Below, piece by piece: positions 1-64,000 of a DNA stretch of 64,000 bases. The DNA comes from Physcomitrium patens (lineage: Eukaryota; Streptophyta; Bryopsida; Funariales; Funariaceae): contig NC_037266.1 in assembly GCF_000002425.4 (NCBI RefSeq), positions 9,958,500 through 10,022,499 on the forward strand, written 5' to 3'. Below the pieces are notes generated by a model. It saw only the letters and a program-made list of their open reading frames with translations. It ran no database searches and was not told where the DNA came from. The translations under genes and the position numbers were made by a program. Numbering within the stretch: the stretch's first letter is position 1; each line of letters begins with the position of its first letter.

Positions 1-1310
1 GATTATTTATTGATCCAAAAAATAATAAGATTTGTTAGATGTCCTTTCTAAACATTCTTATCTTGTACCAAAAGAAAGAAAAATAGCTTTTGTTAACAAA
101 AAAAAAAATCTTAAAGCCAAAGTATTTTCATCTTTAAGCAATAAAATCAACATTGATTATTGATTCAACCTTTGTTGAGTAAATTCAATCAAGTATGTCT
201 TTTGATCCTCTTATTTATAATGTCAAAAATGATTCTTTTAAGTCTTATGATATCTCTAAGTTTAATTTCAAGAATAATCTACTCTATTTTGAAGAACAAA
301 TATATTCTAAAAAAGAAAACATAATTATGTGTTCTTCAAGCTTGTCATAACTTTTCAATAGCTGGACATTTTAAATACAATAAGACTTTAGAGTTAATAT
401 TAAGAGATTTTTGGTAGCTTCAAATATAAAGGTAATTAAAGTCTTTGTACAATCACTTGATATTTGTTCAAGATCAAAAACTCCTCATCATCAATCTTAT
501 GGACTTCTCCAGCCATTACCTATTTTGAAACAATTATAGTTTTTTGTTTCTATGGATTTTATCACAAATCTTCTAGTCTCAAGTTTTTACAATCTTATAT
601 TTGTGATAATAGATTGTTTTACTAAGATGGCACATTTTGTACTATATTCAAAATCTATCACGAGTGAAAAAATGGCTAAACTTTTTTTTGACAACATCTA
701 TTATTATCATAGATTGTTCAAAGATATTATATCAAATAAAAGAACTCAATTTATATCAAGATTTTAGACAATCTTTTTCAAGATTTTAAAAGTGGATATA
801 AAGCTCTCTTTGGCTTTTCATCCTCAAATTGATGGACAAATGGAATGAGTGAATCAAGTTCTACAGCAAAATTTGAGGTATACCATCAACTATCATTAAG
901 ATAATTGAACAATTCTTTTGCTATTGGCAAAGTTTAGGTACAATAATTCATTACATCTTTCTACTCAACAAATACTATTTTTTGTCAATTATGGTTATCA
1001 TCTACAACTTGATACTTTTGACTTTTCAAAAATTGATAATCCTATAACAGAAGATTTGGCAAATTATTTGTCAAAGCTACATGCAATATTAAAGGCATAG
1101 ATAAAGAAAGTTTAAGAATGACAAAAGATGAATGTGGATGCCTATTGCAAAGAACAACCATAATTCACTGTATATAATAAGATATTGCTACTTTGTCATA
1201 ATATCAAGACTATTTATTTTTTGAACAAGTTGGACTATTATAGGCTGGGACTTTTTCTCATTTGTAAACAAATCAATCATGTTGCTTACGGATTACAACT
1301 ATTGGTATTA
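1..1310 (+). mobile_element. Decayed Ty3/gypsy pol fragment (RNase H end, integrase, chromodomain region)
   Basis: This is the 3' part of a retrotransposon polyprotein broken by many stops and frameshifts. The integrase core is readable at about 552-767 (FVIIDCFTKMAHF, then DIISNKRTQF) and 918-1100 (NYGYHLQLDTFDF). Positions 1140-1310 keep a decayed linker and chromodomain start (LLLCHNIKT-like, then NKLDYYRLG-like). The same order and wording occur on the minus strand near 62-64 kb, so it is one family. Many breaks are TGG-to-TAG or CAA-to-TAA type changes, as expected of an old methylated element. No LTR or target-site duplication is visible here, and the element runs off the left edge. The gypsy assignment is secure; the exact limits are not. 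Confidence 0.85.
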
Positions 1311-3240
1311 TATTATATGTATTCTTATTTGAAAATGTAATAAGCATCTAGCTATGGAAGATAAATAATAATGCAACAAAAATTCTATTAAGTCTAATAG
1401 AACCTTAAATAAACTTCAAGTAATTTTTAAAAATCCAATTAAACTTTAATCTAATAAAATAAATTGAAAAGAAGTTACAAAAAAAACAAAAAAATCCTAA
1501 AACAAAAATAAAAATAAAAATTCTAATATAATCCTACTTAAAACCTTAATTAAATTTTAATCAAATCCTGTATCAAATCTTAATTGAAATCCTAATTGAA
1601 TCTTAATCAAACTCTAAATCAAATTCTAATGAAATTCTAACTAAACCTTAATCAAACCGTAGATCAAACTCTAATGAAATCCTAATAAAATTCTAAATCC
1701 TAGACAAGTTCTAAACCGAATCCTAGACCAAATCCTAAACCAAATCCTAATCAAATACTAAATCTTAAATAAAATCTTAACAAATCCTATAACAAAATAG
1801 AACCTCAATAATTAATCATCAAAAAAATGATATAAATTCAAAATTTACATACTTTTTAATGTCTTAGTTAAAAACAAGGACAAGGAAGATGAAATCCATT
1901 GTACTTATCAATTCAAAGAAGCACTATTATATTATGTGAAGTTTTACTTGAAAATACACCAAGCACCTAACTGTGGAAGGTAGAAAAGAAATTACAATAA
2001 TAAGAACCTAACAAATCTAATAGAATCCTAAATATATCTTAATTAAATCTTAATAATTTTAATCAAGATTTAATCAAATTCAAAAAAAATCTTTAAAAAA
2101 TTTAAAAAAAAAAAACATGAAAGAAATCTTAAATAAATATCAAAGAAATTTTAAATAAATCTTAAATAAATCTTAATAAAGTTATATTTTAATCCTAATT
2201 TAAATCCTAATGGATCTTAATTAAATCTTATGTCAAAACTTAATTAAATCCCAAATCAAATCCTAGAAAAATTTTAAATCCTAAACCAAATCTTAGAAAA
2301 ATCCTAAATCCTAAACCAAATCCTAAACAAATCCTAAACCCTAAATCAAACCTTAACCAAAATCTAACCATCTTAAATCAGCCCTAAGATAAATTAAAAT
2401 TCTCATATTTATTAATTAATCTATTGATCTTGCTTTAAATTTTACATGCTTTTCAATCTCTTAGTTAAAAATAAGTAGAAAAAATTTGAAGATAATTGTA
2501 CTTACCAAATGGAAGAAAAATCCAAAAATTTGCTTAGGTGTTGCTTAACCTCTTACTTCAATCTAAATGTTGAACTTCCAATTCCAATATCTCTTATTTG
2601 AACTAATGATTTTCTCCCAAATTTAAATAAAACTATTGAAAATCAAGTTTAGTCTCAACACAAAAAAAATCACTTTAATCCAATGAATAGATTGCTAAAG
2701 ATCTTAAAAAAATACTCACTAATCATCAAATTCTAATTTTTGAGACCTCAACCTATAAAAACTTTTACAAACTTTAATCTAATCATTTAACTGATCTTAA
2801 ATATATAATATATATCAAGCACAATTATATCCACCAATCCACAAAATTGCATCTATAGATCTACTATAAAACTCTTGAAATTGCCCAAAATATCAACCTT
2901 ATTTTATTTCACAAAAATCCAAGTCATTTGAAATAACCATGATTTTGTAAAGTTTTTACAAAGTCATTACAAATATAAATCATTAAAAATTAATGTTCAT
3001 AGAAACATTATTAAGTCTGCTTTAAAATTCCACTCTCTAATCTACCAAAAAACCCCAAAGTCACCATAGGTATATGGTTTTGTGCCTTGCGGTCTAATTT
3101 CAACCTAAGCTGACAATTAGTCCTCTTTAGATATCAATTCTTAGCTTCTTGAGGTAAATTTTACTAAAATCTATTCTTAACTTCCTCCTATACATGTCTA
3201 TAATATTTTATTTTCCAATCTACTTTGTTTTGTCTTATTT
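1310..3240 (+). repeat. Unnamed dispersed repeat with degenerate AATCCTAA minisatellite
   Basis: This is an AT-rich block with no coding potential. Two similar head segments lie at about 1310-1420 and 1925-2035, sharing motifs such as ATTATATTATGTG, CACCTAACTGTGGAAGGT and TCTAATAGAATCCTAAAT. Each is followed by a run of short, imperfect AAATCCTAATC / AAATCCTAAACC units (about 1500-1800 and 2040-2400). Each run is closed by a similar tail (ACATRCTTTTTAATSTCTTAGTTAAAAA). Unique sequence then follows to 3240, including a TATATGGTTTTGTGCC segment. An inverted, diverged copy with the same order lies at about 30190-31520. The units resemble CCCTAAA telomere repeats only loosely. It could be a long LTR, a non-autonomous element or a satellite-bearing repeat. 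Confidence 0.6.
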
Positions 3241-3502
3241 ACAGCCTTACAAAATAAGTAGAAGCTTGAATTTAAGAGGAAGGCGAACAGAAACGCACAC
3301 GAAAGGGAAAGGGAAATCGAAGGCGCGAACGTAAAAGACACCCGGCGCCCCCGTCTCTTTATCTTTAGGGCTCCAGCTTCGTCGTCCCGGTCCCGAGGTG
3401 TGTAGAGGCTCGCCTCGGCACATCTGCCGGTCCTTTTCGCAGCGCCAATTCCAGCTTTCAGACGTCTGTGATTCCAGCTTTGGTCCCCTGCCGGACTTCA
3501 CC

Positions 3503-4919
3503 ATGAAGGAGAGCGATGTGCAGATGATGCTGGCTGCCGACGTGCACCTCGGCACCAAGAACTGCGACTTCCAGATGGAGCGCTACGTCTGGAAGCGCCG
3601 CTCCGATGGTAATTAGGGCTTTTTCCCCCTGTGGCCCGTGTTGGGGTTTGGTTGGGTGCGTGTGCGAGTGTTCGTTTTTTGGTGCGGGGGCGGCGCGGGG
3701 GGTTTGGTGCGGATGGAATTGGTTTGTGAAGGTGGGCGATTGACGAGGGTAGTGGGGTCGTTGTTTTATTCTGTGTGGGCAGGCATTTTCATCATCAACG
3801 TGGGCAAGACCTACGAGAAGCTGGAGCTGGCCGCGAGGGTGATTGCTGCCATCGAGAACCCGCAGGACATCATCGTCCAGTCCGCGAGGCCGTACGGGCA
3901 GCGCGCGGTGCTGAAATTCGCGCAGTACACGGGATGCCAGGCCATCGCGGGGAGGCACACGCCCGGTACGTTTACGAATCAGCTGCAGAACACGTTCAGC
4001 GAGCCCAGGCTGCTGATTTTGACGGACCCCCGCACTGATCACCAGGTGAGTGACTGAGGTGGGAGACGATGGACGGATGGGAGCAGAGGGGGGTTGTTTT
4101 AGGGCTGGAGGGGGTGAGGAATGGATAAGGTGGAGAAGTGGGGCGGTGTGTGACGATGAGTTGTGTTATGTTTGGCAGCCCATCATGGAGGCAGCTCTGG
4201 GGAACATTCCCGTGATCGCGTTCTGTGACACGGACTCTCCGATGAAGTACGTGGATATCGCGATTCCGGCGAACAACAAGGGCAAGCACAGCATCGGTGC
4301 TCTGTTCTGGCTGCTGGCCCGCATGGTGTTGCAGATGCGAGGCACGATCAGCGCCGCGCACCCATGGGACGTGATGGTGAGTGTGGCGATTTGGGAGGTT
4401 TGGGAGGGGGGAGGGGGCATTGCGGGGTGGGAGGGGTTGGGATGTGAATGTGGTGGACGTGGCGGGTAATGCATGGGGGATAGGTTGGGTGGTGTGGGAG
4501 GGCGTATGGGAATTGGGAGGAACGGAGAGCGGGGCTGGGTGATAGTTGGTGGCGAGGGGAGGGGGCTGATTGTGCGAGTTGGGGGGGGGGTCGGGTGTGC
4601 GGTGCAGGTTGACCTGTTCTTCTACAGGGAGCCCGATGAAGGCAAGGACCGCGAGGAAGAGGAGGGAGGAGCAGCTGAGTTCGCCGCAGTTGAATACGCG
4701 GCGCCGACGCTTGCTTTGGGAGGGGATGCCCAGTGGGGTCCCGAGGCCGCTGAGGCCGGGCAATGGGAGACGGACGCAGCAGCTGGTGCGGTGCCCGCAG
4801 GGGCTCCAGCTGGTTGGGACGTGGGAGCCGCTGCTGCGCCAGTTGCTCCCGCAGGTTGGGATCCCGCCGCGCCTGCTGAGGCTCCCGTCGCACTTGCTGG
4901 GTGGGAACCTGCCGCTTAG
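3503..4919 (+). CDS. RPSA: 40S ribosomal protein SA (uS2/p40), copy 1; join 3503-3608, 3783-4045, 4179-4376, 4608-4919
   Basis: This is a cytosolic small-subunit ribosomal protein of the uS2 family, needed for late 40S maturation. Four exons joined at GT-AG sites give 292 residues, close to the roughly 300 of plant homologues. Residues 1-123 hold [19 protein letters not shown] and the [18 protein letters not shown] segment. Residues 152-161 ([10 protein letters not shown]) match the family's conserved peptide-G region. The tail is acidic and Ala/Pro-rich with repeated GW motifs, typical of RPSA. The start has a good context (caccATGa). Introns are 174, 133 and 231 bases. Copies 2 and 3 encode the same protein, except that copy 3 has Pro where this one has Leu in the last repeat (CTT at 4893-4895). 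The gene sits next to AT-rich repeat DNA, so its expression is uncertain. Confidence 0.95.
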
Positions 4920-5160
4920 TTAGAATTTAAGAGAGGGACGGCTCGATTGATGAGATTGTATTTGTGTGAACATGCACTTTGAATCTATATTTTTGCGCAA
5001 ACATGGAGATATGGGAGAGCACGGGCGTGGTTGTGATGTGATGTGGGAGGGGTGTGGTATCGTGAATTGGTGAAAGCGGTCCTTGATGGGGTGGGGCAGT
5101 TGGGACAATGCAATGATTTTTGGAGCACGGTAGGTGGTAGGTGTCAAGGTGTTAAGAGTG
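4920..5160 (+). other. 3' flank/UTR of RPSA copy 1, duplicated in copy 2
   Basis: This is non-coding sequence after the TAG stop, identical in the inverted copy (6737-6977). It has no counterpart after copy 3, where sequence diverges inside the stop codon (TAG here, TAA there). Confidence 0.7.
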
Positions 5161-6736
5161 TAGCTTGTAAAGCCTCCGCCCAAGGAATGGGTTTTAGTTT
5201 GTATATTTTGTATGCTTATTTTGCGTATAAACATTTAGGGCAGGTTTTTATTTTTTCCTTAGAAAATTCAAATTGTCTTGTTCTAATTTGATCTAACATA
5301 GGTGTTAGGTTCTTAAGTGGGTTGGGTATCTCCAACCAATTTAGCATCAAGATATTCTTATTCTTTGTTCAATCTAAATTCTAATTTGACCCAACTTGGG
5401 TATTAGGTTCAGAGGTAGGTCAAGTACGTATGATGTGCCTTCTTTCTAATTGGTCCAAGTGTTCCTACTATTTAAATGTTATTGGTTGGGATCTATTGAT
5501 TAATTAACCTGACCAATTAATAATGATAAACAATTAAGAAAATTAAAAACTTACAAGCTTATGAAAAGAAATATTTTTATAAATAGGATTGCTATTAGAT
5601 CTATTCAAAAATGAAATTCACTGAATATCACTAAGTTATAGAATTGACAATTAGATTATATGAGTCAACAAAGACTCATTGAATTATACAAGCGTTGTGC
5701 TTTAGAAAGACATTACCGAAATTCTTAAATTATAGTATTCTGTAATACTTTTAGTTTACAAAATATTTTAAAATATGCTTTAATATAGTTTTTTGAGTAC
5801 AATAATGATATGTTACACTACACATATTAAAATTTATACAAGCATGTGTCTATTGCTTTAATAGTTGGAGTAATATGGTTTTTATACTAAATGTTTCAGT
5901 AACTATTTGAAAAACTTTATCACCAAATCAGCAATTTATTTGAGAAAAACGACAATCATATTCCATCTTATAGTCTTAACGAAGTAACTAATATTCATAC
6001 ACCATTCTAGATTGTCAAAAGGATCGAAGATCCAATAATACTATAGAATATAATAACGAAGATAGAACAAGTTCCGAGCTGTAGACATCACCAAAATAAA
6101 AAAAACAAAATTTTTAATAGCTATGGCTATTAGGATACAACAGTATTTTCTTTGAGTAAAAATCAAGGTAATCATTCTATCTTAGAAAAAAACATACTAA
6201 AAAACTATGCGTTCATATAAATAAACATATCTATATACATATATATTTCAATTTCATGTAAAATTGTGATCCACTAATTTCGTCTACTACATTATACTTA
6301 AATTATATTTAGATGATGTGGTTGCCTAGTGAAAAGTTTACTTCTTCAATAAATTATTGCCTCAAAAAAAAAGTTAAATGATCGTTCAATTAAAAGATCA
6401 CTTAATTTCAATTTCATTTTTTTTTTGTACATCTATAAATATCTATAAATACACACATATATATATATACACACACACAATGTGCAACTGCACCAACTTC
6501 AAAGATGGCATGCGCCTAAGTTCCATGCATGCACTGGACATTTCGACAGACGCTCACGCATGGTACTCACGTGCCTCGCTTACTCGTTGAAACCTGCTAC
6601 TTCATTGAGTAGAAAGTTGGAGCTTGACAGACACATTTGCAACTTCAGCGCAATGGTCCACACGGACGATACCAACATCAGATCGCGGGCGTACCTTACT
6701 GAAAGAGAATCCCACGTCCTAAACCGACCGAGCTAC
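5161..6736. other. Spacer of the RPSA inverted repeat
   Basis: These 1576 bases separate the two arms. The left end (to about 5260) looks like a continuation of the RPSA 3' region. The middle is AT-rich with no convincing gene. About 6480-6736 has higher GC but no recognised product. A short (TA)n/(CA)n stretch lies near 6455-6480. Confidence 0.6.
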
Positions 6737-6977
6737 CACTCTTAACACCTTGACACCTACCACCTACCGTGCTCCAAAAATCATTGCATTGTCCCAACTG
6801 CCCCACCCCATCAAGGACCGCTTTCACCAATTCACGATACCACACCCCTCCCACATCACATCACAACCACGCCCGTGCTCTCCCATATCTCCATGTTTGC
6901 GCAAAAATATAGATTCAAAGTGCATGTTCACACAAATACAATCTCATCAATCGAGCCGTCCCTCTCTTAAATTCTAA

Positions 6978-8394
6978 CTAAGCGGCAGGTTCCCACCCAG
7001 CAAGTGCGACGGGAGCCTCAGCAGGCGCGGCGGGATCCCAACCTGCGGGAGCAACTGGCGCAGCAGCGGCTCCCACGTCCCAACCAGCTGGAGCCCCTGC
7101 GGGCACCGCACCAGCTGCTGCGTCCGTCTCCCATTGCCCGGCCTCAGCGGCCTCGGGACCCCACTGGGCATCCCCTCCCAAAGCAAGCGTCGGCGCCGCG
7201 TATTCAACTGCGGCGAACTCAGCTGCTCCTCCCTCCTCTTCCTCGCGGTCCTTGCCTTCATCGGGCTCCCTGTAGAAGAACAGGTCAACCTGCACCGCAC
7301 ACCCGACCCCCCCCCCAACTCGCACAATCAGCCCCCTCCCCTCGCCACCAACTATCACCCAGCCCCGCTCTCCGTTCCTCCCAATTCCCATACGCCCTCC
7401 CACACCACCCAACCTATCCCCCATGCATTACCCGCCACGTCCACCACATTCACATCCCAACCCCTCCCACCCCGCAATGCCCCCTCCCCCCTCCCAAACC
7501 TCCCAAATCGCCACACTCACCATCACGTCCCATGGGTGCGCGGCGCTGATCGTGCCTCGCATCTGCAACACCATGCGGGCCAGCAGCCAGAACAGAGCAC
7601 CGATGCTGTGCTTGCCCTTGTTGTTCGCCGGAATCGCGATATCCACGTACTTCATCGGAGAGTCCGTGTCACAGAACGCGATCACGGGAATGTTCCCCAG
7701 AGCTGCCTCCATGATGGGCTGCCAAACATAACACAACTCATCGTCACACACCGCCCCACTTCTCCACCTTATCCATTCCTCACCCCCTCCAGCCCTAAAA
7801 CAACCCCCCTCTGCTCCCATCCGTCCATCGTCTCCCACCTCAGTCACTCACCTGGTGATCAGTGCGGGGGTCCGTCAAAATCAGCAGCCTGGGCTCGCTG
7901 AACGTGTTCTGCAGCTGATTCGTAAACGTACCGGGCGTGTGCCTCCCCGCGATGGCCTGGCATCCCGTGTACTGCGCGAATTTCAGCACCGCGCGCTGCC
8001 CGTACGGCCTCGCGGACTGGACGATGATGTCCTGCGGGTTCTCGATGGCAGCAATCACCCTCGCGGCCAGCTCCAGCTTCTCGTAGGTCTTGCCCACGTT
8101 GATGATGAAAATGCCTGCCCACACAGAATAAAACAACGACCCCACTACCCTCGTCAATCGCCCACCTTCACAAACCAATTCCATCCGCACCAAACCCCCC
8201 GCGCCGCCCCCGCACCAAAAAACGAACACTCGCACACGCACCCAACCAAACCCCAACACGGGCCACAGGGGGAAAAAGCCCTAATTACCATCGGAGCGGC
8301 GCTTCCAGACGTAGCGCTCCATCTGGAAGTCGCAGTTCTTGGTGCCGAGGTGCACGTCGGCAGCCAGCATCATCTGCACATCGCTCTCCTTCAT
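6978..8394 (-). CDS. RPSA: 40S ribosomal protein SA (uS2/p40), copy 2; join on minus strand 8289-8394, 7852-8114, 7521-7718, 6978-7289
   Basis: This encodes the same 292-residue protein as copy 1, with the same four exons and introns in mirror order. Start codon 8392-8394, stop 6978-6980. The coding sequence and introns match copy 1 base for base as far as I could compare, including a ten-base G run in intron 3 (C run on the plus strand). The Leu codon in the last GW repeat is shared with copy 1, so copies 1 and 2 are closer to each other than to copy 3. Upstream (8628-9720) is balanced-GC, non-repetitive DNA, unlike the repeat in front of copy 1. Copy 2 may therefore be the arm that kept its native promoter; that is inference. 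Confidence 0.95.
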
Positions 8395-8606
8395 GGTGAA
8401 GTCCGGCAGGGGACCAAAGCTGGAATCACAGACGTCTGAAAGCTGGAATTGGCGCTGCGAAAAGGACCGGCAGATGTGCCGAGGCGAGCCTCTACACACC
8501 TCGGGACCGGGACGACGAAGCTGGAGCCCTAAAGATAAAGAGACGGGGGCGCCGGGTGTCTTTTACGTTCGCGCCTTCGATTTCCCCTTCCCTTTCGTGT
8601 GCGTTT
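8395..8606 (-). promoter_or_regulatory. 5' leader of RPSA copy 2 (shared with copy 1)
   Basis: This GC-rich leader is identical in the left arm (3291-3502). It carries TTTAGGGCTCC in gene orientation, a weak relative of the telo-box of plant ribosomal-protein genes. It also carries CTTTTCGCAGCGCCAATTCC, which resembles the leader of copy 3 (CTTTTCGCAGCTGCAATTCC). The leaders are thus homologous but diverged, unlike the coding regions. Confidence 0.5.
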
Positions 8607-8627
8607 TTGTTGACCTTCCTTCCAAGT

Positions 8628-9172
8628 TGCAGTCTGTCGGGACGTCGTGCTGATGAGGGTGGGTCTTCGTCGCTGTTTGCCTCGGGTGGTTGGTGTTCTT
8701 CTTTTCTTCGTGTTGGATGGAAGAGGCTTCTTCTTTCCTCACAGTGCCTTGCCATCCTCATGCGCTCGGCCTTTGTCCTATGACTTTCTTCCCTTCGTTG
8801 CTGGTTGGGTTTTAGATTATTCGCTCAACTGTTTCTGTTTCTTTTTCTTCTCTCTTTCCCTCTCCCACTGGTCATGTGGGTGTGTTCTTCGAAGTCTCTT
8901 CCTTTCTTTGTTACATTTTGGTTTTGTTGTTTTTTTATCTTGTGTATTTTTACGATGCAGGCTCGCATGGCGAGTTGCAATGTGAGGCTAGGCTTTTAAC
9001 AGCACTTTTGACGGACTAAAATTGATCACGAGTTTTCCTGTTGAAATGCTTGAATTTTTGGGGGACGTCAGCGAACAATTTCGTTGTTTTTTCCTTTCTT
9101 TCTGGCTTCAATCAGCAGATCTTAACATGTCAAGAGTCATTACAGGCCTTGTGGAGGGAAAGGAGATTACAC

Positions 9173-9207
<35 letters not shown>

Positions 9208-9730
9208 TATAATGGGCAATTGTTCTACTAAGTGGTAGGCAACGATCAACAGAACCTAAACTGCGCCCACATTTTTTGCAAGAAGCGGACGAGCAAGCAG
9301 AGTAACAACAAGACAGCGGTTGGAAGTTGAACTTGTGTTTCCTTGAAAACACATTTGTGTGGAAATAGTGATTGTTTGATTATTTGGAAGCATTTCAACA
9401 AGCTCTATTGATCAAGTTGTACCATGTACAGTTTCTTTGAACCTCTGGTCGGGGATTTCATGCCCAACTGAACGTGGCTCTGAAGTTGTAAGGGCTTTGG
9501 AGAAGAAATAAAAGATCAGTTGAAAGATTAAGAACCAGCTTCTTGGCAAGATTGTATGGTTGGCATGAGGGAGATTTGTTTCCATCGAAGGCTTTTGAAG
9601 CGTGTGCAAGAACTTCGGGAAGAGACGGAGTGGTACAATAATGAGAGTGTGAAGAGAGAAGATAGTGCCATAATTTGCAATACAAAGTCGACATGATGGA
9701 GGAGGAACAAACAAAAGATTGCAAATAATT
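8628..9730. other. Upstream region of RPSA copy 2
   Basis: Balanced-GC sequence with pyrimidine-rich stretches on the plus strand and a T run of about 24 at 9176-9204. I see no recognisable coding region; short open frames here lack any family features. It probably holds the promoter and possibly an upstream leader exon of copy 2. Confidence 0.4.
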
Positions 9731-10947
9731 TGGATGAGGAGTTTGAATTTATAGGATGACGTGATTATTGAAATATTATTTCACCAATATAGTTTAATAT
9801 ACATATTAATTACACTTAGTAATTAATATTACTAAGTGTGAGTGTTATGAAAAAATATGTAGTTGATTGTCATTTGTGAATATGGTAAAAAATGAAACTG
9901 ATAGTTTTACTTATTATGTTTTACAAGTTAAAATTAAAAATACTATAAGTTAATCATGTAGTCATTAAAATTTGATGTTAAATATTTTTAGTTTATGAAT
10001 TAACAAAATATGTAAGATATGAAAATATTATATGGTGGTTATCAAGTTTAGTTTATGAATGAAGTTTTTGTTCTTAGAATATCAAATAGATGTATTGTTA
10101 TTAGAGCTTCAAGGACTTCATGCATGCACAAGACAATACTTTGTAAAAACCACTACCAATGACACACACTTATTCTATAAATGACCTTGTTTATTACCAA
10201 AAAATTGGAATCACATGGCTTCTAGTCCAATTCTACTCCTCCTGGAGGTTCTATAATCTTGTACCACTATACTCAGTTTGCTAATTCTTGATTATACGTT
10301 GTGGTATTTCTTTGGCACCACCTTTGTTTTGTAGTTGTAATAATAGTGTTGTTCTTATCTTCCTACTTGTTATGCTACAAGTTTTAGTTGACCTCATGTT
10401 GTTTTAAACTATTTATAAATATCACTTATTATAAGAATTAAATTATTAAATTATTATGTTTAGTTTTTATTTATTATGTTTTTCAAGTAATAGATTCTAC
10501 AATATTATTTTTTGAACCAACTATGTAGCACCATTCTTAAAAGTTACTTTTAATTGACAATATTTTTAATTATTATTTAGTGTATATAAATTTTAATTAA
10601 TATTAGATTTTTATAAAATTATATTATTAGATCATATTTATGACCTAAAATTTGATTGCCAACTTTAATATTTCTTACATTTGATAAAAATTAGTTGTAG
10701 ATAGAATTGTTGAGATTAAATAAAATAAAATATTAAATATGTATATTAACCTATATATTTTTAAGAAAGTTAATTGTGTTTTTTTAAAAGTATAAATGAA
10801 TCATTACTACAATCCATAGAGTAATGTCTAAATTATGTTAATTTTTTTAAAAGTGAAATATTATAAATTTTATAAAAATATAATAAGTATAAAAAATTGA
10901 TATTTATTTATTTATTTATTTAACTTTAGATTTATTGCTAATTTTAT

Positions 10948-10987
<40 letters not shown>

Positions 10988-11774
10988 TGTACCTATGTCT
11001 TTAAAACAATGCATGCTATTTTGTAGTATCAAATTAATTTGATCAAAATTGGATTATATTTTTGCTTGATTTTACTTTTTAACAAGCTTTATATTATTTT
11101 TATTCTTAAAATTAATTTTATTTGATATTTAAAAGTATGTTGGATATAATACTAGTGTATGTCTTCTTTATATTAGAATCTAACCAAGTTTATCAAAATA
11201 GATCACCAACCTTATGTTTTAGCACAAAACTTAATATCTTATGTCAAATTGTGACTTAAGATGGATCCAAAAAATAATTTGATGCCAAAAGAATTTTCAC
11301 TCTTGTCCAATTATGAAAACTTAAGATAAATCCTTTGTTTCTTTGAATATCCAAGATAGTATCATGGATCTAAATCATAAGCTATATGAATTTATTGTTT
11401 TCTAAATCATAAAATCGACTTTTTTTTTGGAAAATGAATTAATTTGCACACAGTATTATTTTCATACAAGTTGATTAATAATTACTAAAGAATAGTATAG
11501 TAAAATCTAAAATCATCTATTATCTTTTTTAAAAAATAATTTTTAAATGAAGATATTTGAGATATTTTAAACTTGTTACAAGCTTTATTTATGTATCTTA
11601 GGTACCCAACATAAGCCAAAATGCATATCAATAATAGAAAAGCCATTCCTTATAAGAATTATTTTCAATACATCATATGCTATTTTAGAACATCTAAGTT
11701 TAGGCATATATCTTTCTTCTTAATTGTGCAAAAATATAATATAGTACTTATAATTAAGTCAAAATCTTTACTAA

Positions 11775-11812
<38 letters not shown>

Positions 11813-13230
11813 TAAATTTTTATTTCTGTATTGTAAGTTAAATCACCTCAAACACTACTCCTAGATTTTAAATAACTTTCTTTTGATTTAGAAAATTTAA
11901 GTAAGGGAAAAAATTACATAATACCTACTCTCAAGTTTTTGAAGAGTGGATTCTATATGAATCAAGCTACAATTGGATTTATTTTGATTAGAAAGATTTT
12001 AAAACCACCAGTACAATTACTCATTATCTCCAAAACATTACAAATTTAAGCCACTTGTGAATATTTAGTGACGAGAAATAAAAGTATCACATCAATTTAT
12101 CAATACATTGGTCTAAATATGGCATCAAAAGAACACACTATGTCACACAAAAATTAAACAATTAAAAACTGCTGCATTATACAACACATGTGATCCCTTG
12201 TTGCAAATCTTTATTCTCTTTGATTGTATTTTTGTTTTTAAATTTTGGAAATATTTGTCGTTTTAATTGAAATGGAGAGTGCATTATGATTAAGGTATAA
12301 CATAAGATAGCTAATGCACTAAATAATAATGTTGTTTATTTTTACAAAAATAATGTAACAAAAAGAATTTTGTTTATTTTTACACTATTATAATATATCA
12401 TTTATAATTGATAATTTAAGGATTTACTATATGTATGGAGACACACATTAATACATATCTATACAAGACTGTGAAACTTTGTCAAAAACTGTAAAAATTC
12501 AAGTTGGCATCTCAAATAATTGGAGGTTATAAGTGTCTCCAAAAAATATTTAAATGCTGGAGGCTGTTATCTACATTGCCAACAAAAGTACTTAAATGCC
12601 ACATATGGCTTTAAAATAAATACATTGAAACGAATAACAACAGAGATATCCAAACTGATTCTTAACAGTTTATTTAATTTTATTTAAATGGTTTCTGAAT
12701 TAAATGAAAATATTTTTTAAATATTTCTAGGACAATCAACGTTTTATGGAAGTTAAATCTATTTCATAATAACCTCTTACAAGTCATTGCAATAAAAATT
12801 TAATGATGGATGAAAAATATGTATACATTTCTTACATAGAAAATATAAAAATGTACTTTGAATACATAGATAAAGCTATGAAGTTTCTTGGTTCTTATTA
12901 TGCTGAGCTATAATTTATTATTATTATTATTATTATATATAATGATTACATGTAGAACATTTTTATTAGGATGCAAATCAAACAAAATATCCTATAAATT
13001 AATAGATATACATGTTTTCATCAGTTAATCGTCCTGTAATAACTCATCAATTACAATGTTCAAAGACTAACAATTCTGGAATTTTCCTTCACTGTTCTAT
13101 ACTTTTTCCTCGTGATTAGACACACTCTTAACAAACCATGCTTTTGCATGCTGAATTTTACTTCACGGAAAGAGAATGTTTTCTGTTGTCATTGTTGTAA
13201 GCACTGCTGCTATTGTTATTACTATTGCCA
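9731..13230. other. AT-rich intergenic DNA, no gene seen
   Basis: Strongly AT-rich, with (TA)n at 10950-10981 and 11781-11807 and a (TTA)n patch near 12914-12935. No readable protein or structured repeat was found; it is probably decayed transposon sequence. Confidence 0.6.
10950..10981. repeat. (TA)n microsatellite
   Basis: About 16 uninterrupted AT units. Similar runs at 24734-24772, 25259-25295, 34146-34173, 46710-46736, 47302-47338 and 48094-48127 make this the dominant simple repeat of the AT-rich compartment. Confidence 0.9.
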
Positions 13231-13865
13231 CTCATCCATTTAATATTCACATTTTGTTTAGTATCATGACCAAAACATCACATAACAGCGTTCTTCGATG
13301 TGCTTCTACCATAATTTTATAAACGTGACAACGAAGCATGCAAAATCTTCAGCATTTCAAATTATCTTTAACCGAAGAGCTTTGAATCTAATCAGCATCC
13401 ACTTGGTTACGGTAGCGGGTCATTTTACAATTCTTGTAATTACAAAACAAAAGTGGTCGATGCAACCTCACATTCGTATTGTGAAGTGTATGATCTGTCT
13501 GTAATATTAGGAACTGTGGACTTAAACTACAAGCTGAAGCTGTTGTATGTATCAACACCGAAACCCCGAGTTTCAACAATTTCTCAAACTTTAAACTTCA
13601 GTAAGAACTTGAAAAATCTACAAATTGGGTTACACAATGTTCAAGACCTAATTTTTTCCAGTTGATACGATAGGACGAAAGCTCCTTCAACTATCATCCG
13701 AGAGAAGCGGATGAATTGACGACGATGGGATTAGGGTTTCATTGTTGCGGAGGTGGAGAGCGTTGAAGATCCAGAGCAGGATGAAGAGTCTCTCCCTTTT
13801 CGCAGCTGCAATTCCAGCCCCTGCAGCTCTGCAATTTCCTGGCTGCGTTTTATCAGCGAGACACC
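13231..13865 (+). promoter_or_regulatory. Promoter and 5' leader of RPSA copy 3, with telo-box
   Basis: A TTAGGGTTT telo-box lies at 13731-13739, 127 bases before the start codon. This element is common in promoters of plant ribosomal-protein and translation genes. Downstream, CTTTTCGCAGCTGCAATTCC (about 13797-13816) matches the leader of copies 1 and 2 with two differences. Further similarity is lost until CACCATG. The functional role is inferred from family knowledge. Confidence 0.55.
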
Positions 13866-15282
13866 ATGAAGGAGAGCGATGTGCAGATGATGCTGGCTGC
13901 CGACGTGCACCTCGGCACCAAGAACTGCGACTTCCAGATGGAGCGCTACGTCTGGAAGCGCCGCTCCGATGGTAATTAGGGCTTTTTCCCCCTGTGGCCC
14001 GTGTTGGGGTTTGGTTGGGTGCGTGTGCGAGTGTTCGTTTTTTGGTGCGGGGGCGGCGCGGGGGGTTTGGTGCGGATGGAATTGGTTTGTGAAGGTGGGC
14101 GATTGACGAGGGTAGTGGGGTCGTTGTTTTATTCTGTGTGGGCAGGCATTTTCATCATCAACGTGGGCAAGACCTACGAGAAGCTGGAGCTGGCCGCGAG
14201 GGTGATTGCTGCCATCGAGAACCCGCAGGACATCATCGTCCAGTCCGCGAGGCCGTACGGGCAGCGCGCGGTGCTGAAATTCGCGCAGTACACGGGATGC
14301 CAGGCCATCGCGGGGAGGCACACGCCCGGTACGTTTACGAATCAGCTGCAGAACACGTTCAGCGAGCCCAGGCTGCTGATTTTGACGGACCCCCGCACTG
14401 ATCACCAGGTGAGTGACTGAGGTGGGAGACGATGGACGGATGGGAGCAGAGGGGGGTTGTTTTAGGGCTGGAGGGGGTGAGGAATGGATAAGGTGGAGAA
14501 GTGGGGCGGTGTGTGACGATGAGTTGTGTTATGTTTGGCAGCCCATCATGGAGGCAGCTCTGGGGAACATTCCCGTGATCGCGTTCTGTGACACGGACTC
14601 TCCGATGAAGTACGTGGATATCGCGATTCCGGCGAACAACAAGGGCAAGCACAGCATCGGTGCTCTGTTCTGGCTGCTGGCCCGCATGGTGTTGCAGATG
14701 CGAGGCACGATCAGCGCCGCGCACCCATGGGACGTGATGGTGAGTGTGGCGATTTGGGAGGTTTGGGAGGGGGGAGGGGGCATTGCGGGGTGGGAGGGGT
14801 TGGGATGTGAATGTGGTGGACGTGGCGGGTAATGCATGGGGGATAGGTTGGATGGTGTGGGAGGGCGTATGGGAATTGGGAGGAACGGAGAGCGGGGCTG
14901 GGTGATAGTTGGTGGCGAGGGGAGGGGGCTGATTGTGCGAGTTGGGGGGGGGGTCGGGTGTGCGGTGCAGGTTGACCTGTTCTTCTACAGGGAGCCCGAT
15001 GAAGGCAAGGACCGTGAGGAAGAGGAGGGAGGAGCAGCTGAGTTCGCCGCAGTTGAATACGCGGCGCCGACGCTTGCTTTGGGAGGGGATGCCCAGTGGG
15101 GTCCCGAGGCCGCTGAGGCCGGGCAATGGGAGACGGACGCAGCAGCTGGTGCGGTGCCCGCAGGGGCTCCAGCTGGTTGGGACGTGGGAGCCGCTGCTGC
15201 GCCAGTTGCTCCCGCAGGTTGGGATCCCGCCGCGCCTGCTGAGGCTCCCGTCGCACCCGCTGGGTGGGAACCTGCCGCTTAA
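13866..15282 (+). CDS. RPSA: 40S ribosomal protein SA (uS2/p40), copy 3; join 13866-13971, 14146-14408, 14542-14739, 14971-15282
   Basis: This is a complete four-exon RPSA gene of 292 residues, offset exactly 10363 bases from copy 1 with no indels. By eye there are only four base differences from copy 1 between start and stop: G/A in intron 3 (14852), a silent C/T in exon 4 (15015), and CCC against CTT (15256-15258), which makes the last repeat APAGW rather than ALAGW. The stop is TAA. Flanks differ: identity starts at CACCATG and ends inside the stop codon. The telo-box promoter makes this a good candidate for an active copy. The protein is an uS2-family subunit of the 40S ribosome, as for copy 1. 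Confidence 0.95.
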
Positions 15283-17186
15283 AAAACTGACCTTTCTACG
15301 GGTTGAAAATTCAATATATCGCCTAATTGCCTTGTGAAAGCGTTTGCTTTGTGGGCTTGGATGGAACACCTCTTTAATGGTATATCCTGGTTGTCACTTA
15401 GAATTTGTGTTGGGCCCTCTCCTGGTGTTACAATTTTTGTTGTTTGTTTCGTCTATGGGTGGACGCATTGCTTGGATGTCTTTAATGTCGGGGGGTTGTT
15501 TTGTAGTTGCTTATGTTGTATACATTTGGTTTAGAAGATTATCGATCGGAACTAATGCTTTTCATTTGGCATGTCGTCGGGATGTATAACGTCCTATGTG
15601 ATACTTTTGTAGTGGTGTCCCTCATGAGCTTGATGTTGTCTGTGTAAATGGCCTTCAGTGCGTACTGTTTTGTTATGAATCTATCACTTGCCCTCGAAAT
15701 TGCGTCATGTATGAATATTTTAAAATTGTTCATTAAAACGTCATATTTGAAAAGTACTTACTGAATTTTTAATCAAACCTTATTCCTGTAATGGGAAAGT
15801 GGCCTCTTTTGAACCTACAATGAGTATATGCGACAGTTACATCTCTTACTGTAACAAATAATGAAATCTTTCAGTGATGATAACTTCTCTTTGATATCAA
15901 TCTTTTATACGATTTGTAAGCCAATTACACTTTCTTATTCTATGTTATCTCAATTTCATTTGAGTGAACGGTGCTGACAACCACTGTTTTTCAGTCTTTT
16001 TCTACTTCGCGAACCTTGCAGTTTAGTTTCTGCATCTACGCCCTGGTAATCTCCAAATTTGTTTTGTACTTATTTTTACAGCCGATTGCTCTTTCCTCTA
16101 ATCAATTTTAACCGCATGCATTGACGTAGAAAAATGCAAACTTGAGCAAGTAGAGTATTTATTGTAGTAGAAAACCTCTCCAGTGGAGAGTCTCATGAGC
16201 TCTCAGGATAATGAAGATAACTTACTTTACAATTAGTGTATCAGAAGAATAGTCTCAGTCAACAAAATATAGCCTGATACCGATGAGATGCATCGCACAC
16301 TGTCCAGCACTTTGGTGACATCTTCTTGTTGCCATCATATATCAGTTATGCAGCTCTGTAATTCCTCACATGCTATCGTCGTGTATCCTCTACAAAACCA
16401 CCAGTTTGCAAACTGCAGTGTTAAGTGGCTGATGCAATGTCAGCGTCCTAGTACAATAATCTTTCCTGTGCCAATGCAGACTACACAAGTTACTCAGTTT
16501 CTCGAATCTTCCATCTATTACATCAAATAAATAAAATGTAAAACAGCCCTTTCGAATGTCCTCTCGCTTGGACTCTATGACAATCAAATTTGTTGATGTT
16601 TATTTGTGTACCCTCTTAGAACATCTGAACTTTACCAACGCAGGAGTAGTTAAAAACGTAAGAACACCAAGAGCGCTTCAATATCAGAAACAAAATATAG
16701 GCATTTAACAATCTTAGGCCCACAGGCTGGTAGTCAAGAACTACAGTGAATCTTTTAGTTGAAGGACAGTGAAACCATTTAACGAATCACAAAAGGGAAA
16801 ATACCATAATGAGAAGATACAAAATTCTGTCTACTCAGACGAAGGACACCCATTAAAAATTTCGCCCAGGTTATGTCATACTACAGTGAAAAAAAATTTA
16901 CGTTCTGAAATGACCTAGGGAAACCCAACCAGGTCTAAAAATGTAATGAGCTACGTGCACCGCGAAGGTTTTCCTAGATTTAAATCCCTGCTAACTGTTA
17001 CAGTGATTACGCATGTTGATTTCTTATCTCTCTCCCTCTAGGTGCCCTGTAGAACTCTAGAAACGCACACGAAATTCAGGAGATGAATGCGTTCACGACG
17101 CTACAGCAAGTACACAAATTTAGGCAGCTCCTGTAGCAATGAGTAAAAACATTCTATTTACACACTTCATCACTGTAAATTTTTAT
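15283..17186. other. 3' region of RPSA copy 3 and intergenic DNA
   Basis: The first several hundred bases are likely RPSA copy 3 3'UTR. The rest lies between RPSA and the convergent receptor-kinase gene. I see no recognisable gene; the short open frames at 15.3-15.6 kb and 16.3-16.5 kb show no family features. Confidence 0.5.
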
Positions 17187-19960
17187 CTAAACCATTTCTG
17201 CTACACTATCAGCAGGTGAGGTTGTGTTGCTCACCCACACATCTTGCACAGAGGTAGGGGATGCTGGGCACCCACCGTTTTTGTTTAGAAGAGGCTTTGC
17301 GGAGTCTTTGTTATCGAGGGAAGGCTCCATTCCTGAAGATCTTCTAAAACCAATAGCTTGTATTCGCAGTAAATCTGTTAGCACTTCTTTCATAGACGGT
17401 CGATCATCTTTCTCAGATGCTAGACAACGAAAAGCAAGCTCAGCAACTTGCTCAACCATAACTTGCGCCATAGGATAATCATAGAACAAAACAGTCAAGT
17501 CTGGATCCAGGATCTCGTGTAAACACCCGGATTGAATTTTAGCCACAGCTAGAGATGCTAGGTTGATTTCCTTGCGCTCCCGGGTCATATCCACCGCTTT
17601 CTTGGCAGTCACGAGCTCCATCAACACTACTCCAAAACTATAGACATCACTCTTGTCAGAAAGGACATAAGACTCGTGATAATCTGGGTCAAGATAACCA
17701 GGGGTACCTTGTGGTGCGGTGGAGATATGGGTATTTTCCGTGTTCACAACCAACCTCGAAAGACCAAAATCAGCAATTTTAGCCTTGAAGTCCTGATCAA
17801 GGAGGATATTAGTTGTCTTCACATCTCTATGAAAGATAGGCGGGTCTACTAAAAAGTGAAGATAAGCAAGTGCTTCTGCTGTCTGTACAGCAATCTCTAA
17901 CCTTGTCTTCCAAGGTAACGGTGCCTTGCACCCGGCATGGAGATGGTTTGAAATTGACCCGTTTGGTACATACTCATAAACAAGAAGGGGCCGCTCCATA
18001 CAACAACCAAGTAACTGAACCAAGTGCGGATGTCGCACTTTAGAGAGAACATCAACTTCATTGTGAAATTGTTGTATGCCTTGATTTCCACCTTGATTGA
18101 GCTTCTTCACAGCAACCAATCTTCCATCCGAGAGTTTTCCTTTATACACCGTCCCGAAACCTCCCCCTCCCAGTTCATGCTTCGTACTGAAACTTTGTGT
18201 GGCATGATCAAGCTCCTTGTAGGTAAAAAGTGTTGTGAGATGGCCTGAGCCACTCGATCGAATCTTAGCAAACTCTTTCTTGTCACCACCATCATACTTC
18301 ATCAAATCACTCGGGCCGCGCCGTGACAGTCGGCAACAGTACAGTAGGGCGATTAGGAAGATTAAGACTGCTGCTGTAAACCCAGCAACAATACCTGCCA
18401 ACCTCTCACCCAGTATGCATAGCTAGATGAGCAATGAAAACAAAGAAAATACTGCTCAGGAGCCATTTTGGCAATATAACAAACTGGCTCGAAATGAAGT
18501 GGAAAATTTAGACTGCTAAAAATCAACTCTACATGATAGCTTTGCTCGAGAGCCAATCCAAAGCCCCCAACAAGGCGTACCAAGTTTGCCAGCATTCAAC
18601 ATGGTTTAGGATGCTCCCAGAAGTTGAAAGTACGTTCAATACCCACCAAGGATGATATACAGGTTCCGTCTCATCATATCTGCTGAAGGTGTAGCTTCAG
18701 GTGATGCCGCTGGCTGTGGTGAAGGAGATGTATCGAGGGTTGATATATCTGCCAATCGCACACGAGAGCATCACAAATCAATTATTGATGCAATCAACGA
18801 CACATTCTCAGAGGCGTGCAAATCTTACAGTCTCTGCGATAAAATAAGATTGAGCCACTAACACAGACTCCAGACTGAGTTCACGAACAGAACCTCAATC
18901 AGGATACCCCCCTACTGTTGTCCAAGCACCAATCAGGAGTCTAAAACAAAAATAAAAATTTTAAAACTTTTTTACAAAAAACGAAATAGGCAACAGAAAG
19001 CAATTCGCTGCACTGTAATAACAGTGATGATAACCACAGGAAGTTGAAACAAGACCAAACAGTCAATCTCCCAAGACCATGCTACCAATGTGGCACAAAT
19101 TCCGCCTTGCTAGAGTATGGATCTAGGACTGCAGTCTGAGATCCATGACAAACTGAACACGTTCCGAAATGTGATCAACCTGAAAAAAGAAGCTATCACT
19201 TGCAGCAACTTTAAATGACTACAATTTTGAGTGCTGGTCATCAGTACATTCTATCAAAAACAATAATCCCGACAACAGAAAGCAATTCGTAAAAACAGAA
19301 AATTGAAAGAGCTTCTGATTTAATGAACGTACTTTTTACTTCGAATTGAAGCTCCACGGTAACAGTCTTGTTTTGACCGCTTAGGAGTTCGGTCGGGGCT
19401 CTCTCAAACAGGTGGCACTGATTGTAACGCGAATCGGCGAAATTCAGATACCTCATCGGGCAAGCCCACCGATTTGCACCTCCCTGGGAACTCACACCCG
19501 TACCATTGCGATTACAGATATCGTCGTAGTTAACAATCGTGTCTAGGGAGGTGCAGTCTTCTTGTATACGGACTCCGCAGTCCAGAAGTAGTGTGGTGGT
19601 ATTTGTGATGGTCAGGGTTCCAAATATATTACTCGTAAAGTCAGAACATATTGCATTATTTCCATATGGTACTATTGAAAGAATCTGGTTCTTATAATCT
19701 ATGTTCTGAACCTCGTACGTGAAAGTGGGAGAGGCGCTCAAGTTAAGGTATAACTTCCGATACAAGCACTGAAATCCGAGATCGGGGTACTCTGTAACAC
19801 ACTGTCCAAGGGCATAGTTTTGCAAGGAAAATGGGTACCTGACCTCCGTTTCGCCACATTTCGGTTTACAAGTATTATTTGGAGATGCCGCATGGCATAC
19901 CCTGATCATAATATGCATGATGACTAAAGCACACGCGGACTTCACGGCAAACGTAGCCAT
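17187..19960 (-). CDS. Receptor-like kinase with GUB_WAK ectodomain (LRK10L/WAK-like); join on minus strand 19333-19960, 18647-18748, 17187-18394
   Basis: This is a plasma-membrane receptor Ser/Thr kinase, probably binding cell-wall pectin or another apoplastic ligand. The three exons fit in phase and give 645 residues. Residues 1-24 are a signal peptide. A Cys-rich GUB_WAK_bind domain follows (CGETEVRYPFSLQ near residue 35) with several N-glycosylation sites. Next come a Pro/Ser/Ala-rich juxtamembrane exon (SPSPQPAASPEATPSAD), a membrane span at about 240-263 and a full kinase domain. Kinase motifs: glycine loop GGGGFGTV (319-326), VAVKK with Lys340, HRDVKTTN (432-439, an RD kinase), DFG (452-454), GTPGYLDPDY and DVYSFG. 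The combination fits the LRK10L-2/WAK-like subfamily. All catalytic residues are present, so it should be active. Reading on past the exon 1 donor reaches a stop, so splicing is required. Confidence 0.9.
18395..18646 (-). other. Intron 2 of the receptor kinase gene
   Basis: Donor CTTG|GTGGGT and acceptor TTGGCAG|GT join a split Gly codon just inside the membrane span. Intron 1 is 18749-19332 (donor A|GTACGT, acceptor TTGGCAG|AT). Confidence 0.8.
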
Positions 19961-21130
19961 TATGAATTATGTTAAACTTGCACTCTCCAGCCACGGCATG
20001 GGCTTCGTCCAACAAAAATACCGATGCTTCAAATAACACAGAAAAAAAAGCAACCTACTTTAATACTTCAAAACAAGTTCCTTATCCTACATACCGTAAC
20101 GGCAGGCAATTCAGTCCTACACAATGTAATCCACTCACAATATCCCAAGACGTGGAAGATAAATCAACCTCAAGTTCATACTCTCGGTCATGCCTTGCAA
20201 GTGCACTGACCAAGGTTGGATATAGCCAACTACTTGAGGACTGACACAAACCAAAACGCGACCGCTCAAAGAACACAGTACTTAGAATTACACCGACGAA
20301 TCAGATCACCAAAACAATTTCATGCGAAAGAAACTCCCACCCACCGCTACAGGCCCAGTAGCAAGCACTAGAAATATCGATAAAACCTCCACACAAGGAA
20401 GCACTTACAAACACCCACGCAGTGCAATAAACCCCAGAATAACCTTGAAGACAGGCGCAATCTCTACACCGCAGCACGGAAGCTACTTTCTACTACCTCT
20501 CACCTCAATCTTACAACCCACCTGGCCTTACCCTAGCACCACAACCTCCCCCCCTAAAGAACCAAAACAAAATGTCAAGCCTACGACGAATCCCTCAAAA
20601 TTCACCACACCCTAAAAACCACGACCATCAGTGGATCCCCGCAATCGCACACTCGACTCCCCAAACGCAGTGCTAGTTTTCTTCTACCCAACAGTCCCCG
20701 TAGCAACCCTTTCTCGGACAAAAAAGTCGAACTTAGAGAATCACCGGACTCCCTGTGCGACACGGTTTTGCAGCGTTCAGAAACTCCGAGGAGACCGCAC
20801 TCGAGGCTCATCCTCCAAGGGTGCTCCTAAACCTGGTCTTACAACCCCGTCGCACCCGTGCCGCGGTGTGTTCCGAGTGTGCAATCTATCCCTCACTATG
20901 GTGGTTCGGGGTCTCTCGCTCTTCTGCTTCCCCTTCCCTTCCTCTTACTCCAGAATCTGGCCATGGTGGACGGCACCCCCGTCCCGCAGTCTGAATCCAT
21001 CCCGCGAGTTGTCGGCTAGTCAATGCTCTCCGCGCGACGGCGAAGCCGCCGTGAATCCGCGACTCGACGGATGAAGGCTCGGGTGCGGTTCGAGGATGAA
21101 TTCCGGATGGAATTGTCACTGGTGACAATT
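19961..21130. other. Upstream of the receptor kinase; no gene assigned
   Basis: Balanced GC with moderately long open frames on both strands (for example 20631-21074) that show no recognisable domain and overlap each other. It is most likely the kinase promoter and leader plus unassigned DNA. GC drops sharply at about 21130-21180. Confidence 0.4.
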
Positions 21131-24100
21131 TTGGAAATATCTGGAGGAGAAAAGACTTCGGCCTACCACTTTATTTGGACTATGCTTTTTTTATAATGCA
21201 ACTTTTTATGGATGTTTTATTTATCATAAATTATACTGAAATATTTTTGTACATCTGAAAATATATAATCTAGCTAGATTGGATTGTATTTGCACATTCA
21301 AATGAAGACACTTAAATATTGTCTCCTACTAATACTATTATGTATTATATTAATGAAAAATTTCCATTGTCTTAAAATAATATTTTCACATTATTATGTA
21401 AAAATAGCCTTAAATAACATTTCAAAATATCTTTGTGTAATAAACTTGTTAAATAATTTAAAAATATAAAAAGGTGTAGAGAGATTTATATTATTTTGAA
21501 GAATACACAAGGTGGTTGTTTTTAAAAGAGATTTTTAAATTTTTATAAATATATATATATATATATATACATATGTTACCTTTTTTCTTCATTCTTTTGC
21601 TTTGAATATTCTACAAACATTTTTAAAAATAGAACCCAATCTAACATTGCAAATGAGTTTATAAAAACAAATATATCATTAGAATATCAAAAGTGTATAA
21701 ATTGAAGCAACAACTTAATTTAAAAAAAAATGTAACCAAAGAATTATTTTATTATATAGAAGAGATATCCAATACTTCTATAAGTTTTAAACTAATAGTT
21801 AATAGATAGAAAATAAATTCTTATAAAGAGTATATAAAAACTATGTGTAAATAAATAAATAAAATCAATGGGACATTAAAAAAACAAAAACTTAAAGTCA
21901 TAAGAATCAATTTAAACTCTTAAAAGAATACTACTAATAAAAAAATTATTTTTACTCCTTGAAAGACGGTTAAAATAAATTTTACAATTCTAAAAACATT
22001 CTTAAAATTTTATATCAATTACATTAATCTACAATTAGAAAAAACACACATGAATATGATTTGTGAGACTTAGAACATATTAAAATTTCCATCCATATTC
22101 ACATAAGATATAGTTTCTTGATTTTAAAGTTGATAAAAATAAAACGAAAATGTTTGCTATTTCAAATTCAAACATCATTTTTAATACAAGTTATAAATTA
22201 TACTTTGAAGTATTGAAATCAAATCTCTAATACTTTATTTTCATTTTATTTTTTTTGAAAATATCCATTTTTAATAAAAAAATATATATATAACACAATT
22301 TTACTAAATAAAAAATCAAATGAGAAAATTTTACTTTAAACTAGAATATGCTAAATCTTTAAATTATATTTGTTAGGTTTTTATATTTCTAAAATATATT
22401 CATTGTAGATATTAATATTTTATTTTTAATTTTTTAAATAGTGATCTTAAATAAATTATCTAAATATATATACCAATATTTTTAGTAAAAGAAAATTAAC
22501 AAAATTAAAGTGTTCAATAACATTTTATTGTTCAAGATGGAATTATTATTACATTTATAGTTGAAGTTAATTCAACTAGCCTAAGCAGTCTTATAAATAT
22601 TTTACAAGATACTTATACTTCATTTAAATTATAAGATAAATAATATGAACTTAGAAAATATTAAATAAAATAAGTTCTTTGTAGATAATTTTTAATCCAA
22701 AAATAAAAAGAAATGAAATTTTTTTATTTATTTATTTCTTTAACATTTGATTTAGTCAATTAATTCTTATTCTACAAGTTGGCTGTACTTATGTGATTTG
22801 AAAAATAATACATCTTTTTATTTTATAAGAATATTCACTTTATGTTGGACTATAATATTCAATTAATTATTAATTATTTTATATTTTATATTGTATTAGT
22901 CTAAATATGTTTAGTAACTTGTATTTGGCATATTAAAGCATTTTTTTGCAATTAATTGAGGATTTAAATCATGAAAAATATTTGCATAAGAGTGGCATAA
23001 TTTACTTACTGTGAATAAATAATAATAAAAAATTTCGTTTTACAAAATTAAAAGTTACAATAAATATATTAATAGTTATACTTGTTTTTTGTTTTTTGTT
23101 TTTTGTTTTTGTTTTTTTTTTTTTTTTTTTTTTGCATTATCATGTTTAAAATTTAATATCTAATACATGCTACGGTACCAACTAACTGCTACTTAGCATA
23201 CAAAAAATATACAGCACTTTAATTATTGAATAAGGTGTAGAACATGTTCAATGTTTATTACTAATTACAGAAAACCTGAACACACATTTAGTAGATTTTA
23301 GGGTTTTAAACTTAGGAGGATATTATGTTTAGATCGTAAGTGTAAAAACCTAATTATTATAGTTTTAAAATTTGTCTAAAAATATATACTTATATTTATA
23401 TCATATTCAATTTTTTGTTACAAATAATTAATTATTTTTTATTATCAATACAAAAAATACTAATTAGAATTTCTTACAAAATAAATATCTTATAAAATTG
23501 AAGATGATAATTTTTTTAGCAAAAGATATCTTATTCCAAATAATTATATTGGACTTTAAGATTAAATAACTTAAATTATGCTTGTTATTTTTTTTCTATT
23601 GATTGTTTTATATAAATATATTATTTTAAAGGATAACAAAAAAGTCAATTATATTAATATTCATTCTCAAACAAATTTATACTTTTTATTTTATAACGTG
23701 ATTATTTTTAATATATATATATACGAATTATAGCTTTATAGGTTATGTTTTTATTAATTGTCTATTTTTAATTAATTTTTTTTTTTTTTACAAATAGCAA
23801 CATAAAACTATAAAAACTATCTATAAAAAAAATGCTTTGAGTTTTATAAAGATACCAATGAAAGTTGATTAATTAAAGTTGGTTTTGACAAACAATTATA
23901 GTTTTGAATTTATTTTGAATAGAATTAAAATTTATATTAGTTTTTTATATTTCTAATATAAATAAATAAATAACATTATAAAGATCATATTTAATGAATA
24001 ATAGAAGTATATGCATGCATAATAAGATTGAAATTTTTTTATTTTTAAAAATTTCTTCTATATGTCTCAAAATAAGTTTTTTTTTATGATTTCTATTAAA

Positions 24101-24240
24101 ATCGTTTTTAATTTTAATTTTATACACTTATCTTAAGTTTAAAGAATATTTTATATTTAAAAATTATTTATGCAATTATTTTAAAAATTACTTGATCAAA
24201 AAATATAATATATTATTTAATAAAATTGAATGATTCAAAC
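21131..24240. other. AT-rich desert
   Basis: Very AT-rich, with (TA)n at 21549-21570 and a T-rich TTTTTTG repeat at 23085-23133. No readable gene or element was found. Confidence 0.6.
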
Positions 24241-24731
24241 AACAACTATGCCTTAATTGTCAAGGATAACAATTCAAAGAATACAAATAAATAAAGAAGA
24301 TATATATCAAAGAGACATCACAAAAAAGAAATAAATAAGTATGCACACTAAAGAAGAAATTAGAATAGCTATTGCTAAAGTCTACAAAATTAAAGATTCT
24401 TGAAATTACACAAGAAGCACAAAACAAATTTTTAAGAGTAAGGAAGGCTTCATCTTGATTCTAAATATATTCTATCTAACTAAGAGCTATATGAAGACGT
24501 TTAATAAGACCTCAAATATATGTTTAGCTTGTAAGATAAGTTTGCAAATGTAGCTAAAATATCAATTTGTACTACAATTAGCCAACATGGTGGCTAAATT
24601 TTCAATCTACCAGTCACTTATTGATACTTAGAAAGTCAAATTTGTATCTATAAAGCTTTTCTATAAGATATAACTGAATTTATTTTTTTACTTTATTTCT
24701 ATATAACTTTTTTAATTTAGATAATTTCTAT

Positions 24732-24776
<45 letters not shown>

Positions 24777-24872
24777 GATATTTTTTTTAAGAACAAATTC
24801 TATGAGAAGCAGTGATCATATGGTGAAGTTTAAGATGAAATAAATTATATTTGTAATATACTCTAATTTATC

Positions 24873-24904
<32 letters not shown>

Positions 24905-25257
24905 GATAGTCATAAAGTCAAATTTGTGATTTATTCTCATTTGTAAAAATACAATAGCTAAAGCAAAGTTTGAAGAATTTGTATATGTAATAATATCTTA
25001 GAAAAGTCAATGTAATTCAAAATTGTTATAAAAATAAAAACTATCTTCAGAACTTTAAATATTGCTTCAACTTCTTTGTTCTATTTAAGACTATTTTTAC
25101 AAGTCAAAGGTACAAGTTGAGCTACAACTTGAAAAAAATTCTTGATAAAGTTTTAATAGTAATCAGAAAATTATCATAGACATATATATATTTACTCTAA
25201 TAGTTATCAAAGTAATATGGATATTCTATAAAATATCATCATACAACTCTTAAATAG

Positions 25258-25258
<1 letters not shown>
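24240..25258 (-). mobile_element. Internally deleted Ty3/gypsy copy (3' LTR plus pol scraps)
   Basis: About 24240-24780 matches, in the same orientation, the LTR at 60.75-61.30 kb (shared: TAGAATAGCTATTGCTAAAG, AAGGCTTCATCTTGATTCTA, TATCTAACTAAGAGCTAT). About 24785-24880 matches the region just inside that LTR (TCTATGAGAAGCAGTGATCA against CCACGAAGAGTGGTAATCA). About 25060-25190 matches the 63.83-63.96 kb pol segment. Most of pol is therefore missing. A (TA)n run of about 39 bases at 24734-24772 lies inside. Confidence 0.7.
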
Positions 25259-25297
<39 letters not shown>

Positions 25298-28000
25298 TAA
25301 GTATGAAGCCTTCTTCATTCTTGTTAATTCTTTTTTAATTTTTAGATTAGTTTCAAAGGTCTTTAATTTTCTTATCTTTTAGCAATAGCCCTTCTTGTTT
25401 CTTTTTAATATACATATTCTTTATTTCTATTTCGTCATCTTTTTTTGAAAAAAGTCTCATTTATTTATTTTCCTTCATTAAGTTCTTGTCCTTGACAAAT
25501 TGACAAAAATACACTTGCAATATTAGAGCTTTGTTTCTTCTTAATTAAAAGTATGTTATTATTATTATGTTTTTTTTTAATAAGACATTAGCATATTAGA
25601 AGTTATAGATTATCCTTTTTTTAACTAATATTGTTCTTAGAATTTCTTTTGTTCTCTAATTCTATCTTCTACTTATCTTAAGAGATAATAGACATCTTTT
25701 TTTCTATTTTATAATCATATAAGAGCTTGCTAAAATAAAGAGTGAAATAATAAGAGCAATTAAAGGAATTAATAATTCTTATGAATCAATTCAAATTACC
25801 ACCATAAGGAGCAGTATGGTTGGTAGGTTGTGAAGATATAGAAATAATTGGAGCTGCTTCAATATCTATACTAAATCACACTACTCTTCCTATGGTAGAA
25901 CACCATTCAAGCATTAGAAAATCAAAAATTATCGTACTCGAGAAGTTTTATAGCATAAGATTAAAATTTTAAAGATTCATCAATTAGCTATAATTGGTAA
26001 TTTAACTTCAACTCCAAAACTATCCAACTCTATAATCACAAGTAAAATCTATTGATACATTTTTTAAAAATTCTCCATTATCATGGTTTTTATCTTTTTT
26101 GAACAATGTGATCTAGTATTGGATAATTTAAAGGCTTTTTTGAAAAAAATTAATCCATATAAAAAATACATAATTTAATTCATATTACAACAAAAAAGAT
26201 CCATATTTTGTAATAAGATAATTAATTTCTTATATTATATACTTTATAATTTTAATAACTTGTAATTGATATTAAGTAAGATGATGTTACATTTATTAGT
26301 TAATTTCTTTATAGATTATAATATAAGATAAAAATTGATGCTTAAATTATCTAACCTTCAAATATTAAGTCAAGCAATTGACTTTGCTTTAAAATGTGAC
26401 AATTGATTTTTTGATTTTAATCCAATAGTTACATATGTAGTTCTCAACATTATTTTAATTCAATAGCTACATCAACATCTTTTCAATACATATATTTGAA
26501 AATAGAGGATATGCAAATTGATGTAATATATTTCAAATCTTTTACTAATCAAGAAAAGACTCATTGTCATAAATAATGATTGTGCTAATATTATGGGGAA
26601 CCTAAGTACACTCTTCAACCTTGTCCAAAGAAACAATACAACTACAAAATAAAGTATATGGTTGTTAAAGAAGATAATATGTTAAAAAATAATTTTATAT
26701 AGCTACCATAAGAATCATGTGATTAAAATCTTATACAATATCTAATAAAGGTTCTATTTTCTTCTCAAAATCCTCTCCTTGTTTTACAAAAAATGTTAGT
26801 TTAGGATCTAAACTTCATAAAGCCTCAGCCTTGCTAGATTCAAAATCTTAACTTCTTTTTTAGATGAAAATTTTGTTAAAAGATATAACACGCATTTAAT
26901 GAAGTAAATTAAATATATTCATATAGAAGTCATATGTAGTTGTTTGTTATCTTTTAAAGATGTTATTTATAAATTTTTTTTATAAACATAGTAATTAATA
27001 GTTATAGGAATTTTGTAATATTTAATATTATTAAATCTTCTTCTAATCTAATTATTTTATGTTAATCATAGATAAAAAAATATAATCCTCAAATAAATTA
27101 AATTTCTTATAGTCTTAGTTTTTTAGAAAGTATAATTAAGAGTGTTGTTAATCAAATAGAAAGTTACAAGCCTAGTACAACCAAATCCATATTTGTAGAT
27201 GCAAGAACTTTCTTGCATGTTATAAAAGAATAATCATCTTGTATTATTTATACCACACCTGCTTTTAATGGTAGAAAGACTTCAAATAGTATTTCATGAC
27301 AATATCAAGATTTTAAAGATATTTTCAAGAAAAAAATATAAATACTCTTATAAAACATTGTTTCAATAATTAATTGATCGAATTTCAAGAAGGAAAATTG
27401 CTATTTGAACCAATCTAAAGTTTATCACAAAATGAATTGGCTAAACTTAAAAAATATATTGAAGAAAATTTGGCTAAGAATTTCATATGCCATTTCAAAT
27501 CTCTAACAAGAGCTTCAATCTTATTTTTTAAGAGAAAAGATGGATCATTTTATATATATATATGTGTTAATTATTAAAGATTCAATAAGATCACTATTAA
27601 GAATACCATTATTGAAGATTCAATAAGATCACCTTTTAGCTTTGATATCTTAACTTCTTGATCAATTAAATCAAACTAAGATCTATATAAAATAGATATA
27701 CAAGAAAAATACAATCTTGTATTTATTAAAGAAAGAAATGAATAGAAGACTACATTTTGAATCAAGTATAGAGACTTTGAATATAATGTCATATTTTTTA
27801 GACTTATAAATAACCAATAAATTTTCAATATCTAATAAATGATATTTTTTAAGAATTTTTAGAAAATTTTATTATTTATTTTTTAGAAATTTTTAAAATT
27901 TTATTCTAAAAATATAGAAGAATATGAACTTCATGTTTGTCATGTATTAAAAAAATAGAAAGATATAGGGCTTTGGACCTAGATAGAAAATTAAATATCT
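25259..28000 (+). mobile_element. Decayed Ty3/gypsy copy: partial LTR, primer site, gag, protease, reverse transcriptase
   Basis: A partial LTR (about 25296-25519) matches the 59.8-60.05 kb LTR. It is followed by TATTAGAGC at 25521-25529, a decayed form of the initiator-Met tRNA primer site (TGGTATCAGAGC). A gag zinc-knuckle remnant (YYGEPKYTLQPC) lies near 26590-26640. Reverse-transcriptase scraps run from about 27400 (SLSQNELAKLKKYIEENLAK) through IDIQEKYNLVFIKE near 27690 to YELHVCHVLKK near 27915. Stops occur throughout, so it is not functional. The left LTR end is replaced by a (TA)n run next to the minus-strand copy. Confidence 0.75.
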
Positions 28001-28149
28001 CATACTACTCAAATTAACTTTCTAGGATATACATGCAAAATATTATATATATAAGGCATCTAATCTTCTTCTTTCTTATTCTTCATTTACTATCAAGAAA
28101 AAAAAAATTCCATCTTTTGATATTATTTTTTGGTAATAATATTTTTTAA

Positions 28150-28188
<39 letters not shown>

Positions 28189-29673
28189 TAAAATTAATTC
28201 AATAATAAATGTATACACTCTTCTTTTAAATTACTTCCATTTGAATTTGAATTCAAATTTTCTAATAAAGCATTTTGATGATTTTTTAAATTTAAATCAC
28301 ATCAAAAAAAATAAATAATTATTATAGGAAAAATAAAATAAAAATTAGGCCTTTTAATTGTAAGTAAAAAAGAATATAAAGATTAAATTTAAATAATATT
28401 TATGAAAAAATAAATAAGTCAATGAACATTATTTCAAAAGTTACATATATTTCTAAAATAAATGCAATCATGTTATGTTTTTTCATGCCATTGCATAGAT
28501 TTTATTATTGAATGGCATATAATTTTATAATAAAATGTATAGTTAATCAATATTAATTTCATAACAATAGTGAGTATTCAACACAAAAACAAATGGCCTA
28601 CATTCTATATTCGATGATATTATATATATATATATATATAGATATTTATTTACTTATATGTCTTATATATTCTAACTACATACTATATATATTTATCTAT
28701 TTACTTCTAATTTTTGATCCTTATCCATTATTTAACTTTTGATAATCTATATGTCAAAAAAATAAAATAAAATAAGAAATAAAATCCCTAGCTTTGACAA
28801 AGAATTATCAAAAATTGCTTCAATTAAATAAAATAAAGAAGATAATGTCTTTATCTTGGTAGTAAATTTTTCTATTATGTTGCAAGAATATCATCACTAA
28901 TATCAGAGATGAATACGTAATATTCTAAATTTTCTTAATTTTCAAATTATATTAATGATATATTATAAAGTAATGTAAAATAATGTTGTTAGTTTTAACC
29001 TACACACAATGTAGCTATTTGCACCTAGCAGCATATGAAATCCAAGACTTTCTTAATATAAAAGAAAAAAATATGTACTCATTTAAATGATAGCAACAAG
29101 AATTCAAATTGGATTGAGTAGGTATACAAACTAGAATAACAATTACATAAAATAAAAATTCAAAAAACTATACTAAAATTGAGATGGTAGTTGGTAGGAA
29201 TCATTACCATAGATTTTTCATCAATATCAATATTCAAAACATTGCTTACTAATCAATTAGCTCTAAAAAGATTTAAAATCTTTTACAAAATGTTCAAATT
29301 AAAACTATATTATCAAGTTCTTTCAATAAAATTTTGTAGTAAAAATATTTTTGATGGACAAACAAAGATTTTATAGAAAGTGGTATTTTTAGCCTTCAAA
29401 TTATTATTGAAACTTATAATCTTTTATGTTCAAGTGAATATAATAGAACAATAATTAAAATCAATATCTTTGATATAATATAATATTCACATATATTACA
29501 TGTATCAATATAATATTACTATTATCAACGTGAATTTTCAAATACAAATAAAATCATAGAAAACAAAATATCATTAATTAATCACCAATTTGTTCAATTA
29601 TCATCTATGTAAGTACTAATTATGTACTAACACCCATATTATTTTAAAAAAACTATATTAATTTGTTCAAATC

Positions 29674-29705
<32 letters not shown>

Positions 29706-30190
29706 GATGAAAAAGAAGTTATTTAATTATAATCTAGACATGAGAAAAGAAAATAACCAAAATCTCTTATCAACAACAAATTTCTAGCTTATCTCCTACT
29801 GACACAATTATACTAAGCCAAAGTAGAGTCAAAGTGACCATATAAGTGCAAGTAGAGGCTTAAATTTGGCATGTATTCATACATGATCAAGAATTCTTAG
29901 CTTATATCTTTTATATGAAAAATCTTAAAAGGCATTATAATGGAAAATTGTGACTATTTTGCACTTGATAATTGTAACTAATCCACTCTTGATAATTGTT
30001 ACTATTTTTCTTTAGATGAAGTAACTATGTGTCCCTTAAGGTGTATTTTACACATTGTCCTTATTAACAATTTGTACATTGTCATGATATAGCATGGCTA
30101 ATAAATAATAGAATAAAGAAAATATTATATTATAAAAAAATTATTTCAAAATATTATAGAAAATTATCTTAGAAATATAGATAATAGTCA
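28001..30190. other. AT-rich desert
   Basis: Contains (TA)n at 28159-28181 and 28620-28640 and an A run of about 26 at 29676-29701. No readable gene was found; it is probably further decayed transposon sequence. Confidence 0.55.
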
Positions 30191-31520
30191 AAAGGCAATA
30201 AAATTAAAAATAAAAATGCTGCTTTTTTACAAAGTGGACTTCTATTCACTTAGTAAGGCCATAAATAAAGAATATATGCATATGTACAAGAAATTTAGAA
30301 GTTGATTTTAGCAAAAACTACTTCAAGAAAATAAGAATTGATATCCAAAAGAACTAGTTGTCAACCAGAGTCAAAATCAAACCTTGAGATACAAAACCAC
30401 ATATCTATAGCAATTTCAAGGTTTTTTTTACAAATCAAAGAAAAATATTTGAAAAAAGACTTTATAGGATTTTTTTAAGTATTTATTTCAGGAAATTTGA
30501 ATTTTTGATAATTTTGTAAGAGCTTTGCAAATTTAGGATTATTTTTGGTGAATCTAATTTTAAGAAATAAAAAAAAGGTTTATTTGAAAGAATTTTTTGA
30601 ATTTGATAGCACATCTATAGGTGAAAATTTGTGAATTTGTGATTATAGTTGTTTTGATTGTGTGATGTAAATTTGAGCATGATCAAATGGTTAGATTAAA
30701 GGTTATTGAAGTTTAAGTAGGTTAAAGTTTCAAAAATAGGATTTTGAAGGTCATTAGAGATTTCAAAGATCTTAAGCAATTTATTAATTTGATTGAAGTG
30801 AAATTTATGTATATAGGTAGTAGACTTGATTTCCAATATATAAGTGAGTTTTGAGAAGTATTTTATAGTAGAATAAAGAAATTTTCATTCAAAGAGATCA
30901 ATATCAAGATTGGAAAAAGTTGCCGATCAATACCATAGTAGATTTTAAGATTTATCTTTTATTTGATAAGTTTAATCTTTTTAAAAATATTTTTATTTCT
31001 TGCCAGCTTAGTTTTTGGGAGGAATAAAAAATTTGAGTTGAAATCAATAATTGGATTATTAATTATAGAGGTTTCAATTTGCCATAGGATTTGATTAGGA
31101 TTTTGTCAAGAATTTGTTCAGGATTTAATTAGGATTTGCATAAAATTTGATTAAGATTTGTTTAGAACTTGATTAGGATTCATCTAAGATTTTTTTAGGA
31201 TTTTTTAAAGATTTGATTAGGATTTTTCTAGGATTTGTCTAAAGTTTGATTAAAATTTAATTAGGATTTAATTAGGATTTATTTATATTTATTTATAATT
31301 TATTTAAAATTTTAATTAGACTTGATCAATGTTTTTTTTTGTTTTTTAAGCTTTAATTAAAATTTATATAAGATTCTATTAAAGTTGTTAAGATTTATTG
31401 TTGTAATTTTTTTTTAACCTTCCACAATCAAGTACATGGCACATTCTCAAGTGCGACTTTACATAATATGACAATGTATTGCTTTCAATACTTGTTATGT
31501 TGCTCAATTGAAACCAACCA
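30190..31520 (-). repeat. Inverted, diverged copy of the 1.3-3.2 kb repeat
   Basis: Read on the minus strand, the head segment lies at about 31520-31380 (CATATTATGTAAAG, then GATTGTGGAAGGT, AATTACAACAATAA). It is followed by the AATCCTAATCAAAT minisatellite (about 31380-31090). Then come the TAGATGTGC/CATCTATAG region near 30610 and the TATGTGGTTTTGTATCTC and GATATCAATTCTTATTTTCTTG segments near 30400-30330. The order is the same as in the 1310-3240 copy. Confidence 0.6.
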
Positions 31521-34145
31521 TTAAACTTGCATTCTAATAAGAATTTTTTATATATAAAATATTTTTATACCTCCAACCTATACCAAAGAGAAAATATTTA
31601 TAATATCACTTTTTTATTCTTCTTATTGTCAAGGATGGATTTCTTTGCAGTTTAATTCATGCAATGCCTATTTCTTCATGTATTAATGGTTTTTCTTTAG
31701 TACATTAACAATACCTAAGAAATCAATAGTATTATAATCTTTTGATGAAAATCCAAATCTTATATTACAACAAACACCATTGTTTCTTTGTATTCCTTAC
31801 ACACAACAACCTCAATAAATTACAATTTATTTAATTGATAAAACATTTTAGGAGCATGAAAATCTCATCTTACATCAAGCACATATTAAAAAAAAGCAAG
31901 CCAAAATATCTGCTCATATTATAACTACAACATAGTTTAGTTATATTGCAGCACACATTTTTAAGTCTAAGTACAAGCATGGCTATGAACCTATACAACC
32001 CATGATTGACGAAGTCTTTGCATGTGACACATTGGAATTTTGCAATATTATGTGAAGGCTTTCTATATTCAATATTCTTTTATAGGTTTGAGATAATTTG
32101 TTCATATTGATAATTTGCTAGTAACTCTGATTCAAACAAAAAGTTTGTCTCTAAGTGCTTCCTTCAAAGTACATAAAGTCACATGCTTAGATTATCTAGT
32201 AAGGCCAAAATACTTGACATACAACTAAAACAATTATGGCAAGAAAGACACACATACAATCATAGTTACTTTAGAAAAAAGTTCATAATGCAGAACAATA
32301 GTTTATACTCAAAACCTCAAATAGCATTAAGAGCTCTAGAAGAATGTTCTTGAATATACATCACTTAATATCGACTATTCCAATGAATGCAATTTAATTT
32401 GATATATTCTTCTAAAAAAGTTGAAATTCACTTTTAAGCATATGTTAAGTCAAACTTTAGTATTGATCAAAATATAAAATCATATTTTACAAATAACATG
32501 AGATCTAATATAAATCAATCTAAAATACAATAAGAAATAACCTTAAGTATGCACTTAAATCACCACCTAAACTTCTACACCAAAAATTGTGGCATTTAGA
32601 TATTGAAGCTCACTTTAGTACATTTAGGAATTGATGATCATTGCAATAATGAACTAAAAGAGATTAATATTGGATTATCTTTGTAAATGGTTTTATGAAA
32701 AAAAATGGACTTTTTAGTAATATGACTATATCAACTAGTATAACTAATTTGAATATTATATAAATTTATAATAGCATACACATATAAATCTAATGTAATT
32801 ACCAACTTATAATGATTCTTAAAAAATATAATAAAAGAACATTGTTACAAACTTGTAGATTGCACTTTTCTAATATAATAAAATCAATACATATAAAACA
32901 AAACAAAAAAAAAACAAAAATAAATCCAAAAAAATAAAAATAAAAATACAACAACCAAAATACAAGAGAATTCAAACAAATTAATATTTAAAAAGCATCA
33001 ACTAGTTGATTTCATTGTACTACTACTCTGCAATAAAACCAAAATACTACAAACTAAAGCAATGAACACATATCAAAGTAAAAATTAAGATTAAAATTAA
33101 AAAAAGATCATACAAATAATGATTAGATGAGTAGAAATTAAAAATAAACCATGATGATGACTAAATGGCCAAATGCAATGGTAAGAAGGTTATCATGAGA
33201 TTTCTATATAGTATTGAAAAAAACTAAAGAATCCACAACTGTATCAATCTCGAAGAGAATGCATAGGCCACCAAAGCTACCTTGAGGTTGTTCAAGCTTT
33301 TTAAGGTCTTCTATTGCTGAAGACATGAGATTTTAAAAAGCTATATAATGAATAGAAGAAAAAGAATACAACAATTTGTAAAAAATATAAAGCAGAAGTA
33401 CTCACTTTTGTAGGGGTATCAGGTATAGTAGCCTTCTTAACAAAACCTATTAAGGTCATATCAAACTATTAAACATGTGCTTGCAATCTAGCACAAAAAG
33501 ATGGCTGCAACATCAAATGCACCAAAAACAAAAGATATCAAGCAATATACAAAAATAATATTGTGAATTAATAAATAGATTTAAAATAATAAATTAAATA
33601 CATCCAATCTTTAGTAGGTGTTAGTAGAGTCTGCCATTGAATACAACATAAGTCATAATGGCAAGTACAACATGTACTACTTGGGTTGCAATTCTAGTCA
33701 ACTAAGAATTTAAGGTCCTAACAATTGTATTCCAACAATTTAGTTCCAACAACTATGATCTTATAAATACTTAGTTTCCAATAACTTTGTGTTTTCTTAA
33801 TTCAACTTGTTTTCTTCACAAAGCCAATTAGAATGCATATTTGTCTCTTTATCTTATATCTAAGTTGTTTTATTTTTTTTTATGAATATAAAGGAATGTT
33901 AAATCAACCTAAACTTTTACTAAATTGATCCACATGTTTAAACCATCATTATACCCTTTCAATCCTATCCTCATTCCTAGCCATTCTTCCATTTCCAACC
34001 ATTGTCCCCATTCCCAACATTTCCAATCCCTCATTCTTGTCTCTAGTAATGGTTGGGAACAAGAAACAGTTGAAAATAGGGATGCAATGATAGTTAAGAT
34101 AGAGTGGGTTGCTTTAATAAAAATTTGGGTTGCTTTATCATTCCC

Positions 34146-34177
<32 letters not shown>

Positions 34178-34434
34178 ATTTTTATTTTAACATATTCAAA
34201 CTAAATTAACAATAAATGGCTACTGATTTTTTAGTTCCAATCTTATACTCATATCAAATCCAAAGGTAATCATATCAACTCTAAAGGTCATTTCTTTTTT
34301 GTTAGATGAATATCACTAACAAAAAAAAACTGAAATTTTTCATAAAGAGGTATATTTGGTGAAAATTGGCGATTTCACGTTTGATTGTAAAGGCCATCAG
34401 CATGTGTTCTACAACGAACGTGTTTCCACAGTGA
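31521..34434. other. AT-rich desert with unassigned transposon debris
   Basis: No readable protein of any length. A (TA)n run lies at 34146-34173. GC rises at about 34380, marking the edge of the next gene island. Confidence 0.5.
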
Positions 34435-34442
34435 TGACGTGG
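34435..34442 (+). promoter_or_regulatory. TGACGTGG bZIP-type site upstream of the RIN4-like gene
   Basis: TGACGTGG contains an ACGT core of the G-box/ABRE and as-1 kind, in the GC-rich promoter stretch. A second ACGT core (CCGACGTGACGCG) follows at about 34516-34528. Role inferred from motif only. Confidence 0.35.
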
Positions 34443-34559
34443 CGATGGAAAGTGGTACGACGACGAAACGGATGACGAGGATGAAGAAGTACGTCGGCAC
34501 TGGCGGACGTCGTCCCGACGTGACGCGCGTTCGTTTGTTCGTCGTCGTTGGGTGAAGAA

Positions 34560-34894
34560 CCGAGTGTGAGAGCGTGAGAGAGGAGTTTGGTTGGTTGGTT
34601 GGTTGGTTCCCTTCCGAAGGTGGCGGGGGCTAACCCAGAGTTTCTGGAGCAGCAGCGCTGGCGCCATCGCTGGAGCTTTCCCTTCCCTTCCCCCCTCCCT
34701 TCGGCGTTGCGAAGGTGCAGCTGCCTTTTGCCAGGTAACGAGGTCCTACATTCCTCCCTCCTCCTCCTTTGCCTCCTCCTCTGCCTCCACTGCTACTACT
34801 ACAAGGCTACGTCCCGTCTGCACATCTGCTTTCCCGCACCTCTCTCCCCCTCTCCTGCTCTCTCTTTCCCCCTCCGTCTTCTTCTGTTTCCAGA

Positions 34895-34931
<37 letters not shown>

Positions 34932-36039
34932 CGAGCCTTGTTCCCGAGAAACGGCGTCTCGAATACGCAGTGCACAGGGACTGACGCTGAGGTTGAGTGG
35001 TCGCTTGACTTGATCCAGGTGATTTTAGTGCTCCCGACGTGGGATTTTCTCAGTCATTCCTTTAGCTCCTTGTCCTCGCTGTGTTGAGTTGTGGAGTAAA
35101 GGAGCGTGTTTTTGGATGTTGGTGATGACAATGGTGTGGTTTGGGACGTGTTGTGCGGACATGCTAAGTGGAAATTCTAGCGTTGGGACGAGATCTGAGG
35201 CTGTGGATCTTGAGGTCGACGAGAGCGGGTGTTGGGTTCACTATGGTTCCTTTCAGTGTGGGGTGTTATAGTTGGAATGACTGGCGTGGTCTGTCTTGTT
35301 GTTGGGTTTTGAGTACAGTTGTGGGTGGTCAGTCCTGTATGTCCGTCTAGATCTTTCTGTTGCAAGCGCAAGCAATGATGCCTTTAGTTTGTGGGAAATG
35401 CCGTTCGAGGAGGCTCGCTTTTCAACAATGTGTAAAAATGGATCGGGAGCTGGGCACTTATTTATACTTTAGCAGGGGTTTTCCGTCTAGTGTAATCAAC
35501 TTTGCTAGTTTTTGTGATATTCAGTGACGAACTATACGGTAATTGATCAACTTTGAATCTAAAACTTAAACTTCACGAATACCGAAGACAAGTTTCGTGA
35601 AGATCGTGTGAGGTACTGTGGCTCCGATTACACTCAGAGCTGACCAATTTGCGTGTATGGCCACTTAATTGCTGCGAGAATCCTGTTGATGGTGTCTTGT
35701 TGAAAGTTCTGATTAGATATGAGCTGGAGCCTTTGAGTGAAAGAAAACACCATTTCTTTTTAGTGTTTTTTCGTATATTTGAGGGCAGTGACTGGACCAT
35801 TAGTGAGAAAACAAGAATAATGGAGTCATTCCTAGTACATGCAGTATTAGAGAGTTTCATTTATGGAGCAAGAGTTCTCTTGCTGCATTTTCCTCGTAAG
35901 AGCTACTTTGTTGAACGGTCGTAAGTCGTGGTGTGTTATTCGACCTAATCATTCAGTAGTTGAGTTATTCCGCATCTTGCTCTATGCAGGGAGGTGGGAG
36001 AGAGAGGGATCTTGCGCAATAAACTGATATAATCTTCTC
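34560..36039 (+). other. 5'UTR exon, (CT)n tract and leader intron of the RIN4-like gene
   Basis: A pyrimidine-rich leader contains a CT microsatellite at about 34897-34928. A donor CCAG|GTGATT at 35018/35019 and an acceptor TCTATGCAG at 35989 define a plausible 971-base leader intron. A short second leader exon (35990-36039) follows before the start codon. An alternative donor GCCAG|GTAACG lies near 34735. The transcription start was not determined. Confidence 0.5.
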
Positions 36040-38084
36040 ATGGCGGTGAGTTATGCATGCCTTGTTGGCAGTCCTGTATTTTGCGTATCTAAGTTTTGAA
36101 AGAGTTTTGCACTCTTTTCTCAAATTGCTTCAGAGTGTTCACTGGGTTTCTGGTCTCACGCATTTTATCTGACTTTGGTGCAGCGTCCCAATGTTCCAAA
36201 ATTTGGTGCAGGGACCGGTGCAGCTTACACTGCAGTATTCGATCAAGCTCGCACGGGAAAGAATGGGAAGCCTATCAATCCCAATGATCCAGCGGAAAAT
36301 GTTGGATTATACGGTTATATGCCCCCGCTTCCTTCTCAGCGAAATAGTGAACGTCCTCCTCGTGGTCATGGTAATGTCCTCATCAACTCATCGAAGATAC
36401 AAAATGCTGATTGAATTCCTTTATTTTTTTGCTCCTTTGTAAGTTTTCCTCTAACTTTAGTCATACTTTTGATCGAATAGATGAGAATCGTCCACGACAT
36501 GAAAGGCGCTCCAGCCGTGAAGATTTAGATGTGCGCCGATCGAACGACCCTCCGAGTCGTCAACCACCATATCCTGGTCAAGCACCTGCCCGCAAACCTC
36601 CTGGTGGAGTTGGCGGTAAGCCTTTTACATTTTCCTCAGTGATTTTCTTTCAACACCGAGGCTATCCTTTTTAGAGTGCGAGTGTTAAGATTGTATTACC
36701 TCAATATCATTTTGTTCTCTCTGCCTGCGATGCCGTTCTCCACTGGAGGCGCTATGTGTTGTTAAAGTACTCGTTTTAGTGGGGTACTGGGAGATTTGCC
36801 TGGACCTTAAGGTGATGTCGAGCCTGTATTGAGAGGTTTAAAATAACTATAGACGAAAACAATTCGACATTTGGAGATGTCTAGTGTCCACATTGCAAGT
36901 ATCTAGATTATAGACTACTATGTGATTCATTGAAACCAGATGTCTTAAGTACTTTCGCATCTCAGTTAGGAAATTCTTCTCAGTTAAATTTTATGCAATC
37001 GTTCATCTCGAGGATTGTCCACTCTCGTATAAATGCATTATATGCACGAGAAGTAAATTTTAGTCATGCATGGTACTGAAAGAGTTATATATTGTATTCA
37101 GAAGTAGAATGTCGAGGATTGTGGTGTTATTTTTGGCCATTCTATTTTTACTATCCTACTCCTCATTCTTCTATGTTGTAGTTGCAGCTCGTGGAGGAGC
37201 TGAAGGTCCCCCGACGCGTCCTGATAGGGATGGTTCAAACCATACTGATCGAGATGGCTCCAGTCATCATACTGACCGCTCACCTGCACATCCTCATGCA
37301 AATAGGGTGGGTGCACGCGAAAATCGACGCGGAGCTGCCTCACCCACTTGGGAGCGAAGAGGTCGACAGCCTTCTGGAGGGGATGAAGGTTCTTTGTTAG
37401 GTTCAGGTGCTCCCAAGCCTCGTATGAGGCCAGCCGGACCACGTGAGGAGCCGGTAAGAGGTTGCCCTTGGTAGAAGTACGTCGTCAAAATCTGGACAAA
37501 TGACTGCTATATTATCAAATTTTTGTTACCGAGACATATCTTCACATTTGTAGTAAATCACTTATGCGTTGGACTTTGAGTGCGTGGGTAGCCAACCAAA
37601 GGGGGAGCATTGCCGGCATTCGGAGCTTGGGATGTGAAAGATCCAAATGCTGGAGATGGTTTCACCATGATCTTTCAGAAGCTTTCGAATGAGAAGAAAG
37701 AGGGTGGCCCGGTGCATATTCCGAAGTTGAATACCGAGCAGCTGTCTTCTCATGAGAAGAGCTATGACAAGCACAATCAGTCTAATGGATCGAGAGACAA
37801 AAAGCAAAGCAGTCAACCGGTAAGTATGGGTATCTGTTTTAAATGTTCGATCAGTTGTCATCGAGTAATCCACAAAACCACATTGCTGTTTATGTGAAGG
37901 GCTTTGCACTTTGTCCACTTTACTGTTACATTCGTGCCATAAATCTTGACTGTATTTGCTGGCAGGTTCTGTTGGAGAATAATGCAGTGGTCAGGGCTTG
38001 TCTTGAATCGTGCTTGAACTTGTATTCTTTTTAAGTTTCTTTTGGGACTTGTAAGTGCAGGACTGCGGCTGCATCATTTTGTGA
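36040..38084 (+). CDS. RIN4/NOI-domain protein; join 36040-36045, 36184-36370, 36481-36615, 37188-37453, 37592-37819, 38061-38084
   Basis: This is a membrane-tethered, largely disordered immune-regulator-type protein of the RIN4/NOI family. Six exons give 281 residues. Exon 1 encodes only Met-Ala. An N-terminal NOI motif follows (RPNVPKFGAG, residues 3-12), then a long Arg/Pro/Gly/His-rich linker (residues about 65-200). A C-terminal NOI motif (LPAFGAWD, then GFTMIFQKLSNEK) spans about 205-235. The tail joins to exon 6 as DCGCIIL. Two cysteines and a terminal CIIL fit lipid anchoring, as expected for NOI proteins. The N-terminal NOI lacks the usual Trp (GAG where family members have GxW); the C-terminal one keeps FGAW. 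An alternative last exon at 37966-38034 would give a tail ending in LNLYSF with no lipidation motif. Exons 2-5 are secure; the last exon is less so. Confidence 0.83.
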
Positions 38085-39540
38085 ACTGATAACAGCGATC
38101 AATTTCTAAACGTGAGTACTTAATCCTTGTCGCAGAATATTCACAAGAATCCGTCAAATATTTCCTCCAGAGTTTTATAGCTCTTATTCAAACTCCTCTA
38201 TTTTTATTTAGCTTGTGCTCTTAGGACAGTAAACCGTTATTCGAGGTCTAGTTACATGTCGACGTTGTAGACCACATCTTCCATGTGTCAACTTCTGTAC
38301 TCGGCTACAGGTGCACTAAATATACCCTGGGTACAGGTCTGTGGTTCACTCGTTTTGCGGTTGTGGTGTGCATTCGTACTTTCGACTCCATTGAAAGGAA
38401 ATGTTAGTCCTGACTGTCGACACGGCCGTTTTTTGGTTTGCAGAAAGTGACCCTGCTAATGTGACTTTGAAGCTGAGCATGACTGATTATTCGTGGGTGA
38501 AGCTGTTGGCGCACCCACATTCATGACGGGAAGGTTGCACCTTATTTTGTTTGGGTACCTTATTGTCACTTGTACCGACTGTCTTCTGTGCGGTTTATTC
38601 TGCCTTGAGTGGGGGTAGTTTCTTCACGTGCTATGAACGCAGGCATCAAGTACCTCCAAAACGCAGTCAGCCGTTATCTCGACCAGTGATTATTTTTCTG
38701 GATGTTTCTTGATCCGATCCCTTGGTGGAGCTTTGAGAGGATTCTCAAGATTAAATTTCTGAGACACGGTGTTTTTATCTGTTAATATATCTGCGAGGGC
38801 GAACGAGCTGTGCTCCACTGCTTACTACAGCTAGACTTGCAGGACCATACTTGTCATCTCCGTCCATAGTTTGCTTTAAACTGTCTAGTCAACTCTTCTG
38901 GGAAAAGGCAGTCTTTGATGCAACCAAGTCTACCTCGAAGATAGTTTCATGTAGTGGAGGTCCCTTTCGTTTGGAAGGCGTAGGCCTGGGGATGTGAAAT
39001 GTTTGTGACTTTAGTGTGTGCCATTTCCTGTTGGCATAGAGAAAATATCAAAACTCTAATCCAATGGATAAAATCTGCTATTTTGCAACATGATAAACTG
39101 ATTCGAAGAGCTTTACGATTTATGTTCCAGATCTTCTCTTCTCTAGCAAAATTCTTCTGTAATCAGTGGACCTGTGATTGTTATTGTTTACTTGACATGG
39201 GCAACTTGTGGTTTACTTGTTTCTGCATTATTTCTATTGTTATGACATAATGGAGCTGTATCACGTAGTTGTCGCAAGCATGGTTGGGTTTTCTTGTATT
39301 ATGAGGGAAAATGTGGTTCTATTCTCAAGAGATAAACAGTGATTGATTTGCGAAGGGGAAGGCTCTCACAACCTGTCTCGGGTCTGTAAACGTGCGAGTA
39401 GGCATCACCGATGGAAAGATAGAGAATCATTCCGAAATGTAAAAGCATTGGATTAGAACACAGTGTAGCATTCAGCTTGACATTTGGGTTAACTCTGTCA
39501 ACCTTCTAATGGGAAGAAATAAGCGAGATTTGAACTTTAC
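38085..39540 (+). other. 3'UTR and downstream region of the RIN4-like gene
   Basis: Balanced-GC, T-rich sequence without a recognisable coding region, consistent with a long 3'UTR. The open frame at 38999-39250 has no family features. Confidence 0.4.
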
Positions 39541-40626
39541 ATAATGTATTTTTAATAGTTAGCATCAATTTCATTGAACATGTCTATGAAACAACATACA
39601 CATCAAGAAGTGATTGATGATGGATACAAGAAGAATCATAATACTAATAAAAGACTTAAAACAAGAGTGCGTGAAATTACCAGGATAAACTATGAGATAG
39701 ATGGAAACAATATATCACCACTTTTAATTTTTTATGAATTTAATCAAACATTTAGTGAGTTATTGCAACTGATTTCATCATATTTCAACTAAATAGTTAC
39801 ATAAATCATCTTTTATAGAAAACAATGTCAATTTTCATGTTTTTTTGTCTTGACATTTCTTATGTTTATAACTCTAATTATGAAACACCATATCCTTAAG
39901 GGCATAACACTATATTTATATTTGATTATTTATTTCTATATGTGTCATTCATACTATTGTAGATATAGTCTCATTTGTATTGTGCCCATACTTTAAATGA
40001 TTTACATTCTTGCTAATGAATCCAAAGATGAGGATTTATGATTATCATAAACAATGATTTCAATTATAAATTATATCTTCATTCTTTGATAACAATAATG
40101 TCAATTCATTTAATTTTGTGGTCCTTGAAAACATAACTACATCCAAAGATTTTCAAATATTCTCTGTGGCAAATAAATGTGACAATGTTAAAATTTAAAC
40201 CAAAATATTTTTTTAAAATTTAGTTTTTAAAAACCATCTATTAATAATTTTTATATTCCCAAAATTTAAAAATACAAACAATTATGTTAGTAAACTATTC
40301 ATTCATTTCTGGTGTGGATTCATGCAAAAGTAACGATTATTCTCACAATACAGACTTACAAGAATGGCCATGGTTTGATATATGAGGCAAACCAGGTTCT
40401 GTAGATTTCACCGAATTAAGTGCACTAAAAAAACCAAATTAAATTAAATGGAGCGTAGTGAATAACGACAATTAACTAAAACTCCACGAACAGGAAAGAG
40501 AATACTGCTACAGACCCGGTATGGGTTTCACCCCGGATGAATTATCTTTCATCCGTTAATAAGGATGAGAAATATGCAATTGTCATCCAATTTCCAGGGC
40601 AGGATGCCTATGGCCGCGAGCCGCGG
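39541..40626. other. AT-rich intergenic DNA
   Basis: No gene recognised. A short open frame at 39574-39792 is AT-driven and probably chance or transposon debris. Confidence 0.45.
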
Positions 40627-41315
40627 TCACGACAAAGACGCGATGGGGCTGCGTGCGGCGGACCAGGCGTCGTAGTCGTCGATGATGCCCTGAAGGACCG
40701 CGGCCTCCATGGCGCCGAGGATGCAGTCCACCACTTCGTTGCCCACGCTCGTCACTAACCCCTCCAGGATCAGCGACAGCGGCGGAGGGAGATTCACAGC
40801 CACGCCCAGGTTAACCCATCCTTTGAAGTCCCATTCATCGGAGATGGTGCTGGGAGGGAACACTCGCAACTCACCGTGGAGAGAGAGCCTGAGGTCTAGG
40901 TTGCGGAACTGATCCGGAAGGCCGGTGACGTCGAGGATTACCTTGTTGGAGTCGATGATGAGGACACCGTTGTCATGCACTACTCTGCTAGACGTGAAAA
41001 GACAAGATAAGCGTTGGGAGAATCGGGCAGGGTAGTGAGAGTTGGGTGAGTGATAGAGGAGGTAAGAGAGGGGTAGAGCCCGCTGGGGGGCGTTAGGCAG
41101 CGAGCCAGCTTAGAGGTAGGACGGACCTGACATAGGTATATGGTGTGGCGGAGAAATTGAAGAAGGTGATTTTGAGAAGAAGGGCTTGCCATCCTAAATT
41201 GCCCAGGTACTTGATCCGGGCTGAATCCAAGAAAGTCATTTTGACCATCCTCTTGGTTTCCTTGAAGTACTCTCCTAGTAGCAGCAGTTGCTTCTCTTTG
41301 AAGGATATGGACACC
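40627..41315 (-). CDS. DUF1997-like protein, 3' exons only; join on minus strand 41127-41315, 40627-40984
   Basis: Two exons join in phase (donor GTCAG|GTCCGT, acceptor CTAGCAG|AGTAGTG). They encode about 182 residues with the flow of plant and cyanobacterial DUF1997 proteins. There is a hydrophobic strand-rich part (ITFFNFSATPYTYVRVVHDN), a central FKGWVNLGVAVNLPPPLSLI segment, and a helical end (GNEVVDCILGAMEA) closing with DYDAW. Function is unknown; plant members are often plastid-targeted. The first exon starts right after a CTTCATAG acceptor at 41316-41323 in phase 2, so at least one upstream exon is missing from this call. Immediately upstream lies a Ty1/copia fragment, within or replacing the intron. 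I could not find a matching N-terminal exon up to 45 kb, so it may be a broken gene. Family assignment is moderate, from memory of the pattern. Confidence 0.55.
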
Positions 41316-41330
41316 CTATGAAGAACACAA

Positions 41331-42256
41331 GTAGTATTGGAGGATCAAGGTATTTTTTCACTTTCATTCATGATTATTGAAAAAAGATTTGGATCTACAT
41401 TCTTAAAGCCAAGAGTGAATGCTTTTGGAGCTTTAAAGAGTTTAAAGCACTTGTTGAGAAACAAAGTGAATGTAAGAGCAAGGTGCTGTGTACGGATGGT
41501 GAGTACATGTCTAAGTAATTTGATGTTTATTTGAAGAATGAAGGAATTGCTAGACAAACTACAACTCCATATACTCCACAACAAAATGGTGTTGCTGAAA
41601 GGGCAAATGGAACCATTGTAGAGATGGCAAGGAGCATGCTTCATGTACAAAACCTTAGCTATGAGTTTTGGATGGAAGTTGTGGTGAATATAGTGTATAC
41701 AAGAAATAGGTGTCCAATAAGTGCTCTTGCATCAATGACACCACAAGAAACTTGGAGTGGAAGACAACCTTGTATTTCCTATGTGAGGACCTTTGGTTGC
41801 ATTGCATATGCAAAAACACGAGATTGTATAAGGTCCAAACTTGATGTAAAAGTACAAAGTGTGTGTTTCTTGGTTATTGTGAAGGTACTAAGGCATATAG
41901 GCTAATGTGCTTGAGGTGTTTGAGGTTCTAGGTGGTAACTAGGTTAAGAAGAATTTAAGATTTAGTTGGATGTAGCTAAGAAGGATGAAAATGACTATAA
42001 ATAAACACTCTAATTATAAGTAAAGAATTAAGAGTGTTGGAAGTGAGAGTCATCTTAGTCCACACTTCTATTGGGTACAACATTGTTGATGCTAAGTGTT
42101 GTGACTTCTATTTTTTTTTTTTTTTTTTTTCAATAAAAAACACAAAAAAAATAGCCCACTATTGTGATTACTATTCAATAATTCACATGCTTGTGTGGCT
42201 TTATCAATCAAATTTTATCAATGAAACTTGTTGCTTGTCAAAAACTATTCCTTACA
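41331..42256 (+). mobile_element. Ty1/copia fragment: integrase C-terminal part and likely 3' LTR
   Basis: Frameshifted copia integrase is readable: LSFMIIEKRF and a degenerate TDGGEY region at about 41345-41510, then YTPQQNGVAERANGTIVEMA and ETWSGRQP...FGCIAYAKT at 41531-41840. The direction is plus, opposite to the host DUF1997-like exons. TGTTGG at 42035 and CTTACA at 42256 could bound a short 3' LTR, which holds a T run of about 22 near 42110-42131. It starts some 15 bases from the splice acceptor of the adjoining gene. Integrase identity is secure; the ends are tentative. Confidence 0.8.
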
Positions 42257-43054
42257 ATGGATGGCAATCTTGGAGTGATCTTGTTTTGAGGAATTAGGTA
42301 AGGTAGCCCACCATGGAGATTGAACACAGATCAAAGAAGCATTGATATTTTTTTGCAGCATTGCAATATATAGGAGTGGAAAAGAATTCAAACCGAATTT
42401 CAAGATGAAGACACACTCAAAATCTAAAGTTCAGCTCAGAAACCCACTGAACTGGACGCTACTACCTTCCGAATCACATCCTGAGTTTCTCAAAATTGGA
42501 GAATGCCACTAGCAACAGTTGACCAGCAAGCTTACCAGTGCCGTGGATTTCGTAGTCGTGCTCGAGTCAGCTTTGTTTTCTCATGCAGAAGCAAGCTGTT
42601 TTTTTTAGCAGCGCAGTCAATGCCTCCAAATACGAGAGCAATGATCCTTACGAGCTTGCCGAGAACAGCAAGAGTCAAACAACATGTTTGACATATAAGT
42701 TGCGCACGACAGGAATTGTAGCCAATTTGGAAGTTAAAGTACTAACCCTTGCTGTAAATCGGTTCGAAGTGCTGAACTAGCAAAATTACTATTGAGGAAT
42801 GACAGCCCAGGAGGTCAGGGACTGCTTTGGTCGAACTGGTGTAAGAGGCACTACAACATCCAAAACCCCGAAAAGTTGAATGCGTTGCACTTTTGTAACA
42901 TTTAAACTTCTGAGAGAGGACTACTGACACGTGCCGGCTTAGGAGCCAACTCCAACCTCAGCACACACATGTGTCAAACAACAGTGTTCATGTGTTACGA
43001 GTCGCCGCAGAGGTTGATTGCTACACTGCCGTGTGTTTTGCTTGAAAAACTCAC
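42257..43054. other. Unassigned balanced-GC region
   Basis: Gene-like base composition but no recognised product on either strand. It may hold lost exons or the promoter of the DUF1997-like gene. Confidence 0.3.
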
Positions 43055-43258
43055 CTAAAGAGGGACGTTGTTTAGAGCCTTGGGAGGCAAACCATTTTCA
43101 AACACTGAGAATCTTGTCTTCCTCCTGCTCTCATCGGCACTCACCATAGTAGCAGTGAAACAAACGAAAAGCAACACAATACCCACAGTGTAGCACCATA
43201 AACGGAGGGGAGCAAACTTTTGAGGTATGAGGATGCGAATTGACCACGCGTCCAGCAT
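43055..43258 (-). CDS. Possible small secreted peptide (67 residues), hypothetical
   Basis: An ATG-started frame encodes a basic N-terminus, a hydrophobic stretch (VGIVLLFVCFTATMVSA) with a plausible signal-peptidase site after VSA, and a short mature part (DESRRKTRFSVFENGLPPKA). A GT donor context (TTTAG|GTGAGT) overlaps the stop, so the true gene may be spliced or this may be an exon fragment. I do not recognise a family. It could be chance; codon use and length are not decisive. Confidence 0.3.
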   Translation of the reverse strand: MLDAWSIRILIPQKFAPLRLWCYTVGIVLLFVCFTATMVSADESRRKTRFSVFENGLPPKALNNVPL

Positions 43259-43770
43259 TTATCACATAATTGTTACCGCTGATGATGCGTAGAGTGAAAG
43301 CTAAGAGATAACGTGCACCAAATGACCAACTGCTTCATGGCGTACACTGAAAACCAACAGTGAGTAGAATTAAGAACATGATGTACGGATAGAGAGTAGG
43401 AATACGCAGTGTGGTGTCTATTTTCGAAACATTTTTTTATAGCGTCCGTGTAGTCCATTGTGATCTGAATTTTCAATTCGAAGGTCTCAAACTGATAGTT
43501 AGCGTCTGGAAAGTTTCCTTCGAAATTGACATTGTTTGAAACACCTTGAGTGGATAATTTAAGAAGTAGAATGCCATTTGTAAAAACCGATATTTGTATC
43601 GTCGAGACTTGCAGTCTTCATGAGCATTTTTGAGGTTTTAACCGCACAATGCAGCGAAATGTTATCTACAAGTTGAGCATCTCTATTGATGAGCCAGAAG
43701 CAGGTTTCAGAACATCCACCAGGAAGCACACAAAATAGGAAACTCCTACTGTTTTTTATATAAAGCAATC
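43259..43770 (-). other. Possible exon remnants, unassigned
   Basis: Minus-strand frames here (for example NNVNFEGNFPDANYQFETF near 43440-43540) look protein-like, but I could not join them by clean splice sites or assign them to a family. Confidence 0.25.
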
Positions 43771-44962
43771 CTACCTAGTACCCTTACTCCGCTTCTGTTT
43801 TTCGCCTCTTCCACCTCCCCGTCCAGGATGCCGTATTACTTGAATTGGGCGAACCTGCACATGCGCCACGGTAGCACTGGTTCCGGATGTGGATTGCGCA
43901 GGCGTGCCTTCGCTTCCAGACCCGGACTGCCCGCTTCCCTGCAAAAGGCATCCAGTTTGTTGGAATCAGTGCAAGTTTATCAATTCTCTGGCAATCAGGA
44001 CTCATAACACACTTCACAAGAATTTACCAAGGAAGAGTCGCATAAACCTGGAGTCCAATTTGATTCGTATGGCAATCAATACCAATTGCAAACTAGGCAG
44101 AGAGTCTGGGAATAAGGAAATGTGGGAGACGAGAATTTTCTTACATGGTCACCAGTGAATATGGCCAAGTTGGAGCGATGCCCCAAGGCCTGGAAGTCAC
44201 CAACCTCTGAAGCTCCTCGACCTGCACAACTTCAACGTTGCTAAGAATTTTCATCCCTCTTAGAAGCAGTTTATATTCTTAATCTACTGCACTTGTAGTC
44301 CCCGTATTTTTATTTTTATTTTTATTTGTTTTTGTTTGTTTTTTCTTTTTTCGATAGAGATGAAAGTATCATCTACGTACTTATAGGCTTCACAGAAACT
44401 CATGAACCAAGGTGTGGAAAATGACAGCGAGCACAAAATGTGCTGCGACGTTAAAGGACAACAGTCTTGTCCTCATTAGGTGATTGCCCTGCCCTAGGAT
44501 CACAGCAAAAGCCAAGTCTAACGTGGCTTTGCTAAGATTCCAACTTTATGACTGAATCATTATTTTATCTTTTTGTCGCTGAAGATCATTGATCCACCCA
44601 TTACTTCATGACTTTTCTAGCACTGGCAAGAGTAGAGGAAGACGGGGAAAGGAGCACAAAGAGATATAATATGAACGATTCATGAAATGAAATCCAACTT
44701 AAGGCGAAAACAGGGAAAGAGGGATGCAAAGGCTTCTGTGGGAATATGAAAGTGGAGTCGCACGTGGTTTTTTAATAGGAGGAGCGGATGGTTCTTTTTC
44801 CACTTCGCGCTTTGATTTCTTCACAAGCTCCAGAAGCTCTTGATCACTCTCCAGAGCATTGCTGCTTAGAAGCTCAAGGGCACGGTTGAACACACGCACG
44901 AGATCCTGTGAGCCAGCATACCGTGCACCCATCTCCTTCCCCTTAGTAACGGCATCCCTCAT
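43771..44962 (-). CDS. Unrecognised small basic protein; join on minus strand 44764-44962, 44145-44221, 43771-43938
   Basis: The last two exons join cleanly. The donor after FTGDH (44145, GTAAGA) and the acceptor TTTTGCAG (43939) are in phase 0 and give LAIFTGDH then GSGQSGSGSEGTPAQ. The tail is VQVRPIQVIRHPGRGGGRGEKQ followed by basic residues and a stop. The acceptor GTTGTGCAG precedes RGASEVGDF (44221). An upstream frame starting at 44962 (MRDAVTKGKEMGARYAGS, then a Leu/Glu-rich helix and EPSAPPIKKP) fits in phase through a weak donor CCAC|GTGCGA, giving 147 residues in total. An in-frame stop lies three codons before that ATG. The RGG-like basic end suggests nucleic-acid binding, but no family is recognised. 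The 3' exons are more certain than the first. Confidence 0.5.
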
Positions 44963-45900
44963 CGTGCCTCACGAACTTGACCTAAAGTGCCAGTGTTTCT
45001 CAAGATGGTCGAGTGACCTCTTCAGATACTCTTCCTGCACATTCCAGAAACAAATGCTCGGTGCTCATGAAAATGCACCTTAAGACACATTACAATCCCT
45101 GGTATGCATACACATTCTTCTAGCAGTATGAATGCTGCAAAACATTTACTTGGGCAGACTACAGGGAAGTAACTCAATAGTAGGGTCGCCTCTGTAATGA
45201 AAGTAATTATCTGTTCCGGGACAGAAAGAAGTGAGAGTTAATAAGAAACAAGAATTCTTAGGTTTCAAAATCTTACAAAGCATTGTCGTGATTCTCGTAA
45301 TTCTGAGAGCTTCATCAAAGAGAAATGATACATAACCCAAAATCTCCAATGCAGGAATTCTGAAGTTAATGCAACAACCTCTGCAGCCATGAAATCACAC
45401 TTCAATCAATTGTTATACGATCACCAGCTGATTAATCGAAACGCTACCGAATCTGACATCTTCCATCACATTGGGGATATCAAGTCAACAGTAGCATACA
45501 ATGTTGGCACACCCAAAAGTATGCATACCCAGAAAGACAATCTATCAGCCATCTACTGTTCAGTCGACTTCTCGCTGTCACACGAGCGCACAAACGTCAG
45601 ATTGAGGAGCTGCGCATCGAAAGGGCTGCAGAGCATGCGGCAAAGATGAGACCGAGATGCAGAGAAGGTTTAACATCCAACAAACAAAAGGATTGCCATG
45701 TTTCCGAAACAGTGTCCATTTACCGAACACATTCACCCGAACTTGGTGAAGCCAGAGACCCTCGCAACCATAAGCCAATGTCTACTATGGCTTGAGGTCG
45801 CAGCAATGGCAAAAACACGTAAAAGGGCGCAGTTTGTTGCGAAAAAAGGAAGGAAACGAAAACATATATTTGAACAAAAAAATAAATAATATTTAAAGAA
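44963..45900. other. Upstream/unassigned balanced-GC region
   Basis: On the minus strand, EEYLKRSLDHLEKHWHF (45045-44985) follows a TGTGCAG acceptor-like site and is in frame with the gene below but ends at a TGA. It may be a broken upstream exon or leader. The rest shows no recognised product. Confidence 0.3.
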
Positions 45901-47297
45901 ATTAATAAACTATGGTTGTTTTGTACCAGAATGCTTCAGCAACAGGGGTGTGAAATGTGGATTGAGAAAGTCTCTCCAAGGAATACTCATACCTCAATTT
46001 AGTGGTTCGGTGTCTCATTTTAACACTTTGTAATCACATTGAGGATCCAAAGAAGTCAACATCGTGAGTTAAACTTTGTTTATACTACCAAAGAATGAGG
46101 ATCGGGATATAGAGAATTTATTAAGGGCAAATTACAAAGAATTATCTTTAAAAATGTAATATTTAAAAGAAATAATAGAAATTTGTTGTGTGACTTGTCT
46201 TTATATTGTCAAATCATGTTGAGGTTGTTGGATAATTAAGAATCAACCTCTAAATTAGATTTGGGAAGAATGAACATGTGTAATAGATGATTTTTTTAAA
46301 TATAGAATTTAAAGAGATCTTTTATTCTTTTAAGCATGTATGCTTAATATACTAACCTATAGTTTAAGGGTGAAGAGATTTGCTAAAGAAAATGTAGCCA
46401 AAAGAAAGCCTAAACATAAGATTAGCCTATACAAAAACCTTAAATCTCCAAAACAATATGGTGAATATGAGCAATTAATTAACAATTATTGTGGGACTTT
46501 AAAAGTAGTTACTACAGTGATTTAAACATAAACTTTAAACTTTCTTGATATGAAGCACTTATGTTAAGCTATGCAAGGAGCTTCTAAAGCTTAAACTTTT
46601 AAATTAAAAAATATAAACATAGTTTCAAGGATATTGATTAATTATTTCTTTTAAAATACAACTTCTTAGAGAAAGAAATTTAATAATTAATTTAGTAATG
46701 GCTCTGTAATATATATATATATATATATATATATATGCTTACTTTAAATGATATTATATTCTTTGTTATTTTATGTATGTCATGTATGTTATGTTATGAG
46801 ACAATATAATAGTTAAATAGAATAAAGTAAGTGTTGAAAAATTATTTGATTTGAAATAAAAATAAAATAAAATAAAACTTATGTGTTTTTGGTTTTTTGG
46901 AAGATGTATTTTTTTTTTATTAAAAAAATATATTTATTATTTTATTATACAATAATGGTCAAATATTCTGAAAACAGAGATAGTATAAATCAATATGTAA
47001 AAAAAATCTTAATTTTGGTATTAACTTTGAGTTGTACAATGTACATTCTTATTGTATGTTGTTGGACTTATTGAAAACATAAAAAAACTATGCATAATAT
47101 TAAAGTATTGACAAAATTATTATGGATATAAATTCAAATAAAGAATGAAAATTTAAGTAATATTTATTAAAATTTTGTATTATAAGTAATAAGAAAATTA
47201 AATATTTCTATTTTTTTAATAGAACTCTTGGTTTTGTTACAAATATACAATAAATCATAATAGCAAATACATATTTAGTCTTGTAATTTTTTGTACC

Positions 47298-47340
<43 letters not shown>

Positions 47341-48090
47341 ATCATTCTAAAATTTCTTGTAAGTTTCTTAAACCATTTATTGTTGTTTAATTTTTTTTAA
47401 TCTTCTTAAAAATAATATTAGTTTTTTATGATCATCTAATATCATTCTAAACCTCTTGCATTTTTTTTTAAAAAATAGATTTTTTATATCAATAAGATAT
47501 TTTAAATTTTTTAGAATATTTATTGGAAGCTTTTGTAGAACCTAATTTTCATAATATAAACAATAAGTCTATATAAAAAAAACCTTGGTCTTGCTACTAC
47601 AAGTTTTAAAATAATTAAAGCAATTTATTATTATTTATCTTGTATCTAATGTTCTTTCTAATTTTTATAGTAGTAAGTATTTCTTTTATTAGTATTTTAA
47701 TTTGAACTACGATTTTAAAAAAAAAATTTTGTAAAAAAAAATTAAAAATATCAGATACAAGAATAATAATTTAAAATAATAATTTAAAATAATAAATTTA
47801 AAAATAGTAATTATAATATTATAATTTTATATTTAAATTTCACAAAAAATATATATAACTATAAATAAAAATTCTTATTAGTGTATAAATACTATACAAA
47901 TTAAGTTAAACTAAAAATATAATTTTTGTATCTATTGTAGGTATTCAATTATTTTAATAAATAATTGAGAAATTACTAATATATTTTTAAATATTAAGAT
48001 TTTATTTTATTCAAAGTGATATTCAAAATATAATTTTATTGTACTATGTTTTGGAATTTAAATTTTTTGGACATAATAATGAAATGCAAT

Positions 48091-48131
<41 letters not shown>

Positions 48132-51100
48132 AAGTATTAATGTATGTTTTTTAATTTTAAAATATTTTATTATATTACCAATTATATCGATCAAATATAA
48201 TGAAATAAAAATATAATACTTTAACTTTATTCTTAAATTTAATTAATATATAAATAAATATATAACTTGTAACTTTAGTAACTTCTTTGAATCTAATGCA
48301 AAGATTTAAAGATAAGATTTCTTGTATGTTGGAAAATATAAAATAAATATATAAGATTTTGTTGATGATAATTTTAGAAATATTTTAATTTCAAATTTGA
48401 AATAAGTCTTTTGATGCAAAGAATCATTATTAACTTTAAAAAGTGGGTATCTTAATTTTTAAGAAAAATATTAATCAATAAACTTGATTTTTTTTTTAAA
48501 AGTACACCTATTTTTAAAAAAATTCTACAGTAGACCTCATATTTTAAAAAATCATAAATTATAGTAACTTGTGTCTTTTTGAATGAAAATCTAGTCAATT
48601 AATTTTAAATTTATTTAAATTAAATTATTTAATCAATTAGATACACCTAATTTAAATAATCATTCATCTTTTGCAAGAAATAAGAAAAGAAAAGAAACTT
48701 GCAAAATCTACTTATTTTCACCAATAAAATAATATTTATAATAGGCTTTTAGATATATAAGAACCGTAAAATTTGAATTTAAATTTTATTTCCAGGTCAT
48801 CTCATTTTAAATTACATATACATTATACATAAAAATAATTAAATAAATTTATTCAAATATTCAAATTCTATTTAATTTTGATTCTGTACATAATTTTTTA
48901 TTTAAATTTAAATTTTAAAAATTAATAATTACTTATTAAATACACTTAAAAAGACTATTTGAAAAATTTAAAATATGTCAAACCAATTTTTAAAACATTA
49001 AAAATTTTAAGTCTATTTTTAATGTTGTTTCTAGACTTTTATTATTATTATTCTTTAGTATCATATTTTAAAATAATCGTAAAAAATATTACATAAATTA
49101 ATTTAAATTAAATTATTTTTATTAAAATATTATTATATCTAATTTAAATAATAGGATTAAAAAAGAAAAAAATTGCTTGCCAATTTTGGTTTTTTATAGA
49201 TTCTAATTAAATATCATAAAATGATCTTTAAATTATTAAAGATATTTTTTATGTAACATGGCATTTAGCACCAAATCAAATTGGATGAATGTTATTTAAT
49301 TTAATTTAATGATTTTTTATCAACTTAATATTTTATGTTGATTGACCTTATAAGTGTCATTTAAGACTTGAGGGTTTTAGGTAGAAAAGCCTCATTGACC
49401 TAACATTCTTATTAAGTTGAGTCTTATAAATACTTTTAAGATAGAAAGCTCATTCTTAAATGATTTTTCTTGGATATGGTAACTTAGCCATTAAAAAAAG
49501 TGTAGAGTTTTTTCTATATACTTGGACTCTTAGATTCTTTCTTTGTAGTATGAGAGATAATTTAACTATCGGTGTTTAGATACTTCAACTTTCATTTGAC
49601 AAGAATCATCTCTTTATTAACTTTTGTGGGGTAACAAATGAAAATAAAGTAGGTGATAAAGAATTTTCTCTTCTTCATTTTTTATAGATTGTTATATAAG
49701 AATTATTATTTTATTTCTACAATTTTGTATGTCTTTGGATATTGTCTTGTTGGTTGCTCCTATGGTGCTATAATATAATGCAACACTAAAAGCTAATGAG
49801 ACATGATGCTTGGTTGCAATGCTAAAGGATTGAGGTACTAGAATTAGTGAAAGGATAGTGCACCGCTTTTTATCAAGGTGATAGAAGAAGGAAGGGATGA
49901 CATCTTGGATATCAACCACCATTGCTTACCAGATTGATCCTTATTGCATTTGTACATTACTACTTGATAAGAAACTACTTTTGTTAAATTTTATTAGTTG
50001 GTTGCTTTAGATAATGTTTTTTGCTTTAATTGGTGTATTTTGCCATAACGGATCAGCTTAACAGGGTAAAATTGTATGATTTTTTTTTAAAAATTATTAA
50101 AAAATTATTTGAAATAAAATAAAAAAAAACTAACTATCTATGACAAGATTTAGAATTAACAACAAATCAAATGTGTGATTGAAGTGGATGTATGTACTAA
50201 AACAATTGTTAGTTAGAGAAGTACAACAATGAATGCATGGTTTTGTTTTGTTATGAGGCAAATACTTGTAGACGTTGTGGAAAGCAAAGACAGTCATAAC
50301 AATCTAAACTAAGTGATGCAATCGCATTCACTTGAGTTTTATTACACCAACTTATGAGAGTCATGCAAAGAGATGTTTCTTGCTCCACAAGATTTGTGGA
50401 TGTGATGAAAGTATTTGGATTATGGAATAGAAGTAGAAATAAGTTATTAAATTTAGTAGCATTAGGTTCCAAAAGAAGATTTTTTGCAGGGATAGATACA
50501 AGCTACTTACAACAACAAGTAAAGTCAATCCTATTTCTATTTATTTTATGTTTTCATCTGTTCCTATTTTCATATATAATCTATTATTAGATGAATGATC
50601 ATTGATAAGTTTTTCACCAATTTATAAAAAAAATCAAACAAAATAAAATTGCTTATTATATTAAAAAAATATTATGTATATATATATATATATTGTCCTT
50701 AATTCTTATGCATTAATATTTAGAAATTCATTCTAAGAGCATATAGAATCTAAACTTGACATATTTTTAGTCATTATTATGTAATATTTTTCCAAAAAAG
50801 CAAATATTGTTATATGTTTGACAATTAGATTCATTTAGAAAATTGAATTAGTATTTATTTAATTTTATTTTTTTCCATTATAAGTTTTAATCTTTTTTTT
50901 ATATATATTTTATATTTTGAACCTTGGTGCAATCTTATTTTATTGATACTAGTTTTGCAACTTATGACCATTAATTACAAATAAGTATCACTTACTTTGA
51001 TTCACTTACAAATTCTAAATATATATTGTTGGAATAATGATGCATTTTGGATTTTGTCTTTAATACCTTCTTTTAGTTGTGAGCATTATTGTTGGAGGTT

Positions 51101-52190
51101 TTTGGAGTTGGTCTATTTGTTATTCTACATAATATATATTCAAAAGCAATGATGTTGGATTGATAGCCAACATAATTCTTTTATTTGCACCATGTACGTA
51201 GTATTTATTAGCTCTAGAGTAATCCAAAAGTGATTGTTGATGAATTACAAAGATTAGCAATTATTGAAGGTGCACATATAGGTATAAATTACTCTTAAGC
51301 TAAGAAATGGTTGTAAGTATTCAAGTAGTCTTTTTTATGGTACAAAATAGGAATTAATATTATAAATCTTTATCATCAAATTACTTAAAAAATGACCATG
51401 TTCAAGACTTTGAGCCAGTAGTAGATACTAACAAGGCAAAGATAGATGATAACAAATGAAGAAAGCAAAGACATATAATAATGAATGATTTGATAATTTC
51501 AAAAAATTCAATAAAGACACAATATCATAGCATTTCTAATATAGTTCTTCATGTATTTTCTATAGAAGAAATGAATTCTTACAATGTCTTGTAGAAAATT
51601 TTAAAGCTGGTGATCCATTTTTTTCTACAAAATTGGATATAAATATCATGTCTTCTCTAATATAACTAGTCTACAAAGTTTGATGCTAATGCATTGTAAT
51701 AAAATAGAATCTTTGTCGACATAATTATAGCAATTGCTTAAAACAACATAAGAATAAATTTCTTTCTTTTATCACTAGGAGAGCATCCTAATCTAATCTA
51801 TGCCTCCTTATTCTAATTGCCCAAATATAAACCAAGAGAATTAAGTGTCTCTTGACAAATTAAAATATCATAGTTGGTAGCACAAATCACTATTTAACAT
51901 ATACAAGTTTAATCACAAATTTAAAATATACAAGTTTAATCCTAATACATTGCATCCTTTAAATGACTATCAAAATATAATTCAATTAAATGATAGGTTT
52001 ATTTAATAGATATCCTTGTTGTTTGAAGAGCATGAGATTGAAATCAGAGAAAAAACATTCAAGTTGTGGTAATATTCTTGAAAGCCTATCAATTTCACAA
52101 ATATGCAAGGGAAGGTATATAGAGAAGCACCCTATGGTACAACTAAAGTTCTATCAAACAAGGACTTTACTCAGGGACCTATTTTGGCGT
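45901..52190. other. AT-rich desert
   Basis: Very AT-rich, with long (TA)n at 46710-46736, 47302-47338 and 48094-48127 and shorter ones elsewhere. No readable protein was found. Parts such as 49300-50500 may be decayed LTR-element sequence, but I could not identify a domain. Confidence 0.55.
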
Positions 52191-52197
52191 GCGTCAA

Positions 52198-52238
52198 AAA
52201 TAGCGTGTCAGCCAAAACCAGGACGGTACACGCTATTT
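52198..52238. repeat. 11-bp perfect inverted repeat with 19-base loop
   Basis: AAATAGCGTGT (52198-52208) and ACACGCTATTT (52228-52238) are exact reverse complements around a 19-base loop. They lie at the transition from the AT-rich desert to the gene island. No terminator or known element is implied. Confidence 0.6.
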
Positions 52239-52433
52239 CGGATGTACGCGAAGCACCATTCATCGCTTTTCCCATCGTCACCTAAACCACAAAGAAATCG
52301 ACACCGGTTTCACAAGTTGTCCGACGACGTCGAGTTGCTCTGTGACCAAACCCTACTCACCATTCGGGAATTGGGCAATGCTTCGCATTACTGACGAAAA
52401 CCTTGAGAAAGTACTGCCTGTGCAGTGTGCTGC

Positions 52434-52563
52434 TAACAACCGTCACTCGGCTGAAGACGAAGAGTTGTGACTTAGGATGCATAGCATATGAATCAACATA
52501 ACAACCGTCACTCGGCTGAAGACGAAGAGTTGTGACTTAGGATGCATAGCATATGAATCAACA
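52434..52563 (+). repeat. Tandem duplication of a 65-base unit
   Basis: The unit TAACAACCGTCACTCGGCTG...GAATCAACA occurs twice back to back (52434-52498 and 52499-52563) with no differences seen. Confidence 0.9.
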
Positions 52564-52734
52564 AGGATCACTATAACTACGTGTGAATGTTGCCTAGAAT
52601 GAGAGTTGTGAACCTTGTGTCGAAGTGTTGTGACTCAGGATGCACAGCATATGAATCAACAAGGATCACTTTAACTACGTGTGAATGTTGCCTGGGATGA
52701 GGGTTGTGAACCTTGTGTAGCACATGCTGTGCTT
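52564..52734 (+). repeat. Partial tandem duplication, 98-base period
   Basis: AGGATCACTATAACTACGTG at 52564 recurs as AGGATCACTTTAACTACGTG at 52662. The 98-base unit itself ends in a diverged copy of the 65-base unit's end (TTGTGACTCAGGATGCACAG), so the block is a nested or higher-order repeat. Confidence 0.8.
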
Positions 52735-53343
52735 CAGATATAACTTTATAGACATGGCTTCCGATGGTATAAACCATCTGAATTGGGTTTCTTTCACGAG
52801 CTTAGAACCTCTCACCGTGTCAGTAATTAACAGCTGTATCGGTTATTGGTGGCGTTACATGCTGTTGTGTACTGAAGTGCTACCCTAATCATCATTTCAG
52901 GAATTTGTCCGAAGCAAGGACCGCTGTAAGGCAGGTTGAGCGGATCAGTGCGCTTGTGGACACCAGTGGGAAGTTCGATCGCACGTTTGAAGAATATCTT
53001 ATCTTACAGTTAAATTTGCTTCTTTCTCCGTATTTGGAGCTTTTTGTACGGTAATGAGAAATAGAAGCAATTTTCTCTTTTGGCTTTCCTCGGTCACCTT
53101 CGGATTCTTATCTTGCATTCCAGGGATAACCTTTTACGTCTGTCGCGTGTTCTGAATCATTTTCATTGTTCCATTCAATGTTTTGTTGCAAATATAGGCC
53201 CCAGAATCGCCATTAGCTGTTCTAGGCATGCAAATCAGCGATTAGATTTTGTGCAGGAATCGTTCCGTTGTACGAAGTCTCGCCTCCAGCATCCTCATTG
53301 CGTCATGATAGAATGCAATATAGCAGAGAGTGTGCTGCACCTG
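52735..53343. other. Intergenic/3' flank of the F-box gene
   Basis: No recognisable coding region; probably includes the 3'UTR of the minus-strand F-box gene. Confidence 0.4.
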
Positions 53344-54685
53344 CTAAAGGGCTGCATCCAGTCGAGGGTAATACGAGAACCAGGAATACATTGGGTGGAG
53401 GTCATGGGAGACGCAGGAATTAACCCATTGCCATGAATTGTCGGCACAATCAAAGATCACAATTAACCGGGGGGTTTTGCGATTGCTCAAGAAGATTCGA
53501 TCGCCGTGACCAACGCAGTTGAACGACAAGAGGCTGGAGTTGTTGAGGAGATCCCTGAACAACCCCTCAGGCATGTTCTGCACCACCACCCAGTCCCGCG
53601 TTGGAGGCTGCAGCTCCCACACACATATACCCTCCGTTACGAAGTGCGGCCTCCTGAAATGACAACTGCATATAGTTCATGGTTTGATAGATGGCCATAC
53701 AGTACCAAAAGAAGCTCACCTCTACAACAAATTTCTAAACGGAGTGGGCGAGCAGGCAACCGAATTCACTCGACTGGTGTGAATTAGGGTTTAGGATTTG
53801 CGGGCTTTGTTACCTCCCAAAGCCTCCAACCATGAGAAGGCGCTCCTGGCATTCCACCACATGAGGGCAAGTCATGAAATCCGGGATCGGCACATGCACT
53901 TTGCTCCACGTTCCCTGCTCGAGGTTGTAAGCGTAAACTCCATAAACGCCACTGCGAGTTTCCCAGGTCATGAAGTACAGCACACCTTTGCAATAGGCAT
54001 ATCCTGTGGTGATCCCGTCCTCGAGGCCGTTGGTGCAAATCCACAGGTTGGTTGTGGAGTCGTAGACCTCGGTGCGCAACACGGCGCCATTGCTGTTCAC
54101 GGAGGCTAGGTTACTCCGCACTATGATTTTGTATGCACAAGTCTGTTTGTCAATGACCAGACCAAGGAGGCCATCGCGCCAGCCGCCGAGCATGGGAGGC
54201 AGCTTCCGCCAAGAGCTAGTGACGGGGTTGCAAACGCATACACTAGAACCCCCATTTGCTTCGTGGAGCCGGAACACAAGCAATCCACCTGCGACTGTCA
54301 CGTCAGAGATGTCAAATGGGAGGAACGAGAGCGGAATATTGTGCCATTTGTTCTGCGTGGGGATGTAAGCGGAGACAACTCTATACCCCCGATCAGCGAA
54401 AATCAGGATCCAGGCGTCCTTCGATGAAGGCGTTAGCGCGTACAGTTCCACGAATCCTCGGGTGTGGGTAATGATGTTCCATGTCCGGCACACCGCTCGC
54501 AACCGAAAGATGCTCGACAAAGGCAACCAGGCCAGCACTCTGTCCACTAAATCTTCAGGGAAGAAACTCCATAGCTGAGGATCCATGACGACTTCTTGGC
54601 AACATGTTGTTGGAGCCGAGTCTTGCTCCACTGAGATGGAATCTGATTCCAAGCATTTCCGCGCCTTGTTCTGCTGGGCGTCCAT
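53344..54685 (-). CDS. F-box/kelch-type protein; join on minus strand 53814-54685, 53344-53653
   Basis: This is the substrate adaptor of an SCF-type ubiquitin ligase. Two exons join in phase (GGGAG|GTAACA donor, ATTTCAG acceptor) to give 393 residues. The F-box lies at about residues 38-80 (FFPEDLVDRVLAWLPLSSIF, then RAVCRTWN). The rest is a C-terminal kelch/galactose-oxidase-like region. It shows WxxLPPM and LLMVGGFG blades in exon 1, then VWELQPPTRDW, CVGHGDRIFLS and VIFDCADNSWQWV in exon 2, as in many plant F-box/kelch proteins. Without splicing, the exon 1 frame hits a stop just after GGFGR. The 160-base intron holds an AAACCCTAAT telo-box-like string near 53783-53792 on the minus strand. 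The gene is divergent from the IBA57-like gene. The substrate is unknown. Confidence 0.88.
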
Positions 54686-55978
54686 CGCAGTGTGCTACCC
54701 GTCTCCTCAAGCTTGAACTGTAGCTCTCTTTACCCTTTGCAATCCATCACTGGTTCTGTGTCTACTGCTGTTTCAGCCATAAGAGGCTAAGGTGTATTTC
54801 CGTAGCGCTGCATGTGTGTGCAATGCTTGCACGTGGAAGCCGACCAGTTCAGAAAACTGTTTCATTTGCTTTGTTTCGGTGACACTTATGCGATTAGACG
54901 ATCAGAAAAGTTCCGGCTGCGAGGAGAAGCTCGCAAACACATGGGGACTTAAGCTAGTAAAGAAACGATTCTGTGGCATTTTGACAGTGCACATGCTAGA
55001 AACATGAGAGGCATACGGTGAGGGAGAAAGGGGGAGGAAGGTGAAAGGAAAGGTATGTGCAGAACAATAATGCCCCGTCACAATGGATGCGCCTCTGCCA
55101 CTCTCCATTTCCTTTCTCTCCACTGTCATGCCTCTTCCTTTCCCTTCATGGTCCTCACTCGCGCTCCCCATGTCATCTTTATAATCGTTCCCCTAATGGA
55201 CTCAAACACCAAATCAACTCGGCCCAGAACTACAGTCCGGAGATGGCAAAGGCGGCATGAGTCTCTTACTCCATGAGCAGGCTCTTTGCTGCTCCGGAAG
55301 GTTAATTCTCAAGAGTAGGCGATCATGACCTTTGGAAGTCCTTACACAATAGTTGGAGCAGCGTAGTCGTCATGTCATGTCACACATTAAAACCCTAAGG
55401 AATGATAAGTTTGGTAGCATGCGGTATGAAGAAAGTTATCCGGAAAGAGAAGGGCTTCGGTGGCAACTGAATTTGTGATGAGTCATCGGAAACCCCATTC
55501 TCTTGTCCCAGTTGCTGTACGAGGTTCTCGTATTCGAAGTCCAAGTGGCAGTCAGCTGAATGTGCCAACACCCAAAGGACGTCTTTGCGGGGAGCGCCGT
55601 TGGGAACCAAGCATTAGTCTGCCACTCCTTGACATGTGTGTAAATTTGTGAATTGTGAGTTCTCGTTCAATTGTTGAACCTAGAGGTATTGTGTGAGGTT
55701 TTAGGTTGAAACGAAAGAGGAAGGTCTTGGAAGTTGACAGCTATTTTGAGTTCGTGCTGGAGTTTGCAGGGTGCACAAGGTAGACATTCGTCTGGTGAAT
55801 CTAGATATTGTGTTTATACTGCAATTTTTTTCACAATCGCCAAGATTGGTCGCCAAGATTCTGGATTTATTTTCGAGTTGCGTCAGCCAACGCGTCAGAA
55901 GTTCGAGGTCGTTGGCTGGTACTTGAGCAGAGAGTGGAGCCGTACTTTAACCTAAAGGGTAGAAGACGACTTAGCAAA
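54686..55978. promoter_or_regulatory. Divergent promoter region between the F-box and IBA57-like genes
   Basis: About 1.3 kb of balanced-GC DNA separates the two divergent start codons. Short frames here lack recognisable domains. It must hold the leaders and promoters of both genes; no specific element stood out. Confidence 0.5.
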
Positions 55979-58736
55979 ATGCTCGCGGGACGGCGCGCTG
56001 TGATTTCAACTGCATTATGTCCTCCTTCCAAGCACAATGCCGCAACAGGACTGCGTACTATTTTCGCATCGATATTGCGAGTAGCCGGGATTCATGGGAA
56101 TTCAGCAGAGGGTTCAACCTCAGGGGACACCCCATTAGCTTCCAAGGGTCCGTATGCGTCGAAGCTGAAGACCAGAACAGTGATTAGGTTTGATGGGCCG
56201 GATGTGCTCAATTTCCTGCAGGGTTTAATCACGAATGACGTGAAGAAGTTCGAGGACAGCCCTTCTGGTGGGACATCCCCGCCTTCAGTTAATGCCTCCA
56301 TTCTTTACCATCCGCCAATGTACACTGCAATGCTAAATTCTCAGGGGAGGTTTCTTTATGATTTATTCTTGTACAAACCGAATGTGGAGGAGGAGAAGCT
56401 CGATCGTACTGGATCTGGTCCTGGAGAGAGCCGGAACGCGCCTGTTTTGTTGGCTGATGTCGACTCTGCCGTTGCTGTCGAGCTCGTTACCTACTTGAAG
56501 AAGTGCGTCTTTCCTTCATCCTCTCTGATTTTTAAGTATGTTTTACCTAGAATCTTCATGTTGCAGTTGGCTACTTCCCAGACCTTTCATTCCTGTTAAT
56601 ATCTTAGGTGGTCGAAAAACAAGGTTCTTTTCTTGTTCTCATGGGTAACTACTGTGCACAAAAACAATGAAGGATCACAGATTTAAACGCATGTGTATCA
56701 TCATTCTTTCGGTTATGAATTGCTCATCTCTGTTCTGTTCCTGTTGTATGCCCAATGTTCTGATTTCTGAGAAAAACAAGATCGTGTTAAGTCATTTGAC
56801 GCTTACTCCTGGCTGCTCAATCGTGAGTACCGATCTTTCTACAATGGAACCTGATTTCTACAACACACATGAATACACTTCGTTCAATGTTATCAATCTT
56901 TCCATGCATATTTTTGGGGGTCGAGCATTTTATTTATTTTTCTTTTGGTCTAGCGTTTCTTCGCTGATATATTTAGTTGAAGTCCCCTCCATCAAGCTAT
57001 ATAGCTTTGTAATACAGAATAGAGGTTTTGTTCTTATTATTGCGACTCCCTGCTTACAGGCACATTTTACGGAAGAAAGTGCAAGTTCACGACATCTCAG
57101 AAGATCTTTCAGTTTGGCAATACTATGGAGGAAAATTAGCAGAGCATCCAAGTAACACAACTGAGTCAGAGGGTGGAGCGATTGGGTATGGAGGCACCAA
57201 GGATGAGAGTGCCTCAAGTTCAGTTTTAGTTAATGATAATCAATGGCGCTGGTACAAGGACCCACGACTGAGCACCCTTGGACTGCGGGGCCTCTTCTCG
57301 AAACATACTCCACGTAAGGATCTACCATGGGATCGAAGTATTCATTATCAAGCAAATCTTTATTTATAGCTTCACTTATGTCACATGTTTTGTTTTGAAG
57401 TTGTTCTGTGCTTTGCAAACATAATTTTGAAGTTATTGAAACTCCCATGCATGTATAGCTTCTCTGGTCGTATGTTATGTAGGCAGTATTTGTAGGTATT
57501 GCTGTATCCGTCTTAAACGTTCATACATAAAGCAGATTTGGAGATTATTGTTTGCAGTAATATACTTGGTAAGTATCCGTATGTTTGTAATCGCTTTCAT
57601 CGCCCTACACTACGTGCTGATAATTGGTTAACATTTGGGTTTGTAGCACCTTTGGTCGAAGCCAACACTGAGGTGGAAGAAGACTACTACCTCTTGTGGA
57701 GATTAGAGCAAGGGGTTGCGGAAGGCTCCACTGAGATTCCCAAAGGTGTGCTGTGATTTTCTTTATGGATCTCTTGGATTTCTGTATGACAACGTCTTTA
57801 TAGTTGATTGTAACTTAACTTCCTCGCATTAAAATCCGGTTTGTGCATGGTTTTCTGTCCATGTTTATATTTTCGTTCAGATGCTTAGATGGTGAACTTT
57901 ACAATCAGTCAGCAACTATAGGTCCATGAAGTGGCCCTTGATGGACGTAAGTTGGTGATCTGGTACTTCAGGGGAGGCTATACCACTGGAGTACAATCTG
58001 GCGGGACTGAATGCGATCAGTTTCGACAAAGGATGTTATGTAGGCCAGGAACTTGTCGCCCGTACCCATCATCGAGGTGTCATTCGCAAGCGACTCATGC
58101 CCCTGAGCTTCACCGATACGAATGGAAAAGGTTAGTCGTACTTTCTTTCGTTTTGCTTGAGTTCCTTAATAGGCGTGCGCTTGGTTGTTTTGTTGTAGCA
58201 CTTAACCATTCATGCACCATGAGTAAATGCTGCTCAGCACCCAGATGTCGTGTATTGTGTCAGCGAGTTTCACTTACAGCTTCATATTGAGATTGTGGAA
58301 GGACTTGGGAGTCGGCAATGATTGGTCGGCATAATATAAGAAGAATCACAAGATACTGTGCCGGAAAATTTTCGGTAGCTTCAGTGTAGGTGTTCGCGGT
58401 TCACGACAAATGTGACACATAAGTAATATGCATATAGAATGTGATAAAGGACTTTTCTCACTGTTGTACCTTCTTCTCATTTATGCAGAGGCACAAGCGG
58501 CAGTTGCAGTTGGTGCGGAAGTTCTAGACAAAAGGATTGGAAAGAAAGTTGGTAAAGTATCGACGGTGCTTGGTCCAAGAGCGCTGGGCATGATACGGCT
58601 AGAGTCTGCAAGAGAAGGCAACAACCAGCTGTGTATCGAGAACCAACATGATATTCTTGTGAAAGCTGTGCGACCCAAGTGGTGGCCCCAAGCATGGGGT
58701 CATGAGCATGAGGGTCTGGTGGCAAACAGTGCATAG
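55979..58736 (+). CDS. IBA57: IBA57/COG0354 (YgfZ/GcvT-like) Fe-S assembly protein; join 55979-56502, 57060-57313, 57647-57745, 57972-58130, 58489-58736
   Basis: This is a folate-binding GcvT-like protein that helps make 4Fe-4S clusters, probably in mitochondria. Five exons join in phase to give 427 residues. The first 55 or so residues are Ser/Arg/Ala-rich and look like an organelle transit peptide. The GcvT-like domain follows: [20 protein letters not shown] near residue 67, then [16 protein letters not shown], then the [17 protein letters not shown] segment. Residues 294-319 hold the family signature: [20 protein letters not shown], then CYVGQE, so K-G-C-Y-x-G-Q-E is intact with Cys314. 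[13 protein letters not shown] follows. The C-terminus ends in [10 protein letters not shown], with short extensions. It is likely functional. All introns are GT-AG. Plants also have a plastid paralogue, so the compartment is inferred only from the N-terminus. Confidence 0.9.
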
Positions 58737-59498
58737 CTTTGACATTTTCATCTGAAGTTTTACCTTGGAATGAAGATTCATGAAATCATCGTGTGAAGCT
58801 AGATGATGACTTGCCTGCTGACTTTTTCAGTGGTCCGGAATTGCACAAACGACGATGGGTGCATTACAAGCTGTTTTTGGTGCCATTCTGAACCACAGGT
58901 GGTTCGTCAAAATTGGAAAAAGTGATGCAGCACCGCTCTCTGGCATGATGTGTAGAAGCTCATAACTCACAGGTTTACTTCGATAGAATCTAACCTCCCA
59001 AGTTGTATCTTGCATGAAAGAAGTTCGATTGTGACCTTCCAATTGCAGTCATTGAATTTGGATTGCAACCATGTAGTGCCGCATCAAGTATCCTTCAATA
59101 CAAGTTGATTTATTTATAGAGCTTGAATGTTTCAATATTTGCATTCTATGTGATTCCATGTCATGCTGTGTTGCTTATAATCCCTTTACTTTAGTAACAA
59201 TGTGTTCAAAGATCATTAGAAAACAAATATCACAATTTGGATCAGCTAACAAGTAAGCAAGCAATATTAGGATTTTTCAACTTGGTTGTTCAATTTATGC
59301 AAGCTATATGTGCATATTGTTCTCTATATGTGCATCAATTACTATATCATGATTAGACAATTACTATATCATGATTGGACAATTACTATATTATGATTAG
59401 GCTTTAATGATGAACATGAATAAATAAAGACTTATTATTAATGCGAGGCTTCTTGGTGCAATGGTTTGATCATTTCATTAAAATTTGAAACAATGATG
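58737..59498. other. 3' flank of the IBA57-like gene grading into AT-rich repeat DNA
   Basis: About 350 bases of likely 3'UTR, then falling GC. Near 59330-59400 a short phrase (CAATTACTATATCATGATTAG) is repeated three times in tandem with small changes. Confidence 0.45.
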
Positions 59499-60740
59499 TG
59501 TTACAAATATACATATTTATTCCAATAATTATTTATGTGATTAAATAAATGTTGATAAAAATAAATTAATTTCATAATATCTTCTAAAAAAGCTTTTTAG
59601 AAGGTTCATAATCACTACTTTGACTTTATACATTTTTGTAGTTGATTAATAAGTTAGAAACTTAATCAACAAATTAATCATATGTAATAAGCTAACTATG
59701 TAGTGCACATATAAAAAACTTGCCTTGCAAGTTAAGACATGTATTTAACAAAGTCAATACATGTTAGAAGTCTTATTTAACATTGTCACATAGCTCTTAT
59801 TTAGATAGTATATATAGAGGCAAGAGTAAAATTTTCTTCACTCTTATCAATTCTTTTTTTTCTTGTAGTCTAGTTTCAAGAGTCTTTAGTTTTTTAATCT
59901 TTAGTAATAGTCATTCCAATTTCTTTTTGAATATATATATATATATACTTTCTTATAATCATTTGTTAACTCTATTTAATACTCATCTCATTTGTTTATG
60001 TATCTTCTTTTAAGTTCTTGCCTTTAATAGATTGAGAAGAATGCTAATTTATTATTCTTCTCTTGTTTTTAGAAGTGAGAGAACTATTCTATTTCTAATA
60101 TTGTATTTTAAATAGTACAAATTATCCACTTTGAACTAATATTTATTTTTTAAACACTATTTTTTTTAAATTATCCATTTTGTAGAAGTTCTTTCTTTTG
60201 GTTTGTACTTTTGATGCAAAATAATTCACGATTCTTTCATGATTTGATTTCATTGCTAAAAGTATTTATGACCATATTTGAAAAAAATGATTGAAAAAGA
60301 GCAATAGAGACTAAGTTCTTATCTTTATGCCAAGACTCATGATTAGCCACTATATATGTAGCTAAATTCTAAATTGTTGCTTATGACATGGATTGGAATG
60401 ATAAAGTCTTTATCAATCAATTTTGATATGGATTAAAAGATAACGTCAAAGAATTACTATTGACAATATTGAAACCACATTCTTAAGAACAATTTATTGC
60501 TCAATCTATTACAAACAACAATCAATTATTTGAAAGCCATGAAGAACAAAAAAAAATTGGCAGAAGGAGAAAAAATCAAATAATGACAAAAACTCCTAAG
60601 TTTCTAAAAACTTATTCATCAAAATTGGAACCAATGCAAATTAATACAATACATTTTAAATCTCTCAATGAATAAAAAAAACTTCATGGCATTATAAGAA
60701 TTTGTACCTATATTGTAGAGAAGCTAAGTATATTATTCAA
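59499..60740 (+). mobile_element. Ty3/gypsy copy: 5' LTR and gag fragment
   Basis: An LTR from TG at 59499 to about 60055 aligns along its length with the reverse complement of the 60.75-61.30 kb LTR (TCCAATAATTA/GCCAATAATTA, CAAGCTAACTATGTGG-like, TAGATAGTATATATAGAG). Downstream, a broken gag is readable near 60360-60470 (ACDMDWNDKVFINQF, then GLKDNVKELLLT). The internal region is cut off by the oppositely oriented copy at about 60.7 kb. Confidence 0.75.
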
Positions 60741-60749
60741 TATTTGTCA

Positions 60750-61303
60750 AAGATAAGAACATGATAAAGACAAATAAACAACTGAGACTTCTCTCATAGA
60801 AAGATGACAAAATAGAAATAACTTGATATATATTTTAAGAAAGAAACTAGAATGACTATTGCCAAAAGTCAAGAAAACTAGAGACCCTTGAAACTAGACT
60901 GGAAGCAAGAAAGTAGTTGACAAGAGAGAAGAAGGCTTCACTCTTATCTCTATATATACTATCTAACTAGGGGCTACGTGGCGATGTTCTATAGGACCTC
61001 CAATATGTGTTGACTTTGCAGGACACATGCATTGACTTACAAGGCAAGTTTTTCTATGTGTAGGCCACATAGTTAGCTTGGTCTTCAAGCTAACAACATG
61101 TGTGGCACATGGCCAACTTGTTGACCACGTTTTTAATCCCAAAAAGTCAATTAAAGATACCTATAAAGTCAAAGCAACGTCTATAAAGCTTCTAAGAAGC
61201 TTCCATATCAAATACTATAGAATTAACTTATTTTTATTTATTTTTACTTACTTCTACCTATTTATATATGTAATTATTGGCTTACATGCATATGTCCATG
61301 ACA
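60750..61303 (-). mobile_element. 3' LTR of the minus-strand Ty3/gypsy element
   Basis: On the minus strand the LTR starts with TGTCATGG at 61303. It is preceded by a polypurine tract (AGAAGGGGGAGG, 61307-61318). It contains the TATATATAGAG-type TATA region and the CTAGTTTCAAGGGTCTCTAG segment shared with the other LTRs of the family. The far end is at about 60750. Confidence 0.75.
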
Positions 61304-64000
61304 TTACCTCCCCCTTCTAGGGACGAGTTCCACGAAGAGTGGTAATCATATGTTGAGAAAATCTATGATGCGATAAATTATATTCGCCACATACTCTGAT
61401 CTTTGTTCTCTTCGAAGATGATTGATAAGGCCTCTCAACCATCGATAGTGCCCCATACCAGGGCGGGAAGACCACCCAGTTATTTGATCATTGTTGAGGC
61501 CTTCATAACTTCTTTCGAATAAAATATTTGGAACACCATCAGGAATTGTTTCTACCTCTAGTAAAATCACCAAAAATCGAGAGTCCCTTCTAAGGTCGTG
61601 ATACCAAACGCGTTGTATCTCGCCATCTATTCGAAGAAGAATATATCGTTCTTGAAGATCTTCATCTCGATTGCGTCATCTTGGAGGTTGTGACAATCAT
61701 AATGTCTTGTCTAGCAGATTAACAAACGAAGGCTCTTGAGTCAAATCCGCTCGTTGTTGGTTCTCTATTTCCTGAGAGTCACAACTACAAAGAAGCTACA
61801 AACAAGGATTGAAAGTAGAATGTTATCTTGCCTAGATCTTGTTTCTTATAGAAGGAAGATTTTCATCTTGATTTTAATGGATGTCGTCAATGAAAAGCCT
61901 CCACCACCTTTGCTGCATTTACAAGATTCTTTATTAGCTCCCATATACATTCACTAATATCATATCTATGCCAATTCTAATTTATTTTGGCGTCGCCTTA
62001 AATCTAAGACTTCTTCCACTTCAAACTCTTCATTATTGTCTACTTCTATAGGAAGAGGTGGAGCTTGACTTCTTCTTGGTATGTCCACTATCGTGTATGG
62101 TTCAAGAAAAGACACGTGGAATACTAGATGGATTTTCATTGACTTCGATAGATGTAAACGATATGCAACTCGATTAATTTGTGCAAAAATAGAAAATGGT
62201 CCAAGCCTTTGATAGTCTAACTTATTACAAAGATGAGTGGTCTTGATATTGCAACAAAGTAACTATACCTTATCACCCATGTGGAATGGTGGTTGTTCCT
62301 TTCGATAGACATCGACATTGATCTTTTATTGTTCTTGAGCTTCTTTTAACTACGCCTTTATCGTTGCATGTAGCTCTGACAAATGAATTGTAAAATCTTT
62401 TGCAGCAGGATTATCAACTTTTAAAAAGTCAAAAGTATCAAGTCGTGGATGATAACCATAATTAGCAAAGAAAGGTATTTTTTTTGTAGAAGAATGTACT
62501 GTGTCATTGTAAGCAAACTCTGCCAATGGCAAAAGAGTTGTCCAATCATCTTGTTGGTAGTTAATGGTACATCTTAAATACTGCTCTAAAATTTGATTAA
62601 CACGCTTCATTTGTCCATCAGTTTGAGGATGGAATGTCGAAGATAGTTTTATATCCACTTTTAGAATCTTGAAAAGAGTCTGCCAAAATCTTGATACAAA
62701 TTGAGTTCCCCTATTTGATATAATATCCTTCGAAAATCCATGATAGCGATAGATATTGTCAAAAAAGATCTTAGCTGTTTCTTCACCTGTGATAGATTTT
62801 GTACATGGTACAAAATGTGCCATCTTGATAAAACGATCTACTATCATGAATACAGAGTCATAAGAACCTGAGATTGGAGTTTCGTGATGAAATCCATAGA
62901 AATAGAAGACCATAATTGTTTTGGAATGGGTAATGGCTGAAGAAGTCCATAAGATCGATGACGAGGAGTTTTTGATCTTGAGCAAATATTATAAGATTAT
63001 ACAAAATCTTTAACTACTTTCCACATTTGTTGCCACCAAAAGTCCCTGGATATTAGTTCCAAAGTTTTATTGTACCCAAAATGTCATGCTGCTGAAAAGT
63101 CATGACGAGCTTGAAGAACACGTAATCGAGCTTCACCTTCTGGAACATGTAGGCATCCTTCAAAATATAGTAGATTCTTCTTGAATTCAAACTTGGAAGT
63201 ATCATGAGACTTTGAAGGATTTATCTTCATATCACAAATAAGAGGATCAGAAGACATACTTGACTGAACTTGCTTAATGAAAGTTGAAACAACAGTTAGT
63301 ATTGATTTCATTGCTCAAAAATGAAGATGCTCTGGCTTTAAGAGAATTATCTATTGTTGATCAAAAGTAGCATCTCCTTCTTTTGGTGCGAGATAAGATC
63401 ATCTAGAGAGTGCATTTGACAAACCTTTTTATTTTCCTAGTCGATAAGTGATCTTGAATTCGAATCTTGACAAAGACATACTCCAACGGGCTTGGCGACG
63501 ATTCAAAACACGAGCTGATATAAAATATTCAAGATTCTTGTAATCCATATATACTGTGACTGAGCTAAAAGTACCTTTTAGATAATAGTGCCATTCTTGA
63601 AACGAATCCATGATTGCAAGAAGTTCTTTGTAGTGGATCTCGTAGTTGATTTTGGCTACTAATAATTTTTTCGAATGAAAAGCTATTGGGTGAAGTTTAT
63701 CATCTATTCTCATTTGTGACAATAGGACACCCAAAACAAAGTCTGTTGCGTCTGTTTCTATAAAAAATGGCATAAAAAAATCGACACGATACAAGATTAG
63801 TGTAGAAACAAAGGCTATCTTCAAAGCTTCAAATGCTACTTCTACTTCTTAATTCCATTGAAGTTTGCCTTTGCAAGTCAAACATGTAAGTGGAGCTGCA
63901 ACTTGAGAGAAGTCTTTGATGAAGATCTGATAGTAGTTGGCAAATCTCAAAAAGCATTGGACATCTCTTACCATTTTTGGGATCTTCCAATGTATAATAG
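61304..64000 (-). mobile_element. Ty3/gypsy chromovirus pol, partial and broken (runs off window)
   Basis: Read on the minus strand from the window edge: a reverse-transcriptase end and RNase H (63824-63429, FFIETDATDFVLGVLLSQM and YLKGTFSSVTVYMDYKNLEY); the integrase zinc-binding region (63190-63080, HVPEGEARLRVLQARHDF); the integrase core (62985-62350, [36 protein letters not shown]); and a linker and chromodomain-like end (62300-61960, RLHLSKSMKIHLVFHVSFLE). The order RT-RNaseH-IN-chromodomain defines Ty3/gypsy chromoviruses. Stops and frameshifts (for example between 63084 and 62985) break the polyprotein. It is less decayed and less AT-rich than the copies at 1-1.3 and 24-28 kb. Confidence 0.9.
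62350..62985 (-). pseudogene. Retrotransposon integrase core, longest open piece
   Basis: A 211-codon open piece covers the DDE integrase core. The first Asp lies in FMIVDRF and a second in the DIISNRGTQF segment, which usually reads SDRG but here has Asn. It continues through TFHPQTDGQ with NQILEQYLR, where the catalytic Glu is expected. The N-terminal part is frameshifted, and the Asp-to-Asn change at the second catalytic position alone predicts an inactive enzyme. Confidence 0.8.

Follow-up and report, generated by a model that had tools for sequence, protein, structure and literature searches.

RPSA genes of Physcomitrium patens with near-identical bodies and unlike flanks: a probable case of homology-limited gene conversion

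Duplicated ribosomal protein genes of yeast undergo concerted evolution by gene conversion (Gao and Innan 2004; Evangelisti and Conant 2010; both via PMC4700949 and PMC4679983), and conversion is known for yeast histones as well as ribosomal proteins (PMC4700949). The RPSA genes described here resemble the yeast pairs in that both paralogues are probably kept alike by ectopic conversion. According to the available portion of PMC5755908, however, yeast ribosomal protein pairs mostly have divergent UTRs and introns, whereas the RPSA introns are near-identical; in RPSA copies 1 and 3 the untranslated flanks have diverged and the introns have not. At the beta-tubulin loci of Leishmania, homogenised coding regions have distinct flanks and UTRs, and ectopic conversion has been proposed (PMC1533823). 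RPSA copies 1 and 3 show the same combination of like coding sequence and unlike flanks; the accessible part of that paper describes coding and flanking regions, with no mention of carried introns or of edges at codons.

Two further cases are from plants. Linked RPL9 genes share an identical stretch that has been read as recent conversion (PMC4679983), and RPSA likewise consists of linked ribosomal protein genes with an identical stretch in common. In A. lyrata RPL9 this stretch (−167 to +245) spans the start codon; its introns, unlike those of RPSA, lack significant identity (PMC4679983, accessible text). Highly similar tandem genes in Physcomitrella have suggested concerted evolution by conversion (Lang et al. 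2008, via PMC3045890). The same process is proposed here; the available section of PMC3045890 holds nothing on tract edges or on a duplication partner as recipient. Conversion has also been discussed for intron loss (PMC3729371, in part). Among titles and abstract openings we found no report of conversion edges at start or stop codons in P. patens, a search that left most subscription journals outside its scope and does not prove absence. We consider the present case a useful and unusually clean variant of a known process, on account of its likely recipient, of the clean edges around a tract that contains introns, and of similar edges in other families. Both edges, a likely donor and a likely recipient can be read here from a single genome.

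RPSA copies in the window and the zone they share

The window, the whole 64-kb stretch of DNA that was analysed (C14:9958500-10022499), belongs to a 470.4 Mb assembly of 101 contigs. Its first 16 kb hold three RPSA genes, each with four exons and 292 codons (Table 1). In copy 1, splice sites were read from the sequence, the reading frame had no internal stops and a Ribosomal_S2 match lay within it.

Table 1. Positions in the window of the RPSA genes, their shared zones and the neighbouring kinase reading frame
Feature	Positions	Strand	Details
RPSA copy 1	3503-4919	+	exons 3503-3608, 3783-4045, 4179-4376, 4608-4919; 292 codons plus stop TAG (4917-4919)
RPSA copy 2	6978-8394	-	inverted; body equals copy 1 body, 0 differences across 3311-5160
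RPSA copy 3	13866-15282	+	stop TAA; likely conversion recipient; 4 differences from copy 1 within 13862-15281
Near-identical zone	13862-15281	+	common to copy 1 (3499-4918) and copy 2 (6979-8398); self-comparison, then base by base
Inverted repeat of copies 1 and 2, left arm	3277-5165	+	3311-5160 equals other arm; 4 differences in outer 34 bp (3277-3310)
Inverted repeat of copies 1 and 2, right arm	6731-8620	-	self-comparison and base-by-base comparison
Protein kinase ORF, 404 aa	17187-18401	-	downstream of copy 3; Pfam PF07714 3.1e-48; partner downstream of C17 RPSA

The original prediction was that copies 1 and 3 are almost the same from start to stop, introns included, and our comparison bore this out. 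Aligned without gaps, the two differed at four of 1420 bp, with no indels: 4489 G/A in intron 3, and 4652 C/T and 4894-4895 TT/CC in exon 4. The first 990 bp of the zone had no difference. Copies 2 and 3 also showed four differences in this interval. We observed that the identity of copies 1 and 3 begins at CACCATG and stops inside the stop codon. The introns were nearly unchanged (0/174, 0/133 and 1/231 differences in introns 1, 2 and 3; 1/538 positions overall), and dS was 0 for the first 200 codons. Directly outside the zone, compared without gaps, 32 of 60 positions differed upstream and 46 of 60 downstream. As in ectopic conversion, the tract is more alike than both flanks, and sites outside selection (introns, dS) are homogenised too.

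Two other origins were rejected for this pair. Identity ends at unlike flanks on both sides, which argues against a segmental duplication, and all three introns are present in copy 3, which argues against a retroposed gene copy.

The flanks had been described as unrelated or, in the leader, as diverged homologues. The first part held: we detected no homology between the 3' flanks of copies 1 and 3 (score reached by 9/200, 52/200 and 30/200 shuffles). Homology of the leaders was weak, with one short block (score 21.5) that was matched by 1/200 shuffles over 300 bp, 0/200 over 100 bp and 1/200 in a third test.

Near-identity bounded by the start and stop codons, as predicted for all three genes, was found for copies 1 and 3 and for copies 2 and 3, but not for copies 1 and 2. 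The latter are arranged as an inverted repeat (1890 bp aligned; arms ~1.89 kb, spacer ~1.57 kb). They had no difference over 1850 bp, from 192 bp 5' of the ATG to 241 bp past the stop, compared with 4/34 at the outer end (Fisher P = 9e-8, for a split picked post hoc). Because the inner zone is identical and the outer 34 bp carry four differences, these arms look homogenised too, over a zone that runs past both codons. The arms are more alike than their age allows, as in palindrome arm conversion, and over the arms identity continues through the flanks, as in a segmental duplication.

Copy 3 as the likely recipient

RPSA occupies at least six loci in the assembly. The repeat arm, used as a DNA query, returned a fourth copy (C14:11310720-11312598; 1.34 Mb away), 93% identical across almost the whole arm; diverged RPSA copies were located on C17 and C1, and C18 has a fragment of 76 bases. 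The match between copies 2 and 4 spanned ~665 bp 5' of the ATG to past the 3' flank, and we observed no step in divergence at the codons. Differences amounted to 19/188 (10.1%) in the leader, 11/241 (4.6%) in the 3' flank, 16/164 (9.8%), 1/131 (0.8%) and 12/222 (5.4%) in introns 1, 2 and 3, and 0.5 to 2.7% in the exons, with exon and intron borders uncertain by one or two bases at each end. Intron 2 stood out among the regions by its oddly few differences. Between copies 3 and 4 the body alone matched, with the same edges as between copies 3 and 1.

This comparison shows that RPSA introns and flanks, if unconverted, would diverge at broadly similar rates (intron 2 excepted). Since the introns of copies 2 and 4 diverge like their flanks, the near-identical introns of copies 1 and 3 are not due to low mutation. 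Introns 1 and 2 have no difference between copies 1 and 3, as expected if a low mutation rate or selection held gene bodies, introns included, identical, but copy 4 contradicts this: introns 1 and 3 differ between copies 2 and 4 at levels near those of the flanks, and RPSA introns gave no BLAST match to C17. We regard such constancy as virtually impossible, and the original view that selection on the protein cannot account for the intron identity agrees with these data.

Position and leader both tie copy 3 to the RPSA gene on C17 (chromosome 17). The partner of the kinase gene lies downstream of the C17 gene in the same order and orientation as the kinase gene beside copy 3 (kinase pair dS 0.546, 403 codons). 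The copy 3 leader aligned best with the C17 leader (z 7.0), ahead of those of copy 4 (4.9), C1 (4.1) and copy 1 (3.7). When 250-bp 3' flanks of five genes were compared, only those of copies 1 and 4 aligned. These data suggest that copy 3 most likely sits at the expected whole-genome-duplication partner position of the chromosome 17 gene, and it is best taken for a long-established gene whose body is young.

Ectopic gene conversion most likely had copy 3 as its recipient, because this copy retains its own collinear neighbourhood and its own leader, and because copies 1 and 2 match copy 4 in the leader, in the introns and in the 3' flank with no step. We favour copies 1 and 2 as the donor, a direction read from one genome through the copy 4 and C17 comparisons. 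The reverse, with copy 3 as donor and copies 1 and 2 as recipients, appears very unlikely. If the bodies derived from the copy 3 locus, RPSA copies 1 to 4 would be expected to stand about as far from C17 as the kinase pair does, and their dS of 0.46-0.48 is close to 0.55 (first 200 codons: copies 1 to 3, 0.464; copy 4, 0.477). Under this direction, however, divergence from copy 4 should change abruptly at the codons (unless copy 4 too was converted), whereas copies 2 and 4 stand at one broad level of divergence in leader, introns and 3' flank.

We also considered that copy 3 arose when an RPSA body was inserted or duplicated into a site with no earlier RPSA gene. The sharp ends on both sides of the common zone are consistent with such an insertion, but collinearity with C17, orientation included, and a leader nearest to that of the C17 RPSA gene speak against it; an mRNA copy would be expected to lack introns and to bring its own leader. 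An insertion is thus highly improbable, and conversion of a resident gene remains our preferred reading.

Single sites within the body bear on its history. The base at 4652 is private to copy 3, and TT at 4894-4895 is private to copies 1 and 2, with CC in copy 3, copy 4 and C17. Position 4489 sets copy 3 apart from copies 1, 2 and 4; in a six-sequence alignment C17 has the copy 3 base there. This base may survive from the older copy 3, although the intron holding it is not reliably alignable to C17. The transfer into copy 3 would have occurred far later than the copy 4 split, since three changes per 1420 bp have arisen after it, compared with 74/1242 differences at silent and non-coding sites between copies 2 and 4 (dS of copies 1 to 3 against copy 4, 0.079, first 200 codons). 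In a conversion test of copy 4 against the cluster of copies 1 to 3, the longest difference-free run (4075-4226; 118 silent and non-coding sites) was reached in 165/5000 permutations, which is only suggestive of exchange between them.

Edges of the copy 3 tract and simulated conversion

Comparison with C17 also bears on the sharpness of the edges. C17 and copy 1 have ACCATG and the following 32 bases in common, so if copy 3 was once C17-like, its tract could have started at any point between ~5 bp before and ~36 bp after the A of the ATG. At the 3' end the edge is placed to within a few bases, because C17 differs from copy 1 inside the last six bases 5' of the stop.

We propose that ectopic, non-reciprocal gene conversion, in a single event or in more than one, fairly recently replaced the whole copy 3 body, with its four exons and three introns, by copy 1/2 sequence. 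Leaders and 3' flanks, being unselected, would have drifted, and selection on the protein would have kept the coding ends alike. Conversion needs matching sequence at both ends of a tract, so the edges would fall at the start and stop codons; the introns, flanked by convertible exons, would be transferred with them. For the arms of copies 1 and 2, whose flanks still match, the converted zone would be wider. We consider it probable that copy 3 is an old partner of the C17 gene whose body was recently replaced from copies 1 and 2, with edges limited by homology.

Recent gene conversion had been suggested originally as the likely cause, and it is backed by the intron identity, the unlike flanks and the comparisons with copy 4 and C17. 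From these observations and the collinear position we infer conversion itself, its direction and a homology limit as the cause of the edges. The accompanying proposal, that divergence of leader and 3' UTR blocks conversion and so sets the ends, fits both the simulation and the recurrence in other families described below.

In a simple model with parameters of our choosing, two paralogues with the RPSA layout were mutated and converted, conversion being permitted only with two or fewer differences in the 25 bp outside each tract end. Selection on exons was represented by fixing two of three exon positions; in the control nothing was fixed. At four conversion rates, the runs with selection that placed both edges 10 bp or less from the coding ends numbered 3, 12, 18 and 2 of 120; without selection there were 0/120 at each rate. 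Within 40 bp, the counts were 19, 34, 47 and 6 of 120 with selection versus 2, 4, 2 and 0 without. In an earlier simulation, run with two tract lengths, introns below 5% divergence combined with both near flanks above 30% appeared at the middle rate in 10/30 runs per tract length, and the lower and higher rates each gave 0/30. Since the counts fall at the other simulated rates, the model would yield the edge pattern only within a band of conversion rates, and as a minority outcome even there.

Several observations count against this explanation. Edge coincidence was reached in at best 18/120 simulated runs, four of seven resolved 3' edges in the wider sample lie 139 to 291 bp beyond the stop, and intron 2 divergence between copies 2 and 4 is unusually low. 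If copy 3 was once C17-like, its coding tail would also have given poor homology at the 3' edge (exon 4 was 77% identical to C17), so a single tract reaching the stop is hard to explain and several rounds are assumed.

Edges in other linked paralogue pairs

We searched RPS3a, RPL4, RPS6, RPL3, RPS4, LHC and RPL15 for equal-score matches on one chromosome. Eleven near-identical linked pairs were fetched, giving 13 with RPSA copies 1/3 and 1/2, and such pairs were found in RPSA, RPS3a, RPL3, RPS6 and LHC. RPL4, RPS4 and RPL15 had no equal-score pairs of different genes on any one chromosome, a search that near-identical pairs of unequal score could escape. LHC was represented by one pair from each of 8 of 12 clusters noted among its matches, which is not a random sample because pairs were picked by intron content, spacing and sequence length.

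The 5' edge was resolved in 6 of the 13 pairs. Four of the six lay within 21 bp of the start codon (RPSA 1/3, 4 bp before the ATG; RPS3a, 5; LHC C12, 12; RPL3, 21), one lay near an intron-exon junction (LHC C27, 12 bp upstream of an exon start that was placed by eye), and that of RPSA 1/2 lay 192 bp before the ATG. The 3' edge was resolved in seven pairs. Three were at a stop codon or exon end (RPSA 1/3, within the stop codon; RPL3, 3 bp beyond the stop; RPS3a, ~6 bases into the next intron, by eye), and four were beyond the stop (LHC C27, 139 bp; LHC C26, 175; RPSA 1/2, 241; LHC C12, ~291). LHC pairs on C20, C4 (20.2 Mb), C23, C14 and C5 were identical throughout the compared stretch, and the C26 pair was 97.5% identical from the start of the stretch to its 3' edge. 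The RPS6 pair differed at one base and was otherwise identical from the start of the compared stretch, ~660 bp upstream, to an N run downstream. No 5' edge was seen within the compared stretches of the RPS6 pair or of these six LHC pairs.

Of the six resolved 5' edges, four thus lie at most 21 bp from a start codon and a fifth 12 bp ahead of an intron-exon junction, as they would if an active signal at the gene start, such as chromatin or transcription, rather than loss of homology set the tract ends. Where flanks match, however, identity runs beyond the codons (RPSA copies 1/2, RPS6 and the five identical LHC pairs), and the RPS3a 3' edge and the LHC C27 5' edge fall at internal exon junctions, which homology loss fits better. 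We consider an active signal highly unlikely as the determinant of the edges.

The same pairs bear on the assembly itself. One gene body might have been placed wrongly at a further locus when copies were collapsed, gaps filled or the sequence polished; near-identical linked copies are difficult to assemble, and the RPS6 pair ends at an N run. Copy 3, however, carries private bases at 14852 and 15015 and does not share the TT of copies 1 and 2, the window contains no N, and edges at exon ends recur in three further families although an assembler has no reason to respect them. An artefact of this kind is hardly probable, and conversion limited by homology accounts better for the edges.

These results suggest a rule that the homogenised zone ends where retained homology ends, often at a coding or exon edge. 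Were this rule general, promoters could diverge with the protein fixed, and dating of P. patens paralogues by introns or synonymous sites would mislead. A broader statement seems to us unlikely: that conversion in P. patens repeatedly homogenises whole coding units with their introns and stops at exon edges, so that linked housekeeping genes have one protein and one intron set in common, with promoters and UTRs free to evolve, and with ends perhaps set by a feature of the gene start. A third RPS6 copy was observed on C15 (16469592), outside the pair comparison.

Relations among RPSA copies 1, 2 and 4

Copies 1 and 2, the two halves (arms) of an inverted repeat in the window, carry TT at the site that lies at window 4894-4895 in copy 1, where the sequence alignment has CC in copy 3, in copy 4 (the fourth RPSA copy, C14:11310720-11312598) and in the diverged copy on chromosome 17. 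This distribution places the adjacent CC to TT change on the copy 1/2 side. On translation, the change replaces proline with leucine close to the C-terminus of copies 1 and 2. A CC to TT doublet is the type of change produced by UV light.

Comparison with copy 4 showed that ~270 bp of its 3' flank are missing from copy 2 (at window 6731-6740), and that copy 1 stays matched to copy 4 for ~27 bp beyond the end of the arm. For these two reasons, copy 1 did not arise simply through recent copying of copy 2 in its current form.

Between copy 4 and copy 2, we observed a single difference in the 131 positions of intron 2, compared to 16/164 in intron 1 and 12/222 in intron 3. In the run test of copy 4 against the cluster, 165/5000 permutations reached the observed run. 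These sequence comparisons suggest a possible exchange across 1.34 Mb between copy 4 and the cluster.

Other near-identical gene pairs in the assembly

The RPS6 pair on C15 differed at one base over 1964 bp, as far as a run of N; this pair is either a recent duplication or a duplicated assembly. Chlorophyll-binding (LHC) genes of equal score formed twelve clusters, located on C2, C3, C4 (two), C5, C12, C14, C16, C20, C23, C26 and C27. In the match table, every cluster contained at least one pair in opposite orientation. Upon alignment, five of eight LHC pairs were identical along the entire stretch compared.

Additional features

The ~1.3 kb inverted pair at the window ends probably represents retroelement remains, because the ORF at window 62350-62985 has a weak integrase match, under the cut-off. 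The S2 gene on C7, a contig of nuclear size, scored nearly equal to the S2 gene of the 112.5 kb contig C101, and is perhaps a recent insertion of organelle DNA.

Coordinates of additional features in the window and the assembly
Feature	Location	Detail	Source
RPS6 pair	C15:16804400-16807100 and C15:16853917-16856617	49.5 kb apart	
S2 gene	C7:3189869-3190513	open, 243 codons	
Inverted pair, ~1.3 kb	window 19-1302 and 62148-63435	77% identity; at both window ends	self-comparison
Short head-to-tail repeats	window 52434-52718	one 65 bp pair identical, one 98 bp pair 93%	self-comparison
ORF	window 19241-19960	GUB_WAK_bind domain match, 5.8e-11	
ORF	window 53810-54685	F-box domain match, 9.6e-8
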